A DNA stretch of 64,000 nt from Nitrosarchaeum sp. (GTDB lineage: Archaea > Thermoproteota > Nitrososphaeria > Nitrososphaerales > Nitrosopumilaceae). Below the pieces are notes generated by a model. That model had not been told where the DNA came from. It saw nothing but the letters and a program-made list of their open reading frames with translations, and made no database searches. The position numbers were made by a program, and so were the translations under genes. Below, piece by piece: positions 1 to 64,000 of the stretch (positions are counted from its first letter, which is position 1; the number at the start of each line of letters is the position of its first letter). The DNA lies in assembly GCA_003569705.1 (NCBI GenBank), contig BGOU01000002.1, forward strand, positions 1 to 64,000. Direction: 5' to 3'.

Positions 1-1010
1 AGGAATAGTAGGTGAAGATGGATTCAATGGAATTAGATTAGGACCAGAACCTCCTGGAACACATATCTTGAATTTCAACGAGTTATATTTTCACTCTATC
101 AACGTGGAATAATTCTTGCAATAAACAGCAAGAATAACTATGATGATGCATTAAAGGTCATAAAAGAGCATCCGTACATGATTCTAAGAGAAGAACATTT
201 TGCATCAATGAAAATCAATTGGAATGACAAGGTATCAAACATGAGAGAAATCATAAGTGAACTGAACATAGGTGCGGATAGTATGGTATTTTTTGACGAT
301 GATCCAGTAAATCGGGAATACATGAACTAAACATGCCACAAATTCTAACCGTTGATTTACCACAAGATCCATCACAATATGCACAAACTATTAAAAAAAT
401 GAACGAGTTTAACGTTCTGAACATAACAGATGAGGACACAAAACGGGAAAAATGTATGTGAACAACGTAAAAGAAATGATCTTGAACAATCAACACCAAA
501 TCTAGAAAGTTTTCTAAAAAATTTAGATCTTAAGGTGCTGGTAAAAAATGCTAATGAGTTTACAATCCAAGAATATCGCAGCTCACATAAAGACAAACCA
601 ATTCAATCTTACGACAAAACGCTACCAAGAATATGATATCAAGAAATTCTCTGAGGATAACAGATATCTTGTTGGCTGTATACAAGTGGAAGACAAGTTT
701 GGCGATAATGGTATTACAGGCGTTTTTATTGTACACAAAGAAAACTCTAAGGAATGGTTATCGACACATTTCTTTTAAGTTGTAGGATCATGGGTAGAGA
801 AGTAGAAAAAGGAATGCTTGGATATATTGTGAATAAAGCAAAAGAAAGTGGAGTTGAACAAATAAAAGCACAATTCATTCCATCACAAAAAAATAAACCA
901 ATTGAGGACTTTTTACCGAATTGCGGTTTTCAAAAGGATGGAGATTATTGGTTTTATTCATTAAAAACACAATTTACAATTCAGAATATCTTACGGTTCG
1001 TGTTGAATAA
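1..1010 (+). CDS. fkbH: FkbH-like glyceryl-ACP synthase, 5' truncated and frame-disrupted
   Basis: HAD-superfamily FkbH proteins dephosphorylate 1,3-bisphosphoglycerate and load a glyceryl unit onto an acyl carrier protein. The gene enters from the left edge. Joined frames give the HAD motifs in order: GEDGFNGI near 14, INSKNN near 120, INWNDK near 215 and FFDDDP near 290. The diagnostic QLTQKTNQFNLTT block follows near 580-625, then a GNAT-like C-terminus. Reading needs about eight to nine frame changes (near 72, 327, 450, 460, 567, 590, 758 and 978), each explained by one missing base, often in a short run. The restored end is a TAA at 1008-1010 overlapping the ATG of the carrier protein (TAATG), which supports the reconstruction. 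Family assignment is firm; whether the gene is really broken is not settled. Confidence 0.85.
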
Positions 1011-1249
1011 TGTCAAAGAGACTATACAATCTTGTAGCAAAGGTAATGAGCGTACAATCTTCTGCTATTAACGACGAATCTGGACCAGAATCAATTGAGA
1101 GCTGGACATCTTTTAAGGGATACGTCTTACTCTATGAGCTTGAGACTGAATTTAAGGTAAAGTTCACAATTGATGAAGCCATGGATGTAAAAAAAATAGC
1201 AGATATCAAAAGACATCTCAAAAATCATGGAGTAATTCTAAATGACTGA
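1010..1249 (+). CDS. Acyl carrier protein
   Basis: A 79-residue carrier protein. The region around Ser34 (ESIESWTSFKGY) matches the WDSL phosphopantetheine attachment site of FkbH-associated carrier proteins, with Thr for Asp before the serine and Phe for Leu after it. An acidic helix typical of these proteins follows (LLYELETEFKVKF). It starts on the last base of the fkbH stop and ends 8 bases inside the next gene, so it is translationally coupled on both sides. Its presence between FkbH and a holo-ACP synthase suggests it carries a glyceryl or related thioester. Dedicated carrier proteins are rare in archaea. The unusual TSF in place of DSL is worth checking for modification. Confidence 0.8.
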   Translation: MSKRLYNLVAKVMSVQSSAINDESGPESIESWTSFKGYVLLYELETEFKVKFTIDEAMDVKKIADIKRHLKNHGVILND

Positions 1250-1690
1250 ACAATCAGCCGAATACACATTTGACGAAATTATGCTTGGTGTAAAAACAAA
1301 ATTTACTGTACAGATTAACGAATCAACAATAAATGAATTTGCAAGAATTCAGGAGATCATAATCCACTACATATGGATGAACAATATGCGGCCAAAACTC
1401 AGTTTGGCAAAAGAGTGTGTCATGGTATGTTACTGGCCTCTTTTTTTTCAAGACTAGTTGGACTGTATATGCCTGGCAAAAATGCACTATATTTTTCCCA
1501 AACATTGAATTTTCAAACACCTTGTTTTGTAGGAGATAAAGTCACAATAGAGGGTGAAGTTATTGATAAAAGCCAGTCAACTAGAATAATAACAATCAAA
1601 ACCACTGCCCACAATCAAGTGGGTAAGTGTCTTGTAGATGGAATTGCTAAAGTTATAGTAAGAGAAAATACTAAATACAATAATGATTGA
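1242..1690 (+). CDS. MaoC-like hot-dog dehydratase/hydratase, frame-disrupted
   Basis: A MaoC-type (R)-specific enoyl hydratase/dehydratase fold of about 148 residues. After one restored base near 1350, the catalytic signature SGDHNPLHMD appears, with the Asp and His of the MaoC active site, followed by GMLLASFFSRL and the typical central strand SQTLNFQTPCFVGDKV. It overlaps the carrier-protein gene at its start and the acpS gene at its end (1683-1690). It presumably acts on a carrier-protein-bound hydroxyacyl thioester, but the substrate is inferred only from context. Confidence 0.8.
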
Positions 1691-2038
1691 AAAACTTGGA
1701 ATTGGAATAGATATTGCTGATGTAGATCAATTTAAAAAAATTTCTTATTCAGCAAAACCGAGTTTCTATAAAAAAATATTTCTTCCATCTGAGATAAAAT
1801 ATTGTTTGAAATACAAGAATCCTTATGAACATTTTACAGGTAAATTTGCTCTCAAAGAGGCCGTCAAAAAAGCAATTAACGAACGTATCTCAATGTTGGA
1901 TATAGAAACATCTCATTCAATTCCAAACCTGTAGTGAAGCTTCGAGGTAAATGGAAAAAAAAGTACAAATTTCTTGCTTCAATATCTCATGAAAAAAAAT
2001 TTGCGACTGGCATAATAGTTCAGGAAAAATTAGAATAA
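1683..2038 (+). CDS. acpS: Holo-[acyl-carrier-protein] synthase, frame-disrupted
   Basis: 4'-phosphopantetheinyl transferase of the AcpS type, about 118 residues, which would convert the upstream carrier protein to its holo form using CoA. The N-terminal GIGIDIADVDQF holds the metal-binding Asp. FTGKFALKEAVKKAI is the family's F-x-x-K-E-A helix, and the C-terminus (VKLRGKWKKKYKFLASISHEKK) carries the conserved SISH. One base is missing near 1924 in the TTCAATTCC stretch; restoring it removes the early stop at 1932. The gene ends at 2038 and overlaps the convergent glycosyltransferase by 9 bases. It completes a four-gene overlapping module with fkbH, the carrier protein and the MaoC-like gene. 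Confidence 0.82.
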
Positions 2039-3074
2039 AATTGAGTGTTTGGATTTTTTACTGAGCGCTGAAAGTATGGAATTAAATATTTTACTACCAA
2101 CTTTTCCTGAGACATTTTTTGGCACAAAAATTTCATCAGGAAATAATTTTATTAATTCCTTGTCAGAAACAGTTTCTTACCTTCAAGCTCTTTGTATCTG
2201 CTTGTTATTTGATCTTTATTTTTGATGATATCGAGTTCCACTTTTATCTTTGCACCGAGAAACCCTTTTGACAAATAAAACAGCCAAACCATAATTTCCA
2301 CCAATACTAAAGAGGCTCGCATCTTTTTGTAAGTGTCCTTGGAATAATGAGTCAAAAGACAATATCGCCTGTTTCTTTCAAGCCAGAAAAATTTTTTGGA
2401 ACTCCACTTTAGACTGTAGCTCTCTGCATGATAAATTAATGAATTTGGCACATAATACGATTTTATACCAATCTGTGCGGCTCTCCAACCAAGATCTAAA
2501 TCATCATGATATAAGAACAAAAGGAATCGAAAAGACCAACTTTTTTCAGAACTTTTGCTGATGTAAACAAACATGTTCCTGACGCATAACCGATCTGCTC
2601 TATTTTGTTACGTTGGTTGTTATCAGGTATCCCCTTGTCCCTTGCAAATCCAAACCCAAACAAGTGTAGCATATTTCCAGTGCTCTGTATGACATTATTT
2701 TCATAAAGGGAGAGAATCTTTGGTTGATACAGTCCTTCCCCAGCTATATTGTATGCCGACATTAGCTCTGTAAGCCAATTTGTAGCTACTATTGTATCTG
2801 GATTCAATATGACTACAAAATCGCCTTTAGCCTGTCGTATCCCTACGTTGTTTCCTTCACAGTATCCAAAATTTTCCTTGTTTTCAATAAGGTGAATCTT
2901 GTCAAATTTTTCCTTGCATTTTAGGTGACTTTGATCTTTTGAGGCGTTATCAACTACAATTACCTCCATGTTATCGTAGTTTGTTTTAAAAACAGATTCT
3001 ATGCAATTTAGTAATAATTCTCCTGCGTTGTAATTGAGAATTATTATGCTAACTAGTGGATTTGATATTGACAA
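2030..3074 (-). CDS. Family 2 glycosyltransferase, frame-disrupted
   Basis: GT-A, rhamnosyltransferase-like family 2 glycosyltransferase of about 347 residues that would add a sugar to a surface-glycan intermediate. It starts at TTG 3074 with PLVSIIILNYNAGE, then VIVVDNASKD, the metal-binding region LNPDT, and YHDDLDLGWRA as the acceptor/catalytic acid region. Two single-base losses are needed: one near 2512 in a T run, and one near 2167. The second restores about 45 more residues ending at 2030 (SDKELIKLFPDEIFVPK). The start is one base from the stop of the thymidylyltransferase gene, so rfbB-rfbA-GT form one leftward operon. Confidence 0.85.
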
Positions 3075-3075
3075 T

Positions 3076-4140
3076 TTACAGTGAAATCTTTGTTCCTTCC
3101 CCTAGAAGAAATACATTACTATCAGCGTTATCAGTTTTAACAATCTCTGAATTAAACGCGATTATACTATCTCGTATTTTAAAATCGCCATCAATATTGC
3201 AACCTGGCATGATAATGGAATTTTTAATATCACATCTTGATAGTTTTGAATTATCTCCTATACTGATGTTTGGACCTATGTGAGTATCTGGACCAATTAT
3301 GCATTCTTTACCTATGATGACCGGACCTACTATTCTTGAACCGTTTTTAATTACAGTTCCTTCCCCTATCATTACATTACCACTTATCGAAACATTTTTC
3401 TTCCTTTACAACCATGAAAGTAAGGCTTCATGCTGCTCAAAATTACTTCGTTTGCATGTATGATATCATGTGGTGTACCAGTATCTTTCCAATAATCCGT
3501 TACCATGTCGTAAATAATTTGTGGTTTTCTTCCAAGAGCATCTGTAATGCATCCGTTATTTCATACTCGTTTCTCCAAGATGGCTTTAATCTATCTATTA
3601 TGTCAAATATTGTGGGTGTGAGAAGGTAGATTCCAGTTACTGCAAGATTTGTCGGAGGATCTTTTGGTTTTTCCATTATCTTTTTGATTATCCCATCTTT
3701 TACGTCTGCAATTCCAAATTGTGTTGGATTACTAACCTCACATAACAAAATTGAAGCACTTGCATCTGATTGTTTAAATTTTAAAACATAATCTGAAATA
3801 CTTTTCTTTATTATGTTGTCGCCTAAAAAAACTACAAATTTATCATTCCCAATAAATTCCTTACATAGATTTATTGCATGAGCTATGCCACGTGGATAAT
3901 CTTGATTTACATAGGTTATTTTTGCACCAAATTTTTCTCCATTTCCGTAATATTCTTGCACTTTGTTTGAGCCTATTCCGCCAATGATTATTGCAATTTC
4001 TGAAACTCCTGCATCAACTAATGATTCTAAGCAATATTGTGACATTGGCTTGTTTGCAATTGGCAAAAGCTGCTTTGGCCCTGTATGGGTAAGTGGTCTT
4101 AATCTGGTACCATGTCCACCATGTAAAATTATTCCCTCAA
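3076..4140 (-). CDS. rfbA: Glucose-1-phosphate thymidylyltransferase, long form, frame-disrupted
   Basis: Makes dTDP-glucose from glucose 1-phosphate and dTTP, the first step of dTDP-deoxysugar synthesis. The long archaeal form of about 354 residues has an N-terminal nucleotidyltransferase (GGHGTRLRPLT, then KQLLPIANKPM) and a C-terminal left-handed beta-helix with hexapeptide repeats (VIIGKECIIGPDTHIGPN). I place the start at TTG 4140. Three single-base losses are needed: near 4134 (G run after the start), near 3525 (A run, restoring EEKPQIIYDMVTDYWKDTGTP) and near 3395 (A run, restoring NVSISGNVMIGEG). The dehydratase that uses its product lies immediately upstream in the operon. Confidence 0.88.
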
Positions 4141-4165
4141 TTAATCAACCACTATCTTGATTAGC

Positions 4166-5152
4166 TTATCTAGTTTCCAAGAAACCGCTGTCATTTTCTT
4201 TTGTTGAGATATTCTTATACCATTCTTTATTTTCAATGTACCAAGATATTGTGCGTTCTAATCCTTTTTCAAAACTGTATGTTGACTTCCAGTGTAATTC
4301 ATTGTATATTTTTTCTGAATCCAAGCTGTAACGAAAATCATGACCCGGTCTATCTTTTATAAAATGCATCAATTCCTTTGATTTTCCCATAATGTTTAGA
4401 ATTTTTTTCACTATGGTAATGTTGTTGATTTCATTTTTACCTGCAATATTATATGATTCTCCTTTTTTTCCTTTGAATAATATTTTCAAGATTGCATCAC
4501 AATGATCCAATACAAATATCCAGTCCCTGATATTTTTACCAGTACCGTATATTGGAATCTTTTGGTTTTTTTCTGCAAGTAGTATGACTTTTGGAATCAG
4601 CTTTTCTGGTGATTGACGAGGTCCATAATTGTTAGTACATCTTGTTATTATTGCATCACAGTCGTATGTAGTTACATAGGATTTTACCAGCATCTCTGCT
4701 GATGCCTTTGATGCTGCATAAGGGCTGGAAGGATTAAATGGAAATTTCTCATGCGCACTATCTGACTTGAGACTTCCAAAAACTTCATCGGTAGAAATCT
4801 GAATCAATTTTTTTTTATGTTTTTTTATTGCTTCAAGAATAGAATACATTCCAACAATATTAGAGTCTATGAATGGTCTCGGATCCGAAATACTCCTATC
4901 TACATGCGACTCTGCTGCAAAATTAATAACAACATCCGTTCTTGAAACCAGATTATCCACAATCTTTTTGTTGATAATGTTGCCTTTCACATATGAATAT
5001 TTTTTATTCTTTAATCTTGCAAGATTTTTAACATTCGAACCAGGTAAACCCGCATCTATATTGGTAATTTTAAAATCTGGATATTTCTCAAGTGTATGTA
5101 AAATAAAATTACTTCCAATAAAACCCAATCCGCCTGTAACTAAAAGCCTCAT
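4166..5152 (-). CDS. rfbB: dTDP-glucose 4,6-dehydratase
   Basis: Extended short-chain dehydrogenase that converts dTDP-glucose to dTDP-4-keto-6-deoxyglucose with bound NAD. The 328-residue protein has the Rossmann motif TGGLGFIGSNF at the N-terminus, the family's ISTDEVFG block, the YAASKASAE catalytic Tyr-Lys pair, TRCTNNYGPRQ and NIRDWIFVLDH. It is intact, with ATG at 5152 and length normal for the family. It is first in the leftward operon with rfbA and a glycosyltransferase. The region 5153-5273 separates it from a divergent cupin gene and should hold both promoters. Confidence 0.95.
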   Translation of the reverse strand: MRLLVTGGLGFIGSNFILHTLEKYPDFKITNIDAGLPGSNVKNLARLKNKKYSYVKGNIINKKIVDNLVSRTDVVINFAAESHVDRSISDPRPFIDSNIVGMYSILEAIKKHKKKLIQISTDEVFGSLKSDSAHEKFPFNPSSPYAASKASAEMLVKSYVTTYDCDAIITRCTNNYGPRQSPEKLIPKVILLAEKNQKIPIYGTGKNIRDWIFVLDHCDAILKILFKGKKGESYNIAGKNEINNITIVKKILNIMGKSKELMHFIKDRPGHDFRYSLDSEKIYNELHWKSTYSFEKGLERTISWYIENKEWYKNISTKENDSGFLETR

Positions 5153-5273
5153 ATCTAACTCCTTTTTCGACTAAGTTGACTTTTATCATTAATTGACATT
5201 ATTTCACATTTCATTATTAGATATGGCATATGTAATAATGAGTTTAATAGTTGCGATCTTTTTTATAAATTAA

Positions 5274-5726
5274 ATGGAAAATGATACCATAAGATACGTA
5301 AAACTCGAAAAGCATGATACAAAGGACATCAAAGACGGGCACATAAACGGCTCATTAACCGTAATTTGGAGAGATTGGGACAAAATACTCGAAGTTGAAC
5401 CAAAAATGGTTTACGTATCATCTGTAAATCCAGGAGAAATAAAAGGACCTCATTTGCACACTACGCGAGATAGTTATTTTGTTTGTATTAGGGGAAAAGT
5501 TGTTTTTATAGCAAAAGATCTACATGGACAATATCATGAAATAGAATCAAGTGAAGACAAGCCTGTTTTGATACAAATACCAAAGAATTATCCTTCTGCT
5601 CACATTAACATAACAGACGAAACGGCAACTATCTTAACTCTAGCAAATCCAGCATGGCGACCAAACGACGATGAAATGAAAAATATTCTATTTGATGATT
5701 ATGATTGGTCTAAATGGAAAAAATAA
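5274..5726 (+). CDS. RmlC-like cupin, probable dTDP-sugar epimerase or isomerase
   Basis: A 150-residue cupin related to dTDP-4-dehydrorhamnose 3,5-epimerase and the WxcM/FdtA group of dTDP-ketosugar isomerases. The core PGEIKGPHLHTTRDSYFVCIRGKV carries two His and the beta-barrel glycine; later PSAHINITDETATILTLANPAWRPNDDE fits the second cupin half. It lies divergently next to rfbB/rfbA, so a dTDP-4-keto-6-deoxyglucose-derived substrate is likely. Whether it is a 3,5-epimerase or a 3,4-ketoisomerase cannot be told by eye. Its 3' end converges on the PseB-like gene with an 8-base gap. Confidence 0.75.
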   Translation: MENDTIRYVKLEKHDTKDIKDGHINGSLTVIWRDWDKILEVEPKMVYVSSVNPGEIKGPHLHTTRDSYFVCIRGKVVFIAKDLHGQYHEIESSEDKPVLIQIPKNYPSAHINITDETATILTLANPAWRPNDDEMKNILFDDYDWSKWKK

Positions 5727-5734
5727 ATCTAAAG

Positions 5735-6760
5735 TTAATTTTTACCACTCTTAGATTGATGAATTATTTCTTCTAACAGTTTTTCCTTAGTGATTATTGT
5801 TTTCAACTCATCTTTTGTAAATAATTCCGTCATGTCAGAGGAATACTCATCAGCCAATTTTGTCTTCTTGAAAGGGATTGTTCTTTTTTCATCTAATCCT
5901 TCACCGCCAAAATTGTAAACAATGTAATCGTCTTTTGATTCGTAAGTGTTCCTAATCTCATGTTTACTTATCAGTACTTCATGGTATTTTTCTCCAACTC
6001 TGACTGGTATTTGTATTGTTTCTACTTTTTTATCTACAAGTTCCATCACCGCATTTTTCATATCTTTTACAGTGAATGCCTTGAGTTTTGGAACAAAAAT
6101 CTCACCACCTTTGCCATTTTTTACAGCTCTAAAGATTAAATCAATGGCCTGTCTCATGGTTATGTTAAATCTTGTCATGGATGAATCTGTAATTGGAATT
6201 TTTTTGTTTGCAATTATATTTTCTACAAAGATCGGAAGAATAGAACCTCTACTACCTAAAACATTTCCATACCTGACACAAATAAATCTGGTTTTGCGTT
6301 CTCCTTTGTAAAAATTTGCAGTAAGAAAGAGTCTTTCCATGAGAAGTTTTGTTGCACCATATGTGGTTGATGGAGATACTGCCTTGTCAGTTCCTATTGC
6401 TACAGCTAATTCAACTTTGGCGTCTAAACAGGCATCTATGACATTTTGCGCACCAGATACATTTGTTTTTACAAACTCAAATGGATTGTATTCTGCAACA
6501 GGAACATGTTTTAGTGCAGCAGCATGGAACACAATATCTACATTTTCCATCGCTCTGTACAATCTGTCTTTATCTCTTATGTCGCCAATCAAAAATCTAA
6601 GACGTTTGTCCGCAAATTTGGACTTCATGTTTGTCTGCTTCCACTCATCCCTGCTGAAAATTCTAATTTTACTTACGTTTGTACTCAATAGTCTTTTTGT
6701 TAAAGCTGTACCGAGGCTTCCAGTACCGCCTGTAATTAGAATAGTTTTACCTTCAAACAT
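5735..6760 (-). CDS. PseB/FlaA1-like UDP-GlcNAc 4,6-dehydratase
   Basis: Extended SDR of the polysaccharide biosynthesis protein family, 341 residues. NITGGT-type nucleotide binding appears as ITGGTGSLGTAL, followed by FSRDEWKQ, HAAALKHVPVAEYNP (the KHVP signature), GTDKAVSPSTTYGATKLLMERLF with catalytic Tyr and Lys, and VRYGNVLGSRGS. PseB performs 4,6-dehydration with C5 inversion of UDP-GlcNAc, the first step to pseudaminic acid; CapE/FnlA relatives make UDP-6-deoxy-talose or fucosamine precursors. With the aminotransferase, acetyltransferase and NeuB/PseI-like genes nearby, a pseudaminic-type pathway is favoured. The frame is intact. Confidence 0.85.
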   Translation of the reverse strand: MFEGKTILITGGTGSLGTALTKRLLSTNVSKIRIFSRDEWKQTNMKSKFADKRLRFLIGDIRDKDRLYRAMENVDIVFHAAALKHVPVAEYNPFEFVKTNVSGAQNVIDACLDAKVELAVAIGTDKAVSPSTTYGATKLLMERLFLTANFYKGERKTRFICVRYGNVLGSRGSILPIFVENIIANKKIPITDSSMTRFNITMRQAIDLIFRAVKNGKGGEIFVPKLKAFTVKDMKNAVMELVDKKVETIQIPVRVGEKYHEVLISKHEIRNTYESKDDYIVYNFGGEGLDEKRTIPFKKTKLADEYSSDMTELFTKDELKTIITKEKLLEEIIHQSKSGKN

Positions 6761-6878
6761 AAGATTCTATTTCCAAACCACCATAAAAAACATTATAATT
6801 TTTATTGATTTGACGGTCAAATTGCAAAAACAGATGAATAAGCAGATAAATGACTATACGTAGGAGACAAATGTACCG

Positions 6879-8750
6879 TTGGTGCGAACAATAATTCTTG
6901 CAGATCATCTCACTGACATTAGGAATCTTGCTATTGAATTAAGGGCACAAGAAATCAAAATCTTTTCTTTTAATGTGGGTGTACATAAAATGCTTGAAAA
7001 AGAAACAATACCTCATGAAATAGCCGAAAACTATCTGAGCTCTGATGATAGATCGTCTGCTTATGATCTCACTTTGAATCTTTATGATTGGTATAACAGC
7101 CATCCAATATTACAAAATTTTGAATTTGAAAATGTAAACCTGTTGGGAATGTTGGATACTGCCGAATTTCATCAATTAGTTATTAGTAATTTAATTGATT
7201 TTTTATTGGTAAAAAAAATTATTGAAAAAGAAAGACCTGAAAAAATACTCACAACAAAAAATCTCTACAACGCAGTTAAAATCTTAATAGATGAAAAAAC
7301 TGATGTGTCAATTTATGGTTCAGACCTACAATACAGTCTACCTTGGGATCAGATACAAATTAAATTAAATTTAGGACGAATCCCAGTTTCACTTCACATA
7401 GGAAGAAAAAAATATCTTATTGTTGTAACCTTGATAGAATCAATACTATCCAGAGTGTTAAATCTACGTTTCACACCTGATGATAAAAAATCTATTCTTC
7501 TATTGGAGTTTGATCCATCTCAATATGAAAATCTGTTGTCAAGTCTTAGTAAATGCGATGTGAATGTGGTACTTCTTAATAGACGTAGAACATCTCTGTG
7601 GAGTCTCAAATCTATAAGATCCTTACTTCACTCTAAATGTAAAATAATAAATTCTAACAAGTTTCTGCCATCTGACAAAAACCAAATAACGTCAATAATT
7701 GATAATTACCATGAAAAATTAGATCAAATATTTTCTAATGATGCTATATTTCACAAGATATTTTTCATAGATAATTATTCATTTTGGCCATGTATCAAAA
7801 CTGTCTTGACTGATACATACAGAAAAAGAATATCCGAATACATCACACTTTTAATATCGTCCAAAGAGATATTTGAAAAAATTAACTTTAGCTGTATTTT
7901 AGCTCTAAATATAATTGGAGAAACAGAAAAATCTATAATTCAAGTTAATAAAGGTAAAATCCCATTTGTTATGTTAGAACATGGGTTTGCTAATCACATT
8001 CATGAACTAAAAAAATTCGATATTTTTCATATGTATCCGTTATTAAAAGACAAAATAGCCGTATGGGGAAATATTCAAAAAAACTATCTCATTACAGAAA
8101 GAGAATTTGACACCGACAAAATCTTGGTTACTGGCAGTCCCAGACACGATCCTTTTTTCCAAAAGAAAAAAATAAATCATTCTAAAAAAACTATTCTGAT
8201 AACTCCTCACCCAATATCAAATTTGTCTGGTATGGCTGACACAAATTTGTATTTGAGACTAGAAAATTTGCTAAAGAATCTTTGTATGATATTTAAAAAA
8301 ATACCTGATACAGAAATCATCATAAAGTTGCATCCTGGCCAAGATAATTACAATCATGATATAATCACTTTATTACATGAAATAGATTCAAGTATTCCAA
8401 TTTATCAGTTAAATCCAATTATTGATCTAATTGAGTCATGTGATTTATTGGTAAATATCTCTCCAGAAAGTTTCGACACATCTACCGTAATCATGGAAGG
8501 ATTAATCATGAATAAACCTGTAATTAACATTGTTCTAGATGATAAATTTTACGAATTCCCATTTGTAAAAGAGAATGCTGTTTTATCAATATCTGATAAA
8601 TCTGATTTAGAAAAGATTCTCAATGATGTGCTATTTAATCAAGATTTACAATTAAATCTGCAGAAAAATGGAAAAACCTTTTTAGCAAAATATCTCGTTA
8701 ATCCCGGGAACGCATCAGAAAACTTGGCAAAAGTTATAACTTCTTACTAA
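6879..8750 (+). CDS. Large GT-B-type glycosyltransferase or polymer phosphotransferase
   Basis: 623 residues. The C-terminal half has GT-B features: VMLEHGFANHIHELK near residue 366, KIAVWGNIQKNYLI and VTGSPRHDPF, ITPHPISN, IIIKLHPGQDNY near 480, and SCDLLVNISPESFDTSTVIMEGLIMNKPVI, resembling CDP-glycerol transferases and capsule-synthesis GT-B proteins. The N-terminal 300 residues have no motif I recognise. The start is TTG 6879 or GTG 6882; an AGGAGA at 6862-6867 sits about 12-15 bases upstream. It is intact and probably transfers a sugar or nonulosonate within the surface locus; the substrate is unknown. Confidence 0.7.
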   Translation: MVRTIILADHLTDIRNLAIELRAQEIKIFSFNVGVHKMLEKETIPHEIAENYLSSDDRSSAYDLTLNLYDWYNSHPILQNFEFENVNLLGMLDTAEFHQLVISNLIDFLLVKKIIEKERPEKILTTKNLYNAVKILIDEKTDVSIYGSDLQYSLPWDQIQIKLNLGRIPVSLHIGRKKYLIVVTLIESILSRVLNLRFTPDDKKSILLLEFDPSQYENLLSSLSKCDVNVVLLNRRRTSLWSLKSIRSLLHSKCKIINSNKFLPSDKNQITSIIDNYHEKLDQIFSNDAIFHKIFFIDNYSFWPCIKTVLTDTYRKRISEYITLLISSKEIFEKINFSCILALNIIGETEKSIIQVNKGKIPFVMLEHGFANHIHELKKFDIFHMYPLLKDKIAVWGNIQKNYLITEREFDTDKILVTGSPRHDPFFQKKKINHSKKTILITPHPISNLSGMADTNLYLRLENLLKNLCMIFKKIPDTEIIIKLHPGQDNYNHDIITLLHEIDSSIPIYQLNPIIDLIESCDLLVNISPESFDTSTVIMEGLIMNKPVINIVLDDKFYEFPFVKENAVLSISDKSDLEKILNDVLFNQDLQLNLQKNGKTFLAKYLVNPGNASENLAKVITSY

Positions 8751-8806
8751 TACTTTTATGCATCAAATAAAAAAGCAAAACAAGTGAATCTTTAATTGAG
8801 AAAAAC

Positions 8807-10126
8807 ATGGAAACAAGTGACTTTAGTACAATAATATCAAAAGCATCCTTAATTGGAAAAGAAATGTATCAACTTATCGAGGAATTATACCCTATTTGTA
8901 GGAGTATAACCGGTAATGGAGTAAGAGAGACACATAGAATTATTGGTAAGCATGTACCGATCAAGACTCATGAAATTCCGACTGGAACTAATGTGTTTGA
9001 TTGGACTGTTCCAAAAGAATGGAACATCCAAGACGCATATGTCTTGGATCCTAAAGGAAACAAAATTATTGATTTTAAAAAATCAAACCTACATGTTGTA
9101 AACTATAGTATTCCAATTAATACAAAAATTTCATTAAAAGAATTAAAAAAACATCTGCATAGTCTACCAGAACAGCCTACTGTCATACCATATCTGACTA
9201 CTTATTACAATGAAGACTGGGGATTTTGTATAAGTAATGATCAGTTGTTAAAGTTAGAGGACGGAGAATACACTGCAGTCATAAATTCGTCACTAGAGCA
9301 TGGAAATCTAACTTATAGTGAATATTATCTAAAAGGAGAAAAAGAAGACGAGATATTGATCACTTGTTATACTTGTCATCCATCACTGTGCAATGACAAT
9401 CTTTCTGGCGTTTCACTTGTTACTTTACTAGCAGAATATCTTAGTAAAATTCCGTTAGAATATTCGTATAGGTTTCTTTTCATACCTGAAACAATAGGGG
9501 CAATCACTTGGTTATGTGTTAATGAAAAAAATATTTCACGAATAAAGTGTGGTTTGGTAGTAACATGTGTAGGTGATTCAGGTGATTTAACTTATAAGAA
9601 AAGCAGACAGGGTAATACGGAAATTGACATTATAGCAACAAACGTTTTAAGAAATTCAGGAGACGACTATGCATTATTGGATTTTTTCCCCTCGGGAAGC
9701 GATGAGAGACAATTCTGTTCTCCTGGATTTAATCTTGCAGTTGGCTCTTTAATGAGAACAATGTATGGTAATTTCAAAGAATATCATACCTCTGCAGATA
9801 ATTTACAATTTATGAATATGAAAAGCCTTGAAGACTCACTCATAAAATATCTTGAAATTCTATTTGTATTGGAGAATAACAAGACTTATCTGACTTTGAA
9901 TCCAAAATGCGAACCGCAACTAGGTAAGCGTGGACTGTATCAAACATTAGGCGGTCAAAAAATCAATGACACAACAAAACAAGCTATTCAATGGGTACTT
10001 AATTTATCTGATGGAAATAACTCATTATTGGATATTTCAAACAAATCTAACTTGGAATTTCATCTAATAAAAGACGCAGCTGATATTCTAATTAAAAATA
10101 ATCTCTTGAAAAATATCATAAACTGA
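8807..10126 (+). CDS. DUF4910/DUF2172 aminopeptidase-like protein with C-terminal winged helix
   Basis: 439 residues, matching a family found in polysaccharide loci: an M28-like zinc exopeptidase fold (DUF4910) with an inserted DUF2172 domain and a C-terminal HTH_47-type winged helix. The start of the fold is LIEELYPICRSITGNGVRET. Likely metal ligands are in TCHPSLCNDNLSG near 190, FIPETIG near 225, FFPSGSDERQFCSPG near 290 and YHTSADN near 325. The last 70 residues (QAIQWVLNLSDGNNSLLDIS onward) look like the winged helix. In such clusters it may hydrolyse an amide on a sugar or peptide-like substituent, but the reaction is unproven. The frame is intact; the methyltransferase starts 5 bases later. 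Confidence 0.8.
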   Translation: METSDFSTIISKASLIGKEMYQLIEELYPICRSITGNGVRETHRIIGKHVPIKTHEIPTGTNVFDWTVPKEWNIQDAYVLDPKGNKIIDFKKSNLHVVNYSIPINTKISLKELKKHLHSLPEQPTVIPYLTTYYNEDWGFCISNDQLLKLEDGEYTAVINSSLEHGNLTYSEYYLKGEKEDEILITCYTCHPSLCNDNLSGVSLVTLLAEYLSKIPLEYSYRFLFIPETIGAITWLCVNEKNISRIKCGLVVTCVGDSGDLTYKKSRQGNTEIDIIATNVLRNSGDDYALLDFFPSGSDERQFCSPGFNLAVGSLMRTMYGNFKEYHTSADNLQFMNMKSLEDSLIKYLEILFVLENNKTYLTLNPKCEPQLGKRGLYQTLGGQKINDTTKQAIQWVLNLSDGNNSLLDISNKSNLEFHLIKDAADILIKNNLLKNIIN

Positions 10127-10130
10127 ATAA

Positions 10131-10973
10131 ATGAAAACTAATCACAATCACATGCAAACAAAAAACCTAAACAAAGACATGACATGTCCTATTTGCCATA
10201 GCTCTGAGATATCTGACTATCTGGAACTATACCGTTGTAAAATCTGCACTCATATGTTTAGCAAAAATATCCACGATGATGATTATTGGCAAGATCTTTA
10301 TGAAAACAAGTACAATGTAATTCATAGAAAGCATGATGAAAAAAGAAAACAAATGTACAAACAAGAAGTCAAATGGATAAGCAAATCCAAAAAACTTGAA
10401 GGTACTTTTTTAGATGTTGGGTGTGCACATGGTGATTTTTTTTCATTTTTGCCAAAAGAAATGAAAAAAACTGGCATGGATTTATCAACTCAAGTTATAG
10501 AAGATGCAAAAAAACTGCATCCAGATTGTGAATTTCACAAGACAAACATATTTGAATTTATTGATAAAAATAAATTTAATTTTATACAATTTCGCGGAGT
10601 TTTGCAACACTCTGTTGATCCTGTTAATAATTTGAAATATGCAATTAATCTTCTAGAAAAAGATGGTGTGATAATTATTACATCATTGCCAGACTTTTCC
10701 TCTCTTGCCAGCAAATTCTATAAAAGAAATTTTGGATTTTATGCTCCAAAACTCTCTCCGCATTTTTTTACAAAAAAATCTTTTCTGTTTATGTTGCAAT
10801 CTTTGGGATTGAAGGTATTAGCATATGACTCACCATACCTCAAAACACCGTATGCGAATCTTCCTAAAGATCTGTTGTTATTTTTTATCAACAAATTTAG
10901 GAATAAAACGAATCCACCCTTCTTTGGTAATGTTAAAAATTACATAGTTGGACTAGATCATTCTGCTGACTGA
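10131..10973 (+). CDS. SAM-dependent methyltransferase with N-terminal zinc ribbon
   Basis: 280 residues. An N-terminal CPICHSSEISDYLELYRCKIC zinc-ribbon-like pair of CxxC motifs (residues about 19-39) is followed by a class I methyltransferase domain: TFLDVGCAHGDFFSFL as SAM motif I, GMDLSTQVIEDAKKL as motif II, and QFRGVLQHSVDPVNNL. This two-part build is common among sugar C-, N- or O-methyltransferases of surface-glycan loci. It is cotranscribed with the upstream aminopeptidase-like gene. Substrate unknown. Confidence 0.85.
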   Translation: MKTNHNHMQTKNLNKDMTCPICHSSEISDYLELYRCKICTHMFSKNIHDDDYWQDLYENKYNVIHRKHDEKRKQMYKQEVKWISKSKKLEGTFLDVGCAHGDFFSFLPKEMKKTGMDLSTQVIEDAKKLHPDCEFHKTNIFEFIDKNKFNFIQFRGVLQHSVDPVNNLKYAINLLEKDGVIIITSLPDFSSLASKFYKRNFGFYAPKLSPHFFTKKSFLFMLQSLGLKVLAYDSPYLKTPYANLPKDLLLFFINKFRNKTNPPFFGNVKNYIVGLDHSAD

Positions 10974-11050
10974 TATTGTGGGGAAAGTCTGACCTAAAAA
11001 TAATGAATTCGTAATAACAATTCATATTTGTAAATCAATAATTTGAATCA

Positions 11051-11767
11051 ATGGTAGTGGGGTGTATAGTACAAGCAAGAATGGGCTCTACACGATTACC
11101 TGGGAAAGTATTGATGAATGCTGATGAAAAAAACCCAATTCTGTACCATGTGATTACTCAGCTTCAAAATTGCAAATTTCTGGATAAAATTGTCATAGCC
11201 ACAACCGAACTTAAAGAGGATGATAAAATTGAAGAGTTTGCTGCTAGTATGAACATTGATTGCTTCAGAGGAAGCTCAAATGATGTTTTAGAACGGTATT
11301 ATAGATGCGCACAAAAGTTTTCCTTTTCCATAATTGTAAGAATTACTGCTGATAATCCTCTCATTGATCCAACCCTAGTTGATGATGTGATTAACATATT
11401 CAACTCCAACTCATTTGATTATGTTTCTAATGCACATATTAGATCATTTCCTCATGGCACAGAAGCAGAAGTATTTTCATTTAATGCGCTTGAAAAAACA
11501 TGGAAGAATGCAAAAACAAATTATGAAAAAGAACACGTAACTCCATATCTCTATAACAATCCTGATAAATTCAATATATTTGATGTAATATACAAAGAAA
11601 ATATATCTCATCTAAGATGGACAGTTGATAAAATAGATGATCTAAAACTAGTCCAAATAATACTCTCAAAAATTAAAAAAAGACCTGTTTTAATGAATGA
11701 TATAATTGAATTATTTTCCAAAGAACCAAATCTGATCAAAATAAACGCAAATACTTCTAAAAATTAA
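11051..11767 (+). CDS. SpsF/PseF-like cytidylyltransferase
   Basis: 238-residue nucleotidyltransferase of the SpsF/CMP-nonulosonate synthetase family. IVQARMGSTRLPGKVL is the nucleotide-binding signature, FRGSSNDVLERYYRCA and RITADNPLIDP are family blocks, and HLRWTVDKIDDL is near the C-terminus. SpsF-type enzymes sit beside NeuB/PseI synthases and activate nonulosonic acids as CMP-sugars. The next gene (11819) is such a synthase, so activation of a pseudaminic-type sugar is the likely role. It is distinct from the NeuA gene at 16047. The frame is intact. Confidence 0.85.
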   Translation: MVVGCIVQARMGSTRLPGKVLMNADEKNPILYHVITQLQNCKFLDKIVIATTELKEDDKIEEFAASMNIDCFRGSSNDVLERYYRCAQKFSFSIIVRITADNPLIDPTLVDDVINIFNSNSFDYVSNAHIRSFPHGTEAEVFSFNALEKTWKNAKTNYEKEHVTPYLYNNPDKFNIFDVIYKENISHLRWTVDKIDDLKLVQIILSKIKKRPVLMNDIIELFSKEPNLIKINANTSKN

Positions 11768-11818
11768 TCTGTACTATAATTTTTAAAGATTTTTTTATAC
11801 CATGATATTTAGTAATAT

Positions 11819-12877
11819 GTGTTCAATTCCTTTACTGAACTAGAAAATTCATCAAGAACTTTTATCATAGCTGAGGCTGGCTCTAATTGGAAATGTGGTA
11901 GCTACGAGGACGATCTAAAAAGAGGTAAAGAACTCATAAGAATTGCAGCTTCATGTGGTGCTGATGCTGTAAAATTTCAGACCTATAGGCCTGAAACAAC
12001 ATATGTCTATGGTGCAGGTGCAAGTAGTTATCTGTCAAAACATGGAATAAATGAAGACATCAATAAAATCTTTGAAAATCTGGCAATGCCTTATGAAATG
12101 ATACCTGAGCTTGCTAAATATGCGCAAGAACAAAAAATTCTCTTTATGTCGACTCCTTTTTCAGTTAACGATGCAAAACAAATTGATTCCTTTTGTTTCA
12201 ATACACAAGATTGCTTCATTTGAAATAAATCATGTACGATTGATTGAATTTATTGCAAAAAACTGAAAAACCAATCATAATCTCAACTGGTGCAAGTACA
12301 TATGATGAAATTGATTTTGCAGTAAATCTTGTAAAAAAAACTCACAGCAAATTAGCTCTTTTACAATGCACATCAAAATATCCATGTCCTTTAGAATCTT
12401 TGAATCTGTCCGTTATTCCATACATGAAATCAAGGTATGATCTTCCTGTTGGTCTTTCTGATCATAGCATAGATCCTGTGATTGGACCTGTCTTGGCAGT
12501 CGGGCTAGGTTCAATCATAATAGAAAAAACATTTTACATTGGATAGAAATCTTCCAGGACCGGATCATGCTTTTCGCTCTAATTCCAAGCGAATTGGAAC
12601 TAATGATAAAATCTATACGAATAGCGGAACTTGCAAAGGGAAATGGTAAAAAAATCATTCTTAATGAAGAATTAGAATTGAGACGCTTTGCAACCAGATC
12701 CATACAAGCAATAAAGATATCTCGCAAGGTGAGACTTTACAAGAAGGAATTAATTTTGATGTCTTAAGACCTGGAAATAGAATTCGAGGAACAGAAGCTA
12801 GATTCCTAGACCTCATTAATGGAAAAAGATCAAAAAAAGATGTAAAAAGTGGTGACGGAATCACCGAATACGAATAA
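11819..12877 (+). CDS. NeuB/PseI/SpsE-type nonulosonate synthase, frame-disrupted
   Basis: Condenses phosphoenolpyruvate with a hexosamine-derived aldose to a nine-carbon acid. It starts at GTG 11819. Joined frames give about 350 residues: IIAEAGSNWKCGS, DAVKFQTYRPE, FMSTPFS, KIASFEINH, PIIISTGAST, LLQCTSKYPCP, VGLSDHSIDP, IEKTFTLDRNLPGPDHAF, and a C-terminal SAF (antifreeze-like) domain from RSIQAIKDISQGE. Frame changes lie near 12192, 12259, 12533 and 12575 (each one extra base in a T or A run) and near 12716 (one missing A). It follows the SpsF-like activator directly. A second, SAF-less NeuB lies at 17340. Confidence 0.85.
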
Positions 12878-12896
12878 AATTTATTTTGCTAGTCTG

Positions 12897-13988
12897 TTAG
12901 TCAATTTTTATTATTTTATCTACGTCTGATTCGCTCAAATTTGGATGAATTGGTATTGAAACAATATTTTTTGCTATCCTTTCTGTAATCGGAAGCTTGT
13001 AACTTCCTTTGTAAAACTGCATTTTATGGATTGGAATGTAGTGTATTCCAGTCTCTATATTACTATACTTCATTTCTCTCATAAATTCCTCCTGGTTCTT
13101 AACAATAACCCAATACAAATGATATGAGCAATTTTCAAAAAACTTCATTTTTCCTTCTAAACTCAATCTCGTTTGAATATCGCTTTGCAATGTTTTTTCT
13201 TTTGTTATTCATCATGTCTAATTTTTTTAACTGGGTTATACCAATTGCCGCAGAAAATTCACTCATGTAGTAATTCCACCCAAGATTAACAATGTCGTAT
13301 TTAGAATCCTTTTTCTATTTGTTATTCCGCACCATCTTTTTGATTTGAGTATTTCTTTGAACTTTTTACTTTCTTTTCCATTCAAGGTAATTGCTCCCCC
13401 TGTTGGCATTGCAAGATTTTTTTGTTGGATGGAAACTAAAACATACTGCAGTTCCGTGCCGTCCTATCTTTTATTTTTATATGTAGAGCCTGCAGCATGA
13501 GCAGCATCTTCCATCAAAACAACATCATGCTGTTTACATATTTCTGATATTTGCTCTAAATCACATGGAGTTCCAGCATAATGTACGGGTAAAACAACTC
13601 TGGTTTTTTTTGTAATTAATTTTTTTATCATTTGTGGATCTAAACATAAGGTATGCGGATCAATGTCTGCAAAGATTGGCTTTCCACCATTGTATACTAC
13701 TGCATGAGCTGTAGAAACAAATGACAGTGATGGTAATATTACCTCCTTTCCTTTAATATCTATAAGTGATAACGCTAAATGTAATGCAGCAGTACCATTA
13801 CTAACTGCAACACATTCATCAGAACCAATGTATTTGCAAAACTTTGATTCAAATTCAGCAACCTTTCCTGTTCCACCACCGTAAGCCCAAAAATGACTCT
13901 TTAATGTCTGAGTTAGTACTTTTTCTTCTTCTTTTCCAATAAATGGATCAAAAAGTTTTATTGTCTTTTTCATGTTATGTACAATCAC
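12897..13988 (-). CDS. DegT/DnrJ/EryC1-type sugar aminotransferase, frame-disrupted
   Basis: PLP-dependent sugar aminotransferase of the PseC/ArnB group, about 366 residues. Motifs in order: VSNGTAALHLAL, LPVHYAGTPCDLE, EDAAHAAGSTYK, and the catalytic Lys in CFSFHPTKN (restored). It ends with GIHYIPIHKMQFYK and PIHPNLSESDVDKI. Four one-base changes at A or T runs are needed: near 13470 (loss), 13420 (gain), 13312 (loss) and 13155 (gain). The start is GTG 13988, overlapping the acetyltransferase stop, or ATG 13973. It probably aminates the 4-keto sugar from the PseB-like enzyme. Confidence 0.85.
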
Positions 13989-14408
13989 GATTTAATGAAT
14001 TCATAAGTATATTGTATTAGATTAAATCCATTGTTCTTAAAAAATTCTATGGACTTCTTGTTTCTTGGGCTTATGTTAGCTAGATATCGTCCAGAACCAT
14101 TTTTTTCTATTATTAATTCAAGTATTTGTGATCCTATTCCTTTTCCCTGCCATTCTTTTTTTTACAAATATGCCGATTTCGTTCTGCTTGGTCAAATAAA
14201 CTGAACCCGATTTTTTACCATTATAGTATACAATATACCATCGTAAGTATGGTTTTGACGTTACAAATCTGACATGTTCATCATATATTGGCATTTTTTT
14301 ATGTGAAATATTTGCAACTGAATCTCTTTCAGATAATAATTCATAAAGGAACCTGAAATCATTTTTTGTAATATTTTTTAATTTTATTTCTAGAGTGCTA
14401 TGATTCAC
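13985..14408 (-). CDS. GNAT sugar N-acetyltransferase, PseH-like, frame-disrupted
   Basis: About 140 residues with the GNAT fold. RFLYELLSERDSVAN is the N-terminal helix, KPYLRWYIVYYNGKKSGSVYLT and NEIGIFVKKEWQGKGIGSQIL give the acetyl-CoA loop (Q-G-K-G-I-G), and ANISPRNKKSIEFFKNNGF is the typical C-terminal N-x-S-x-x-F element. One extra A in the run near 14158 breaks the frame. The gene overlaps the aminotransferase start by 4 bases. Together with the aminotransferase it would make an acetamido sugar for the nonulosonate synthase. Confidence 0.8.
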
Positions 14409-14519
14409 TAATATTTTGCTTTCATAAGTTGTATTTAAGATGTCAAATAATCAAGTTATTTCAAGAACAATTCATGAAATGATTCAAATTTATTTATTAA
14501 AGTTAATAAAACATACATC

Positions 14520-16050
14520 ATGAAAGACAAAATTATCTTCTGGTTAGATGGTGATATCACAAGTTTTGGAATAGCAAAATTTTTGCAAGAAAAGTACGCT
14601 TCTGAGTTTTTTGCTATAGTAGATGTAACTGATAGAGTAAAAAAAATTTTTTGAGGAACAGAAATTAGTAAAATTTGAAAAGACTTGGTATTATCACGAT
14701 CATGTTTTACCAAAAACTATAGTGGATTTAGAATACCTCTCTAATTTTGAAAAAAAATATCCTCTTAATCTTTGGCTTCTTGCACTCAACGAAAGACTGT
14801 TTTATCGTTTTAATTATTTTTACAAATTTACAAGAAACGAGATACTATCAATTCTTGAGCAGGAATGTAAGATGTTTGAAACTCTCTTAGATGAAGTAAA
14901 GCCAGATTTTTTAATAATGAAGACAACTGATATGCATCACAACCAGATTTTCTATCAAATGTGCAGATCAAAAGGGATCAAGGTAATGATGCTTGAGCAG
15001 TCAAGATTCGGACACAAATGTCTAGTAACACAGGAACGAGATAAAATTGATTATGTTTCAAGTCTTATAGATCTTGAATCCACTAACAAAACCATTGAGG
15101 AGCTGCAAGATTTCTTAAAAACAAACAATCTATCTGCTCAACTAACTACATACACTACAAAATTCATAACTTCAAAGTGGGAAAAAATAAAGGCTGCTCT
15201 TAATTTTCTATTTGTTTCTAAAAATACCAACATAAAAACACATTATACATATTTTGGTAGAACCAAATCTGGAATTCTCACAAAAGCTCTATCTTATCTG
15301 ATAATTGAAAAATATAGAGAAATATTCATCAACAAGAATCTCAAAAAAGAAATAGATGACAACACTCCATTTGTTTACTTTCCATTACACCAAGAGCCAG
15401 AAAGAGTCTTGTTGATTGGATCTCCATTTTATACAAATCAAATTGAAACTGTAAGACACATCGCAAAATCATTACCTCCTGACTACAAGTTATTCGTAAA
15501 AGAGCATCCAACTCAAACCATACGTGGTTGGCGAGAGATTTCTTTCTACAAAGAAATTCTGGAAATTCCAAATGTAAATCTTTTACATCCATCTATATCA
15601 TCTGAGCAGATAATGAAAAAATGCTCACTTGTTATAACTGTAGGAGGAACTTCTGGATTGGAAGCTGCATTTTATCAAAAACCCTCAATCATATTTGCCG
15701 ACATGGGATATGGCGTACTCCCATCAGTACACAGAATAAAATCCGTAACCGAACTGCCTGATGCGATAAGAACATCTCTGCAAAAAACTGTAAACCCAAA
15801 CGATCTTGGCAAATACGTTGACATTGTAGAAAAAAACTCGTTTGAATTTGATAATACTGGATTTCAAATTGACTACGCCAATTATTTCTACTACGGCGGT
15901 CATCTTGCAGATGTTGAAATACCTGAAGAGAAAATGAAATCTTTTCTAGAGGAACATAGATCAACGCTCGAACAACTTGCGTCAGAATATGTTAAAAAAA
16001 TTAAGCAGCACAAAGAATATCAATCAAGATATCCCGGGAATAATCCATGA
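14520..16050 (+). CDS. Capsule-synthesis-type GT-B protein, frame-disrupted
   Basis: About 509 residues once one extra A near 14640 is removed; the N-terminal part then reads from ATG 14520 (MKDKIIFWLDGDITSFGIAKF). The C-terminal half resembles capsule polysaccharide synthesis/export proteins: VYFPLHQEPERVLLIGSPFY near 285, LFVKEHPTQTIRGW near 327, and SLVITVGGTSGLEAAFYQKPSIIFAD near 370. These are the donor-binding His-Pro and Gly-rich regions of GT-B retaining enzymes. The last 40 residues are charged and may form a coiled coil. It overlaps neuA by 4 bases (ATGA), so it may transfer the CMP-activated sugar. Substrate unproven. Confidence 0.75.
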
Positions 16051-16754
16051 AGTCAATCTGTTTTATTCCTGCAAGAGGAGGCTCAAAAGGAATACCAAAA
16101 AAGAACATTCGAATTTTAGGCGACAAGCCCCTAATAGCACATACTATAGAATCGGCACTGGATTCTGGATTATTTGAAAATATAGTAGTATCAACAGATG
16201 ACGATGAGATAGCAAAAATCTCAAAGCAGTACGGTGCAGAAATTCCATTTATGCGTCCAAAAGAACTTTCAGCTGATGACTCTACATTTGATGAGGCTCT
16301 GCTTCACTGTGTCAAAGAGCTGCGCGCACAGGGACAAGAATTTGATATAATTGCTGCACGTGATTGCACAGTACCATTCATAGACAAAAACGACATGAAA
16401 GGTGCAATCGACCTTTTGATAAAGTCTAACTGCGATTCAGTCTTTACTGTATGTCATGCACATCCAAATCCCTATTTTGGAATGTTTGAGGCCAACACAA
16501 GAGGATTTTTGGAGCCGTCAAAAACTAGTCCAAAACCCATCAAAAGAAGGCAAGATGCACCAATAGTTTATGAGTTAAATGGCTTGTATGTGCATTCGGT
16601 GAAACGGTTATTGGAAACAGGCAAGATGTTTACTGACAAAATCATTCCCTATGAAATATCAAAAGAGCACGGATTTATGATTGATTATGAAATCGAATTC
16701 AAAATAGCAGAAATAATGTATGATTTGCGCAAACACTCAAAAATTGATTTCTAA
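16047..16754 (+). CDS. neuA: Acylneuraminate cytidylyltransferase
   Basis: 235 residues, intact. CFIPARGGSKGIPKKNIRILGDKPLIAHTI carries the R-G-G-S-K-G-I-x-x-K-N nucleotide signature of CMP-sialate synthetases. VVSTDDDEI, AARDCTVPF (with D for the usual Q-P-T-S region) and NGLYVHSVKRLL follow. It activates a nonulosonic acid with CTP to the CMP-sugar. It overlaps the upstream GT by 4 bases and the convergent GmhA-like gene by 4 bases. NeuB at 17340 and the KdsC-like phosphatase at 18208 complete a second nonulosonate set. Confidence 0.9.
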   Translation: MKSICFIPARGGSKGIPKKNIRILGDKPLIAHTIESALDSGLFENIVVSTDDDEIAKISKQYGAEIPFMRPKELSADDSTFDEALLHCVKELRAQGQEFDIIAARDCTVPFIDKNDMKGAIDLLIKSNCDSVFTVCHAHPNPYFGMFEANTRGFLEPSKTSPKPIKRRQDAPIVYELNGLYVHSVKRLLETGKMFTDKIIPYEISKEHGFMIDYEIEFKIAEIMYDLRKHSKIDF

Positions 16755-17323
16755 TTTTTCTTAAAATTCTCTTCTACAAGTTCACAAATTGCGTGTATTG
16801 AAGTTCTGTGACCCTCTTGAATTCTAGCTGTGGATTTTGAAGGAATAACAAGCAGAATATCTGCATGTTTTTTCATGGTAACTCCTTCGGATCCAGTCAG
16901 ACCTATGATGTGCGCCCCATTTTTTCTTGATGCTATGATCCCATCTAAGACATTCTTTGATTTTCCACTAGTCGAAATGGCAATGACCACATCTTCTTTT
17001 TTTACTAACGCCTCACACTGCCTTGCAAAAACATAATCAAAACTATAATCATTTCCAAGTGCTGTAATTATTGAAGTATCTGTAGTTAACGCAATAGCCG
17101 GAAGACTTTGTCGTTCTAATTGAAAGCGGCCAATAAGCTCTGCAGCCAAGTGCTGTGCATCTGCAGCACTACCACCATTTCCAAACACAACAACCTTGCC
17201 TCCTTTTTTGTAGCACTCAATTATCAAGTCAACTGCTTTTTGTATGTCTGCTGAAATCTTCTTTGATTCTGAAATGACTGCTATGCTGTCATCAAAAATT
17301 TTGTTTATTCTGTATTCTGTCAT
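16751..17323 (-). CDS. gmhA: Sedoheptulose-7-phosphate isomerase-like SIS protein
   Basis: 190 residues with the SIS fold. VVVFGNGGSAADAQHLAAELIGRF holds the phosphate loop and the catalytic/metal residues of GmhA (D-A-Q-H-x-A-A-E). LTTDTSIITALGNDYSFDYVFARQ and ISTSGKSKNVLDGI are also typical. GmhA makes D-glycero-heptose 7-phosphate for ADP- or GDP-heptose. No HldE/HddA-type kinase is seen here, so within a NeuA/NeuB cluster it may supply an unusual aldose phosphate. ATG at 17323; intact. It lies 16 bases downstream of neuB on the same strand. Confidence 0.85.
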   Translation of the reverse strand: MTEYRINKIFDDSIAVISESKKISADIQKAVDLIIECYKKGGKVVVFGNGGSAADAQHLAAELIGRFQLERQSLPAIALTTDTSIITALGNDYSFDYVFARQCEALVKKEDVVIAISTSGKSKNVLDGIIASRKNGAHIIGLTGSEGVTMKKHADILLVIPSKSTARIQEGHRTSIHAICELVEENFKKN

Positions 17324-17339
17324 CTGATCAAAAACCAGC

Positions 17340-18170
17340 CTACGTTGTAACCCTTAACTTTTTCATAACTGATATTTCTGATGGCCATACTCTTTTTACA
17401 CCGTCTCCAAGAATTTTGTCAATTGTTCTGATGTCTCTTACAAGTCGTATCCATCCCATTGGTTCCAAAGAAGCTGCTTGGTCTGAACCGTACATGGATC
17501 TATCTAATGTAATGTGTCTTTCAATGGATGTAGCGCCAAGCATAACTGCTGCAACGCATACAATATACCCTACTGCCTCATGCCCGCTATATCCTACATT
17601 GCAGTCAAATTCTTTTCTCAAAGTTTCAATGCAGCGCAGATTTGCCTCCTCAATCTTCATTGGGTAAGTGCTATTGCTGTGTTGCAGTTCAAACGGACAA
17701 TTATGTTTTTTAAAAATCTGTATTGCTTCTCTTATTTCGTCTACTGTACTCATACCTGTTGAGATGAAAGTGTATTTTTTTTCCTCAGCAATAACTTCAA
17801 GAAGCTTTCGATTTGTAATCATCGCAGATGCAACCTTGTTGTGTTTTAGATTATATTTTCTAAGAAATAGTTGACTGTCAATATCCCACGATGAGGCATA
17901 CCATTCTATTCCCTTTTGCTTGCAGTATTCATTTATTACATCATATTGTTTTTCATCAAATTCCAATCCCATCTTCTGCTCTCGTGTGGTGGTTCCCCAT
18001 GGGCTTTCTCTTGGTGTATCCAGCACTTCCTTTGAGTAAACCTTGTCAATTGTTCTTTTTTGAAATTTTATCGCATCACAACCAGCAGCTTTTGCCATAT
18101 CTATTAGCTGTTTTGCAATCTCGATATCTCCATTATGGTTGATGCCTAACTCAGCTGTGATGAATACCAA
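17340..18170 (-). CDS. neuB: N-acetylneuraminate synthase-like, SAF domain absent
   Basis: 276-residue NeuB TIM barrel. FITAELGINHNGDIEIAK, DAIKFQKRTIDKVYS, KVASAMITN, FISTGMSTVDEI, LQHSNSTYP and VGYSGHEAVGYIVCVAAV are the PEP and aldose-binding blocks. It then ends at about the barrel's end (SEISVMKKLR), without the C-terminal SAF domain that swaps between subunits in classical NeuB. TTG start at 18170. Intact frame. It probably works with neuA at 16047 on a sugar different from that of the SAF-bearing synthase at 11819. Confidence 0.85.
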   Translation of the reverse strand: MVFITAELGINHNGDIEIAKQLIDMAKAAGCDAIKFQKRTIDKVYSKEVLDTPRESPWGTTTREQKMGLEFDEKQYDVINEYCKQKGIEWYASSWDIDSQLFLRKYNLKHNKVASAMITNRKLLEVIAEEKKYTFISTGMSTVDEIREAIQIFKKHNCPFELQHSNSTYPMKIEEANLRCIETLRKEFDCNVGYSGHEAVGYIVCVAAVMLGATSIERHITLDRSMYGSDQAASLEPMGWIRLVRDIRTIDKILGDGVKRVWPSEISVMKKLRVTT

Positions 18171-18207
18171 CTAAGTAACTTTTCCTACACTATAATAAAT
18201 TCTTTAA

Positions 18208-18701
18208 TTATGATTGCTCTGACAATATCAAATCCGCAAGCTCTCTGAATGCACCATGACCGCTGTTTGTCTTACACTTGTAATGACAAATTTTCTTTAC
18301 CTCGTCGATTGCGTCATTTGGGACAACAGCAAGTCCTATTTTCTTTAATAACTCCAAATCATTGACATCGTCTCCTATGTATGCTATTTCGTCTGGTTTG
18401 ACTCTGAAATTCTTACAAATCTTCTCAAGAATCAATTCTTTTTGGACAACACCTTCGTATAACTTTGCAATTTTCATTTTCTTTGCCCATCGTCTTGTCA
18501 TCTCAGTTTCCTCTTTTGTAATAATCAATGTTGGAATGTTCTTTTTTCTAAGTAGTGTAACCCCCATCCCATCTCTTACAAAAAATCTCTTCATGACATC
18601 TCCTTATTGGTATAATACATCCCGCCGTCAGTCAAAACCCCGTCCACATCAGTAATTACCATCTTGATTTTTGAGCATCGATGAGCCAACTTTGAGTCCA
18701 T
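18208..18701 (-). CDS. KdsC-like HAD phosphatase, frame-disrupted
   Basis: About 164 residues. Restoring one missing G near 18607 joins an N-terminal VITDVDGVLTDGGMYY (HAD motif I, D-x-D) to KRFFVRDGMGVTLLRKKNIPTLIITKE (motif II), AYIGDDVNDLELL (motif IV) and SGHGAFRELADLIL. This is the KdsC/NeuA-associated phosphatase family, which removes phosphate from KDO-8-P, KDN-9-P or related 9-phosphates. I place the start at ATG 18701. Next to a NeuB/NeuA set it suggests a phosphorylated nonulosonate intermediate. Confidence 0.82.
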
Positions 18702-18749
18702 ACTGTAACTTTTCAGTCATCATTAATATTGTTATTTTTCGATTTCAAA

Positions 18750-19624
18750 ATGATGGGAAAGGACTACATAAAAATAGGAATAATGAACGGCAGACTTTCT
18801 CCACCTGTAGACAATCATATTCAGTCATTTCCAGTAAATTCCTGGAGAAATGAGTTTCAAAGAGCATATGATTGTGGATTTGACTCAATCGAGTGGGTCT
18901 TTGATCTAAACCCAAACCCAATTTACAAAATGACGGAATTGAGGAAATTAGATCTCTTTCAAAAAAATATGACGTCAAAGTAACTGCAGTATGCGCAGAT
19001 TATTTTATGCAAAAAATGCTTTTCAATGTGGGAGAATCTGATCTGAAACAAAATATTACAGTACTTCAAAAACTAATCCAACAATGCTCAAAACTAGAAA
19101 CAGCGATACTGGAAATCCCTTTTGTTGATTCTTCCTCACTGAAAACTCAAAGCAACAAAGACCAAATTATTGCAAACCTCCAACAAATGGTAGATTTTGC
19201 CAACTCACAAAATGTGAAAATCACACTTGAAACTGATCTTCCTCCTACTGACTTTAAGAATTTATTAGAAAACTTTGGATCACATATAGGTGCAAACTAT
19301 GACACTGGTAACAGTGCAGCATTGGGATACGATGTAAAAGAAGAGCTTCAAACACTAAAGCCTTGGCTTGCAAATATCCACATAAAAGACAGATTGTATG
19401 GTGGCAATACAGTTGTGTTTGGATCTGGAAACACTGATTTTGATCTGGTTTTTTCAACTCTAGCAAAAATTAATTACAATGGTCAGTTGATAATTCAAGG
19501 AGCCAGAGAAGACCAAAAAATGATCGACCCGCAAGATACATGCAAAAAATACCTTGAATTTGTAAAAAACTATGTAACTAAATACAATTTAGTCACCTCT
19601 GAACATAAAGTGAGCAAGTCATGA
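18750..19624 (+). CDS. Sugar phosphate isomerase/epimerase, TIM barrel, frame-disrupted
   Basis: About 291 residues of the AP-endonuclease-2/IolE-like TIM-barrel family. After restoring one A near 18931, the protein runs from IKIGIMNGRLSPPVDN and GFDSIEWVFD through VTAVCADYFM, ILEIPFVDSSS, ITLETDLPP, IGANYDTGNSAALGYDV and LANIHIKDRLYGGNTV to GQLIIQGARE. The acidic and His residues in TLETD, YDTGN and HIKD are the expected metal ligands. ATG at 18750 or 18753. It overlaps the next SDR gene by 4 bases, so it is part of a sugar-modification operon. The substrate is not identifiable by eye. Confidence 0.8.
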
Positions 19625-20292
19625 AGATAGTGATAACTGGTTCAGAGGGCCTACTTGGAAAAGAAATATCAAAATATTTGGCAAAAACTGACAAGATTCT
19701 AAGACTTGATCTCACATTGGGTCATGATCTTACTGATGAAACATTTGTAAAAAAATGGTTCAAACAAAACAAGGCAGATGCCTTGGTTAACTGCTTTGCA
19801 TTAAATGATCATGTAGAAAAAAACCAAAAGAGAGGAACTCTTTTTGATGTAACTCTGGAATCGTTTTCAAAATTTATGGATGTAAACCTTGTAGCACTGT
19901 TTTCAGTTTGCAGAGAATATGCAAGAAACAACAAAAAGGGCTCAATTGTCAATTTTTCAGCATCTACTGGGATCGTATCTGCAAGACCTGACCTGTATGA
20001 TGGAGGACACAAACACATTGGGTATAGTGTCTCAAAGGCCGGAGTAATCAACATGACAAAGTTTCTCTCAACACATCTTGCTCCAGAAATACGAGTAAAC
20101 TGTGTCGCTCCAGGTGGGGTAGAATTTGATCAAGACACGGAATTCATAAAAAAATACGCAAACCTTACACCACTTAAGAGAATGATGAAAAAAACCGAAT
20201 TAAACGGATTGGTGGAATATCTTGTCGGATCAAAATCCTCATACGTAACGGGTGCGATGTTTGTAATTGATGGTGGATGGACTACCTGGTAA
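19621..20292 (+). CDS. Short-chain dehydrogenase/reductase
   Basis: 223-residue classical SDR with VITGSEGLLGKEI nucleotide binding, LVNCFALNDH in place of the NNAG block, VNFSAST with the catalytic Ser, and GYSVSKAGVINMT with catalytic Tyr and Lys. The C-terminal YVTGAMFVIDGGWTTW is standard. It starts inside the stop of the TIM-barrel gene and is followed at 20335 by a Gfo/Idh oxidoreductase. A keto-sugar or sugar-acid reductase in the surface-glycan pathway is likely. Confidence 0.88.
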   Translation: MKIVITGSEGLLGKEISKYLAKTDKILRLDLTLGHDLTDETFVKKWFKQNKADALVNCFALNDHVEKNQKRGTLFDVTLESFSKFMDVNLVALFSVCREYARNNKKGSIVNFSASTGIVSARPDLYDGGHKHIGYSVSKAGVINMTKFLSTHLAPEIRVNCVAPGGVEFDQDTEFIKKYANLTPLKRMMKKTELNGLVEYLVGSKSSYVTGAMFVIDGGWTTW

Positions 20293-20334
20293 TCTGTGGA
20301 AATGCTAATTATTAACAACTAAGTCGATCATTTG

Positions 20335-21333
20335 ATGCAGAAACTAAAATTCGGTGTGATTGGTTGCTCAAAAATAGCCGAAATCTCAGTTGTTCCAGCA
20401 ATACTGAAATCAAATTATTCTGAATTAAAAATAGTAGGTAGCCGCTCAAAACAAAAAGCCGAAAGTTTTGCCAAAAAGTTTTCCTGCCAAAATTTTGGCT
20501 CATACCAAGATGTGTTGGACTCTGATGTAGATGTTGTTTATGTCTCATTACCTGTTAGCCTGCATGAGGAATGGTCAATCAAAGCAGCAAAAGCAGGAAA
20601 ACATGTGTTGTGTGAAAAATCATCTACTACATCATACATGTCTGCTTGCAGAATGGTGAATACATGCAAAGAAAATAATGTAAGAATAATGGAAGGATTT
20701 ATGTTTCGATTTCATCCACAACACCAAAAAGTATTAGAACTTTTGAACCGTAATGCTGTTGGTAAAGTATTTTCATTTCACGGCTGTTATGGCTTACCAC
20801 CAATATCTTATGACGATATAAGGCACAACAAGGACCTAGGCGGCGGTGTGTTAAACGATGCTGCATGCTATCCTATATGTGCAAGCAGAATTGTTTTTCA
20901 AGCAGAACCAATCAGTGTAAGCTGCCATCTTGATATCGATGAAAAATCACACGCAGATACAAAGGTCAACATCTGCATGAAGTATGATCAAAACCGTTTT
21001 GCCAGCCTGATTGTGGGCTACGATCTTTTCTATCAGTCGACCTACACGATTTGGGGAAATTCTGGTATGCTAAAACTAAACAGATCATACAATATTCCTT
21101 CAGACATGAGTGCAACAATGACTCTTAGTACTACTAAAACAGAGGAAATCTCAGTTGGAGCCCACAATCACTATCTGTTGATGATTGATTCTTTCTGCAA
21201 GCAAGTAAGTGGAGAATCCACTTTTGGCTTTAATTTTGAAGAAGACTTGATGAATCAGGCAAAAATAATGGATGCTGCAAGGATGTCGCACAAAGAAAAC
21301 CGATCTATCACTGTTTCTGAAATAAGATATTAA
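20335..21333 (+). CDS. Gfo/Idh/MocA-family sugar oxidoreductase
   Basis: 332-residue two-domain NAD(P)-dependent oxidoreductase. KFGVIGCSKIAEISVVPAIL is the Rossmann motif, VVYVSLPVSLHEEW and AGKHVLCEKS give the E-K-P-like motif (here EKS), and EGFMFRFHPQHQKV with GGGVLNDAACYPICASRIVF is the catalytic C-terminal domain with the D-x-x-x-Y-P element. ATG at 20335, preceded by TTG 20332. Intact. It forms a run with the TIM-barrel isomerase and SDR, consistent with nucleotide-sugar or ulosonate remodelling. Confidence 0.88.
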   Translation: MQKLKFGVIGCSKIAEISVVPAILKSNYSELKIVGSRSKQKAESFAKKFSCQNFGSYQDVLDSDVDVVYVSLPVSLHEEWSIKAAKAGKHVLCEKSSTTSYMSACRMVNTCKENNVRIMEGFMFRFHPQHQKVLELLNRNAVGKVFSFHGCYGLPPISYDDIRHNKDLGGGVLNDAACYPICASRIVFQAEPISVSCHLDIDEKSHADTKVNICMKYDQNRFASLIVGYDLFYQSTYTIWGNSGMLKLNRSYNIPSDMSATMTLSTTKTEEISVGAHNHYLLMIDSFCKQVSGESTFGFNFEEDLMNQAKIMDAARMSHKENRSITVSEIRY

Positions 21334-21353
21334 ACTGATTTGAAGATTCTACA

Positions 21354-22523
21354 ATGAGAGATAATATAATGTACACCTTCAAAATTCTAACCTCAGTAGA
21401 TTCTTCAATGTGGAACAATGATCTTACTAAATCTAATTATGCAACATTTTTCCAAACTACTAATTATCTAAATTCTAATTCAAAAGATCATTTTCCTGTT
21501 TTTATCTATGTACTAGATCAAGACGATAATGTGATGGGCCAGTTAGGCTTACGAATAATCAAAACAGTTGTTAGATATTCAAGTCCATTCTTCCGTAGAT
21601 TATTACATCTTATCTCAAGTATCACTTCTAGAGGAATTTGGTTGGATGGACCAATCATTCATACAAATGATAAAAACACCAGATTAGAAATTTTACAAAA
21701 AATGATGGAAGCAATTAAAGTTGTATCTGATAAATACGATTTAGTCCACATAGAAGGTTATACTCCTGGATACGATCTAATGATTGATGATAATTACAAA
21801 AAAATTCTCTCTAAAAATAATTTCATCATACAAGATTATGTTACTTTCATATTAGATATGAAAAAAAATATTGATGATATATGGTCTGATTTACCTAAAC
21901 GACTAAAACAAGATATCAATAGAGCAAAACGACGCAATATCTCTATAAAACAGTTAGAAATCTATGATGACTTGAAGCAATATCTTATCTTAGCTCAAGA
22001 ATGGGCAACAACTAAAGGAATAGTGAATTCAACTCCTATTGAAGATATAGAAAGTTTATGGGCAGATCATAAAAGCGAAATGAGTAAATTTTTTCTTGCG
22101 TATCAAGATAACGAACTGATCTCTGGATTACAAGTGATTTTTTTTAATAGAATCGTACAACCAAATGAAGTAATTAGTTCCTACTCAAAACCTACCAGTC
22201 TTGGAGGCACATTACTAACCTGGACTTCTATTGAATGGGCAAAAACTGTCAATGCATCAGTGTATGATTTTACTGGTGGTAAAAAGAGATAGTACAAAAT
22301 AATTCTACCATAAACGATGAAAATAACAAAATAGTTTACTTTATTATAAAAGTAAATGGAGTGGGCAAGAGATGTCTCAATATAATCTCATTATTATTAG
22401 AAAGAAACTATATTACAAAATATACCAGATTTTATTTTCAATTGTTAGAAAATATCATAATCTTAGAATGAAACAAAATAAATATAAAAAAGATAAAACT
22501 ATCTCTAATACCACGTTAGGTTA
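21354..22523 (+). CDS. FemAB-like GNAT aminoacyl/acyltransferase, frame-disrupted
   Basis: About 388 residues of the lipid II:glycine glycyltransferase/FemAB-related fold. The N-terminal GNAT half contains ATFFQTTNYL, SSITSRGIWLDGPII and DLVHIEGYTPGYDL; the second half has LPKRLKQDINRAKRR, FLAYQDNELISGLQVIFF, SSYSKPTSLGGTLLTW and YDFTGG. Two one-base changes, near 22284 and 22352, extend the product to FYKSKWSGQEMSQYNLIII and a basic tail ending at 22523. In bacteria such enzymes add amino acids to cell-wall precursors. In polysaccharide loci they likely attach amino-acyl groups to sugars; the substrate here is unknown. Confidence 0.75.
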
Positions 22524-22550
22524 AAAAAACTAGAAAATAAATATTCTCTT

Positions 22551-23561
22551 TTAACTTGTTCTATTTTTTATAAAATCAATTGACTTTACTGGTGTAGGAT
22601 CAGTTTCTGTTAGAATTGCTTTGTATATTGAGCAATAATCTAAAATGTAAACAAGATTTATTATTTTTGATAAAATACTTCCTTCAATAGAAGTTATTTC
22701 CCTATAGTCAATTTTATTTTGATGAAAATATTCCTTAATGATATTCCATCTTTCTTTAGTTTTAATATGATCATCTTTTCCTTGAATGAGAATTGGTTTT
22801 ATGTTGCTTTTTCTCTCCCATGAAACAATTCCGTTGTGACATGCCTCCACTACATCTTCAGCAATTGCATGTATTTTGGCATTTTCTTGAAGCACGTTTT
22901 TGAATCTAGTTGCAACAGATTGTAGTCCAAAAGGATAGTATATCATGGGAATATCAGTAATCCACTCTGCAAGATTAAGGGATGGATTATTTTCAGTTAG
23001 ATTTGAAGAGCCAATTTTTTTACTGATGTTTTCTAATTCTGTTATGGATTCCAAAATATCTTGCTGCTTGATTTCAAGTGCAGAGTGTAACACTTTGAGC
23101 ATGGTATACAAATAAGAAGTAAAAGAAGCCCGAGGAGAATGATGTTGAGGAACAAGCCTATGTTTGATTTTATTTTTTGTACAATACTCTAACATTTTTC
23201 CTCCTGAAGAAAATGCAATGATCTTACTTTTTCTTTTGTAAGCAGAATCTAATACAGTCAAAGCCTCAACAGTATTTCCTGAAACACTAACAACTACTAC
23301 TAGTGTATTGGAATCAACTGTTGTAGGTAAGAGATATCCCTTTACCACATTAACATGAATCTTTGTTTTGGATAGTATGGCTGAAAATATATCTCCAATA
23401 GCTCCGGAACCACCCATTCCTGCAAATACTATATGATCAATACCATCAAAATCAACAGGTTCTTGGTTGGACTCAAATGATTCTCGTGCAATTTCTGGCC
23501 ATTTATCATAAATTTTGTACATTTTTTGAAGATCGTATTTTTCTAAATCCAAAAGATTCAA
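22551..23561 (-). CDS. Bifunctional phosphoglucose/phosphomannose isomerase
   Basis: 336-residue SIS-domain enzyme of the archaeal PGI/PMI family that interconverts glucose-6-P, fructose-6-P and mannose-6-P. HIVFAGMGGSGAIGDIF and VVVVSVSGNTVEALTVL are the phosphate-binding loops, and AEDVVEACHNGIVSWERKS has the E-x-x-H-N element of the active site. It ends with a C-terminal region of normal length. Intact, and the first backbone-like gene after the surface locus, to which it can supply hexose phosphates. Confidence 0.9.
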   Translation of the reverse strand: MNLLDLEKYDLQKMYKIYDKWPEIARESFESNQEPVDFDGIDHIVFAGMGGSGAIGDIFSAILSKTKIHVNVVKGYLLPTTVDSNTLVVVVSVSGNTVEALTVLDSAYKRKSKIIAFSSGGKMLEYCTKNKIKHRLVPQHHSPRASFTSYLYTMLKVLHSALEIKQQDILESITELENISKKIGSSNLTENNPSLNLAEWITDIPMIYYPFGLQSVATRFKNVLQENAKIHAIAEDVVEACHNGIVSWERKSNIKPILIQGKDDHIKTKERWNIIKEYFHQNKIDYREITSIEGSILSKIINLVYILDYCSIYKAILTETDPTPVKSIDFIKNRTS

Positions 23562-23739
23562 CGATTTGGATTGAATACTTGCAATAAAATATCTATCTAA
23601 ATTCTATGTGAAATATCTGACATATTTTCAGAAAATAAATAAAAATTATGCTATTTTAATGATTATGTATAATGATGAAAAATAAAAAGCTGCAATTAAA
23701 GGAAACATATTCTATTGATGAATATCGAAATTCTTGTCT

Positions 23740-24497
23740 TTATTTGTCTTTTTCAATAAAATTTTTACCCAATCCAAACAAATGCGGTTCTGCTTTGTTC
23801 GATTGTCTATTTTCTTTATTGTTTTTATCTAATTGTGTTTTTGTTATCATCTGATTTAAAACGCCAAAACTTGCAAGATTGTAACCTTTGCCATCATCAG
23901 ATTTAAATTCTGATAATCCTAAATCTTTCATTCTGATAAAGATTTTTTCCGCGTGACTGAAATCACACTTCAATAATTCTCTTGCCTTGAAAATAATATC
24001 ATTTTCTAAATGTGAGTAATTTTCTGTCTTTTCATTTAAAACCAAATCTTTTACAACTAGAGTAATGTCTTCATCAAATTCTGGACCTGGATCATACTCA
24101 AATGCTTTAGACTTAAAATCCGTCATTTTGATTACGAGATTGGTAATTTTGCTTTCTATATCTAAAATTATTTTCTCTACTCGTAATCTCTGCTCGAAAT
24201 CTTTAGTAATTTCAAGTAATTCTATCAATCTGTCTTTTGCTGTTCTAAATGTTCTTTTTGCTCTAGCAACCAAATTGCTGGTTTTATTTGATCTTTTTTA
24301 GTAATATCAGAACGCAAAAATTTAATGTCCTGATTGATTGTGTTTCTATTAACTTCTAATTCACTTGCAATCTTTATTGCAGAAAATCCCTTCGCAAAAT
24401 ACATGCTGTACACTTTATTCCTTCTCTCATATTGCTCATTTTTTGTATATGGACCACCTTGTTTTTGAGCAATTTCCATAATCTGGATAATAGACAT
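23740..24497 (-). CDS. HTH DNA-binding protein, frame-disrupted
   Basis: About 252 residues once one A is restored near 24231 (run in CAGCAAAAGAC), which joins two overlapping frames as LEQQKDRLIELLEITKDF. The N-terminus has a helix-turn-helix, YFAKGFSAIKIASELEVNRNTINQDIKFL (residues about 33-62), like resolvase or sigma-70 region 4 HTHs. The rest is helical and charged. A later segment (KARELLKCDFSHAEKIFIRMKDLGL) resembles a small second helical domain. No catalytic motif is seen. Function is unknown; a regulator is plausible. It sits upstream of the toxin-antitoxin pair on the other strand. Confidence 0.6.
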
Positions 24498-24845
24498 TTC
24501 TCTTTTGTATGTAAATCTGAATTAATTTGACTGTGACTTGAATGGAAATTGACTAGAAATCAAAAACTGCCTAGTTCTGCATAGTTCTCTAGCCTGTTCT
24601 TCCTTTCAAAATCATTTTTTCATCAGTATTTTGTGTAAAATAATCAATATATGCAATTGATGCAAAAGTTGTTCTCTCAAATAATACGTGCTTCAGATTG
24701 ATCATTACTCAGAGTACCATCTTGGTGAAAGATCTGCCAGCTAAAACTCTAGATTGCGTACCATCTCAAATGTATGTAGTAAATTTAGTTTCTATATTGC
24801 CTCAATAATAAACATCTTTAATATACAGTAAGACAATCTTACACT
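24498..24845. promoter_or_regulatory. 348-base intergenic region with toxin-antitoxin promoter
   Basis: Divergent spacer between the HTH gene and the AbrB-type antitoxin gene. The TTTAATATAC at 24817-24826 is a good TATA element about 25 bases before the antitoxin ATG, implying a leaderless message. Nothing else is recognised apart from a short repeat of TAGTTCT near 24573 and 24588. Confidence 0.5.
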
Positions 24846-25118
24846 ATGTCAAATGAAATCGTATTCACTACAATAAGCAGCAAAGGACAGATAGTGATAC
24901 CAAATATGGTAAGAAAAAAGCTCGACATAAAGGATGGAAATGTATTTGCGATAACTGAAAAAAAAGGTTTGATTGTTTTAAAAAAGATAAACCAACAACT
25001 AAGTCAAGATGATATTAGAACACTAAAATCAATCCACGATGCCTGGAAAGAAATAGAAAGTGGCAATGGTGGAAAAGCCAAGACATCCAAATTCCTTACA
25101 GAATTTGCCAAATGGTAA
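24846..25118 (+). CDS. AbrB/MazE-type antitoxin
   Basis: 90 residues. The N-terminal swapped-hairpin domain FTTISSKGQIVIPNMVRKKLDIKDGNVFAI is the SpoVT/AbrB fold (residues 7-36), followed by a helical tail that would bind the toxin. It overlaps the downstream RelE-like gene by 7 bases, the arrangement of a type II toxin-antitoxin operon. The antitoxin probably represses its own promoter at about 24817. Confident by fold and neighbour. Confidence 0.88.
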   Translation: MSNEIVFTTISSKGQIVIPNMVRKKLDIKDGNVFAITEKKGLIVLKKINQQLSQDDIRTLKSIHDAWKEIESGNGGKAKTSKFLTEFAKW

Positions 25119-25366
25119 TCTCGCAAGTAGTATGGTCTGACAAATTCAGAAAAGAAGTTACAAAAATCAAAGATAACAAATTAAAAGAAAAACTGCAAAA
25201 ACCGATAGAAAACATAATAGATTCTCCAGAGTTAGGAAAACCGCTAAGATATGACTTGAAAGGTGAGAGAACCATTTACATAAAACCCTACAGACTCATC
25301 TATGCATATCAAGGAACAGTTTTGTATTTACTTAGATTTGAACACAGAAAGGAGGTTTACAAGTGA
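25112..25366 (+). CDS. RelE/ParE-family toxin
   Basis: 84 residues with the RelE/YoeB pattern: WSDKFRKEVTKIKDNKLKEKL as the two helices, GKPLRYDLKGERTIYIKPYRLIYAY as the sheet with conserved basic residues, and LLRFEHRKEVYK at the end. RelE toxins cut mRNA on the ribosome. Starts inside the antitoxin gene (ATGGTAA). Intact. Confidence 0.85.
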   Translation: MVISQVVWSDKFRKEVTKIKDNKLKEKLQKPIENIIDSPELGKPLRYDLKGERTIYIKPYRLIYAYQGTVLYLLRFEHRKEVYK

Positions 25367-25467
25367 CTAACTGTAGTGAGAACGGTTATTCTTTTAAATT
25401 AATAAGAATTATTTGACAAAGCATATTTCTCCAATTGATTTTTAAAAGCCTAATTTTGAGATTATTT

Positions 25468-26526
25468 ATGGACGATACTGTAATTGATTCTTCTTTAAGG
25501 ACAGTAGAATGGAAAGATAACAAAGTAATCATGATTGACCAGACCAAATTACCAAATCAACTAGTATTTGTAAAATATGATGATTATAATCAAGTAGCAG
25601 ATGCAATTAGAAATCTGGTAGTAAGAGGAGCTCCTGCAATCGGAGTATCCGGAGCATTTGGATTAGCTTTGGCATCTTTACAAAGCAAAGCAACTACAAA
25701 AGATGAATTAATTTCTGATTTAGAAAAAGCAAGAAAAATTCTATATGATACAAGACCCACTGCTGTAAATCTGAAATGGGGATTGGATAAAATTATGAAA
25801 GTTGCAAATTCTGGTAATATAGTTGATCAAATAAAACAATCTGTAATTAACGAAGCCAAAAAAATGGCAGAAGAAGATATCCAAATTAATAAAACCATGG
25901 GAAAATACGGCTCTGTTCTATTTGATAACAATGACACTATAATGACTCATTGCAATGCAGGCGCATTAGCTACAGTAGCATATGGAACAGCACTTGGTGT
26001 AATTAGAGCAACAAGGGAGAGTGGAAAAAACATCAAAGTAATAGCTACTGAAACAAGACCAATACAGCAAGGCTCTAGGCTAACAGCGTTTGAGCTAAAA
26101 CATGATGGATTTGATGTCAGTTTAATTCCAGATACTGCCGTAGGATATTCAATGGCAAATGGACTGGTAGACAAAGTTATAGTTGGAGCAGACAGAATTG
26201 TAAGAACTGGTCATGTCTTTAATAAAATTGGAACATACCAAGTAGCAACTATGGCAAAGCAACATGGAATTCCGTTTTATGTTGCAGCACCATTATCCAC
26301 ATTTGATATGAAAACTGATGCCAAAGATGTAATTATTGAAATGCGAAAAGGAATCGAAGTGACTGGAATTGGTGATAAAAAAACAGCTCCTGATGATATT
26401 AATGTCATAAATCCGGCATTTGATATGACTCCACCCGAACTAATCTCAGGAATAATTACTGAAAAGGGCGTGGCTAAACCACCATATGAAGAATCCATCA
26501 AAAAATTATTTGAAGTTAACAATTAA
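25468..26526 (+). CDS. mtnA: MtnA/aIF-2B-type sugar-phosphate isomerase
   Basis: 352 residues from ATG 25468 (MDDTVIDSS). The family includes methylthioribose-1-phosphate isomerase, archaeal ribose-1,5-bisphosphate isomerase and eIF2B alpha-type proteins. LVVRGAPAIGVSGAFGLAL, MTHCNAGALATVAYGTALGV with the catalytic Cys, ETRPIQQGSRLTAFEL, and VIVGADRIVRTGHVFNKIGTY with the catalytic Asp match MtnA proper. The C-terminal AFDMTPPELISGIITEKG is also standard. Whether the physiological role is methionine salvage or nucleoside salvage is uncertain. A longer in-frame start at 25435 is less likely. Confidence 0.85.
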   Translation: MDDTVIDSSLRTVEWKDNKVIMIDQTKLPNQLVFVKYDDYNQVADAIRNLVVRGAPAIGVSGAFGLALASLQSKATTKDELISDLEKARKILYDTRPTAVNLKWGLDKIMKVANSGNIVDQIKQSVINEAKKMAEEDIQINKTMGKYGSVLFDNNDTIMTHCNAGALATVAYGTALGVIRATRESGKNIKVIATETRPIQQGSRLTAFELKHDGFDVSLIPDTAVGYSMANGLVDKVIVGADRIVRTGHVFNKIGTYQVATMAKQHGIPFYVAAPLSTFDMKTDAKDVIIEMRKGIEVTGIGDKKTAPDDINVINPAFDMTPPELISGIITEKGVAKPPYEESIKKLFEVNN

Positions 26527-26620
26527 TATTTCAACTGTTGATCTCTACTTTAGTAAGATAGTGTTTTCATGGTTCACAACAAAATCAAATCTTAAAAATC
26601 TTATTCGATATCTGTTAATC

Positions 26621-28087
26621 TCAGAATTGGAAGTACACAAAATCCTGTGGGTTTCCATCAAAGAATAAGAAAATAAGAATCATCACACCGGTCAAAAATC
26701 CAATCCAGTAGATAGGTTTGAGATTCGAGATCCTTTGAAGTAGATTATCATGTTTATAGGATATCAAATGAAGGAAAATAAACAATGCAAGTATGGTTAT
26801 TGGTAGTTTGTGCAGAATCATAAAGTGAATTGTATCTTGAATCTGTAAATCCAAGAAGATGTATTTTTGCATAGAATACAACATAACTTCTGTTTCTTTT
26901 ACCCTAAATGGTATCCACGCGAGAAATACAAGATACTGTGTGATGAAAATTGAAAAAAATATGCCGATTTTTTTGTTAAAGAAATGGCTATTTTGAAGAG
27001 ATGGAAACTTGTCTAAAATGAGTTTGTGACCAGCAAGATATGCACCATGAAGTACACCCCACAAAACAAAATTCCAAGACGCTCCATGCCATAATCCTCC
27101 AAGAAACATAGTAATGAATAGATTCAGATATGTTCTTGGCTTTGATTTGCGGTTTCCCCCAAGTGGGATATACAGATAATCTTTGAGCCAAGAAGAAAGC
27201 GCAATATGCCATCTTCTCCAAAAATCAAAAGGAGATGTTGCAAAATACGGCTTGTTGAAATTCACTGGCAATTTGAATCCAAGTATTAAGGCTGCACCTA
27301 TTGCAATATCAGAATAACCGGAAAAATCACAGTAAATCTGGATTCCAAAACCAATGGCGCCAAGAATTATTGTGAATGATTCAAGACCAAATGGATGAGA
27401 GAATATTTCGTTTACAAATGGTGAGATATTGTCTGCAACAAACATTTTCTTGAAAAAACCAAACGCCATCATAGTTATTCCAAGTTTCAAATTTGCATTG
27501 TCAATTACTATCTGGCGAATCCTTGTGCCTCCTTGTTGTATTTTTTCGCTTAATTGTGGGATAAAATTGGAGGCTCGAAGTATTGGGCCTGCCACAAGCT
27601 GAGGAAAAAATGTAATAAAAATAGCATACTCTCTTAGAGAAGAAGCTGGAGTCATTTTCCCCCTATAGATATCAATTATGTATCCGATTGAATGAAAAGT
27701 GTAAAATGAGATCCCTATAGGAAGTATCAAGTTTAGTTGCGGTACTTGAGTTGACAGATCAAAATAATTTCCAAACAAATTGAACTGTGTTATTGCAAAG
27801 TCTGCATACTTGAAGAATCCAAGTAATGAAAGATTGCCAGCTATACTTAGAGTGATGAATATTTTTTTCTTTTTTGGATTTGTTGTTTTCCAAATTAAAT
27901 TTCCAAGATAAAAGTCCCAGAAGGTTGTAAACAATAACAGTACGATATAGTAATTACTGGAATAATAAAAGAAAAAATAGCTAGCAGCAAGCAAAAAAAG
28001 ATGCTGAAATTTTCTTTTTTTTATGATTGTCAGAACAGACACGACAAATATGAAAAAGACAACAAAATCAATTGTGTTGAAAAGCAT
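26621..28087 (-). CDS. MBOAT-family membrane O-acyltransferase, AlgI-like
   Basis: 488 residues with about ten hydrophobic segments. Family blocks: ILPIGISFYTFHSIGYIIDIYRG, FITFFPQLVAGPILRASNFIPQL, YCDFSGYSDIAIG, NFNKPYFATSPFDFWRRWHIALSSWLKDYLYIPLGGNR with the F-W-R-R-W-H signature, and FLGGLWHGASWNFVLWGVLHG with the conserved catalytic His. AlgI/PatA/DltB proteins move acetyl groups across the membrane to exopolymers. It directly follows the SGNH-type partner gene (28088), the classic AlgI/AlgJ pairing. It probably O-acetylates surface glycan. Confidence 0.92.
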   Translation of the reverse strand: MLFNTIDFVVFFIFVVSVLTIIKKRKFQHLFLLAASYFFFYYSSNYYIVLLLFTTFWDFYLGNLIWKTTNPKKKKIFITLSIAGNLSLLGFFKYADFAITQFNLFGNYFDLSTQVPQLNLILPIGISFYTFHSIGYIIDIYRGKMTPASSLREYAIFITFFPQLVAGPILRASNFIPQLSEKIQQGGTRIRQIVIDNANLKLGITMMAFGFFKKMFVADNISPFVNEIFSHPFGLESFTIILGAIGFGIQIYCDFSGYSDIAIGAALILGFKLPVNFNKPYFATSPFDFWRRWHIALSSWLKDYLYIPLGGNRKSKPRTYLNLFITMFLGGLWHGASWNFVLWGVLHGAYLAGHKLILDKFPSLQNSHFFNKKIGIFFSIFITQYLVFLAWIPFRVKETEVMLYSMQKYIFLDLQIQDTIHFMILHKLPITILALFIFLHLISYKHDNLLQRISNLKPIYWIGFLTGVMILIFLFFDGNPQDFVYFQF

Positions 28088-29104
28088 TTACCCTACCACA
28101 TCTTGAATCATTTTTGCCACATCATCACTAAAAGGTTGAGATTTTTTATTCACTGCTACATGTGAGAGATCATGCCATATTGGCAAATCAGAATAGCCTA
28201 AATTTCGTTTGTATACATTCAATTCATATTTTTCCTCAATATCTTTTAGAATAAAGTCAAATGTTTCTTCGTATTCAGGTGGCGCTTTTGACAACAAGTA
28301 GTTGTGATGCGGAACCACAAACAGAACAACCTTGATGTTGTTTTCTTTGAGTTTATCCAATACTTGTTTTAGTGATTTTAGATATGGGTTATTCTGAGGA
28401 GGCTTGATCTGTCCAAATGGTCCTAAATAGGCCACTTGATTTTTTAATTCAAGATCGCTAATTGTTACGGTATTTGCTGAAGAAATTTTCATAAACGGTG
28501 ATCCTGGGTATGGACTATACTTTTCATGATCAGCTCCAGTTCCCATTATCTGTCGGAGATTAACCCAAGTAACTGCTTTTGGTGAATCAGGAAAATTCAA
28601 CTTGAGATGATTTTCAATCATATCAAAGCCTACATGGAAAAACTCATGTGGATCAGGAAGTATGCTTGTGGGTTTGGCAGAAAGAGTATTGACTGGAATT
28701 GGATCCGAAAAATCATCTTCTGTTATACCATAAACTACAACTTCTGGTTTTGCAGATATTATCATATCAATTGTTGTTGCGCGTTTTTTTATGCCATCTC
28801 CAAAGATGGACAGATTATAAATTTGATAATCCTTATCATTTAATGCAAGATAATTATGAATTTGCGTTGTATTCAGTGCCATGATATAGCTTGAACCAAT
28901 AATGAAAACATTTTTTTCATATGGATCAATTTTTGAGAAAAAATCTTGTTGTACTGAAAGATAGTAATCCTCATTCAGAGGTAATGGCGTTTCTGCCTGA
29001 ATTTTGTTGGTAGGTAAAAACATTACATAAGAAAAAATAGAAAATGCAATTAGAAACGATATTAGTACACATGCTGATATTTTTAAGTTCATTGACCTCG
29101 TCAA
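28088..29104 (-). CDS. AlgJ/AlgX-type SGNH-like membrane-anchored acetyltransferase partner
   Basis: 338 residues with one N-terminal membrane segment (SACVLISFLIAFSIFSYVMF). The outside domain shows an SGNH pattern: NVFIIGSSYIMALN with the nucleophile Ser, EVVVYGITEDDF, and WHDLSHVAVN with the catalytic Asp-His near the end. AlgX/AlgJ-like proteins accept acetyl groups from the MBOAT protein and place them on the polymer. Its stop abuts the MBOAT start, so one leftward operon. Sequence similarity is at motif level only. Confidence 0.78.
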   Translation of the reverse strand: MTRSMNLKISACVLISFLIAFSIFSYVMFLPTNKIQAETPLPLNEDYYLSVQQDFFSKIDPYEKNVFIIGSSYIMALNTTQIHNYLALNDKDYQIYNLSIFGDGIKKRATTIDMIISAKPEVVVYGITEDDFSDPIPVNTLSAKPTSILPDPHEFFHVGFDMIENHLKLNFPDSPKAVTWVNLRQIMGTGADHEKYSPYPGSPFMKISSANTVTISDLELKNQVAYLGPFGQIKPPQNNPYLKSLKQVLDKLKENNIKVVLFVVPHHNYLLSKAPPEYEETFDFILKDIEEKYELNVYKRNLGYSDLPIWHDLSHVAVNKKSQPFSDDVAKMIQDVVG

Positions 29105-29563
29105 TTTATTACATTTTATGTATCTTTTATCTCTGTAGTTGTTTTATAGAATTGACTTGTTGTCTTTGACATAGAATCCGTGATCATTGAGAACTTAATA
29201 ATTACTGAGTCTGCAATGTTTTATATGATCATTTTCAGTATCTAGAAAAATCACGTGATTGGGATTTAATTTGAAATTTATCTTTTTTCAATTCAAGTCA
29301 TTTTTGGAGTCATGTCCTACTTGACAGGTAAAGAAATTTACTATTACTATCATGTCTTTGCAGAATCCTCCTAGATTTCAAATTCGCTTGTCTTGAGTAT
29401 GTTTCGTAATTTCCCTGATCTTTTCTGTAATGTTCTGGTGGTTTCTGAAATGAAGACATATACACTGAAAGCCAAAATTACGGGTTATTTGATAAAAATA
29501 CAACGGTTATTCGAAGCTAATTAATAGAAAGTTTTTATTGATTTTAAAACTGCCTTTAACAAT
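29105..29563. promoter_or_regulatory. 459-base intergenic region with perfect palindrome
   Basis: Divergent spacer between the SGNH-like gene and the MIP18-like gene. AATCACGTGATT at 29249-29260 is a perfect 12-base palindrome, possibly an operator. TTTTTATTGA near 29533 is a TATA-like element about 30 bases before the ATG at 29564. No coding frame was seen. Confidence 0.4.
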
Positions 29564-30193
29564 ATGAGCACTGTCACTGCACAAGCCATAAAAGATTCCC
29601 TAAAGCAATGCATGGATCCTGAAGTCCCACTAAATATTGTTGAGATGGGATTAATCTATGGAATTGATGTGGTAGAAAATAATAATGTTAATATCAAAAT
29701 GACTATGACCACACAAGGCTGTCCCCTCCATGAGACACTAGTCCAAGATGTAACAAGATATGCCAAAAAAGTTCCAGGGGTAAATAACGTTAAAGTCGAT
29801 ATTGTTTGGGAACCAAAATGGACAATGGATAGTATGACTGAAGAAGGAAAAGCAAAAATCAAAAACATGAGTGCTGCAATGACTACTCCGGCACCAATCA
29901 ATTATGAAACTGCCTTACCTCAAGGAGTTGGAAAACTAGTACAACAAGAAGATGGTTCAATGGTACTAGCTAATGAACATGAACAGGGATTTATGGTTAA
30001 TCAAGCAATTGTAGATTTTTGGAAGTCATGCAATGGAGAACGTAAAGTCACTGAATTAGTAGAGATGTTTGCACAACAGACAGGACTGCAAAGAAATCAA
30101 GTAGAAAAAGAAGTAATGCAATTATTGCAACAACTACGTGAAGGTGGATTGATTGCAATCCCAGATGCACCAAATGTTCAATTCAGAAAGTAA
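29564..30193 (+). CDS. MIP18/DUF59 iron-sulfur assembly protein with C-terminal PqqD-like domain
   Basis: 209 residues in two parts. Residues about 7-85 are a MIP18 (DUF59/SufT-like) domain: CMDPEVPLNIVEMGLIYGIDV, MTMTTQGCPLHETLVQDV and VKVDIVWEPKWTMDSMTEEG. Residues about 120-200 are a PqqD-like winged domain: MVNQAIVDFWKSCNGERKVTELVEMFAQQTG onward. DUF59 proteins help install Fe-S clusters, and the Cys in TQGC is the conserved one. The C-terminal fusion may add a protein- or peptide-binding surface. Likely a leaderless message from the TATA box near 29533. Confidence 0.82.
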   Translation: MSTVTAQAIKDSLKQCMDPEVPLNIVEMGLIYGIDVVENNNVNIKMTMTTQGCPLHETLVQDVTRYAKKVPGVNNVKVDIVWEPKWTMDSMTEEGKAKIKNMSAAMTTPAPINYETALPQGVGKLVQQEDGSMVLANEHEQGFMVNQAIVDFWKSCNGERKVTELVEMFAQQTGLQRNQVEKEVMQLLQQLREGGLIAIPDAPNVQFRK

Positions 30194-30195
30194 TT

Positions 30196-30843
30196 TTAGA
30201 AAATATAATTTGAACTTGCACCGTCAAAATTAATTACAACACCTGAAAGATATTTTATATTATTTTGAATAATTGCTTTAACAAAATTTCCAATCTCTTC
30301 TGGTTCTCCAAGTCTTTTCATGGGAAGGGATTTTTTGTATTCTTCAATGTTTTCTATTAGTTCTCTAGTTCTATCTGTATTGATCAGTCCCGGTGCAATG
30401 TTGATGCAACTGATATTTTTTGTTGCATACTCTTTGCTTAGAATTTTAAAGATTTCACTAAATGCAGCACGATATGCAGATGATATTATCAACTTTGCAT
30501 TAGGCTCTTTGATTACACTAGAACTAATCAAAAATATGTATCCACCATCATTGATTTTTATATTTTGTAAAATTATACAAAATCCCAAAAATAACTGATT
30601 ATGATATTTATTCCATTCTTCTTCTGTGATATCTGCAAATTCTTTGGCTACAGGTCCTCCTGTATTGAGAACCAGTACATCTGTTTGATTATGAATCTGA
30701 ACAAATTTTTTCACACTATTCAAATTTGATGTATCTATATCATTTCTTGACGCTGCAAAAACATCAATTCCTATTGATTTTAGTGACTCTGAAATTGCCT
30801 TACCAATCCCTCTAGAACCACCAAGAATAATTGCTCTAGTCAT
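30196..30843 (-). CDS. Atypical short-chain dehydrogenase
   Basis: 215-residue SDR. IILGGSRGIGKAISESL is the nucleotide-binding motif and VLNTGGPVAKEF stands for NNAG. The active-site region ISSSVIKEPNAKLIISSAYRAAFSEIF has Ser and Tyr but Ala instead of the lysine of YxxxK, as in the subgroup with R-A-A. YLSGVVINFDGASSNYIF closes the domain. The enzyme may be catalytically altered. Leftward; the 3' end is 3 bases from the MIP18-like gene, which runs rightward. Confidence 0.8.
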   Translation of the reverse strand: MTRAIILGGSRGIGKAISESLKSIGIDVFAASRNDIDTSNLNSVKKFVQIHNQTDVLVLNTGGPVAKEFADITEEEWNKYHNQLFLGFCIILQNIKINDGGYIFLISSSVIKEPNAKLIISSAYRAAFSEIFKILSKEYATKNISCINIAPGLINTDRTRELIENIEEYKKSLPMKRLGEPEEIGNFVKAIIQNNIKYLSGVVINFDGASSNYIF

Positions 30844-30868
30844 GTTTCTCTAACATGTCATTCTATAA

Positions 30869-31108
30869 TTAAATTTCTTTAATCTCTGTAATTGTTCCCA
30901 ACACTGAATCCATCTGAATAATGGCTTTTTTCTCATCCCAGCCAAGGGCAACATACCAATCCCCTGAATTATCATCATATTTTGTCTCTAATGTCTTGAT
31001 GTTTTCTGGTTGAATGTTGTATTTTTTTGCAACACCTGAAACAGCTAAAGCAATGGCATCTTTTTCTTTTTCCAGTCTTCTTTTCATTAACCCTATTCCA
31101 GGACTCAT
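30869..31108 (-). CDS. Small conserved-looking protein, PepSY-like pattern
   Basis: 79 residues, or 72 from the second Met. The pattern is an amphipathic helix (KRRLEKEKDAIALAVSGVAKKY) then beta strands ending DWYVALGWDEKKAIIQMDSVLGTITEIKEI, which resembles one PepSY-like alpha-beta unit. No signal peptide. Function unknown; it precedes the SDR on the same strand by 25 bases and may be cotranscribed. Confidence 0.65.
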   Translation of the reverse strand: MSPGIGLMKRRLEKEKDAIALAVSGVAKKYNIQPENIKTLETKYDDNSGDWYVALGWDEKKAIIQMDSVLGTITEIKEI

Positions 31109-31227
31109 GATCCTTTTGATTCATTTCATCTAATATAGTTAATTCTAATAATTACCCACAGTGTTCAATTTTTTTATTTGATAAATTTACAACGCTTCAA
31201 ATACTCTAATCAAAGAGATATGCTAAT

Positions 31228-31821
31228 ATGAAATTAATCCAGAAATTCTCCAACTCATCACTTGCAAAAACTAGCACCCTCGTATCTCTAGTTTCAATTC
31301 TTGCAGTAATTGGACCTTTTGTAGTAGTGTCTGCAGGTTTTTGGGATGCAATATCTCATCTTCAAAAAGAACCTGAATTCTTTTGGAGTCTACCACACAT
31401 TGTAGTGTATACTGGTGTTTCAATAACTACTAGTGCAGCAATCATAGGAACAATTCTTTTACTTGGAAACTCTACAAAAAATTCTCTAAAACATGGAATC
31501 ATACTGATAATTACTGGTTCATTAATTCAAATAGTTTCAGGCTATGCTGATTCAATTTCACATGATGTTTTTGGAATTGACGGTTTGATCTCTTGGTCCC
31601 ATCAACCATTAGAGTTTGGTCTAGTCTTATCTGCATTAGGTGGGTTTCTAATATTAAAAAATCTAGAAAAAACAAAACTCAAAGTGTTTATCCCTTTCTC
31701 AATTATTTCATTTTTATTTTTTACAACCTGGCTTGTTTTTAACCTAGTTTTGATTTTTGGTCACACAATACAGTGTCTTCCAGTTTACAAGATATTCTCA
31801 TCTGGCTGCTCAATACTGTAA
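31228..31821 (+). CDS. Multi-pass membrane protein, unknown function
   Basis: 197 residues with about five membrane segments (SLVSILAVIGPFVVVSAGFW; VVYTGVSITTSAAIIGTILL; HGIILIITGSLIQIVSG; FGLVLSALGGFLIL; FIPFSIISFLFFTTWLVFN). His and Asp residues near the first loop (WDAISHL) and in YADSISHDVFG and SWSHQPLEFG could bind a metal. I do not recognise the family. Its 3' end overlaps the convergent gene by 37 bases. Confidence 0.7.
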   Translation: MKLIQKFSNSSLAKTSTLVSLVSILAVIGPFVVVSAGFWDAISHLQKEPEFFWSLPHIVVYTGVSITTSAAIIGTILLLGNSTKNSLKHGIILIITGSLIQIVSGYADSISHDVFGIDGLISWSHQPLEFGLVLSALGGFLILKNLEKTKLKVFIPFSIISFLFFTTWLVFNLVLIFGHTIQCLPVYKIFSSGCSIL

Positions 31822-32273
31822 TTTTTTAATTTCATATACGATGATATGATGATCATTACCGCACCTACCAATATCATCACACCTGGTGGTATCATGGTTA
31901 CAGAGCTTGCATCTCCAAATTCAACTTGCAGGTTTATTTGGTTCTCTGTTGGATTTGTTATTTTTGCAGTATAGGTTCCACTTTCAAAATCAAAATAACC
32001 AACAGCCATCTTTGTATGAACATTTTCCTCAGATATTATATTCTGATTTTTATCTAAAATCTGAACAAATACTTTATCCCTGGCAAATTCTGGCATGAAT
32101 ATTTTATAGTATCCAACACCTTTTCCATTAAAGTTCAACTCTATATCATGTGAATTAGAAGATTTTAGCACAATTTCTTCGGCAATTCTGTCTCCTTGGA
32201 GAAAAACAAATGATATCCAAATCATTCCAATTACACTCAACACCAAACCGATTTTGAATAGAGAAATCTTCAA
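31785..32273 (-). CDS. Membrane-anchored beta-domain protein, unknown function
   Basis: 162 residues: an N-terminal segment (KIGLVLSVIGMIWISFVF), an outside beta-rich domain (KVFVQILDKNQNIISEENVH; YFDFESGTYTAKITNPTENQINLQVEFG), and a second membrane helix (MIPPGVMILVGAVMIIISSYM). This emp24-like layout is common in thaumarchaeal membrane proteins of unknown function. It overlaps the convergent membrane protein gene by 37 bases. Confidence 0.65.
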   Translation of the reverse strand: MKISLFKIGLVLSVIGMIWISFVFLQGDRIAEEIVLKSSNSHDIELNFNGKGVGYYKIFMPEFARDKVFVQILDKNQNIISEENVHTKMAVGYFDFESGTYTAKITNPTENQINLQVEFGDASSVTMIPPGVMILVGAVMIIISSYMKLKNYSIEQPDENIL

Positions 32274-32317
32274 TTCATCTAGTTAGTGAATTGTTTGATT
32301 AATAAAATAATCTAAGA

Positions 32318-32391
32318 GGGCTCGGAGGGCTTCGATCCCTCGATCTAGCGGTTCGAAGCCGCTCGCACTATCCAGACTGTGCTACGAGTCC
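32318..32391 (-). tRNA. tRNA-Arg (anticodon TCG)
   Basis: Read on the minus strand, 74 bases fold as a cloverleaf: acceptor GGACTCG/CGAGCCC, D stem GCAC/GTGC, anticodon stem AGCGG/CCGCT with loop CTTCGAA (anticodon TCG), and T stem GAGGG/CCCTC with loop ATCGAAG. Position 3-70 is an A-C mismatch as written. No CCA is encoded. The downstream aminotransferase lies on the opposite strand 45 bases away. Confidence 0.9.
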
Positions 32392-32435
32392 AAACAAGTA
32401 AGAATTTAACAGGCCTAAATATCTGTCTAGGTAAT

Positions 32436-33611
32436 TTGAAAATATCAAAGAAAGTAGCTGGTGTTGAATATGCAATTAGAGATATTGTTCTAGCTGCAAG
32501 AAAAGTTGAACAAACAGGAATGAAAGTTGACTATCTCAACATTGGTGATCCTGTGCAATTTGGTTTTCAACCTCCTGATAATGTAAAAGAAGCAATGATT
32601 AATGCAATAAGAAAAGGAGAAAACTATTACTCTGCATCAGAAGGTCTCAAAGAACTCAGAGTAGAAATTGCAAAAAAAGAAAATGTAAAGGGATTGTCTA
32701 TTTCAGCTGATGATATTCTAATTACAAATGGTGTTTCTGAAGGACTTGATATGGTGATCTCATCAATTGTTGAAGAAGGTGATGAAGTACTATTGCCCGG
32801 ACCTTACTATCCACCATATGCATCATACGTCAGACTACATGGTGGAATTCCTGTAGAATTTGCAGTGGATTTGGACAACTCTACACCTGACATTGATGAT
32901 ATCAAATCAAAGATTACTTCAAAAACCATTGCAATTTGTTTGATTAGCCCAAATAATCCAACTGGTGTTGTATTTAATGAATCATCACTTAAAAAATTAG
33001 TTGAACTTGCAAATCAGCATAATCTCTATATCATCTGTGATGAGATTTATGATCAAATAATTTTTGATCAAAAATTTGTAGGAATTGGCAAAGTTGCAGG
33101 AGATTCACCAGTTATCGTTCTTAATGGATTCTCCAAAGTTCATCTAATGTCTGGATGGCGAATTGGCTATATCGCATTTAATCAATCCTCAAAACTTGAT
33201 GCATTGCGAGAAAACCTCCCAAAACTTGCCAGAGTAAGAATTGCTACAAATCTCCCAGTTCAGTATGCAGCGTTAGAATCATTGCAAGGTCCTCAAGGGT
33301 ATATTGCTGAATTTGTATCTGAAATAAAAAAGCGAAGAGATTTGGTTGTAAAACGACTAAATTCAATGCCTGGTTTGTCTTGCCCAAATCCAAAAGGTGC
33401 ATTCTATGCTTTTCCAAAAATTGAAGATAATAGATTTGGAACTGATAAAGAATTTGTACAAAAACTCTTAGAATCAAAAGGTGTGTTAACAGTACATGGT
33501 TCTGGCTTTGGAGAAAAATATGGTAGTGGACATTTTAGATTAGTGTATCTGCCTAGTCTTGAAATTTTAGATTCAGCAATGAACAAAATAGAAGAATTTG
33601 TTAGTCAATAA
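32436..33611 (+). CDS. Class I/II PLP aminotransferase, alanine aminotransferase-like
   Basis: 391 residues from TTG 32436 (MKISKKVAGVEYAIRDI). YLNIGDPVQFGFQPP, YYSASEGLKELR, LLPGPYYPPYASYV, ISPNNPTGVVF, ICDEIYDQIIFD, and the PLP lysine in LNGFSKVHLMSGWRIGY are fold type I landmarks. The likely substrate is alanine or aspartate with 2-oxoglutarate. A longer reading frame reaches back to 32379, but it runs into the tRNA-Arg gene and lacks homology-like sequence, so I chose the inner TTG. The 3' end overlaps the convergent gene by 7 bases. Confidence 0.88.
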   Translation: MKISKKVAGVEYAIRDIVLAARKVEQTGMKVDYLNIGDPVQFGFQPPDNVKEAMINAIRKGENYYSASEGLKELRVEIAKKENVKGLSISADDILITNGVSEGLDMVISSIVEEGDEVLLPGPYYPPYASYVRLHGGIPVEFAVDLDNSTPDIDDIKSKITSKTIAICLISPNNPTGVVFNESSLKKLVELANQHNLYIICDEIYDQIIFDQKFVGIGKVAGDSPVIVLNGFSKVHLMSGWRIGYIAFNQSSKLDALRENLPKLARVRIATNLPVQYAALESLQGPQGYIAEFVSEIKKRRDLVVKRLNSMPGLSCPNPKGAFYAFPKIEDNRFGTDKEFVQKLLESKGVLTVHGSGFGEKYGSGHFRLVYLPSLEILDSAMNKIEEFVSQ

Positions 33612-34003
33612 CTCCAAACTGATAATTTTTCTGGAATTATCTCTATTATACAATTAGTATCTTCTAGTAACTCTATTGCAGATTTGTTTTGTATATTATT
33701 GAAATATCTTGCGAGTATTTTTTTTGCAATTTGCTTTACTCTGATATTTTCTAAAATTATATTTGCATCTCCCTGACCCATCACACCATATATTGGAGAA
33801 TTAACTCCTGCATCTACACAAAATGCAACTTTGTTGTTTTTCTTTATGTTTTTTGCCTTTTGTGTTCTAGTGTTTGTGCCAATGTGGATTTTTTTTGCAC
33901 TATACATATACCAAACAGGTACCACATGTGGAGTTTTGTTACTTCCTATAGTTGTAAGATGTAAAACTTTTTGAGTTTTTAAAAATTCATCTCTGCGATT
34001 CAT
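33605..34003 (-). CDS. PNPOx-like flavin/F420-binding protein
   Basis: 132 residues of the pyridoxamine-5'-phosphate-oxidase-like split barrel. VLHLTTIGSNKTPHVVPVWYMYSAKKIHIGTNTRTQKAKNI is the nucleotide-binding half, followed by KVAFCVDAG and GVMGQGDANII. Members use FMN or F420. A role with F420 is possible because an F420 reductase gene lies just upstream in the same direction, but is not shown. The start overlaps the 3' end of the small membrane gene by 17 bases. Confidence 0.78.
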   Translation of the reverse strand: MNRRDEFLKTQKVLHLTTIGSNKTPHVVPVWYMYSAKKIHIGTNTRTQKAKNIKKNNKVAFCVDAGVNSPIYGVMGQGDANIILENIRVKQIAKKILARYFNNIQNKSAIELLEDTNCIIEIIPEKLSVWSY

Positions 34004-34220
34004 GTTTTCTAAATCCCAATAGTATCATAAAAACACCAAAGCCAATCATGCCTATTGATAGTTTCTCGTTAGTAAATTCTGAATTTACAATAAAGTCCTC
34101 TACAAATTCTGGACCCCATAATATTACTTGCCTAACAAGAACAATTCCTGCCATAATTATAAAAAGTGAACCAATTGCAGTATACCAATTTCTCCCACGT
34201 CTATAATATTCGTGGCTCAT
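33987..34220 (-). CDS. Small two-helix membrane protein
   Basis: 77 residues with two membrane helices (TAIGSLFIIMAGIVLVRQVIL; SIGMIGFGVFMILLGFR) and short charged ends. Function unknown. It sits between the F420 reductase and PNPOx-like genes and overlaps the latter, suggesting one operon. Confidence 0.6.
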   Translation of the reverse strand: MSHEYYRRGRNWYTAIGSLFIIMAGIVLVRQVILWGPEFVEDFIVNSEFTNEKLSIGMIGFGVFMILLGFRKHESQR

Positions 34221-34231
34221 GACTGGTAAAA

Positions 34232-34903
34232 TTAGATAATTTTGATGCCTGGATTTTTTATCTTATTTCGTATCATTGCATTTAGCAATAATGGTGTTGA
34301 AATCTCTGCCATGTATGATAATTCTCCCGGTCCCAAGTAAATTGGTCTTAATCCCTTAATTTCATTAATCAAACCATTCACTATTTCGATTGCTTCTTTA
34401 TCATCACCGCAGACAAAAATATCATAATCTAATACCATTGTTGGATTGATGAGTTTTTTTTCAGAAATCACATGAAATGCAGAAACTAGTTTTGATTTGT
34501 TTTTCATATATTTTAAAACAAGTTGATATGAAAATGGTTTGTTTTCTTTAATTGGAATAAATTCAAAGCCTACATCTGTTTTTATCATTGGAACAATTGG
34601 TGATACAACTACACAACTGTCTTTGACTAGAGGTAAAATTTCTGAGCACACTGAATCAATGTTCTCATAAGGAATTGATAAAATTAAAACATCACTATCT
34701 TTGGCAACTGAAACATTGTCGTTTCCTGTAATTGTTCCATTAATTTCTCCAAATGATTCTTTTGCAAAATTTGTGTATTCTTTTGCAGACTCTGATGCTC
34801 TTGCTGCATCCCTCGAGCCAACTATTACATTATGATTTTGAGACCATCTAAGAGCAAAACCTTTTCCCATTCCTCCAGTTCCGCCAATAATTCCAATTTT
34901 CAT
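34232..34903 (-). CDS. npdG: F420H2:NADP+ oxidoreductase
   Basis: 223 residues. KIGIIGGTGGMGKGFALRWS is the NADP-binding loop of Fno/NpdG, VIVGSRDAARA carries the phosphate-binding Ser-Arg, and VLILSIPYENIDSVCSEI and GELSYMAEISTPLLLNAMIRNKIKNPGIKI close the substrate side. It moves hydride between F420 and NADP, and is a regular thaumarchaeal gene. ATG at 34903; divergent from the histidine phosphatase gene. Confidence 0.9.
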   Translation of the reverse strand: MKIGIIGGTGGMGKGFALRWSQNHNVIVGSRDAARASESAKEYTNFAKESFGEINGTITGNDNVSVAKDSDVLILSIPYENIDSVCSEILPLVKDSCVVVSPIVPMIKTDVGFEFIPIKENKPFSYQLVLKYMKNKSKLVSAFHVISEKKLINPTMVLDYDIFVCGDDKEAIEIVNGLINEIKGLRPIYLGPGELSYMAEISTPLLLNAMIRNKIKNPGIKII

Positions 34904-34953
34904 GATATTGTTCAGAGAATCTTATTATTATCTTTATTTGACATCCGATCAAG

Positions 34954-35577
34954 TTGGGCTCAATTATTTTTCTGAGACATGGTCAAGCAAAAAATAACAT
35001 CGAGAGAATTTTAACTGGAAGAACTCCAGGTGTGCCATTAACTGAAGAGGGAATTAATCAGGCAGAAAAGGCAGCAAAATTCTTAGAACACATGAATATC
35101 TCTGCAATTTATTCCAGTCCTATTGAAAGAGCAAGACATACTGCAGAAATTGTTGGCAAACACAACTCCCTTGATGTAACCATTGATGATAGGCTAATTG
35201 AACTTGACATGGGAAAATTTACTGGTGTACCATATGATGAAATCTTTACTAGTCATGGTAATGTTTTTATGAAATTCTATAACGGTGAATTAGAAATTGC
35301 TCATAATGGAGTTGAGACTTTTTCAGAAGTAAAAAAACGCGTACTAGGCATTGTAGATCATGTCATTGAAAATCATCCTGATCAAAACGTTGTACTTGTA
35401 ACTCATATGGATCCAATCAAAGCAATGCTATCTACTGTAGTAGATCTCACACCTACAAATCTATTTGAATTAATTATTGCAAATGCATCTCTGAACATCT
35501 TTAGGGAATACAAACGTAAATTTTCAATTTCTGGACTTAATGTAATGGATCCAACTCGTTTCAATCAGGATTGGTAG
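34954..35577 (+). CDS. Histidine phosphatase, phosphoglycerate mutase-like
   Basis: 207 residues with the RHG signature IIFLRHGQAKNNIE, TPGVPLTEEGINQA, YSSPIERARHTAEI with second Arg, ELDMGKFTG, and the distal VLVTHMDPIKAML with the second catalytic His. TTG at 34954. It may act as a phosphoglycerate mutase or a nonspecific phosphatase; similarity is too general to choose. Intact and monocistronic. Confidence 0.85.
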   Translation: MGSIIFLRHGQAKNNIERILTGRTPGVPLTEEGINQAEKAAKFLEHMNISAIYSSPIERARHTAEIVGKHNSLDVTIDDRLIELDMGKFTGVPYDEIFTSHGNVFMKFYNGELEIAHNGVETFSEVKKRVLGIVDHVIENHPDQNVVLVTHMDPIKAMLSTVVDLTPTNLFELIIANASLNIFREYKRKFSISGLNVMDPTRFNQDW

Positions 35578-35590
35578 ATAGTAATCTTGA

Positions 35591-35603
35591 AAACCCTTAA
35601 ATA
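35591..35603 (+). promoter_or_regulatory. Oxidase operon promoter, BRE/TATA
   Basis: AAACCCTTAAATA is a strong thaumarchaeal BRE/TATA element about 31-43 bases before the ATG at 35634. It would start the oxidase transcript near 35628. Confidence 0.6.
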
Positions 35604-35633
35604 GAAATTATAGGTCACGTCTCTCAACCGCTA

Positions 35634-35897
35634 ATGAAGAGTATAATTGGTCTATTCTTAGTATTGGCAATTTTAGTAATAATTCCAGCAGTAAATTTTG
35701 TCTTTGCTGCAGGTGATGAACCTGAAGGATATCTTGATCGTAGAGTAGTAATCTGGAATTTATTTTATAGAATGATGACTGTTGCATTTACAGTTGGTGC
35801 CGTAGTATCTGGAACTATAATTTGGTTATGTTGGAGATTCAGAGAATCTCATCCAAAAGCAACTCCAACTCCATATGAAAAGGAAGGAGTATGGTAG
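35634..35897 (+). CDS. Oxidase subunit II membrane part (split CoxB N-terminal)
   Basis: 87 residues: a signal-anchor-like first helix (IGLFLVLAILVIIPAVNFVFA) and a second helix (MMTVAFTVGAVVSGTIIWLCW) ending WRFRESHPKATPTPYEKEG. This is the two-helix hairpin of haem-copper oxidase subunit II without the cupredoxin domain, which is coded separately at 35899. Splitting of subunit II is typical of thaumarchaeal oxidases. The next gene starts 1 base after the stop. Confidence 0.8.
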   Translation: MKSIIGLFLVLAILVIIPAVNFVFAAGDEPEGYLDRRVVIWNLFYRMMTVAFTVGAVVSGTIIWLCWRFRESHPKATPTPYEKEGVW

Positions 35898-35898
35898 A

Positions 35899-36333
35899 AT
35901 GGGACATCATTCTAACTGGCCTGAATGGGTATACGTTGGCGTTGTAATAGCTTTAATGGTTTGGGTAGGTTCAGAAGCATGGAATGCAGAAAGACTAGTC
36001 GAACATATTCCAGCAGATGCCGAAGTTATCAAAGTAACAGGACAACAATGGTTCTGGACATTTGAACATGAGGATGGAACAAAAGAAATCGGTGAATTAC
36101 ATGTTAAAGTGGGACATGCATACAAATTTGAAATAACATCAAAGGATGTTATTCATTCATTTAACATTCATGATTATGTAGTATTGTTAGATGCAGTACC
36201 TGGAAGAATCAATACAGTGTGGTTTGCCCCAAAGGAAGTTGGTGAACATGCAATTCAATGCAGAGAATATTGTGGATTAATTCACTATAACATGCGTGGT
36301 ACACTATTCATCGAGGAGGACAAGTCATCTTGA
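35899..36333 (+). CDS. coxB: Oxidase subunit II copper-A domain
   Basis: 144 residues. One N-terminal membrane helix (WVYVGVVIALMVWVGSEAW) is followed by the cupredoxin domain: VTGQQWFWTFEHEDG, VIHSFNIHDYVVLLDAVPG with the first His, and CREYCGLIHYNM near residue 121, giving the two Cys, His and Met of the binuclear copper-A site. It takes electrons from a copper carrier and passes them to subunit I. ATG 35899 is chosen over 35875 because it follows the stop of the partner gene. Confidence 0.92.
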   Translation: MGHHSNWPEWVYVGVVIALMVWVGSEAWNAERLVEHIPADAEVIKVTGQQWFWTFEHEDGTKEIGELHVKVGHAYKFEITSKDVIHSFNIHDYVVLLDAVPGRINTVWFAPKEVGEHAIQCREYCGLIHYNMRGTLFIEEDKSS

Positions 36334-36376
36334 TGCTAACCCTTTTATCCAAACTTTCAAGTGAGGAGAGTTACTG

Positions 36377-37903
36377 ATGGTTCTAGAACTACAAAAGCCA
36401 CGTCCAATTTGGCAAATAATGTTTTCAACACATCATACTGATGTCGGATTACTCTACCTCATAACATCTCTTTCATTCTTGTTTTTGGGCGGTGCATTAG
36501 CCCTTGCAATTAGAGCAGAATTGTTCTATCCTGGAACACAAATCATTGCAGACTCTATGACGTTTAACAGAATATTTACTGTACATGGAACGACATTAAT
36601 TTTCTTATTTATTCTACCATTTGCATCTGCAGTTGGTAATTATTTTGTACCAATTATGGTCAGATACAAAGACATGGCATATCCAAAATTAAATGCGATA
36701 GCATTTTGGATGATTCCCCCAGCTGGTGCATTAATTTGGTTGGGCTTTGCTGATTTTACTTGGTATGCAACACCACCATATTCTATTATCAGTGCACCGG
36801 GTCCAGCAGCAGACATGTGGATATTTGGACTAAAGATTTTAGGAATTTCATCAGTACTTGGAGCTATTAATTTTATTGTTACAATTTTAAAATGTAAACA
36901 CCCAGACATGTCAATTGGTCAAGTACCACTATTGGCTTGGTCCTTTCTAACATCATCATTAATTATTCTAGTTGCAATTCCTACATTTGCAGCAGCACTT
37001 TTGATGCTACTTACTGACAGACTTGGTGTAAGTGGATTCTTCAATCCTGCAATGGGCGGTGATCCAATTGCATATGCACACTTGTTCTGGTTTACATTCC
37101 ATCCTGAAGTGTATGTATTGGTAATTCCAGCAATTGGAATGATGTATGAAATTATTCCAAGATTTTCAAGAAAACCAATCTATAGTCACAGCTCTGGAAT
37201 CTTTGCTTTTGTATTATTATCAATGGTAAGTTTCTCGTCTTGGGCACATCACATGTATGCCACAGGAATGTCATTTACTGAAAAAACTGTATTCATGATT
37301 GGAACACTAGCTGCAGTACCGGCATCTGCCATGCATGTCTTTAACTTTATTGCCACAATGTGGAATGGTAGAATCAAATTTGCAACACCAATGATGTGGG
37401 CAGTTGGAGGAATTGCATTATTCTTCTCAGCAGGAGCAGGTGGTGTTGTAAATGCTGCAATGCCATTAGACTTTCAAACACATGACAGTTATTGGGTAGT
37501 TGGTCACTTTCACCTATTTGTAATGGGTACAATTGCATTTGGCTCAATTGGTTTTCTTTACTACATGTTCCCATATGTAACAGGAAGAATGTATAATGAG
37601 AAAATGGGACAAGCTCACTTTATAATGTCATTTATAGGCGCAGTTCTAGTATTCTTTACACAACATTTACTTGGTCTATATGGAATGCCAAGAAGAGTTT
37701 ATGATTATCCTCCAATTCCAGAATGGATTACTATGAACCAAATTGCTTCAGTAGGTGCTATGATTATTGGTGTTAGCATGTTCATATTCCTGATAAACAT
37801 GATTTACAGTTCTGCCAAAGGAAAATTAGCAGACACCGACGATCCATTCGGTCTAGGTGGCAAATACTATTATCCTTTTGAGGCAAAGAACCCACATCAT
37901 TAG
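36377..37903 (+). CDS. coxA: Haem-copper oxidase subunit I
   Basis: 508 residues with 12 expected helices. FTVHGTTLIFLF carries a haem a His, HPEVYVLVIPAIGMM near 242 the CuB His cross-linked Tyr, SSWAHHMYATG near 290 the two CuB His, and DSYWVVGHFHLFVMG near 372 the haem a3/a His pair. This is the proton-pumping core of the terminal oxidase in ammonia oxidisers. A Shine-Dalgarno GAGGAG lies at 36363-36368 and a TATA-like AACCCTTTTATC at 36338-36349, so it may have its own promoter. Confidence 0.97.
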   Translation: MVLELQKPRPIWQIMFSTHHTDVGLLYLITSLSFLFLGGALALAIRAELFYPGTQIIADSMTFNRIFTVHGTTLIFLFILPFASAVGNYFVPIMVRYKDMAYPKLNAIAFWMIPPAGALIWLGFADFTWYATPPYSIISAPGPAADMWIFGLKILGISSVLGAINFIVTILKCKHPDMSIGQVPLLAWSFLTSSLIILVAIPTFAAALLMLLTDRLGVSGFFNPAMGGDPIAYAHLFWFTFHPEVYVLVIPAIGMMYEIIPRFSRKPIYSHSSGIFAFVLLSMVSFSSWAHHMYATGMSFTEKTVFMIGTLAAVPASAMHVFNFIATMWNGRIKFATPMMWAVGGIALFFSAGAGGVVNAAMPLDFQTHDSYWVVGHFHLFVMGTIAFGSIGFLYYMFPYVTGRMYNEKMGQAHFIMSFIGAVLVFFTQHLLGLYGMPRRVYDYPPIPEWITMNQIASVGAMIIGVSMFIFLINMIYSSAKGKLADTDDPFGLGGKYYYPFEAKNPHH

Positions 37904-37915
37904 GAGAAATATGAA

Positions 37916-38878
37916 ATGAATCAACATAACTCAGAAATTTATAGAACAACACCAGCAAGAACTGGAAAAATGTTAGCAATAGTGCTCTGTATTTGTCTTG
38001 CTGGCGGTATAATTTTCTTTAGCATGTGGGATTACTGGATTTCATATCAAGCTCCAGTGGTTGCTAAAATGGCAGGTGAATCCGAACATAAACTTGCGCC
38101 AGGTGTAGCAACTGGAAAACACATGGAAGTAACTCTAAACTTTATTGAATCGCCTGATTTCAAAACATTTGCATTTAATGCATTACCTGATGAAGAAGGA
38201 CATAATCCTACAATTAATGCAAATGTGGGAGATGAAATTGTCTTTAATGTTGCAAATGGGGGAAAATCATTTCATGCATTTGGTGTAACCAAAGCAAGTG
38301 AAGGAGCTACAGGAATAGTTTCAACTAGCGCAATTAAAAGTGCATCAAATCCGCTAAAACCCGGTGAAAGTGGCACATCTGAATTCATTCCATCTGAGGA
38401 AGGAACTTACTACTACATTTGTACAGTTCCAGGTCATAGAGAACAAGGTATGGTTGGAGAGATTATTGTGGGTTCAGCACAAACAGTAGAAGCACCAAAG
38501 GCAGCAGCCCCAACTGGAGTTCACCTTGATTTGAGTGTAAATTTCATCGAATCATCTGATTTCAAAACATTTGCATTTAACGCATTACCGGGTGAAGAAG
38601 GACACAATCCAGAGTTTAAAGTAAAGTCTGGTGATGAAGTTACTTTTTCAGTAACAAATAATGGTAAATCATTTCATGCATTTGGAATTGTCTCAGATCC
38701 AGAAAATTTTAATAGTGTACTTTGGAATTCCGCAATCGCAGCTGCATCAAACCCATTAAAACCAGGTCAGGATGGCAGTGTTACATTTACTGCAGGTGCA
38801 CCAGGAACTTACTACTACATTTGTACTGTTCCAGGACATGCATTGCAAGGAATGAAAGGTTCATTCATAGTAGAATAG
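37916..38878 (+). CDS. Membrane-anchored double plastocyanin-like protein
   Basis: 320 residues: one N-terminal helix (MLAIVLCICLAGGIIFFSMW) and two tandem cupredoxin domains, about residues 70-185 and 200-320, which repeat nearly identical blocks (LNFIESPDFKTFAFNALP and VNFIESSDFKTFAFNALP). Each has a type 1 copper set: His in KSFHAFG, and Cys, His and Met in YICTVPGHREQGM or YICTVPGHALQGM. It likely hands electrons to the copper-A subunit. Clear internal duplication; the gene is 13 bases after coxA. Confidence 0.92.
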   Translation: MNQHNSEIYRTTPARTGKMLAIVLCICLAGGIIFFSMWDYWISYQAPVVAKMAGESEHKLAPGVATGKHMEVTLNFIESPDFKTFAFNALPDEEGHNPTINANVGDEIVFNVANGGKSFHAFGVTKASEGATGIVSTSAIKSASNPLKPGESGTSEFIPSEEGTYYYICTVPGHREQGMVGEIIVGSAQTVEAPKAAAPTGVHLDLSVNFIESSDFKTFAFNALPGEEGHNPEFKVKSGDEVTFSVTNNGKSFHAFGIVSDPENFNSVLWNSAIAAASNPLKPGQDGSVTFTAGAPGTYYYICTVPGHALQGMKGSFIVE

Positions 38879-38879
38879 T

Positions 38880-39323
38880 TTGGCTCTAAAATATCTCGCA
38901 TTAGCATCTCTAATTATTTTGTATTCCTTAATGTTTATCGGAGGATATGTCTCATCAGCTGGACTTGGATTGTCTTGTCCTGAGTGGCCTCTTTGTCCAA
39001 ACGGTGTGTTACCTAATGAAAAATATTTCATTGAATGGACTCATCGATTAATTGCTGTAACTACTGGTACACTTGTAATTGCAACTGCTGTAGGTACTTG
39101 GCTTAACAAAAATACCGGCAGAAAGATGAAATTCACTAGTACTTTTGCAGCAGTTCTTGTTGTTACCCAGATTACTTTGGGTGCTATAGTAATCAATTTG
39201 AAACTTCATGCAGTACTAGTTGCAATTCATTTGGGAGTTGGAATACTATTGTTTTCAATGGTTTTACTAACTGCATTGTTTGCATTTAAAATTGCAAAAA
39301 AACCAATTGAATCTAAGATTTAA
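38880..39323 (+). CDS. ctaA: Half-size haem A synthase, CtaA/Cox15-like
   Basis: 147 residues with four membrane helices. GGYVSSAGLGLSCPEWPLCPNG holds the Cys-x5-Cys loop, and FIEWTHRLIAVTTGTLVI and HAVLVAIHLGVGILLF hold haem-binding His residues. Bacterial CtaA has eight helices; archaeal versions such as in Aeropyrum have half that and may dimerise. It oxidises the haem O methyl group to haem A for subunit I. TTG at 38880, one base after the cupredoxin stop. Confidence 0.88.
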   Translation: MALKYLALASLIILYSLMFIGGYVSSAGLGLSCPEWPLCPNGVLPNEKYFIEWTHRLIAVTTGTLVIATAVGTWLNKNTGRKMKFTSTFAAVLVVTQITLGAIVINLKLHAVLVAIHLGVGILLFSMVLLTALFAFKIAKKPIESKI

Positions 39324-39837
39324 CTTTGAAATGTAATATCTTTGGCAAATAAATATAGACTACAACTATTCCCAATGTAATAGCTCCTACTGTAATTGCT
39401 ATGATGAAAACATATCCAAATGGACTTTGAGTACCCATGTTAAATGTATAAGTTAGAATTCCTGGTTTACCACCCATATCGTACAAATCTACTTTAACAA
39501 CATGATTTCCTGGAGTTTTCCAGACATAGTCTAACTTGTAATTACCCCCTTTGTGTAATTCTGGACTGATTGCATCAACTTGTTGATCATTGTAAAAAAA
39601 TCTAACACCCATTGTAAAGTGATCAACTTCATTAAATTCACTATCTCCAACTCTAAATAGAATCTGCGATTTTTCTCCTATCTGTGGAAATTCTGGTAAC
39701 GTTGCAACTTGAACTCTGTATCCTCCAAGAAATTCTTCAGCAGAATTAAACATAGAATGTGCATATGCATCAGAAAATAAAGGAATCATACTAAATACTA
39801 AAACAAACATGATACTAATTGATCGCAAATTCGTCAT
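39313..39837 (-). CDS. Exported membrane-anchored beta-domain protein
   Basis: 174 residues: signal peptide (ISIMFVLVFSMIPLFSDAYA), a beta-sandwich (SQILFRVGDSEFNEVDHFTMGVRFFYNDQQV onward, YVWKTPGNHVVKVDLYDMGGK), and a C-terminal helix (YVFIIAITVGAITLGIVVVYIYL). It resembles YtkA/FixH-type proteins linked to oxidase assembly. The mature domain contains few His and no Cys, so a copper role is only a guess. It overlaps ctaA convergently by 11 bases. Confidence 0.65.
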   Translation of the reverse strand: MTNLRSISIMFVLVFSMIPLFSDAYAHSMFNSAEEFLGGYRVQVATLPEFPQIGEKSQILFRVGDSEFNEVDHFTMGVRFFYNDQQVDAISPELHKGGNYKLDYVWKTPGNHVVKVDLYDMGGKPGILTYTFNMGTQSPFGYVFIIAITVGAITLGIVVVYIYLPKILHFKVKS

Positions 39838-39898
39838 TGCAAATTATGGATATTCTCGCATGAATATAGTGTTAATCAATTTCCATTGGAAAATCTTC

Positions 39899-39910
39899 AA
39901 AACCTTTAAA
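39899..39910 (+). promoter_or_regulatory. BRE/TATA element before SRPBCC gene
   Basis: AAAACCTTTAAATCC around 39898-39912 is the typical thaumarchaeal promoter box, about 26-37 bases before the TTG at 39936, indicating a leaderless or very short leader transcript. Confidence 0.6.
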
Positions 39911-39935
39911 TCCTTATTGGCAAGACACTGAAACG

Positions 39936-40538
39936 TTGACTATCGTAACAAAATCAATCGATATTAAAACACCTGTAGAAAATGTATTTACTTATTTTGC
40001 AAGACCAGAACACGTTTCTGATCAAATTAAAAATGATACCGTAGGTATGACGGTAATTCCAATGGATATCAAAGAAGGAATGGGCGTTGGAACAACATTT
40101 AGAATAATTGGTGACTTTAGTGGTAAACGACTAGAATGGGATTGTGAAACAACAGAGTTTGTGCGAAATGAAAGAATTTCCGCAAAACAGATTCAAGGTC
40201 CATTTAAGAACTGGAAAATTACTAATGAGTTCAAATCATTAGGTGATAATCTAACCAGAGTAACCATGTCAGTAGACTATGCCATGCCATTTGGTCCATT
40301 AGGAGCAATTTTAGATAAAGCAAAATTTGCAAAATCTGCTGAAAGAGGGATGGAAACTGCACTTTACAATGTAAGAGGATTACTCGAAGGTAACGGTTCA
40401 ATTCCAGTATACATCACACTAGATGCATACCAAAAACTACTTGCCGCAAAGAAAAAAATGAATGATGTTCCAGTATCAACTGCACTTACTGCAATTCTTG
40501 AAAAGTATGCTGAAGTTGAAGCAAAAGCTCAAAACTAA
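39936..40538 (+). CDS. SRPBCC (START-like) domain protein
   Basis: 200 residues. Residues 1-150 are a START/polyketide-cyclase-like lipid or small-hydrophobe binding fold: KSIDIKTPVENVFTYFARPEHVS, MGVGTTFRIIG, LEWDCETTEFVRNERI and TRVTMSVDYAMPFGPLGAIL. The C-terminal tail (YITLDAYQKLLAAKKKMNDVPVSTALTAILEKYAEVEA) looks like an added helical or ribbon-helix-helix-like part. TTG start. Function unknown. Confidence 0.8.
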   Translation: MTIVTKSIDIKTPVENVFTYFARPEHVSDQIKNDTVGMTVIPMDIKEGMGVGTTFRIIGDFSGKRLEWDCETTEFVRNERISAKQIQGPFKNWKITNEFKSLGDNLTRVTMSVDYAMPFGPLGAILDKAKFAKSAERGMETALYNVRGLLEGNGSIPVYITLDAYQKLLAAKKKMNDVPVSTALTAILEKYAEVEAKAQN

Positions 40539-40597
40539 ATTTTCACTTATTTTACAATCTTAAGATTAATAACAACTCTAGGTTTTGCTAATTTTAT

Positions 40598-40671
40598 GGG
40601 TCTATGGCGCAGCCAGGTAGCGCACCGGACTCTTAATCCGGTTGTCGTGGGTCCAAATCCCACTAGACCCG
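40598..40671 (+). tRNA. tRNA-Lys (anticodon CTT)
   Basis: Acceptor GGGTCTA/TAGACCC plus discriminator G, anticodon stem CCGGA/TCCGG with loop CTCTTAA, T stem GTGGG/CCCAC with loop TCCAAAT. No CCA encoded; a T run at 40673-40678 is the probable terminator. Confidence 0.95.
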
Positions 40672-40721
40672 CTTTTTTGTTAAATTAATTTCAACTTGGA
40701 AACAATAATTTAAAATTAATT

Positions 40722-40802
40722 CTAATTTTTTAAATCTGACAAAATTTCTAAATCAGATTCAATCTCTTCTGGTAGTCCTTCCCACCAAGAATTATTTGTC
40801 AT
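40722..40802 (-). CDS. Possible 26-residue peptide
   Basis: A short minus-strand frame from ATG 40802 with acidic composition (WWEGLPEEIESDLEILSDLK). It lies downstream of the response regulator gene. Coding is possible because the pattern is protein-like, but it could be chance; no homology is known to me. Confidence 0.3.
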   Translation of the reverse strand: MTNNSWWEGLPEEIESDLEILSDLKN

Positions 40803-40883
40803 ATTCAAAATATTTGCTATTGTGTTAGCTTATAGATCTTTCTAAATTTGAATTAGAAACTAAATCTTGTTTTTCTGAATTAT

Positions 40884-41246
40884 TTAGATCAGATATTTCT
40901 TTGCCAAGCCCAGTAGAATGTCTACTCCAATTGGCTTTGAAATAACAGAAATCAATCCTTGCTCTAGTGCTCTTTTATTTTTTTGTTCAAATTCTGAATA
41001 ACCTGTCACTATTACCACTTTTGCATTTTTATCCATTTTTATGATTTGAGAAAATGCTTCATATCCATCAAGTTTTGGCATATCCCCATCCATCACCACC
41101 AAGTTTGGATGTATCTGTCTGTATTTTGATACTGCTTCTTCACCGTTTATAGCTGTTTGAACATTATACATATTCACTTGTAATATCTCTACATACAAAT
41201 CTAATAATTCTGTATCATCTTCTACGATTAGAATTGTTTTTGTCAT
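40884..41246 (-). CDS. Stand-alone response regulator receiver domain
   Basis: 120-residue CheY-like receiver. ILIVEDDTELLDLY has the acidic pair, NLVVMDGDMPKLDGYEAF the phosphoacceptor Asp, KVVIVTGYSE the conserved Thr, and ISKPIGVDILL the conserved Lys. There is no output domain. It is divergent from a large histidine kinase gene (41412), the likely cognate. Another frame could extend the C-terminus about 20 residues if a base were missing near 40900, but the stop fits a normal receiver end. Confidence 0.92.
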   Translation of the reverse strand: MTKTILIVEDDTELLDLYVEILQVNMYNVQTAINGEEAVSKYRQIHPNLVVMDGDMPKLDGYEAFSQIIKMDKNAKVVIVTGYSEFEQKNKRALEQGLISVISKPIGVDILLGLAKKYLI

Positions 41247-41411
41247 ATTAGAGGTGTGATGATCTTAAGATGTTATTAAAGCATCAGTTTGTGTAATTTA
41301 TTACATGATAGTAAATAACTAGAATTCTATAATAATTATTCATGTTGAAACAAAATTTCACAAAAATATATTATCTTATTGTTACTCTACAGTGTGAAAG
41401 AGGTCACATTC

Positions 41412-43196
41412 ATGGATAATTTAGTAAACAAACAAAATCTAATTAAAAAAGAACGCAATCCTATTCTTTTTTTAATAGTCTCACTCGTAGCATTAACTCT
41501 ACTTTATCAGCTAAGACCATTTCTGAATAATTCACAATTCCACTGGATTTCTCTCCCGACAAATTTAATTATTCTTGTGATATTAGTTATATTTTCAATA
41601 ATTCTTACAATCAAATTATACAAACAAAAACACTTTCAATCAAAAGCATTTTTGTTTTTTACAATAGGATCTTTATGTTGGCTTGTAGCTGAAATGGATT
41701 GGTCATTGTATGATTATGTCTTTAATATAGACCAATTTCCATCAACGGCAGATATTTTCTATATTGCTGCGTACCCATTCTTTTTTGTTTTTCTTTTAAT
41801 TTCTCTAAAACCTATACAAAAATCAATTACCAAAAAACTTTGGTTATTTTCATTTGTACTGTCATTTACATTTTTAATTCCATCACTATTGGCATATTTT
41901 AATGCCACAAACGAAGTAAAAGGAGGACTGGATCTAATTTCTAGATCAATTGCACTTTCATATCCAATATTATCTTCACTTCAATTAGCTCCTGCTATTG
42001 TTGGCATTATGTTTTTGGCAAAAAAAGGAGTAAGCTATTCTTGGATGTTATTGTTATTTGGATTTCTACTTTACAGTTTGGCTGATACTATCTATCTTTT
42101 TTCACAACTAAAGATCTTTACATACTATGATGGACATCCAGTAGATTTAATGTATCTGTACAGTTTTCTTTTGATAATATTTTCTTTGCATAGTCGCTTA
42201 AAACTAGTAAATAATTCTAATAATAAAAATCAAGAAATGTTTTTCACTGAGAATATAAAATTTGAAACAATCAACAAATTCGGTATCCCACTAACTCTGA
42301 TAATATTTTGTATGATTGTAATTATCTCTTTGATCAGTATAACTTATTCTGGTTCTACAAAAGGACTGTCTGCTGATAATCTTATGTTTGGAATTATAGC
42401 AATGCTTGCAGTATTTACTGTAATAATTCTTACAATTAACAAGAGTCTAACACAATTTGTTAAAATGAGAACAAAGGATCTTGAAGAACAAAGAAATAAT
42501 CTAGAATATTTAATTGAAGAAAAAACACAAGTAGTGCTTAAAGCAGAAAGACTCTCAGCAATAGGCGAATTATCTGGACGGTTAGCTCATGATTTGAGAA
42601 ACCCATTATCTGTAATGAAAATGTCTATTGATTTGATTAAACAACACCCTGGAGATGCAAAAATCTCTGATCCTGTTATTGTCAAAAGATTTGATCTAAT
42701 CGAAAAAAGTATTGAGCGAATATCTCATCAAATAGAGGATGTGTTAGGTTATGTTCGAAACTCACCGCTAAAATTGAGTGCAACACCACTTAGAGAATTA
42801 ATTCTATCTTCAGTTGATAAGATTAATGTTCCACCTGATATCACAATCACCGTTTCTGATTCAGATGTTATTGTTGGTTGTGACTTGGTAAAGATCGATG
42901 CTGTTTTTATCAATCTTATTGTAAATGCAATTCAGGCATTACCTAAGGGAGGTACCATTGAAATTAAGATCAAATCAAACAAAGATGATATTGTTATTGA
43001 CTTTATAGATTCTGGCATAGGTATCCCAGAAGAATTTATAGATAAAATATTTGAACCACTTTTTACTACCAAGCAAAAAGGAACTGGGTTGGGTTTGGCA
43101 AGTTGCAAAAATATTATAGAACAACACCGTGGAGAAATTTCAGTTAAAAATAATCCTACTACATTCACAATCAGATTACCAAAAATATCTACATAA
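41412..43196 (+). CDS. Membrane-bound sensor histidine kinase
   Basis: 594 residues from ATG 41412. An N-terminal membrane region of about eight or nine helices spans residues 15-350. It is followed by a coiled segment (KMRTKDLEEQRNNLEYLIEE), the HisKA H-box IGELSGRLAHDLRNPLSVM with the phosphorylated His near 392, and a HATPase domain with INLIVNAIQALP (N box), IDFIDSGIGIPEEF (G1) and FTTKQKGTGLGLASC (G2). The multi-helix sensor suggests a membrane or intramembrane signal. Likely partner: the receiver at 40884. Confidence 0.93.
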   Translation: MDNLVNKQNLIKKERNPILFLIVSLVALTLLYQLRPFLNNSQFHWISLPTNLIILVILVIFSIILTIKLYKQKHFQSKAFLFFTIGSLCWLVAEMDWSLYDYVFNIDQFPSTADIFYIAAYPFFFVFLLISLKPIQKSITKKLWLFSFVLSFTFLIPSLLAYFNATNEVKGGLDLISRSIALSYPILSSLQLAPAIVGIMFLAKKGVSYSWMLLLFGFLLYSLADTIYLFSQLKIFTYYDGHPVDLMYLYSFLLIIFSLHSRLKLVNNSNNKNQEMFFTENIKFETINKFGIPLTLIIFCMIVIISLISITYSGSTKGLSADNLMFGIIAMLAVFTVIILTINKSLTQFVKMRTKDLEEQRNNLEYLIEEKTQVVLKAERLSAIGELSGRLAHDLRNPLSVMKMSIDLIKQHPGDAKISDPVIVKRFDLIEKSIERISHQIEDVLGYVRNSPLKLSATPLRELILSSVDKINVPPDITITVSDSDVIVGCDLVKIDAVFINLIVNAIQALPKGGTIEIKIKSNKDDIVIDFIDSGIGIPEEFIDKIFEPLFTTKQKGTGLGLASCKNIIEQHRGEISVKNNPTTFTIRLPKIST

Positions 43197-43230
43197 TATC
43201 TCAAATACATTTTACAACAAAACTGTCTTC

Positions 43231-43785
43231 CTAAAGTTTTCTTAGTAGAGTAAATCTACTTTTATCTGGATCTATTTCTTCATGCATATCCACATTGCTT
43301 ATAATTTTGACTTTATAGTCCAGCCATCTTTTTTGCATATTTCGAAATTTTGAATTACCGTCAATTTGTTTTTCTGATTCGTCATATCTCTCACAATTCA
43401 TAATGTATTTTCCTGCAATTCTATGTATTTCAGAAATACCTTTTTCTAAAACATCATCCTCAAGATAATTCAAAAGCTGATGAGTAAAAACAAAATCAAT
43501 TGAAGAATCATCAAAAGGTAAATCTGTAATTGAAGATTTCTTAAAATCAAATTTGGGAAGTTTTTCTTTTGCAATATTTAGTGCGGTGTCGTTTAAATCT
43601 ACACCATAAACCTCAAATGTTTCTGGAAATAATCTCAAGTCAATTCCAGTACCACATCCTATTTCTAACACACTTGTACAACGTAATGAAACAGTCAAGT
43701 CTCTGACAAATTTTGCAAATTCCGCATTGTATTTAGATTCATTTTCATTTGCATATTTATCCCAAAACTCCTTATCATAATTCAT
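43231..43785 (-). CDS. SAM-dependent methyltransferase
   Basis: 184 residues. TSVLEIGCGTGIDLRLFPETFEVYGVDLNDTALNIAKEKL gives SAM motifs I and II, and DFKKSSITDLPFDDSSIDFVFTHQLLNYL the later acidic and motif III regions. The short C-terminal part with MNCERYDESEK recalls the methylases associated with pseudaminic acid loci, but this is only a resemblance. Intact. Confidence 0.82.
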   Translation of the reverse strand: MNYDKEFWDKYANENESKYNAEFAKFVRDLTVSLRCTSVLEIGCGTGIDLRLFPETFEVYGVDLNDTALNIAKEKLPKFDFKKSSITDLPFDDSSIDFVFTHQLLNYLEDDVLEKGISEIHRIAGKYIMNCERYDESEKQIDGNSKFRNMQKRWLDYKVKIISNVDMHEEIDPDKSRFTLLRKL

Positions 43786-43812
43786 AAAATATCCTCATTT
43801 GATATTGATTGT

Positions 43813-43974
43813 TTAATGCTGACATTTGCAGGGAACGAATTTTGTGTCAAATGTACAATCATGAGGACCATCTGATTTGTTATCCATTGGGATCTCTTTC
43901 ATACAATCTTCATGACGCCCTTTTCTACAAAACCAACAAACTTCTTGTGTATTTCCAGTTGCACAGTATTCCAT
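43813..43974 (-). CDS. 53-residue cysteine-rich protein, probable zinc binder
   Basis: Frame from ATG 43974 to TAA 43813. It contains seven Cys (YC, VCWFC, DC, DC, PCKC) and four His in 53 residues (MEYCATGNTQEVCWFC near the start, FVPCKCQH at the end). Such a density of paired Cys in a compact frame between two leftward genes strongly suggests a real metal-binding micro-protein. It lies downstream of ilvE with a 42-base gap and upstream of the methyltransferase. Function unknown. Confidence 0.7.
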   Translation of the reverse strand: MEYCATGNTQEVCWFCRKGRHEDCMKEIPMDNKSDGPHDCTFDTKFVPCKCQH

Positions 43975-44016
43975 GCTTGTATTACTGCATTTGTAGGTAA
44001 AAAACTTCTTGGAAAT

Positions 44017-44931
44017 TTAGATAAAAGTCAACCATGGCAAGAATCTTTCATCTTTTCCCATTGTGACATCTGAAAATGATTTTTGTAGTGCTTTTGTAAT
44101 TTTTCCCATTTTTGCATTTCCTATGATCACTTTATCAATTTGTGTAACTGATTTTACCTCTGCAGCTGTTCCTGTCATGAATATTTCATCAGCAGAATAC
44201 ACGTCATCTCTTTCAAGATCTCGTTCTATTACAAATCCTCCATTTTCTTCAATGATTTGGATTACACTATCTCTTGTAATTCCTTCTAGTCCTCCTGCAG
44301 AAAGTGGAGGCGTTTGAATAATGTCATCTTTTACAACAAAAATATTTTCTGCGCTACCCTCTGCAATTTTTCCATGCGAATTCAGCATTATTGCTTCATC
44401 ATATCCATTCTCAAGTGCTTCTACTCTTGCCAATGCGGCATTTGCATAGTTTGATGCTGCTTTTGCTTGCATTGGTTGAGATCTTGAATCTATTTTTATC
44501 CAACTAGAAACCTTACATTTTGCACCAGAGAATTTTCCTGCTTTTCCTTCACCCATACTCCATTCCCAACAAGCAATTGACACATCAACTTTGTTTGGAG
44601 TTGGTGTAAGGCCCATTGTACCATAACCATAGTATGCCAGCGGTCTAATGTAGCACTCTTTTAAACCGCTAGCCTTTACAGTTTTGATAATTGCATCTGA
44701 GATCTCTTTTTTTGAAAACTGCATTTTCATCGAATATAATTTTGCTGAATTGAAAAGTCTATTCACATGTTCTTCAAGTCGGAAAATCGCTGAACCGCTA
44801 GGTGTATCATAACATCTAATCCCTTCAAATACTGATGTTGAATAATGCAAGGCATGGGTAAGTACGTGTACTTTGGCATCTTTGAATGGAACTAATTTTC
44901 CGTTCATCCAAATTTTGCCAATTTCTTTCAT
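44017..44931 (-). CDS. ilvE: Branched-chain amino acid aminotransferase
   Basis: 304 residues, fold type IV PLP enzyme. GKIWMNGKLVPFKDAKVHVLTHALHYSTSVFEGIRCY is the family start, SWIKIDSRSQPMQAKAASNYANAALA includes the PLP lysine region, EAIMLNSHGKIAEGSAENIFVV the cofactor-phosphate loop, and EIFMTGTAAEVKSV the end block. It catalyses the last step of Val, Ile and Leu synthesis. A good Shine-Dalgarno (CTCTCCT) is seen only on the complementary reading, CCCTCTCCT before ATG, so the leader is weak. Confidence 0.95.
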   Translation of the reverse strand: MKEIGKIWMNGKLVPFKDAKVHVLTHALHYSTSVFEGIRCYDTPSGSAIFRLEEHVNRLFNSAKLYSMKMQFSKKEISDAIIKTVKASGLKECYIRPLAYYGYGTMGLTPTPNKVDVSIACWEWSMGEGKAGKFSGAKCKVSSWIKIDSRSQPMQAKAASNYANAALARVEALENGYDEAIMLNSHGKIAEGSAENIFVVKDDIIQTPPLSAGGLEGITRDSVIQIIEENGGFVIERDLERDDVYSADEIFMTGTAAEVKSVTQIDKVIIGNAKMGKITKALQKSFSDVTMGKDERFLPWLTFI

Positions 44932-45033
44932 AGGAGAGGGAAAATACTCTACTAATTTAAAGAATTATCTTTAGAATAGAGCATTTTATGACAAATCTGG
45001 AAACTACATATTTGACAAAGTGTGTTTTTTAGT

Positions 45034-45240
45034 ATGGAATGGATTTTGGGCTTTACGGCAATTGCGCTTTTAATAATTGGTCTGGTTGGTCAGGCTTTTG
45101 AAATGAGAAAGATTAGACTAGCTACTTATCGAGATGACGAACTAGCCTCATCTAATATTTTTCTAAACAAGAAAAACTTCAAGTGGTACGCAATAATAGG
45201 TACGGGAATGATTCTTTGGTATGTATCTGAGCGTATCTGA
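45034..45240 (+). CDS. Small two-helix membrane protein
   Basis: 68 residues from ATG 45034: first helix WILGFTAIALLIIGLVGQAF, a charged middle (EMRKIRLATYRDDELASS) and second helix WYAIIGTGMILWYVSE. A longer start at GTG 45022 is possible. Function unknown. It is followed by an inverted repeat at 45243-45258. Confidence 0.6.
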   Translation: MEWILGFTAIALLIIGLVGQAFEMRKIRLATYRDDELASSNIFLNKKNFKWYAIIGTGMILWYVSERI

Positions 45241-45242
45241 AT

Positions 45243-45258
45243 GATCTCTATATAGATC
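45243..45258 (+). terminator. Inverted repeat after small membrane gene
   Basis: GATCT/AGATC arms around CTATAT, three bases after the stop at 45240. It may be a terminator or processing hairpin; there is no clear T run, so the call is weak. Confidence 0.35.
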
Positions 45259-45294
45259 AGCTCTATATACTAGAAAATCTAACTATTAGTAACG

Positions 45295-45389
45295 CGTGTT
45301 TTTGGGTAACGCCGGACTAAATCATGATAACGGTCCATGAATAAACCCTTAATGGCGCTACAGGTGAAAACCCGTAACGCCACTTTCAC
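45295..45389 (-). ncRNA. Candidate structured RNA downstream of aspartokinase
   Basis: On the minus strand, 8 bases after the aspartokinase stop, GGCGTTACGGG and CCTGTAGCGCC form an 11-pair stem with a TTTTCA loop (45354-45381). Its two wobble pairs become C-A mismatches on the plus strand, so the RNA is probably minus. A second hairpin GGAC/GTCC follows, flanked by GGGT/ACCC, and GCGTTAC occurs three times (near 45375, 45311 and 45293). No known riboswitch or tRNA core matched by eye. Confidence 0.5.
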
Positions 45390-46805
45390 TTAAATAAAAT
45401 TAATCTCAGATTTTATCTGATGAACAGCGTTTATTGCTTTTCTAATGTTATCTTTAGAATCTTCAATTACGATAATTATTCTTGAAGTCTCTTCTTGTGC
45501 ATCCATATTCAAAATGTTTAGTCCAGCTTCACCTATCTTTGCACTAGTTCTTGATGCTACTTGTTGTACTCTCCACATCTCATCACCAATTAATGTAATT
45601 ACTCCTCGGTTGTATGTAATTGATGCAAGTGGATCAAATCCCAGAAAATATTTTTCATTTCTTTTGACATAATCTCCGTCTAAAAATAATATTCTTGAAA
45701 ATTCAACTCCATCTTTTGTAAATGGAGATAATATTACATATTCGTTATATCGCTTGTCTTTTTCTAATGATATTAGCAATTTTTGCGCCGAATTTGTTTC
45801 AATTTTGAAAATTGCACAATTTTCTTTTCCAGTAATTATCTTAATTGGATGATCATTTCTCCTATCTGGAATTCTCTTGATTATAGTAGTCTTTGATGGA
45901 TCTTTCATATTTGTGATGATAATTGGCATATCTACTCCATTTTCTACAATCTCTTTTATTGCAATGGGATCTAATATCTTCATTCCAAACATTCCTGCTA
46001 GTCTTGCTTCATTGTATGATAGTTGATCTACTTCAGTCAATCCTGTTTCAACAATTTTTGGATCAGCTGACACTACAGAGCTATCTTTTTCAAAATCTAT
46101 TCTAGTTTCATATTTTTTATGAAATAATATTCCCAGATCAGCTGCAGTTCTATCCGAACCCCCTCTCTCATACGTAGTAGTAATACCATCTTGAGTTTTA
46201 CCTATGAAACCACCTATTGTAACTACCTCATTTTCTTCAACTAGTCTAGCTGTTCTATCCATATTTTCTCTTGATTTTGATGCAAGAAAATTTGTTGATT
46301 CTATGTTGTGATCTGTAATTATTGGCCAGTCATCATAACTCACTGCATCTGTTTTTACCCCATTACTTCGTAGAATGTAATTCATGACATGTGACATCAA
46401 AATTTCTCCTGAAAAAGCCAGTGATCGTGAACGTATCTCTTCAGCAAATTCTTTTTTTCCAAGAGCTTCATCTAATGCATTTTCAGCTTTTTTTAGAAAC
46501 AAGTCTATGGTTTTTTGACAATCTTCTTTATTTTCAGAGTTTACTAATTCCAGAATTTTTTGGTAGCATGATTTTACTGCAACCAAAGATGCTTTGGTTC
46601 CATTTTCCACATTTCTTCCTTGTTCTAAAATTACATCTGTAAGTGAGCATTTTTTTCCATTCTGAATTGTAAGTGGTGCTGAAAAAACTGCAATAACCTT
46701 GGAATCTCTCTTTAAATCATTAATTCTATCTATGATTATTGGTATTGAAATCCCATCAATACCAATTGCACTTCCGCCAAATTTGGCTACAACTAACTTC
46801 GTCAT
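45390..46805 (-). CDS. lysC: Aspartokinase
   Basis: 471 residues. VVAKFGGSAIG is the aspartokinase signature, SGEILMSHVMNYIL, GFIGKTQDGITTTYERGGSDRTAADLGILF and VSADPKIVETGLTEVDQLSYNEARLAGMFGMKILDP follow. Two ACT-like regions form the C-terminus (VITLIGDEMWRVQQVASRTSAKIGEAGLNILNMDAQEETSRI). It phosphorylates aspartate to start Lys, Thr and Met synthesis; the ACT domains imply feedback control. A structured element lies just beyond its stop. Confidence 0.95.
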   Translation of the reverse strand: MTKLVVAKFGGSAIGIDGISIPIIIDRINDLKRDSKVIAVFSAPLTIQNGKKCSLTDVILEQGRNVENGTKASLVAVKSCYQKILELVNSENKEDCQKTIDLFLKKAENALDEALGKKEFAEEIRSRSLAFSGEILMSHVMNYILRSNGVKTDAVSYDDWPIITDHNIESTNFLASKSRENMDRTARLVEENEVVTIGGFIGKTQDGITTTYERGGSDRTAADLGILFHKKYETRIDFEKDSSVVSADPKIVETGLTEVDQLSYNEARLAGMFGMKILDPIAIKEIVENGVDMPIIITNMKDPSKTTIIKRIPDRRNDHPIKIITGKENCAIFKIETNSAQKLLISLEKDKRYNEYVILSPFTKDGVEFSRILFLDGDYVKRNEKYFLGFDPLASITYNRGVITLIGDEMWRVQQVASRTSAKIGEAGLNILNMDAQEETSRIIIVIEDSKDNIRKAINAVHQIKSEINFI

Positions 46806-46874
46806 AGTGCTTTAACAAAATTAATTGGCTATCTATTAAGGATTGGATCAAATTTTGTCAAATTAACTTTTTGA

Positions 46875-47873
46875 TTATATTGTATGCATTAATTGCACCT
46901 TTGGTTTCAGTGGGTTTCGTTTTTGCTCTAGTTTTTCTAAGAGTAATTTATCTAATTTGTTGATATCTTCAAAAACAAATCCTTCCTCTCTAGCATTATC
47001 TTCTTGTTCAAAATGCCCTTTTATTGGAATAAAAATTCCAGGCGTTCCATATGCTCTTGCCTCATCAATAGTTGACTTACCTGCAAGAGATACTATGACA
47101 TCAGCTGCAAAAATTATCTCATGAAGATTACTGACAAATCCTAAATTTCTTATATTATCTCCAAACTTTTTGCTCAAAGTTGGACCTGAAACAACTATTG
47201 CATTTACATCCTGATTTATTTTTAATATGGACTCTAGTGTTTTTTCAATTAGAAACAATCCTGCGTCTGTTCCTCCTATTGAAACAACTATGGTTTTTTT
47301 ATCAAAAGAGAATTTTTTTCGAAGTTCTTCTCTAGAGAAATTTATTTGCCTTACAATAGGTCCAACTCTTCTAATATTTCCTTCATCGGAACCGTTTTCT
47401 GGAATAATTACAATATCGCATTTTTTCATAATTGCTTGCATTGATTTATTCATATTTTTTTCAATAAATGATGTTATCCCATTTACAAAATTAGTTTGTA
47501 CAATATCTGTAATCAAAATCGTAGGTATTTTTTTATTTTGAGCAACAGTAAGTGAAGCAAAGTCTTCATCACTGATAACTAGTCTTGGACTATCTACATC
47601 GATAATGTTTTTAGCATTTTTTTTACATCTTTTATAATATTGATAATAATTCCAGAGCCATCTTGTTGAATTCTTTAGCATTCCATTTTCTACAATAAAC
47701 TGTGGAGGAATGTATACATCCTCAACTTTAAAATCTAAATTTTCTAGAATTTTTGCAGCTCCACTTCCTGTTACAAATTTTGTTGATATGTTTTCAAAAT
47801 TATTTGCGATAGCTATGTCTCTTGTCACATGACCTAATCCTATTGGACTAGAAAAAAAATCTAAATCTATCAT
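46875..47873 (-). CDS. GT28/MurG-like glycosyltransferase
   Basis: 332 residues of GT-B fold. IGLGHVTRDIAIANNF is the MurG-like N-terminal G-x-G-H motif, VSIGGTDAGLFLIEKTLESIL and IFAADVIVSLAGKSTIDEARAYGTPGIFIPI are the donor-binding C-terminal domain with the A-G-x-x-T-x-x-E block, and GHFEQEDNAREEGF is the glutamine/His region. It likely adds a GlcNAc-type sugar to a lipid-linked or protein-linked glycan. Intact. The start lies 80 bases from tRNA-Val. Confidence 0.85.
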   Translation of the reverse strand: MIDLDFFSSPIGLGHVTRDIAIANNFENISTKFVTGSGAAKILENLDFKVEDVYIPPQFIVENGMLKNSTRWLWNYYQYYKRCKKNAKNIIDVDSPRLVISDEDFASLTVAQNKKIPTILITDIVQTNFVNGITSFIEKNMNKSMQAIMKKCDIVIIPENGSDEGNIRRVGPIVRQINFSREELRKKFSFDKKTIVVSIGGTDAGLFLIEKTLESILKINQDVNAIVVSGPTLSKKFGDNIRNLGFVSNLHEIIFAADVIVSLAGKSTIDEARAYGTPGIFIPIKGHFEQEDNAREEGFVFEDINKLDKLLLEKLEQKRNPLKPKVQLMHTI

Positions 47874-47952
47874 GCTTGTACAAAACTCTGATCAAATTTC
47901 TAGATTGTTCCTTGTCTCAAAGTTTAAATGGTTTTCATCAAGGAATGTTTCT

Positions 47953-48027
47953 GGGCTCATGGTCCAGATCGGTTATGACGTCGCCCTTACACGGCGAAAA
48001 TCCAGGGTTCAAATCCCTGTGGGCCCA
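47953..48027 (+). tRNA. tRNA-Val (anticodon TAC)
   Basis: Acceptor GGGCTCA/TGGGCCC with discriminator A, anticodon stem TCGCC/GGCGA with loop CTTACAC, T stem CAGGG/CCCTG with loop TTCAAAT. A TATA-like AGTTTAAATGG lies at 47921-47931, and a short T run follows at 48028-48032. Confidence 0.95.
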
Positions 48028-48078
48028 TTTTTAGCCTCAAAATATTTTGATTAAATATCTGGAAAAACAACTCAAGGT

Positions 48079-49077
48079 ATGTCAAATTCTGCACTTGCCA
48101 AAAAATCTGGGGTTATTCTGGTATTTGTCTTATTTTCATTTATCTTTCTTGGAATAATTTTTTCGTTAACTAGTGATCTTTCTGTAAAATCTGGAAATGA
48201 GTTTTCTTATTCGTCTTGGTTAATCATTGCTTATGTGGCAGGACTTTCAATGATTATTTTACCTTGTACACTTCCACTAGTATTCATTATAATTCCATTA
48301 AGTATGGGAAAAGGATACAAAAAGGGTTTGAGTATGGCCATATTATTTGGTGCAGGACTAATCACAACCATAACTTTGTACGGATTAGGTGTTGGAGTCA
48401 TTGGAAAAACTGCATCACTTGATCAGTTCTCAACAATAATGTTTTTGATAGCTGGAATTGCCGGATTTGTTTTTGGATTATCGCAACTAAAATTGATTAC
48501 ATTTAAAATGCCCACATATTCCAAGACACCAAAATTTATTCAAAACAGAGGAGAATATGTAAAGTCATATCTGATGGGTATTCTACTTGGTAATGCTGGA
48601 GTAGGATGTCCAAATCCAATGTTTTACTGGCTTTTAATTTACATTGCAGGGACTGGGAGTTTGGAGATTGGTTCGTCACTAGGTTTTGTGCATGGTGTTG
48701 GAAGAGCAATACCTTTAATTCTGTTTTCACTTCTTGCTGTACTTGGAGTAAATGCAACTAAAGGATTAACAACAAATAGAATTAAAGTTGAAAAGATAAC
48801 AGGATGGATGCTTGTTATGATTGGTGCATTTTTAATAATTAACGGTCTTCCTGGAGGACATGTTTGGTATGAAAGTACTATTGTACATATTGGTTGGAAC
48901 AATTTAGTATCAATGATAGGATTGCCCGTTGAATTTCATATAGGACAACATATTCATCAAAATCCATATAATTTTACAATACCAAATGAGATTGTTCCAG
49001 CGATATTTTTGGGATTAATTATATTCCCAATTGTATGGTGTATCATTAATCAAAAGAAGACAAAGATGATACTATGA
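48079..49077 (+). CDS. CcdA/DsbD-like thiol-disulfide transmembrane protein
   Basis: 332 residues with about eight membrane helices. LSMIILPCTLPLVFIIIPLSMGKG carries the first Cys-Thr-Leu-Pro element, and LGNAGVGCPNPMFYWLLIYIAG the second Cys-Pro, the pair that carries electrons across the membrane in CcdA. SLGFVHGVGRAIPLILFSLLAV follows. The long outside loop with GGHVWYEST and HIGQHIHQNPYNF is His-rich. First gene of an overlapping operon with a YHS protein and a glutaredoxin-like protein, suggesting redox or metal delivery. Confidence 0.85.
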   Translation: MSNSALAKKSGVILVFVLFSFIFLGIIFSLTSDLSVKSGNEFSYSSWLIIAYVAGLSMIILPCTLPLVFIIIPLSMGKGYKKGLSMAILFGAGLITTITLYGLGVGVIGKTASLDQFSTIMFLIAGIAGFVFGLSQLKLITFKMPTYSKTPKFIQNRGEYVKSYLMGILLGNAGVGCPNPMFYWLLIYIAGTGSLEIGSSLGFVHGVGRAIPLILFSLLAVLGVNATKGLTTNRIKVEKITGWMLVMIGAFLIINGLPGGHVWYESTIVHIGWNNLVSMIGLPVEFHIGQHIHQNPYNFTIPNEIVPAIFLGLIIFPIVWCIINQKKTKMIL

Positions 49078-49211
49078 AAGATCCAGTTTGTGGCATGGAT
49101 GTTGGAGAAAAAGGAGATTTATTAGAACACAAAGGAAAACAATACCGATTTTGCTGTGCAAGTTGTAGATGGGCTTTTGAGCAAAACCCTGATCAGTTTA
49201 CAGAGTCATGA
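49074..49211 (+). CDS. 45-residue YHS-domain metal-binding protein
   Basis: Starts ATG 49074 overlapping the CcdA-like stop (ATGA) and ends at 49211 overlapping the next start (ATGA). The sequence DPVCGMDVGEKGDLLEHKGKQYRFCCASCRWAF is a complete YHS/TRASH-type motif with the first Cys and the F-C-x-x-C pair. YHS units bind copper or other metals and are seen on metal-transport and monooxygenase proteins. The coupling to CcdA and glutaredoxin points to copper or heavy-metal handling. Confidence 0.85.
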   Translation: MKDPVCGMDVGEKGDLLEHKGKQYRFCCASCRWAFEQNPDQFTES

Positions 49212-49429
49212 AAGTACAAGTTCTTACCACTCCTGGATGCTCAAACTGCATTGTTCTTGAGAAGTTGTTGGACCAACTAGGCATAACATATGACTTGATT
49301 GATGTCACTGAAAAACCCGAATATTTAGAAAAATATCCAATATTTACAGCTCCTGGATTGGTAATTGATGGGAAATTAGAATTTATAGGTATTCCTAAAA
49401 AAGAAGATCTTGAAAAGAAATTCTCATAA
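49208..49429 (+). CDS. Glutaredoxin/thioredoxin-like protein
   Basis: 73 residues. VQVLTTPGCSNCIVLEKLLDQLGITYDLIDV has the C-x-x-C redox pair at residues about 10-13, and FTAPGLVIDGKLEFIGIP the cis-proline loop (T-A-P). This is the small archaeal TRX-like (MJ0307/NrdH-sized) fold. Likely accepts electrons from the CcdA-like protein. Last gene of the three-gene operon. Confidence 0.88.
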   Translation: MKVQVLTTPGCSNCIVLEKLLDQLGITYDLIDVTEKPEYLEKYPIFTAPGLVIDGKLEFIGIPKKEDLEKKFS

Positions 49430-49471
49430 TTTCGCGAATGTTTTTTACTCTAAATGTGATGGTATTTTCAA

Positions 49472-49723
49472 ATGACTGATTATTCTACAAATGAAAAAAT
49501 GATCCTTGTGCAATACGCAATTAAAAAATATGAAAATGAAGAAACTATAATTGAAAAATTAAAGACAATTTTATCAGAAAAAGACATTCAAAGAAATATT
49601 GATACATTAATTGGAACTCAAAGAGTACGAAGAATAGGACCAGAAATACTTCAAAACAATGAAAGTCATACTGAAATTCCTGATTTACCAGATAATCTAA
49701 AGTCAATAATTGAACAACTTTAG
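49472..49723 (+). CDS. Small helical protein, unknown function
   Basis: 83 residues, rich in Glu, Lys and Ile, mostly helical (MILVQYAIKKYENEETIIEKLKTIL). No membrane segment or motif recognised. It lies 42 bases after the glutaredoxin gene on the same strand and could be in the same transcript. Confidence 0.55.
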   Translation: MTDYSTNEKMILVQYAIKKYENEETIIEKLKTILSEKDIQRNIDTLIGTQRVRRIGPEILQNNESHTEIPDLPDNLKSIIEQL

Positions 49724-49894
49724 ACTTTGACAAATTTTAAATTCATAAAATTATTCACTTACAGTCAATAGTACTGTCACAATTCACGTATGCCATTCAA
49801 TAGTAGCATTATCTGGACATGAAAAAACACTAACGTACAATCTATCGTCACTTTTTATACGATTACATACCTAATTCATTCAATAAATGATATT

Positions 49895-50776
49895 TTAAAA
49901 TCCTCGTAGTCCCTCAGGACGTATAATTTCTGGATGTTCTTTCATCCATTTTATTTTATCTAGCATTTCTTGTTTGTCTTGTGGAAATGTACCTTTGATT
50001 GTATATGCGTTTGATCCATGATTTGCTCTAAATACTATCTCTTCTTTAGTTTCTATCTGGCTGATTAAATCATACAACTCTTCTAGAGATTCATTATCAT
50101 TAATTCGAATAAATGGCTCTCCAAATTTTTCCAAAAATTCTTGTTTAATTCCGTTTTCTAAATAGAGAGTTAGTGCTCCTACATAATTAGGCGAACATGC
50201 ACTAATTACTTCTGCAGTTCCTCTGATGTGTTCTTTAGAATAAGTTCTCCCACCTAATCCCAAAATTATCATACAAGACATAATGTAACCTGCATCTTTT
50301 GCCTTGTTGACTGATTTGGTAATTGTTTTTGAAATTGCTCCTTTTGTTACTTTTTTTAAAACAATATCTGAACCACTTTCAATTCCCAAGTAAAGCATGT
50401 CCAATCCAGCATCATGCATTTTCTTTAATTCATCTGTAGTTTTCTTTAAAATATTCATAGGCATTGCATAACAAGAAATTCTTTCAAGGTTTGGAAATTT
50501 TTCATATAGATATTTTGTAATTTTTACAATATATTCTGCATCAAGATTTAATGCGTCACCGTCTGCCAAAAAGATTTTTTTCGTATCTGGTAATTGTTTT
50601 GCCATTAGATCAATTTCTAATTTTACTTTATCCCATGATTTTTCTGAATACTGTTTTGATCTATACATGTCACAAAAAGAACATTCGTTAAAGGAACAAC
50701 CCAACGTAACTTGAAAAATTAATGATCTTGCTTCTGAAGGTGGTCTGTACAATGGACCATCATAGTTTAACATCAT
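49895..50776 (-). CDS. Radical SAM protein
   Basis: 293 residues. FQVTLGCSFNECSFCDMYRSKQY has a C-x4-C-x2-C cluster site, a variant of the usual C-x3-C-x2-C seen in an archaeal/bacterial subgroup. KIFLADGDALNLDAEY, LDMLYLGIESGSDIVLKKVTKG and MIILGLGGRTYSKEHIRGTAEVI are radical SAM barrel blocks. Substrate unknown. ATG at 50776 or 50773. Confidence 0.88.
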   Translation of the reverse strand: MMLNYDGPLYRPPSEARSLIFQVTLGCSFNECSFCDMYRSKQYSEKSWDKVKLEIDLMAKQLPDTKKIFLADGDALNLDAEYIVKITKYLYEKFPNLERISCYAMPMNILKKTTDELKKMHDAGLDMLYLGIESGSDIVLKKVTKGAISKTITKSVNKAKDAGYIMSCMIILGLGGRTYSKEHIRGTAEVISACSPNYVGALTLYLENGIKQEFLEKFGEPFIRINDNESLEELYDLISQIETKEEIVFRANHGSNAYTIKGTFPQDKQEMLDKIKWMKEHPEIIRPEGLRGF

Positions 50777-50884
50777 TTCTATCTCACAGGAATTGTTTGA
50801 TTATGTTTTTTATACTTTCTAATCCTGATAAGAAAATAATCCCATAATGCATTTTAATTGAGCCATACAAGAATTTTGTGACTT

Positions 50885-51187
50885 ATGACAAATGATCCTG
50901 ACTCAAAAAGACTTTTGTGGTTTCTTTTTGCAGGCTCAAGAGGAGGATTAAATCGTCTACGAATTATATCTATACTGAAGAAAACACCGCTTAACACAAA
51001 TCAACTAGCCAAGGAATTGAGTCTTGATTATAAGGCTATTCAGCATCACATTAAAGTTCTTGAAAAAAACAATATGATCACAAAAGTTGGAGAAAAATAC
51101 GGTATTATGTATTTTATATCTATATTTTTGGAGGCAAATATGGAGACATTTGAAGAAATTGAAGAAAAATTGGATAAAAGTAAATAA
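50885..51187 (+). CDS. ArsR-family winged-helix regulator
   Basis: 100 residues. LNRLRIISILKKTPLNTNQLAKELSLDYKAIQHHIKVLEKNNMITKVGEKYGIMYFIS is the winged helix, followed by a helical tail ending METFEEIEEKLDKSK. No Cys pair is visible, so it is not the metal-sensing ArsR type by motif. A very similar 15-residue tail with stop occurs again at 60821-60868 beyond the urease genes, see findings. Confidence 0.88.
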   Translation: MTNDPDSKRLLWFLFAGSRGGLNRLRIISILKKTPLNTNQLAKELSLDYKAIQHHIKVLEKNNMITKVGEKYGIMYFISIFLEANMETFEEIEEKLDKSK

Positions 51188-51314
51188 TCTAGAGACAAAG
51201 CCTTTTCTAAATATGATGCTAAATTGTTAAGATTTAGTTACTTTTATCTTAACTAATAATGGGAATGTGTATGAACAAAACAAGATTTTTGTATGGCTGT
51301 TATGATGGATTGTT

Positions 51315-51437
51315 ATGGTTAAACTAAATGAACTACGAGCCTGTAAACTGTGTCACATGGTATATTTTAAAACTTCATCAGAAAAATGTGCACACTGTAA
51401 CTCATCAACACAACAAGAAGAAATAAAGTTTGATTAG
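51315..51437 (+). CDS. 40-residue zinc-ribbon protein
   Basis: ATG 51315 to TAG 51437. Two C-x2-C pairs (ACKLCHMVYF and KCAHCNSS) form one zinc ribbon, resembling the N-terminal half of the transcription factor Spt4/RpoE2. The Spt4 second half is absent. Too short for the usual length cut-off. Probably real because of motif spacing; function unknown. Confidence 0.6.
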   Translation: MVKLNELRACKLCHMVYFKTSSEKCAHCNSSTQQEEIKFD

Positions 51438-51574
51438 AATTTTACATTAGTAAATCTAATCTTCATTGTTGTATAGAGCTATATTTCAATAATTTGTATG
51501 TGTGACTCTAACAAATTTCATCTAAATGGTTAGTGACATTAGATATATTATCTAGTAGAATTTGATTATGGAAT

Positions 51575-52651
51575 ATGGATTACCATCATTTTCATGGAAA
51601 AAATATTCCCCACATAGAAGTAAATCCAGATATGAAAATTGATGATCTTGTAGAAATTTATGCAAACTCAGGTTACAACGCAAGACAACTTGGAGAAGCT
51701 GCAAAATTGTTTCGCAAGATGATTGAAGATGATGCAACAATTTGTCTTACTATTGCTGGTGCTATGACCCCTGTTGGATTTGGAGGTCTATTCAAATCCC
51801 TTATCGAAAAAGGATTTGTTGATTGGATAATATCTACAGGTTCTAATTTGTACCATGAAGAACATTTTTCATGGGATCTACCTGTAAAACAAGGACATTT
51901 TGAGGTAGATGACATGATTTTGTATCAGAAAGACATTGTCAGGATAAGAGATGTCTATATCAAAGGTGAGGAAACGCTGAAAAAACAAGATATGATCATA
52001 CAAAAAATGTTTGAAAATAATCTGTTTGAAAAACCGTTTACTACTGCAGAATTTGCAAACTGGATGGGCAAATATTCAAAAGAGTATTCAAAACATCCAG
52101 AAAAAAGCTTTGTTGTTTCCGCATATGATTATGATGTGCCTCTCTACATTTCAACACTAAAAGATTCTTCACTTGCCCTTGATCTAGTTCCCTTTAGGCT
52201 TGCCAACAAACCCCTTATGTTAGATTTTGTAAGAGAGATAACTGAGCAGGCGGCAATTTTATACAATTCAAAAAAGGCAGGAATTGTAGAGATAGGCGGT
52301 GGTGTTCCCAAAAACACTGCACAACAGACGGGTCCACTATTAGATCAAATATTGGGTCTTGGTCACGGAGGACAAAATTATATTATCCAGATTACTGATG
52401 CTAGACCCGATACCGGAGGTTTGTCTGGGGCTACACTTCAAGAAGGTAAAAGCTGGGGAAAAGTAAAGGATTCTCACGAAGATGTCATTGTAGTTTATGC
52501 CGATGCTACAATAGCGTTTCCAGTTTTATGCTTGTACGCACTTAGTATGGAAAGCCCGCGAAAACCAAAACGATTGTACAAGAAATTAGGACAATATTAT
52601 GATGATCTATCTGAAACCTATTTTAACAAAAATAAATTAAAGCAATCATAA
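51575..52651 (+). CDS. Deoxyhypusine synthase paralogue 1
   Basis: 358 residues of the DHS fold: LTIAGAMTPVGFGGLFKSLIEKGFVDWIISTGSNLYHEEHF, KAGIVEIGGGVPKNTAQQTGP, and the C-terminal ITDARPDTGGLSGATLQEGKSWGKV, where the Lys of SWGK is the expected catalytic lysine. DHS moves the aminobutyl group of spermidine to aIF5A. The E-F-D-G-S segment of classical DHS is replaced here by D-A-R-P-D-T-G, so the substrate may differ (for example homospermidine-type reactions). The canonical paralogue follows at 52796. Confidence 0.85.
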   Translation: MDYHHFHGKNIPHIEVNPDMKIDDLVEIYANSGYNARQLGEAAKLFRKMIEDDATICLTIAGAMTPVGFGGLFKSLIEKGFVDWIISTGSNLYHEEHFSWDLPVKQGHFEVDDMILYQKDIVRIRDVYIKGEETLKKQDMIIQKMFENNLFEKPFTTAEFANWMGKYSKEYSKHPEKSFVVSAYDYDVPLYISTLKDSSLALDLVPFRLANKPLMLDFVREITEQAAILYNSKKAGIVEIGGGVPKNTAQQTGPLLDQILGLGHGGQNYIIQITDARPDTGGLSGATLQEGKSWGKVKDSHEDVIVVYADATIAFPVLCLYALSMESPRKPKRLYKKLGQYYDDLSETYFNKNKLKQS

Positions 52652-52795
52652 GTATACCAGGTCAGTTTTTCTTAAAAAAATTATTCATAGACCGTGACAG
52701 CAAAAACCATGACGACGAGCTGGTGACATATATAATCTTTTAGGGTCAAAAATGAAATTTCAAGAAATTTATATCACAAGTAAAATCAGAATAGA

Positions 52796-53734
52796 ATGGA
52801 AGAACACCGTAGAGTAGTAAAAGATATTTCAATAAAAAATGGAGATGATCTTCAAAGCATTTTTGATCAGCTATCTACGTCAGGTGGTTTTGAATCAAGA
52901 AATCTTGCCGATGGTCTTGAAATTCTTTCAACAATGATAAACGATAAAGACTGTCTAAAGTTTCTCTCATTTGTTGCAGCAATTACATCTACTGGTACTA
53001 GAGGTATAATTGTAGATATGCTTAAGAAAAAAATGTTTGATGTTGTAATTACCACATGTGGTGCTTTAGATCATGATATAGCAAGATATTTTTCAAATTA
53101 TCTGGAGGGATCATTTACTCTAGATGATGCAGAACTTTTAGAAAAGAACATTCACCGATTGGGCAATGTACTTGTTCCTATGGAAAGCTATGGGCCAATA
53201 ATTGAAGAAAAGATGCAAATATTTTTGGAAGCTGCTTACAAATCTGGTAAAAAAGAAATGTCTACTGCAGATATTACAAGAATGATAGGCGAAAACCTTG
53301 GAGAGGGCTCATTCTTGTATTGGGCGTACAAGAACAATATTCCTGTAATAGTACCCGGAATAGTAGATGGTGCAGTAGGTAGTCAGATCTGGCTATTTAC
53401 TCAAAAACATAATGATTTCAAACTTAACGTTGTAGCTGATAGTGAACTTTTATCTTCACTTGTTTTTAAAGCAAAAAAATCTGGCTCTCTCATGTTGGGT
53501 GGTGGAATATCAAAACATCACACTCTTTGGTGGAATCAATATAGGGATGGTCTTGATTATGCTGTCTACATTACTACAGCCCAAGAATTTGACGGAAGCT
53601 TGAGTGGAGCTCTAGTCAAAGAAGCAATTTCATGGGGAAAAGTTACTACAAATGCAAAACAAACTACAATACACGCAGAAATAACCACCATCCTACCGTT
53701 TATTTATTCTGCACTTCTTGCTAGAATAAAATAG
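52796..53734 (+). CDS. dys: Deoxyhypusine synthase paralogue 2
   Basis: 312 residues. LSFVAAITSTGTRGIIVDMLKKKMFDVVITTCGALDHDIAR, SLMLGGGISKHHTLWWNQYRDGLDYAVYI and the active-site TAQEFDGSLSGALVKEAISWGKV match canonical archaeal DHS, with the catalytic Lys in SWGK. It modifies aIF5A to deoxyhypusine. The two paralogues are tandem, same strand, 145 bases apart; this one keeps the EFDGS signature. Confidence 0.9.
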   Translation: MEEHRRVVKDISIKNGDDLQSIFDQLSTSGGFESRNLADGLEILSTMINDKDCLKFLSFVAAITSTGTRGIIVDMLKKKMFDVVITTCGALDHDIARYFSNYLEGSFTLDDAELLEKNIHRLGNVLVPMESYGPIIEEKMQIFLEAAYKSGKKEMSTADITRMIGENLGEGSFLYWAYKNNIPVIVPGIVDGAVGSQIWLFTQKHNDFKLNVVADSELLSSLVFKAKKSGSLMLGGGISKHHTLWWNQYRDGLDYAVYITTAQEFDGSLSGALVKEAISWGKVTTNAKQTTIHAEITTILPFIYSALLARIK

Positions 53735-53824
53735 CTAAATGTATTAGTATATTCTAACAAGTAAATATTTTATATAAATAATTAATTTTAAAGTTGAATT
53801 AATGTATAGTAAATTATGAATAAA

Positions 53825-54235
53825 TTATTTTACAAGCAAAATATCTTTTTTTGAACTAGATACAACACCGTTTGAAACACTACCAAGTAATTTAGAACCC
53901 CAATCAGCTCTGCCAATCACAATAAGATCAAATTCTTTTTCATGTTCTAGTACTGCTTCTCTTGGTTGTCCTTTTGCGATAATCTGTTCAAATGCTATTC
54001 CACTTTCTTTACATTTTTCTTTTGCAATTTCAAAATATTTTCCAGCATTTTCTTTTTCAAATTTTATCGAAGATCGTTCTAAAGCAACTTGCAAGTTTCT
54101 AGGCAAAGGAGCAAGAACGTAAATACATGTAATCGAGGCACCAAGACCCTTAGCTATCGGAATCGCTATACTCAAACATCTGTTTAAACTAGATTCATTT
54201 CCAATTGCAACAAGAATTTTTTTAATTGCTTTCAT
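53825..54235 (-). CDS. Universal stress protein family
   Basis: 136 residues of the UspA fold. KKILVAIGNESSLNRCLSIAIPIAKGLGASITCIYVLAPLP is the first half, and DLIVIGRADWGSKLLGSVSNGVV has the G-x2-G-x9-G(S/T)-like ATP-binding loop (GRADWGSKLLGSVSN). Probably binds ATP. Function unknown. Upstream of it (rightwards) is the intergenic region with inverted repeats. Confidence 0.85.
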   Translation of the reverse strand: MKAIKKILVAIGNESSLNRCLSIAIPIAKGLGASITCIYVLAPLPRNLQVALERSSIKFEKENAGKYFEIAKEKCKESGIAFEQIIAKGQPREAVLEHEKEFDLIVIGRADWGSKLLGSVSNGVVSSSKKDILLVK

Positions 54236-54586
54236 GTTGGTAAGATTTTTTTTTGTATCTAAATGTATCCTTTTTTTGTGAAAATTTTAATCATTTTAAG
54301 GTGAATTTAGACAATATTTTACTTGTGCAATTTGCGAATACTATAACATATCTAGTATTTTATACATAATATTCGTACATTACGAATAGTTTTAAAAACA
54401 AATAATTTATTCACAAAAAACTAAATGCGTCAACAAAATAATATGGATAAACTAATTCGTTTTTGATCCCACATCTAACAGATAAAATATAATTAAATTT
54501 ATTCTGGAATTTTACGAAAATTCATACAAGTGCAACAATGAACCAATTTGTCTTGACATGATTTATCAATAAGTCCAGAACAGGTA
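54236..54586. promoter_or_regulatory. Intergenic region with clustered inverted repeats
   Basis: AATACTA (54337-54343) and TAGTATT (54353-54359) form one dyad with a 9-base spacer. ATTCGT (54371-54376) and ACGAAT (54382-54387) form a second with a 5-base spacer. CGAATA/TATTCG/CGAATA occur at 54335, 54370 and 54383. These look like operator half sites. Nothing else coding is seen apart from a 13-codon frame at 54425. Confidence 0.45.
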
Positions 54587-54712
54587 ATGATCGGAGTTCC
54601 TGAAACTTTGAGAAACATATCTTTTGAGATCATGCTTGATGATGGGGGTATGAAGTTTGTTGTTTTGAATACACCAATCCAAATTTCGGATTATATTCTA
54701 AAATCTACTTGA
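54587..54712 (+). CDS. Possible 41-residue protein before nickel-transporter gene
   Basis: ATG 54587 to TGA 54712, with protein-like text (MIGVPETLRNISFEIMLDDG and FVVLNTPIQISDYILKST). It ends 16 bases before the transporter start, so the two may share a transcript. No motif. Moderately likely to be coding. Confidence 0.4.
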   Translation: MIGVPETLRNISFEIMLDDGGMKFVVLNTPIQISDYILKST

Positions 54713-54728
54713 ATTAAAGGTAAAAACT

Positions 54729-55478
54729 ATGATAGAAGAACTAATCAAACAACTTCCAACAGCAACTCCTTTCTTTGTCCTTGTTGCTGGATTTGTGATA
54801 GGTCTTTTTCATGCCTTTGAACCTGATCATGTTGTTGCTGTAGCGACACAAAATGTAAAATCAACACAAAAAAATTCTTTGTCGTTTTTTCGACAGATTG
54901 GCTCAGGCGCTATCAAAAGCTCAATTCTAGGTGCATTGTGGGGGGCTGGACATACTTCCTCATTAGTTCTTGTAAGTTTGCTAGTTTTTGTATTCTCGAT
55001 GAGTATTCCAAATGAAATGTTTAGTAATTTTGAATTTGGAGTAGGTGTGATGCTTGTCATTCTTGGAGTCTTTACATATCTTAACAGAAGATTAATTGGA
55101 GAAAAACACATTCATACTCATACTCATGACAGTGTAGTTCATGCTCATCCTCATGTACATGATACAGTACACAGTCACGGACACAAATCGTACATTATAG
55201 GTTGTATTCATGGACTAGCCGGAAGTGGAAGTCTAGTTGTTTTGGCGCTTTCAACATTGCATGATTTGCAAACTATTTTATCATTTATCCTAGTTTTTGG
55301 AATAGGATCAATTGTTGGAATGATGTTGGTAAGTAGTGCTATAGGATTACCATTTTCACTTACGTTTTATTCTGAACGAATCAACAAGATTTTACGTTAT
55401 TCAGTTGGCTCAGTAAGTATCATAATAGGCATTGACATTTTATACAATATTGTAATGAGTGGGAATTTTTTTATATAG
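54729..55478 (+). CDS. UreH/NicO-type nickel permease
   Basis: 249 residues, about six membrane helices. GFVIGLFHAFEPDHVVAVATQN has the H-x3-(E)-P-D-H signature of nickel/cobalt permeases, GALWGAGHTSSLVLVSLLVF the second conserved GHT. A His-rich cytoplasmic loop (HIHTHTHDSVVHAHPHVHDTVHSHGHKSYI, residues about 130-156) follows, then GCIHGLAGSGSLVVLALS. Next to urease genes, nickel uptake for the active site is the natural role. Converges on ureD. Confidence 0.88.
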   Translation: MIEELIKQLPTATPFFVLVAGFVIGLFHAFEPDHVVAVATQNVKSTQKNSLSFFRQIGSGAIKSSILGALWGAGHTSSLVLVSLLVFVFSMSIPNEMFSNFEFGVGVMLVILGVFTYLNRRLIGEKHIHTHTHDSVVHAHPHVHDTVHSHGHKSYIIGCIHGLAGSGSLVVLALSTLHDLQTILSFILVFGIGSIVGMMLVSSAIGLPFSLTFYSERINKILRYSVGSVSIIIGIDILYNIVMSGNFFI

Positions 55479-55542
55479 CGTATTAACTAAAAAAATTCAT
55501 TTTTGTAGTGTTACATTTGAATAAATATACTTAGGTTACTAG

Positions 55543-56470
55543 TTACGTTTTTCGTATTTCATGAAAATCTGAATTGAGTATTATTTTTCTAACTATTTTT
55601 GTTATGTCGTAAACCAGTCGAATAACATCCCTTGTTGTATTTCCAAGAATTCGTAACAAGATTCCATTTTCTTTTGTCATAGTAGACCAACCAAACTCAA
55701 CTTCTGAAGAATTTTTAATCTCATTTTCTAAAGTTTGACCTATCTTTTCGATGTCATTTGTTTTTGCCAGAATATACATAGTTGCCATAATTTGTTTCTG
55801 CTCTAATACTCCAAAATCTTGCAATTTCATTTTTTAGGCTCGATTTTAGTGTAATCTGTAAATCTTAATTCGTCTTTATGATTTTTTCCTATTGACCTGA
55901 GATCACATATTTCATAATCAAAAATTTCACCCATGCCAATTCTTCCAGGGCTTATGATCTCAGAATAAATCATTGTAGCGTTATCATGCACTTTAAAGTT
56001 GATCTTTTGATAAAATCTAGAATTTTTGTAGGGAATTATTTGGTCTGGAATAAATTCTAGATAAGCACCATCGTCAAGTGATACATTTACCACTTGAATT
56101 GCATTACTTGCATTCATACCGTAAACTCTTGTAGCTCCCTGTGTTGTTATATGTGCTAACGCATTTTTTTCCAAAATTACATCGATCATGTATTTGTCTC
56201 CTTGTAAAATTCCACCGGAGCTAGATACAATATAGACATGAGTCATCTTGGGCTGAAACTGATCATAATACATCTCCTTTTGAACACTAAGTGGAAATAC
56301 AGATTCTTTTTCCTTTATTATTGTTCTTCCGGAGATAGGCTCTACATCCAAACTATTTTCAACTTACCAGTTTTTCCAGACTTGCCTACTCCGAGTTGTT
56401 TTACTTCTTCGTTATGTTGAAGTGTTTCATTTGACATTTCTTCTATATTAAAAAAATCCACTCTGTCCAT
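55543..56470 (-). CDS. ureD: Urease accessory protein UreD, frame-disrupted
   Basis: About 310 residues. Start ATG 56470, immediately after the ureG stop. Two single-base losses are needed: near 56357 (T run), joining GKLKI to LDVEPISGRTIIKEKES, and near 55829 (A run before ATGAAATTG), joining YTKIEPKK to MKLQDFGVLEQKQIMATMYIL. In between are VYIVSSSGGILQGDKYMIDV, HITTQGATRVYGM, EFIPDQIIPYKNSRFYQ and EIISPGRIGMGE, all UreD blocks. UreD binds apo-urease and, with UreF and UreG, drives nickel delivery. If truly broken, urease would not mature, which argues for sequencing error. Confidence 0.88.
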
Positions 56471-57133
56471 TTACTTTTGCCTGTTTGATTGTGTAACTTT
56501 TGGTGGACTGTCAAAAAGAAGATCCCTAACTATGTTTTCTGATACCTTGTCTATTCCAGTGTTATTTTTACAATTGACAAAAACATGTGGTTTATCTTTA
56601 CGAATACGAACAGCATCTTGTTCCATTACTTTAAGGTCTGCCCCAACATATGGTGCAAGATCAATTTTGTTTATCACAAGAAGATCACAGCTTTCTATTC
56701 CGAGGCCACTCTTTCTTGGATATTTGTCTCCACCGGCAACATCAATTATGTAAATAACATAATCTGCAAGACTCGGGCTAAATGTCGTGGTAATGTTGTC
56801 TCCACCACTTTCTATAATAATGAGATCTAATTCAGGATGTTTTTCCTCAATTTCTTCTATCACTGATATGTTAATTGATGGATCTTCTCTAATTGCAGTA
56901 TGTGGGCAGCCTCCGGTGGCAATACCGATGACAAGATTTTCTGGCAATAACCCTCTATCTGTCGCCAAATTCTTTCTCATCCTATCTGCATCTTCTTTTG
57001 AAATAACATCATTTGAAATTATACTAATGCTGTACCCTTTAGCTGCTAATACTGGAACAACTTTCTCAATTAACATGCTTTTGCCGGAACCTACAGGTCC
57101 TCCAATTCCTAACCTTGGTATTCTTTGAGTCAT
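56471..57133 (-). CDS. ureG: Urease accessory GTPase UreG
   Basis: 220 residues. RLGIGGPVGSGKSMLIEKV is the P-loop, ISIISNDVISKEDADRM, GIATGGCPHTAIREDPSIN with the Cys-Pro-His nickel site, LIIIESGGDNITTTFSP, and NKIDLAPYVG (the N-K-x-D guanine motif) are UreG marks. It powers nickel insertion through GTP hydrolysis. Intact. It overlaps or touches ureD and lies 17 bases after ureF. Confidence 0.97.
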   Translation of the reverse strand: MTQRIPRLGIGGPVGSGKSMLIEKVVPVLAAKGYSISIISNDVISKEDADRMRKNLATDRGLLPENLVIGIATGGCPHTAIREDPSINISVIEEIEEKHPELDLIIIESGGDNITTTFSPSLADYVIYIIDVAGGDKYPRKSGLGIESCDLLVINKIDLAPYVGADLKVMEQDAVRIRKDKPHVFVNCKNNTGIDKVSENIVRDLLFDSPPKVTQSNRQK

Positions 57134-57150
57134 TTACCAAACTCCTTTGT

Positions 57151-57855
57151 TTATGTAATAAACATCTTGGAATCCATTTTTTCATGATGCATTTGTAAAA
57201 TCTCCAAGTGAGGTGCAAATTGCCAAATATCATTTGTAGATTTATCTAAACTCTCAGTTACAATTTTACTAATTAACGGTTTTAGATCATGAATTATTTT
57301 TTGAGATTGATAGTGCTGAGTTATTCCCATTCTCGATGCTGCACCAACTACACTTACTATGAAACCATACAGGAACATCAACCCTGCTTTTTGAGGGTTT
57401 ATTCCAAAGGCATTTGCACAAAGACCAAAGCTAACTGAATATGCTCCATTTATCATTTCTTTTTTATAAAATTCTAAATATTTCTCAAGAATTTCATCAT
57501 TAACAAATTCATTAACACATCTTGCTAACTGAATTCCAGACCTCTTGGATGCTTCTCTTACTTCTTTGATATTTTTTATCGAGTTAATTTTCATATCAAG
57601 TTCTAATATCTTGTCAAATTCTTTATTACTTGCAAATTTCAATGCATTTTCCATTACTATTAAATCTGTAGGACCAATCTGTTGTTTTAATTGCGTTTCA
57701 ATAATTCCTATAATTTCAGGATCTGTGATTTTTTTATTATTCTGAAAAATACTTTCAAGACCATTTGAGTTGGCATAAAGACCTGTAGGAAAAAAAGAGT
57801 CTGCTATCTGCATCATTGCCAAATCTTGATGCATTTCCTCAATGTTCATGAACAT
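57151..57855 (-). CDS. ureF: Urease accessory protein UreF
   Basis: 234 residues, all helical. MQIADSFFPTGLYANSNGLESI, TDLIVMENALKF, GAYSVSFGLCANAFGINPQKAGLMFLYGFIVSVVGAASRMGITQHYQSQKI match UreF. It bridges UreD and UreG. Intact. ATG 57855 or 57849. Overlaps ureE by 17 bases, so ureE-F-G-D is one leftward operon. Confidence 0.92.
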   Translation of the reverse strand: MFMNIEEMHQDLAMMQIADSFFPTGLYANSNGLESIFQNNKKITDPEIIGIIETQLKQQIGPTDLIVMENALKFASNKEFDKILELDMKINSIKNIKEVREASKRSGIQLARCVNEFVNDEILEKYLEFYKKEMINGAYSVSFGLCANAFGINPQKAGLMFLYGFIVSVVGAASRMGITQHYQSQKIIHDLKPLISKIVTESLDKSTNDIWQFAPHLEILQMHHEKMDSKMFIT

Positions 57856-58321
57856 TCATCCTCTGATCTGGTATGTAGATTTTTTCTTCAATACTCATCT
57901 CTATTTTTCCTATTATGGGAGCAAATAGTCTTTCAAAAATTTCTAATTCTGATTCTGCTTGTATGGGAAATATCACAGTTCTATTTTCTAATGAAATTGG
58001 TCTGTGTCTGTTTCCAATTATGTGACCCAATAATACCAACAATTCAAAAGAATTTTCTTTTGTTTTTACTGTGATAACTTTTTCTGGAGTCTGATAAATA
58101 ACTATGAAACTTTCACCATGATTAAGAATATCACCATGCTGTAATTTGGAACCACGTTCCAATACTATAGAAATGTCTGTGCCTTTGTCTGTTGTTCTGC
58201 GAAGCCTATTTTTCTCTAAATCATTACGTGATATTTGTAATTTTTCAAATGCTTTTTCCTTTAAAATTTGTGATCCCTTTTCAGTAAAAATATTTCCTAC
58301 AATTGATACTGATCTTAGCAC
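57839..58321 (-). CDS. ureE: Urease accessory nickel chaperone UreE
   Basis: 160 residues. Peptide-binding domain LQISRNDLEKNRLRRTTDKGTDISIVLERGSKLQHGDIL, then the metal-binding domain with LVLLGHIIGNRHRPISLENRTVIFPIQ, where the H-x-x-x-N-x-H pattern is the usual nickel site. The C-terminus (RMNVHEH) has two His and lacks a long His tail. GTG start at 58321. First gene of the leftward accessory operon, divergent from ureA. Confidence 0.92.
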   Translation of the reverse strand: MLRSVSIVGNIFTEKGSQILKEKAFEKLQISRNDLEKNRLRRTTDKGTDISIVLERGSKLQHGDILNHGESFIVIYQTPEKVITVKTKENSFELLVLLGHIIGNRHRPISLENRTVIFPIQAESELEIFERLFAPIIGKIEMSIEEKIYIPDQRMNVHEH

Positions 58322-58404
58322 GGTAAATCTACTATATGCCTCAAGTTATCTTTTCGTATTTATTGATTTCAAGTAATAAATAGAACAATTTTATATCTAA
58401 TTGT

Positions 58405-58707
58405 ATGATGTTTACTCCTAAAGATCTTGACAAACTCAGTATTTTTGTCGCGGCACAATTAGCGCAGAGACGCAAAGAAAGAGGTTTGAAATTAAATCAT
58501 CCAGAAGCAATTGCATTAATCACAGATCATATACTTGAAGGTGCACGTGATGGAAAAACAGTTTCAGATCTTATGGTCTCTGGAAATAAAGTGTTAAGGA
58601 GAGATGATGTATTACCCGGTGTATCTGAACTTATTCATACAATTCAAGTTGAAGCCACATTTGAGGATGGAACAAAACTTGTAACAGTACATAATCCAAT
58701 TGTGTAA
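58405..58707 (+). CDS. ureA: Urease gamma subunit
   Basis: 100 residues. [54 protein letters not shown] matches UreA, ending [29 protein letters not shown] separate gene as in bacterial three-subunit ureases. ATG 58405 (or 58408). The divergent gap to ureE is 83 bases and should hold both promoters. Confidence 0.97.
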
Positions 58708-58711
58708 TAAT

Positions 58712-59071
58712 ATGATACCTGGAGAATATTTTATTTCAGACCAATCAATTATTGCTAATGAAAATAGAAAGACTGTAAAAATTCTAGTAACAAGTACTGG
58801 TGATAGACCAATACAGGTGGGATCCCATACTCATTTTTTTGAGGTAAACAAAGTACTCTCTTTTCCCAGAAAAGATTCCTATGGATTTCATCTAAATATT
58901 CCTGCAGGTACATCTGTTAGATTTGAGCCAGGTGATTCTAGAGAAGTAGAACTTGTAGAGTATGCTGGAAAAAGAATTGTCTTTGGATTTTCTGGATTGG
59001 TTAACGGAAGTTTGGATGAAAAAATGGATGATGCACTAAACAAATCAAAACAAAGAGGTTTCAAATCATGA
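58712..59071 (+). CDS. ureB: Urease beta subunit
   Basis: 119 residues from ATG 58712. [49 protein letters not shown] and [32 protein letters not shown] are UreB hallmarks. Overlaps ureC by 4 bases (ATGA). The longer frame to 58700 is discounted because it starts inside ureA. Confidence 0.97.
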
Positions 59072-60780
59072 CTCTAAAAATACCTCGCAAGACATACGTA
59101 GATCTTTTTGGTCCTACGGTGGGTGACAAAGTAAGACTTGCTGATACTGATTTGATAATTGAAATTGAAAAAAATCTTCTTGTGTATGGAGATGAAGTAG
59201 TTTTTGGCGGAGGAAAAAGTGCTAGAGATGGATCGGGTCAAGCAAGTGGTGTGAAAAGAGAAAACTCACTTGATCTTGTAATTACAAATGCGATCATTAT
59301 GGATCCAATTTTAGGTATAATCAAGGGCGACATTGGAATCAAAGATGGAATCATCGTAGGTATCGGTAACGCCGGAAATCCAAACATCATGGATAGAATT
59401 GATATGATTATTTCATCAAATACTGAAATAATCTCTGGGGAGCATACAATTTGTACTCCCGGTACAATAGATACTCACATTCATTTTATTTCACCACAAC
59501 AAGCAATACACGCAATTTGTAGTGGCACCACTACAATGATTGGCGGTGGAACAGGTCCTGCTGATGGCACCAATGCAACTACATGTACTCCTGGCACTTG
59601 GAACATTCAAAGAATGATTGAGGCAGTAGATGAACTTCCACTTAATTTTGGTTTCTTGGGAAAAGGAAATGATTCTCAAGAGATAGCACTAATGGAGCAA
59701 ATAGAAGGTGGTGCATGTGGTTTAAAATTACATGAGGATTGGGGTACAACACCTGCTACCATTGACGCTGCTCTAAGAGTTGCAGATAAAACTGACACCC
59801 AAGTAGCAATTCACACTGATACATTAAATGAATGTGGATATGTAGATGATACCATAAATGCAATAGCTGGTAGAACAATTCATACATATCATACTGAGGG
59901 CGCTGGTGGCGGACATGCTCCAGATATAATGAAGATTGCTGGTGAAAAAAATGTTTTACCGTCATCAACAAATCCTACAAGACCATTTACAATCAACACG
60001 TTATCAGAACATTTGGATATGATGATGGTATGTCATCATCTTAATCCATCTGTTCCCGAGGATGTCTCTTTTGCAGAATCACGAATTCGCGGTGAAACCA
60101 TAGCAGCTGAGGATGTATTACATGACATTGGAGCTCTAAGTATGATGTCATCTGATAGTCAAGCAATGGGTAGAGTAGGTGAAGTTACAACGAGAAATTG
60201 GCAAACTGCAGATAAAATGAAAAAAATGACAGGTAGACTTGAACAAGAATCTGGAGAAAATGATAATCTAAGAGTTAAACGATATCTTGCCAAAATCACA
60301 ATAAATCCAGCAATCGCACATGGAATATCACAATATGTAGGATCATTAGAACCTGGAAAAATTGCTGACATTGTAATTTGGACACCACAATTTTTTGGTA
60401 TCAAACCAAAATTAATAATCAAAGGAGGAATGATTGCATATTCTCTGATGGGAGATCCTAATGCATCTATACCGACAGTAGAACCAATCTCATATAGACC
60501 GATGTTTGGATCAATGGGTGGTGCAAAACATTCTACATCTGTTACATTTACATCACAAATTGCACTTGATCTTGGATTATCATCCAAAGTTAAAATCAGC
60601 AAAAAATTGGTTCCTGTAAAAAATTGTAGAAATATCAGCAAAAAAGATATGGTTTACAATGATCTCACACCAAAAATCGAGATTGATCCAGAAACGTATG
60701 AGGTTAAAGTGGATGGAAAAATTGCTACAGTAGATCCAGCTAACAAAGTTTCTCTTGCAAGATTATACAATCTCTTCTAA
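59068..60780 (+). CDS. ureC: Urease alpha (catalytic) subunit
   Basis: 570 residues, full length. [13 protein letters not shown] gives the first two nickel His, [16 protein letters not shown] the carbamylated Lys near residue 219, [10 protein letters not shown] and [15 protein letters not shown] the further His, [23 protein letters not shown] the active-site flap with Cys and His near 322, and [15 protein letters not shown] the Asp ligand. It hydrolyses urea to ammonia and carbamate. In an ammonia oxidiser this supplies both energy substrate and CO2. No indel seen. Confidence 0.98.
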
Positions 60781-60820
60781 TCGTAAATCTGCTTAGATCC
60801 ATGTATTTCTAGAATCTAAT

Positions 60821-60868
60821 ATGGAGACATTTAATAAAATTGAAGGGAAACTGGACAAAAGTAAATAA
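60821..60868 (+). pseudogene. Remnant of ArsR-family regulator 3' end
   Basis: 48 bases read METFNKIEGKLDKSK and a stop. The 3' end of the regulator gene at 50885 (51140-51187) reads METFEEIEEKLDKSK and a stop; 41 of 48 bases agree by eye. No winged-helix part precedes it. It is an isolated tail immediately downstream of ureC and just before a small membrane protein gene. Confidence 0.7.
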
Positions 60869-60892
60869 AAGATCAGATATGTTTCTCTTTAA

Positions 60893-61177
60893 ATGGAATC
60901 TAATTCTCTAGTGCTATCTGTTGTTTCAATTCTTAATATGGTAGTACTTGGGGTCTTGATTTACATTTTTGGAAGAATGTATGCAAAGACAAGGGCGCAA
61001 CTTCCATTAGGAATGATTGTTGTTGCAGGCATGTTGTTTCTTCATAATATTATTGGGGCATTTGCATACTTTTCAATGGATCAAATTTTTTCATATGAGA
61101 TATTTCCATACATGCTAGGAGTAGGTATTGCAGAACTTGCAGGATTGTTGATCTTCTTAAAAATTACTTTGGACTAG
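60893..61177 (+). CDS. Small three-helix membrane protein
   Basis: 94 residues with three helices (LVLSVVSILNMVVLGVLIYIF; LGMIVVAGMLFLHNIIGAFAYF; YMLGVGIAELAGLLIFLKI). Such proteins often lie beside small winged-helix regulators in thaumarchaea; here the neighbour is only a regulator tail. Function unknown. Confidence 0.7.
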   Translation: MESNSLVLSVVSILNMVVLGVLIYIFGRMYAKTRAQLPLGMIVVAGMLFLHNIIGAFAYFSMDQIFSYEIFPYMLGVGIAELAGLLIFLKITLD

Positions 61178-61212
61178 TCTTAGTTTAATTGTAGTGAAAA
61201 CTAAATAATTTT

Positions 61213-61665
61213 GTGTTAAAAAAACATCGTCAATATTTTATGCTGAATAAAAATATTTTTATTGCTATTACAGCATCAATTATAATCTCTGCAATTGTGG
61301 CTCATATGTTATCTGAGCAAGCAGATTATCTTATTCCTACTTACACATTACTTGTTGATCATGCAATTTATTTTTCTACATTTGGTAGTTTGTATTATCT
61401 AGATAATCGAAAAAAATATTTACTCAAATCTGGTCAAACTGATAAATCAAAACTAAAACATGATCTAATTAAAATTATAACTTCACTTGGAATATCCGAA
61501 GTTATCTATTCTATAGCAAGATGGTTCTTGCAATATTATTTTCTAACAATAAACTATGATGCTTATCTCGCTTCTATTGTATCGCAAATTATATCTATAA
61601 TATTTTATTTGATAGTAATTAATCTGAGTGTAAAAATGACGAGGTTGTATAAAGATGAGAATTAA
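61213..61665 (+). CDS. Four-helix membrane protein, unknown
   Basis: 150 residues from GTG 61213, with four helices (IFIAITASIIISAIVAHML; LIPTYTLLVDHAIYFSTF; a segment near IITSLGISEVIYSIARWFLQYYF; IVSQIISIIFYLIVINLSV). It overlaps the RNase HI gene by 11 bases and is probably cotranscribed with it. Not recognised. Confidence 0.65.
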   Translation: MLKKHRQYFMLNKNIFIAITASIIISAIVAHMLSEQADYLIPTYTLLVDHAIYFSTFGSLYYLDNRKKYLLKSGQTDKSKLKHDLIKIITSLGISEVIYSIARWFLQYYFLTINYDAYLASIVSQIISIIFYLIVINLSVKMTRLYKDEN

Positions 61666-62005
61666 TGTGTACGTAGATGGTTCTGGTGGTCCTAATGGAG
61701 GATTTGGCTATTTTGTAAAAGAGACAGGTGAATCTTTTTATGAAAAAAAACCAGAAATAACAAACAATCAGGCTGAATACATGGCAATTATTGCAGCAAT
61801 GAAAAACTTGGACTATGAAGAGATTACAATTTTTAGTGATTCAAAAAATACTGTCTCTCAGTTAAATCACGAATTTGCAATAAATAATGAAAAATTACGA
61901 GAGCTTGCACGTGAGGCGTGGACTTTGATCGGAAAATTTTCTAAAATCACTCTTTTGTGGGTTCCACGAAAAGAAAATTTGGCAGGAAAGATGTTAGGAA
62001 GCTAA
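61655..62005 (+). CDS. RNase HI-like protein
   Basis: 116 residues. INVYVDGSGGPNGGFGYFV has the first catalytic Asp, NNQAEYMAIIAAMKNL the Glu, and TIFSDSKNTVSQL the second Asp. The last block LLWVPRKENLAGKMLGS lacks the usual Asp of N-x-x-A-D (Gly instead). It would degrade RNA in RNA-DNA hybrids, but the missing fourth acidic residue raises a question. Length is short but within archaeal range. Confidence 0.82.
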   Translation: MRINVYVDGSGGPNGGFGYFVKETGESFYEKKPEITNNQAEYMAIIAAMKNLDYEEITIFSDSKNTVSQLNHEFAINNEKLRELAREAWTLIGKFSKITLLWVPRKENLAGKMLGS

Positions 62006-62068
62006 AAAACAGAGATCAGAAATTTCTATGAATAACTTTATTATACAAAATCCTTAGTCAAAATTAAC

Positions 62069-64000
62069 GTGGTCGAATCTGTTTTTCTCTCACCAAAATC
62101 TATCGCAATTATCGGTGCATCTGACAAACGAGGTAGTGTTGGAGCAACCATTACATCAAATATTATGAATGGCTTCAAAGGTACAGTTTTCCCTGTTAGT
62201 CCTACAAGACCAACAGTATTTTACAAAACGGCTTACAAGAGCGTTTTGGATATTCCAAAACCTGTTGATCTTGCAGTAATTGTAATCAAAAATGTTTTCG
62301 TTGCAGATGCTTTAGAAGAATGCGGAAAGAAAAAAGTAAAAGGTGTAATTATCATTACTGCTGGTTTCAAAGAAGTAGATGAAGAAGGAGCAAAAAGAGA
62401 ACAGACACTAAAAGATATTGCTAAAAAATACAAAATACAAATCATTGGTCCAAATTGTCTTGGTGTGATGAATCTTGATCCAAAGACGATGATGAATTCC
62501 ACTTTCCTTAAAGTCACACCCAAGTCTGGCGAAATTGCACTTGTATCTCAAAGTGGTGCAATATGTGCAGCACTAGTTGAAGATGCTAGTGCACAAGGAA
62601 TTGGATTCTCTGCAGTAATTAGTATGGGAAACAAAGCTGCAATGAGTGAAGTTGATATTCTCAAGATGTTATCTAATCACAATCAAACCAAAGTAATCGT
62701 AATGTATCTTGAAGATATGGGTGATGGTCAGGAATTTCTCAAAGTTTGTAAAAATATTACTAAAAAACTAAAAAAACCCGTTATTGTTCTCAAATCAGGT
62801 CGTAGTCCAGAAGGTGCAAAGGCTGCAATGTCTCATACTGGAGCTTTGATGGGCTCTGATGAAATCTATGATGCTTTGCTAAAACAATCAGGTGCAATTC
62901 GTGTTGATACAATGGAAGAACTCTTTGATTATGCAGTTGCATTTTCAAAACAACCCCTTCCTTCAGGTGGAGATCTTGTAATTGTATCAAATGCAGGTGG
63001 ACCTGCAATAATCTCAACTGATGCATGCTCTAAACTTGGAATCAAAATGGCGAACATTGATAGCATTCGTCCAAAAATTGATGCTGTAATACCTCCTTGG
63101 GGAAGCTCTCGTAATCCTGTAGATATTGTGGGTGATGCTGATTTTAATAGATTCAGCAATGTTTTGGATCGTGTCTTAACACATCCTAATGTGGGCTCTG
63201 TAATCTCAATGTGTACTCCATCTGGAACTTTGAACTATGATAAATTAGCACAAGTGATTGTTGCAATGTCAAAAAAATACAAAAAGACAATGCTTGCAAG
63301 TTTAATGGGATTAGATGAAGGAATTACAAATAGAGAAATTTTAGCTGCAGGCGATGTCCCATATTATACATATGCGGAAGGAGCAATTAGAGCACTTGCT
63401 GCAATGCTTAAATTTTCAAATTGGATTAAAACACCCGAAGGAAAAATCACTGAATTTAAAGTTGACAAACTAAAAGCAAAGAAAATTTTTGATAAAGTTA
63501 AAAAAGAAAAACGACCAAATCTTTTAGAAGAAGAAGGACAAGAAGTTCTCAAAGCATATGGATTACCATTGCCAAAAAGTGCACTTGCAAAAACAGAAGC
63601 AGATGCCATAAAGATTGCAAAGCAAATAGGTTATCCTGTAGTGATGAAGATTGCATCACCGCAAATTATTCACAAATCCGATGCTGGTGGTGTTAAAGTA
63701 AATCTAACAAATGATTCAGAAATCAAAGAAGCATTTAAGATAATTATTGCAAATGCCAAAAAATACAACAAAAATGCAGAGATAAAGGGAGTTTTAATTG
63801 TTGAAATGGTAAAAGGTGGTAAAGAATTGATTATAGGTTCTAAACTAGAGTCTGGATTTGGACCTGTTATCATGCTTGGAATGGGTGGAATCTATGTTGA
63901 AGTTCTCAAAGATGTCACCTTCAAACTTGCACCAGTTACTGATAAAGAAGCAGATGACATGATCGCATCCATTAAAACACAAAAAATACTTCAAGGAGTC
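62069..64000 (+). CDS. ADP-forming acyl-CoA synthetase (4-hydroxybutyryl-CoA/3-hydroxypropionyl-CoA type), 3' truncated
   Basis: Open from GTG 62069 to the window edge, about 644 residues seen. CoA-binding SPKSIAIIGASDKRGSVGATI, GPNCLGVMN, ALVSQSGAICAALVEDA, the phosphohistidine loop AAMSHTGALMGSDEIYD, and a following ATP-grasp domain (GYPVVMKIASPQIIHKSDAGGVKVNL, GPVIMLGMGGIYVEVLKD). This is the NDP-forming acetyl-CoA synthetase superfamily. In thaumarchaea such fused enzymes act in the 3-hydroxypropionate/4-hydroxybutyrate cycle with ADP, not AMP, release. From memory the N. maritimus gene near its oxidase is the 4-hydroxybutyrate one; not verified here. Confidence 0.88.
   Translation, partial: MVESVFLSPKSIAIIGASDKRGSVGATITSNIMNGFKGTVFPVSPTRPTVFYKTAYKSVLDIPKPVDLAVIVIKNVFVADALEECGKKKVKGVIIITAGFKEVDEEGAKREQTLKDIAKKYKIQIIGPNCLGVMNLDPKTMMNSTFLKVTPKSGEIALVSQSGAICAALVEDASAQGIGFSAVISMGNKAAMSEVDILKMLSNHNQTKVIVMYLEDMGDGQEFLKVCKNITKKLKKPVIVLKSGRSPEGAKAAMSHTGALMGSDEIYDALLKQSGAIRVDTMEELFDYAVAFSKQPLPSGGDLVIVSNAGGPAIISTDACSKLGIKMANIDSIRPKIDAVIPPWGSSRNPVDIVGDADFNRFSNVLDRVLTHPNVGSVISMCTPSGTLNYDKLAQVIVAMSKKYKKTMLASLMGLDEGITNREILAAGDVPYYTYAEGAIRALAAMLKFSNWIKTPEGKITEFKVDKLKAKKIFDKVKKEKRPNLLEEEGQEVLKAYGLPLPKSALAKTEADAIKIAKQIGYPVVMKIASPQIIHKSDAGGVKVNLTNDSEIKEAFKIIIANAKKYNKNAEIKGVLIVEMVKGGKELIIGSKLESGFGPVIMLGMGGIYVEVLKDVTFKLAPVTDKEADDMIASIKTQKILQGV

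Follow-up and report, generated by a model that had tools for sequence, protein, structure and literature searches.

A conserved trio of CcdA-like, YHS and thioredoxin-like genes in Nitrosarchaeum and its possible part in copper homeostasis

The locus described here raises the question of what function is served by a compact unit in which a CcdA/DsbD-type membrane protein, a free-standing YHS protein and a small redox protein are encoded by overlapping genes. The unit lies in a 64,000-nucleotide stretch of Nitrosarchaeum sp. DNA (contig BGOU01000002.1, positions 1 to 64,000), which we call the window, and is transcribed from the + strand: a gene for a membrane protein of 332 amino acids with a DsbD_TM match over cut-off (CcdA, 48079-49077) is followed by genes for a YHS/TRASH protein of 45 amino acids that matches the YHS and TRASH_HVO_1752_C models (49074-49211) and a thioredoxin-like protein of 73 amino acids with a CSNC motif and a Thioredoxin_3 match (TRX, 49208-49429). 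An earlier note had described three reading frames joined by ATGA overlaps, and both overlaps, CcdA/YHS and YHS/TRX, were confirmed. Among 44 distinct same-strand trio loci of relatives, the overlap is exactly 4 nt at CcdA/YHS in 39, at YHS/TRX in 36 and at both junctions in 32, taking as the TRX start the ATG that came closest to giving a 4-nt overlap, which favours that value, and omitting locus L046, where the YHS gene lies upstream. Frequencies of 39/44 and 36/44 indicate that the overlaps are more than chance.

On the left the unit is bordered by a tRNA-Val(tac) gene (47952-48028, +, found by ARAGORN), which ends 50 bp upstream and stands outside it. A gene for 83 amino acids on the other side (49472-49723) was considered as a further member and rejected, as 28 of 61 genomes contain it, including some that lack this CcdA (G022, G024, G025, G030, G033, G035, G036, G054 and G057). 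In G035 (L103) 40 bp and no trio separate tRNA-Val from the 83-amino acid gene, so that the trio has either entered or left the site between these two genes; in many relatives further genes intervene at this site. There is no second copy of the tRNA-Val 3' end in the window, and a tRNA-integrated element thus finds no support. Behind the trio, on the opposite strand, the window carries a radical-SAM gene (49895-50776, -, PF04055 67 bits). A radical-SAM gene also stands directly after CcdA in three Cenarchaeum-like loci (L042:6969-7850, L044:6987-7865 and L043), the two genes overlapping by 4 nt (L042) or 1 nt (L044). Further along, a tandem gene pair (51575-52651 and 52796-53734) resembles deoxyhypusine synthases by eye.

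The comparison with relatives used two overlapping sets, namely 54 loci with a CcdA relative and 61 genomes (the window genome and 60 others), the latter comprising 37 of the same family, the Nitrosopumilaceae, and 24 of other families. The 61 CcdA members and the 44 trio loci are distinct sequences, and counts over these relatives are not independent. Neighbour genes were obtained with a simple ORF caller and are named by eye unless a family match is given; the places of CcdA, YHS, TRX, regulator and ATPase matches were compared across genomes by hand.

The membrane protein matches PF02683 (DsbD_TM) with 36.6 bits against a cut-off of 27.1 and PF13386 with 24.9 bits against a cut-off of 24.9, and no further Pfam domain over cut-off was found in its 332 amino acids. 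By these models the product of 48079-49077 is a member of the CcdA/DsbD superfamily; the name CcdA given in the earlier note holds in this wider sense, with the qualification that the protein belongs to a divergent subfamily. Two cysteines, Cys63 in the motif LPCTLP (codon at 48265-48267, +) and Cys177 in GCPNP (codon at 48607-48609, +), form the halves of a predicted transmembrane dithiol and are invariant in the 53 aligned subfamily members (53/53 each). In an AlphaFold2 model (pLDDT 78.2, pTM 0.74) the helices are broken at both cysteine motifs, so that one Cys sits in each of two broken transmembrane helices. Foldseek ranked the CcdA structure 5vkv first, with a weak match (E 0.11, TM 0.29) and nothing at E <= 0.001. 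VIA-align gave unrelated transporters with Z up to 8.6, a range common for helical models, and 5vkv was not among the matches listed. A PDB sequence search found only a remote match, again 5vkv (E 0.43). The Foldseek match is weak and the VIA-align matches are unspecific; the DsbD/CcdA assignment rests on the sequence models.

A further feature of the subfamily is a loop of residues 259-304 (48853-48990, +), which has five His and no Lys or Arg and is for that reason predicted to be extracytoplasmic by the positive-inside rule, with the Lys/Arg-rich loops inside. Its residues are strongly conserved (H261 in 52/53, E265 and H270 in 53/53 each, H291 in 46/50 and H293 in 47/50 members), and the motif HxWYE..HxxWN is kept in 60 of the 61 distinct members, L010 deviating at one position. 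The motif is absent from five distant CcdA/DsbD matches in order- or family-mates.

The YHS protein scores over cut-off with both the YHS model (52.1 bits, E 6.5e-14) and TRASH_HVO_1752_C (38.6 bits, E 1.2e-9), and a PDB sequence search gave a best E of 0.071. Its cysteines are arranged as C6-x20-C27-C28-x2-C31, and a pattern with x20 or x19 and the CC pair is found in 42 of 44 loci, the second Cys being absent in two. YHS proteins of any kind occur in 57 of the 61 genomes, mostly as a second, more distant type, and the window genome encodes one of each; that of the widespread type is a free-standing protein of 54 amino acids located apart from the trio (G000:C10:75406-75531, L002). The third protein, which the earlier note had called a glutaredoxin, has CxxC in 44/44 loci and CSNC in 34/44. 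It matches PF13192 (Thioredoxin_3) with 53.5 bits against 24.8 (E 2.4e-14) and Glutaredoxin less well (E 1.6e-8); judging from these family models, small thioredoxin-like protein, with CSNC as its motif, is the more fitting name. It scores below the cut-offs of the NCBIfam models MTH895/ArsE (31.7 vs 62 bits) and MJ0307. Neither the YHS protein nor TRX has a signal peptide recognisable by eye.

The CcdA subfamily (E below 1e-90) is present in 21 of the 61 genomes, all from the same family, and four others match weakly; matches in order-mates outside the family do not go beyond E values of 2e-4 to 1e-6 and 24-26% identity. The nearest named loci are mostly from Nitrosarchaeum, with CcdA identities of 89-92%, from which the host is presumed to be an ammonia-oxidising member of the Nitrosopumilaceae. 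A plasmid search with CcdA returned one canonical DsbD (27%). By locus, the 61 distinct CcdA members divide into 44 with both YHS and TRX, six with TRX only, two with YHS only (L025 and L027, TRX absent) and nine with neither, the last class including L026, where the contig ends, and L077 (G028), where YHS and TRX lie 2.8 kb away. The 44 complete loci bear out the conservation of the triplet, which the earlier note had named as a check. The combination it had regarded as contrary, CcdA and TRX with YHS absent, occurs in the six members mentioned, all distant (DPANN or bacteria), and in none of the Nitrosopumilaceae loci examined.

Partial sets are found as well. Six Cenarchaeum-like members keep CcdA with its His loop, YHS and TRX being absent from the locus. 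TRX (E <= 1e-10) is found in 20 of 61 genomes, i.e. in 19 of the 21 CcdA carriers and in G013; the carriers G021 and G027 gave no TRX match at this threshold, and G027 has a related YHS elsewhere in its genome. In G013, a single fragmented genome, only a C-terminal remnant is left of the subfamily CcdA, both of its partners (YHS and TRX) persist, and upstream there are genes for a Thioredoxin_10 protein and for a CcdA that looks canonical by eye, which hints that electron delivery may be a job shared by the subfamily CcdA and the canonical-looking one. Decay is also seen in G005, which has an intact trio on contig C50 and a degraded one at G005:C133:4593-5059 (L085, L086), with CcdA in two pieces with an internal stop and a stop in TRX. 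L025 (5998-7157) has a frameshift in YHS, no TRX and an intact CcdA. Contigs assigned to Amylibacter (L034) and Planctomycetota (L036) carry an archaeal trio at 68-69% identity and look misbinned. An F510_1955-type glycosylhydrolase-like protein is encoded near the trio in L007, L008, L009 and L010, and the one in L010 exceeds the NF045728 cut-off; the drawing of the Nitrososphaera viennensis copper-limitation cluster in PMC7785015 (Fig. 4 legend) likewise includes a sialidase family gene.

One indication of metal handling comes from a regulator of the CopT/CopR type, a protein of 146 amino acids with an AsnC-type HTH and an Arc_trans_TRASH domain, both over cut-off. At a score of at least 100 bits it has 19 places in the 61 genomes, and 12 of these adjoin the trio CcdA, corresponding to 12 of the 21 CcdA carriers of the family or 12 of the 19 with a complete trio. 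Ten of the 12 are divergent, with about 83-130 bp between the matches, and two are co-directional just behind TRX. Seventeen of the 19 places lie within 5 kb of a YHS match, 12 times the trio's own and five times another YHS; the remaining places are in G033 and, at a contig end, in G024. Two of 19 places in the family adjoin a copper-type ATPase (G036 and G002:C3), and in the other families, 6 of 24 genomes (G039, G043, G044, G049, G052 and G057) have a regulator with both halves matched no more than 5 kb from a heavy-metal ATPase, and three more (G037, G053 and G058) have one with only the HTH half matched near such an ATPase. The adjacent regulator is missing in eight carriers besides the window genome, and a genome search of the latter found no HTH+TRASH regulator of this type.

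ATPases were counted as copper-type at a score of at least 600 bits to TIGR01525, the CPC motif being read only in G002, G017, G036 and G057. So counted, the ATPase is present in 20 of 24 genomes of other families and missing in 16 of the 21 carriers and in 13 of the 16 other genomes of the family, and on these numbers a genome-by-genome replacement of CopA by the trio was rejected. The sole heavy-metal ATPase match of the window genome has TPC, not CPC, and is located elsewhere. In G028, CcdA, a Cys-rich ORF of 38 amino acids with no family match, an ATPase scoring over the cut-off of the copper model, YHS and TRX are found within 4.7 kb in two orientations. Cys-rich small ORFs, metallothionein-like, flank the ATPase/YHS/TRX genes there (L089:1632-1745, with no Pfam or NCBIfam match, and L089:5196-5366). 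At the DPANN locus L056 the genes of CcdA, YHS and TRX are accompanied by one for an ATPase that exceeds the copper cut-off and contains both an HMA domain and a YHS domain of its own, and L046 and L047 contain HMA-bearing ORFs (by eye).

Among the distant members, a bacterial clade has an HMA protein between CcdA and TRX (L049 and L051, E 2.1e-14 and 7.5e-17), the slot of L048 holds a partly masked HMA-like ORF, L046 has a weak YHS protein 0.5 kb upstream, and L052 has a weak HMA-like ORF after TRX with a MerP match below cut-off; in the locus of L050 neither YHS nor a substitute was seen. A CsoR-family repressor is encoded upstream in L048, L049, L051 and L052 (E 4.1e-25 scored for L052, the others being of the same cluster). 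The ligand set of copper CsoR proteins is C-H-C, and a C-Y-C set is like that of persulfide sensors; the repressors have C-H-H (L048, L049, L051) or C-Y-C (L052), and none has C-H-C. In archaeal cop clusters, as described in PMC7830388, CopM (TRASH) takes the place that CopZ (HMA) has in others. In view of this alternation, an exchange of YHS and HMA in one slot is as expected of a metallochaperone.

CcdA/DsbD proteins are known to move electrons outward. We give an even chance to the reading that the trio forms the redox arm of a unit for copper homeostasis. The cytosolic TRX would reduce the Cys63/Cys177 pair of CcdA, and CcdA would carry the electrons across to the outside, for the re-reduction of copper-damaged or copper-binding thiols, or of copper on the His/Glu loop; the 45-amino acid YHS protein would act as a cytosolic Cu(I) chaperone or buffer of the CopM type. 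The CopT/CopR-type regulator would switch the unit where it stands beside the trio, and the window genome would need another switch. Of the earlier note's proposals, that of a compact metal-handling unit is supported by the neighbourhoods of relatives (regulator, ATPases, HMA in the YHS slot), the identity of the metal being suggested by these neighbours and not by this genome. The maturation of cupredoxins finds no support, as the window genome has no SCO1/SenC match and the two small proteins lack a visible signal peptide. For a trio that has a regulator of the CopR kind in the same geometry, copper balance is the most likely setting, because P. furiosus CopR is, according to the part of PMC7830388 that deals with it, copper-responsive and divergent to copA. 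Also relevant is the sub-picomolar Cu(I) affinity reported for the DsbD-like ScsB in an excerpt of PMC8900818. The available sections of PMC7785015 describe a strong rise of N. viennensis DsbD-family genes under copper limitation. The same sections report no copper-limitation response of N. maritimus DsbD-family genes, which may not be the trio CcdA; this counts against the redox-arm reading, as do the missing regulator of the window genome, the Cenarchaeum-like CcdA genes that stand by themselves, L025 and L027 with YHS and no TRX, the carriers G021 and G027, and the bacterial repressors that lack the C-H-C set.

The near-invariant outer His/Glu loop, absent from the five distant matches, could also be taken to belong to a redox-driven metal conduit, in which copper captured by the loop is reduced at the thioredoxin-fed cysteines of CcdA and crosses the membrane as Cu(I) to reach YHS (import), or the path runs the other way (export, in CopA's place). 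The gene of the putative metallochaperone sits between both redox genes, and the regulator has CcdA as its partner here and an ATPase elsewhere. A precedent of Cu(I) binding is given for ScsB in the excerpt of PMC8900818, and PMC7785015 suggests that DsbD might bind Cu+ or import Cu. However, CcdA/DsbD proteins are known as electron carriers, not metal carriers, the Cenarchaeum-like members retain the loop with no YHS, and by the above count CopA is missing no more often from carriers than from non-carriers, which makes a conduit unlikely. The proposal that CcdA, with its outer His/Glu copper site, is a thioredoxin-powered copper reductase/translocase, which would replace CopA as the membrane effector of an archaeal copper regulon and swap Cu(I) with the 45-amino acid YHS protein, appears distinctly doubtful; if true, it would represent a transporter of transition metals powered by electrons from thiols, and this in organisms with a poorly known copper route.

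Alternatively, the trio may serve general extracytoplasmic thiol repair, with YHS as a passenger or zinc protein and copper uninvolved. CcdA and a thioredoxin form a classical pair, carriers with no YHS occur, and the window genome has neither the copper regulator nor a copper-type ATPase. Such a role is rather improbable, given that the YHS slot is conserved and filled by HMA in L049 and L051, and that a copper-type regulator recurs beside the trio. The same design for another soft metal such as mercury would fit the stand-alone TRASH genes that are described in excerpts of PMC3466566 for five archaeal mer operons, the weak MerP match of L052 and the repressors lacking the copper ligand set, but it is very unlikely, since the ATPases adjoining the trio in L056 and L089 score over the copper-ATPase cut-off and MerA was not recognised among the neighbour genes read. 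A sulfur or persulfide redox unit, to which the C-Y-C repressor of L052 (a ligand set like that of persulfide sensors) and a rhodanese-like gene (by eye) after CcdA in L038 might point, is hardly credible, as these are single loci only and the YHS/HMA and TRASH neighbours indicate metal.

Returning to the redox-arm reading, the unit shares features with several known systems. It resembles the archaeal cop cluster (CopT/CopR, CopM, CopA) in its small TRASH/YHS protein and, in 12 of 21 carriers, in the adjacent, mostly divergent HTH+TRASH regulator, whereas the role of membrane effector falls to a CcdA with a thioredoxin-like protein and not to a P-type ATPase. The trio of the window is not a cop cluster by membership, because a CopT/CopR regulator is lacking and the only heavy-metal ATPase is of the TPC type. 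Similar to the CcdA/DsbD transporters (PDB 5vkv), its CcdA has DsbD_TM over cut-off and a Cys in each of two broken helices; unlike 5vkv it has extra N- and C-terminal helices and the conserved outer His/Glu loop. The Scs proteins ScsB and ScsC also include a DsbD-like membrane protein tied to copper tolerance, as the excerpt of PMC8900818 reports, but ScsB carries two additional domains in the periplasm, where ScsC also resides, whereas the trio has one membrane protein of 332 amino acids and partners predicted to be cytosolic. NVIE_014160 of N. viennensis, near CopC/D and strongly induced by copper limitation in the sections of PMC7785015, is likened here by its DsbD family only. A literature search of open-licence papers found no published description of, or experiment on, the trio, and the parts of PMC9723733, PMC7490402, PMC7554672, PMC12448741 and PMC10030591 that were available contain nothing on it.

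Ammonia-oxidising archaea depend on copper enzymes, and to our knowledge the uptake, reduction and buffering of copper in these organisms are largely open. The conserved trio, a regulator type that it has in common with the copper-export ATPase, and the replacement of YHS by HMA in distant bacteria define a small, testable set of genes, and suggest that DsbD-type proteins in ammonia-oxidising archaea are part of copper physiology and not of disulfide repair alone.
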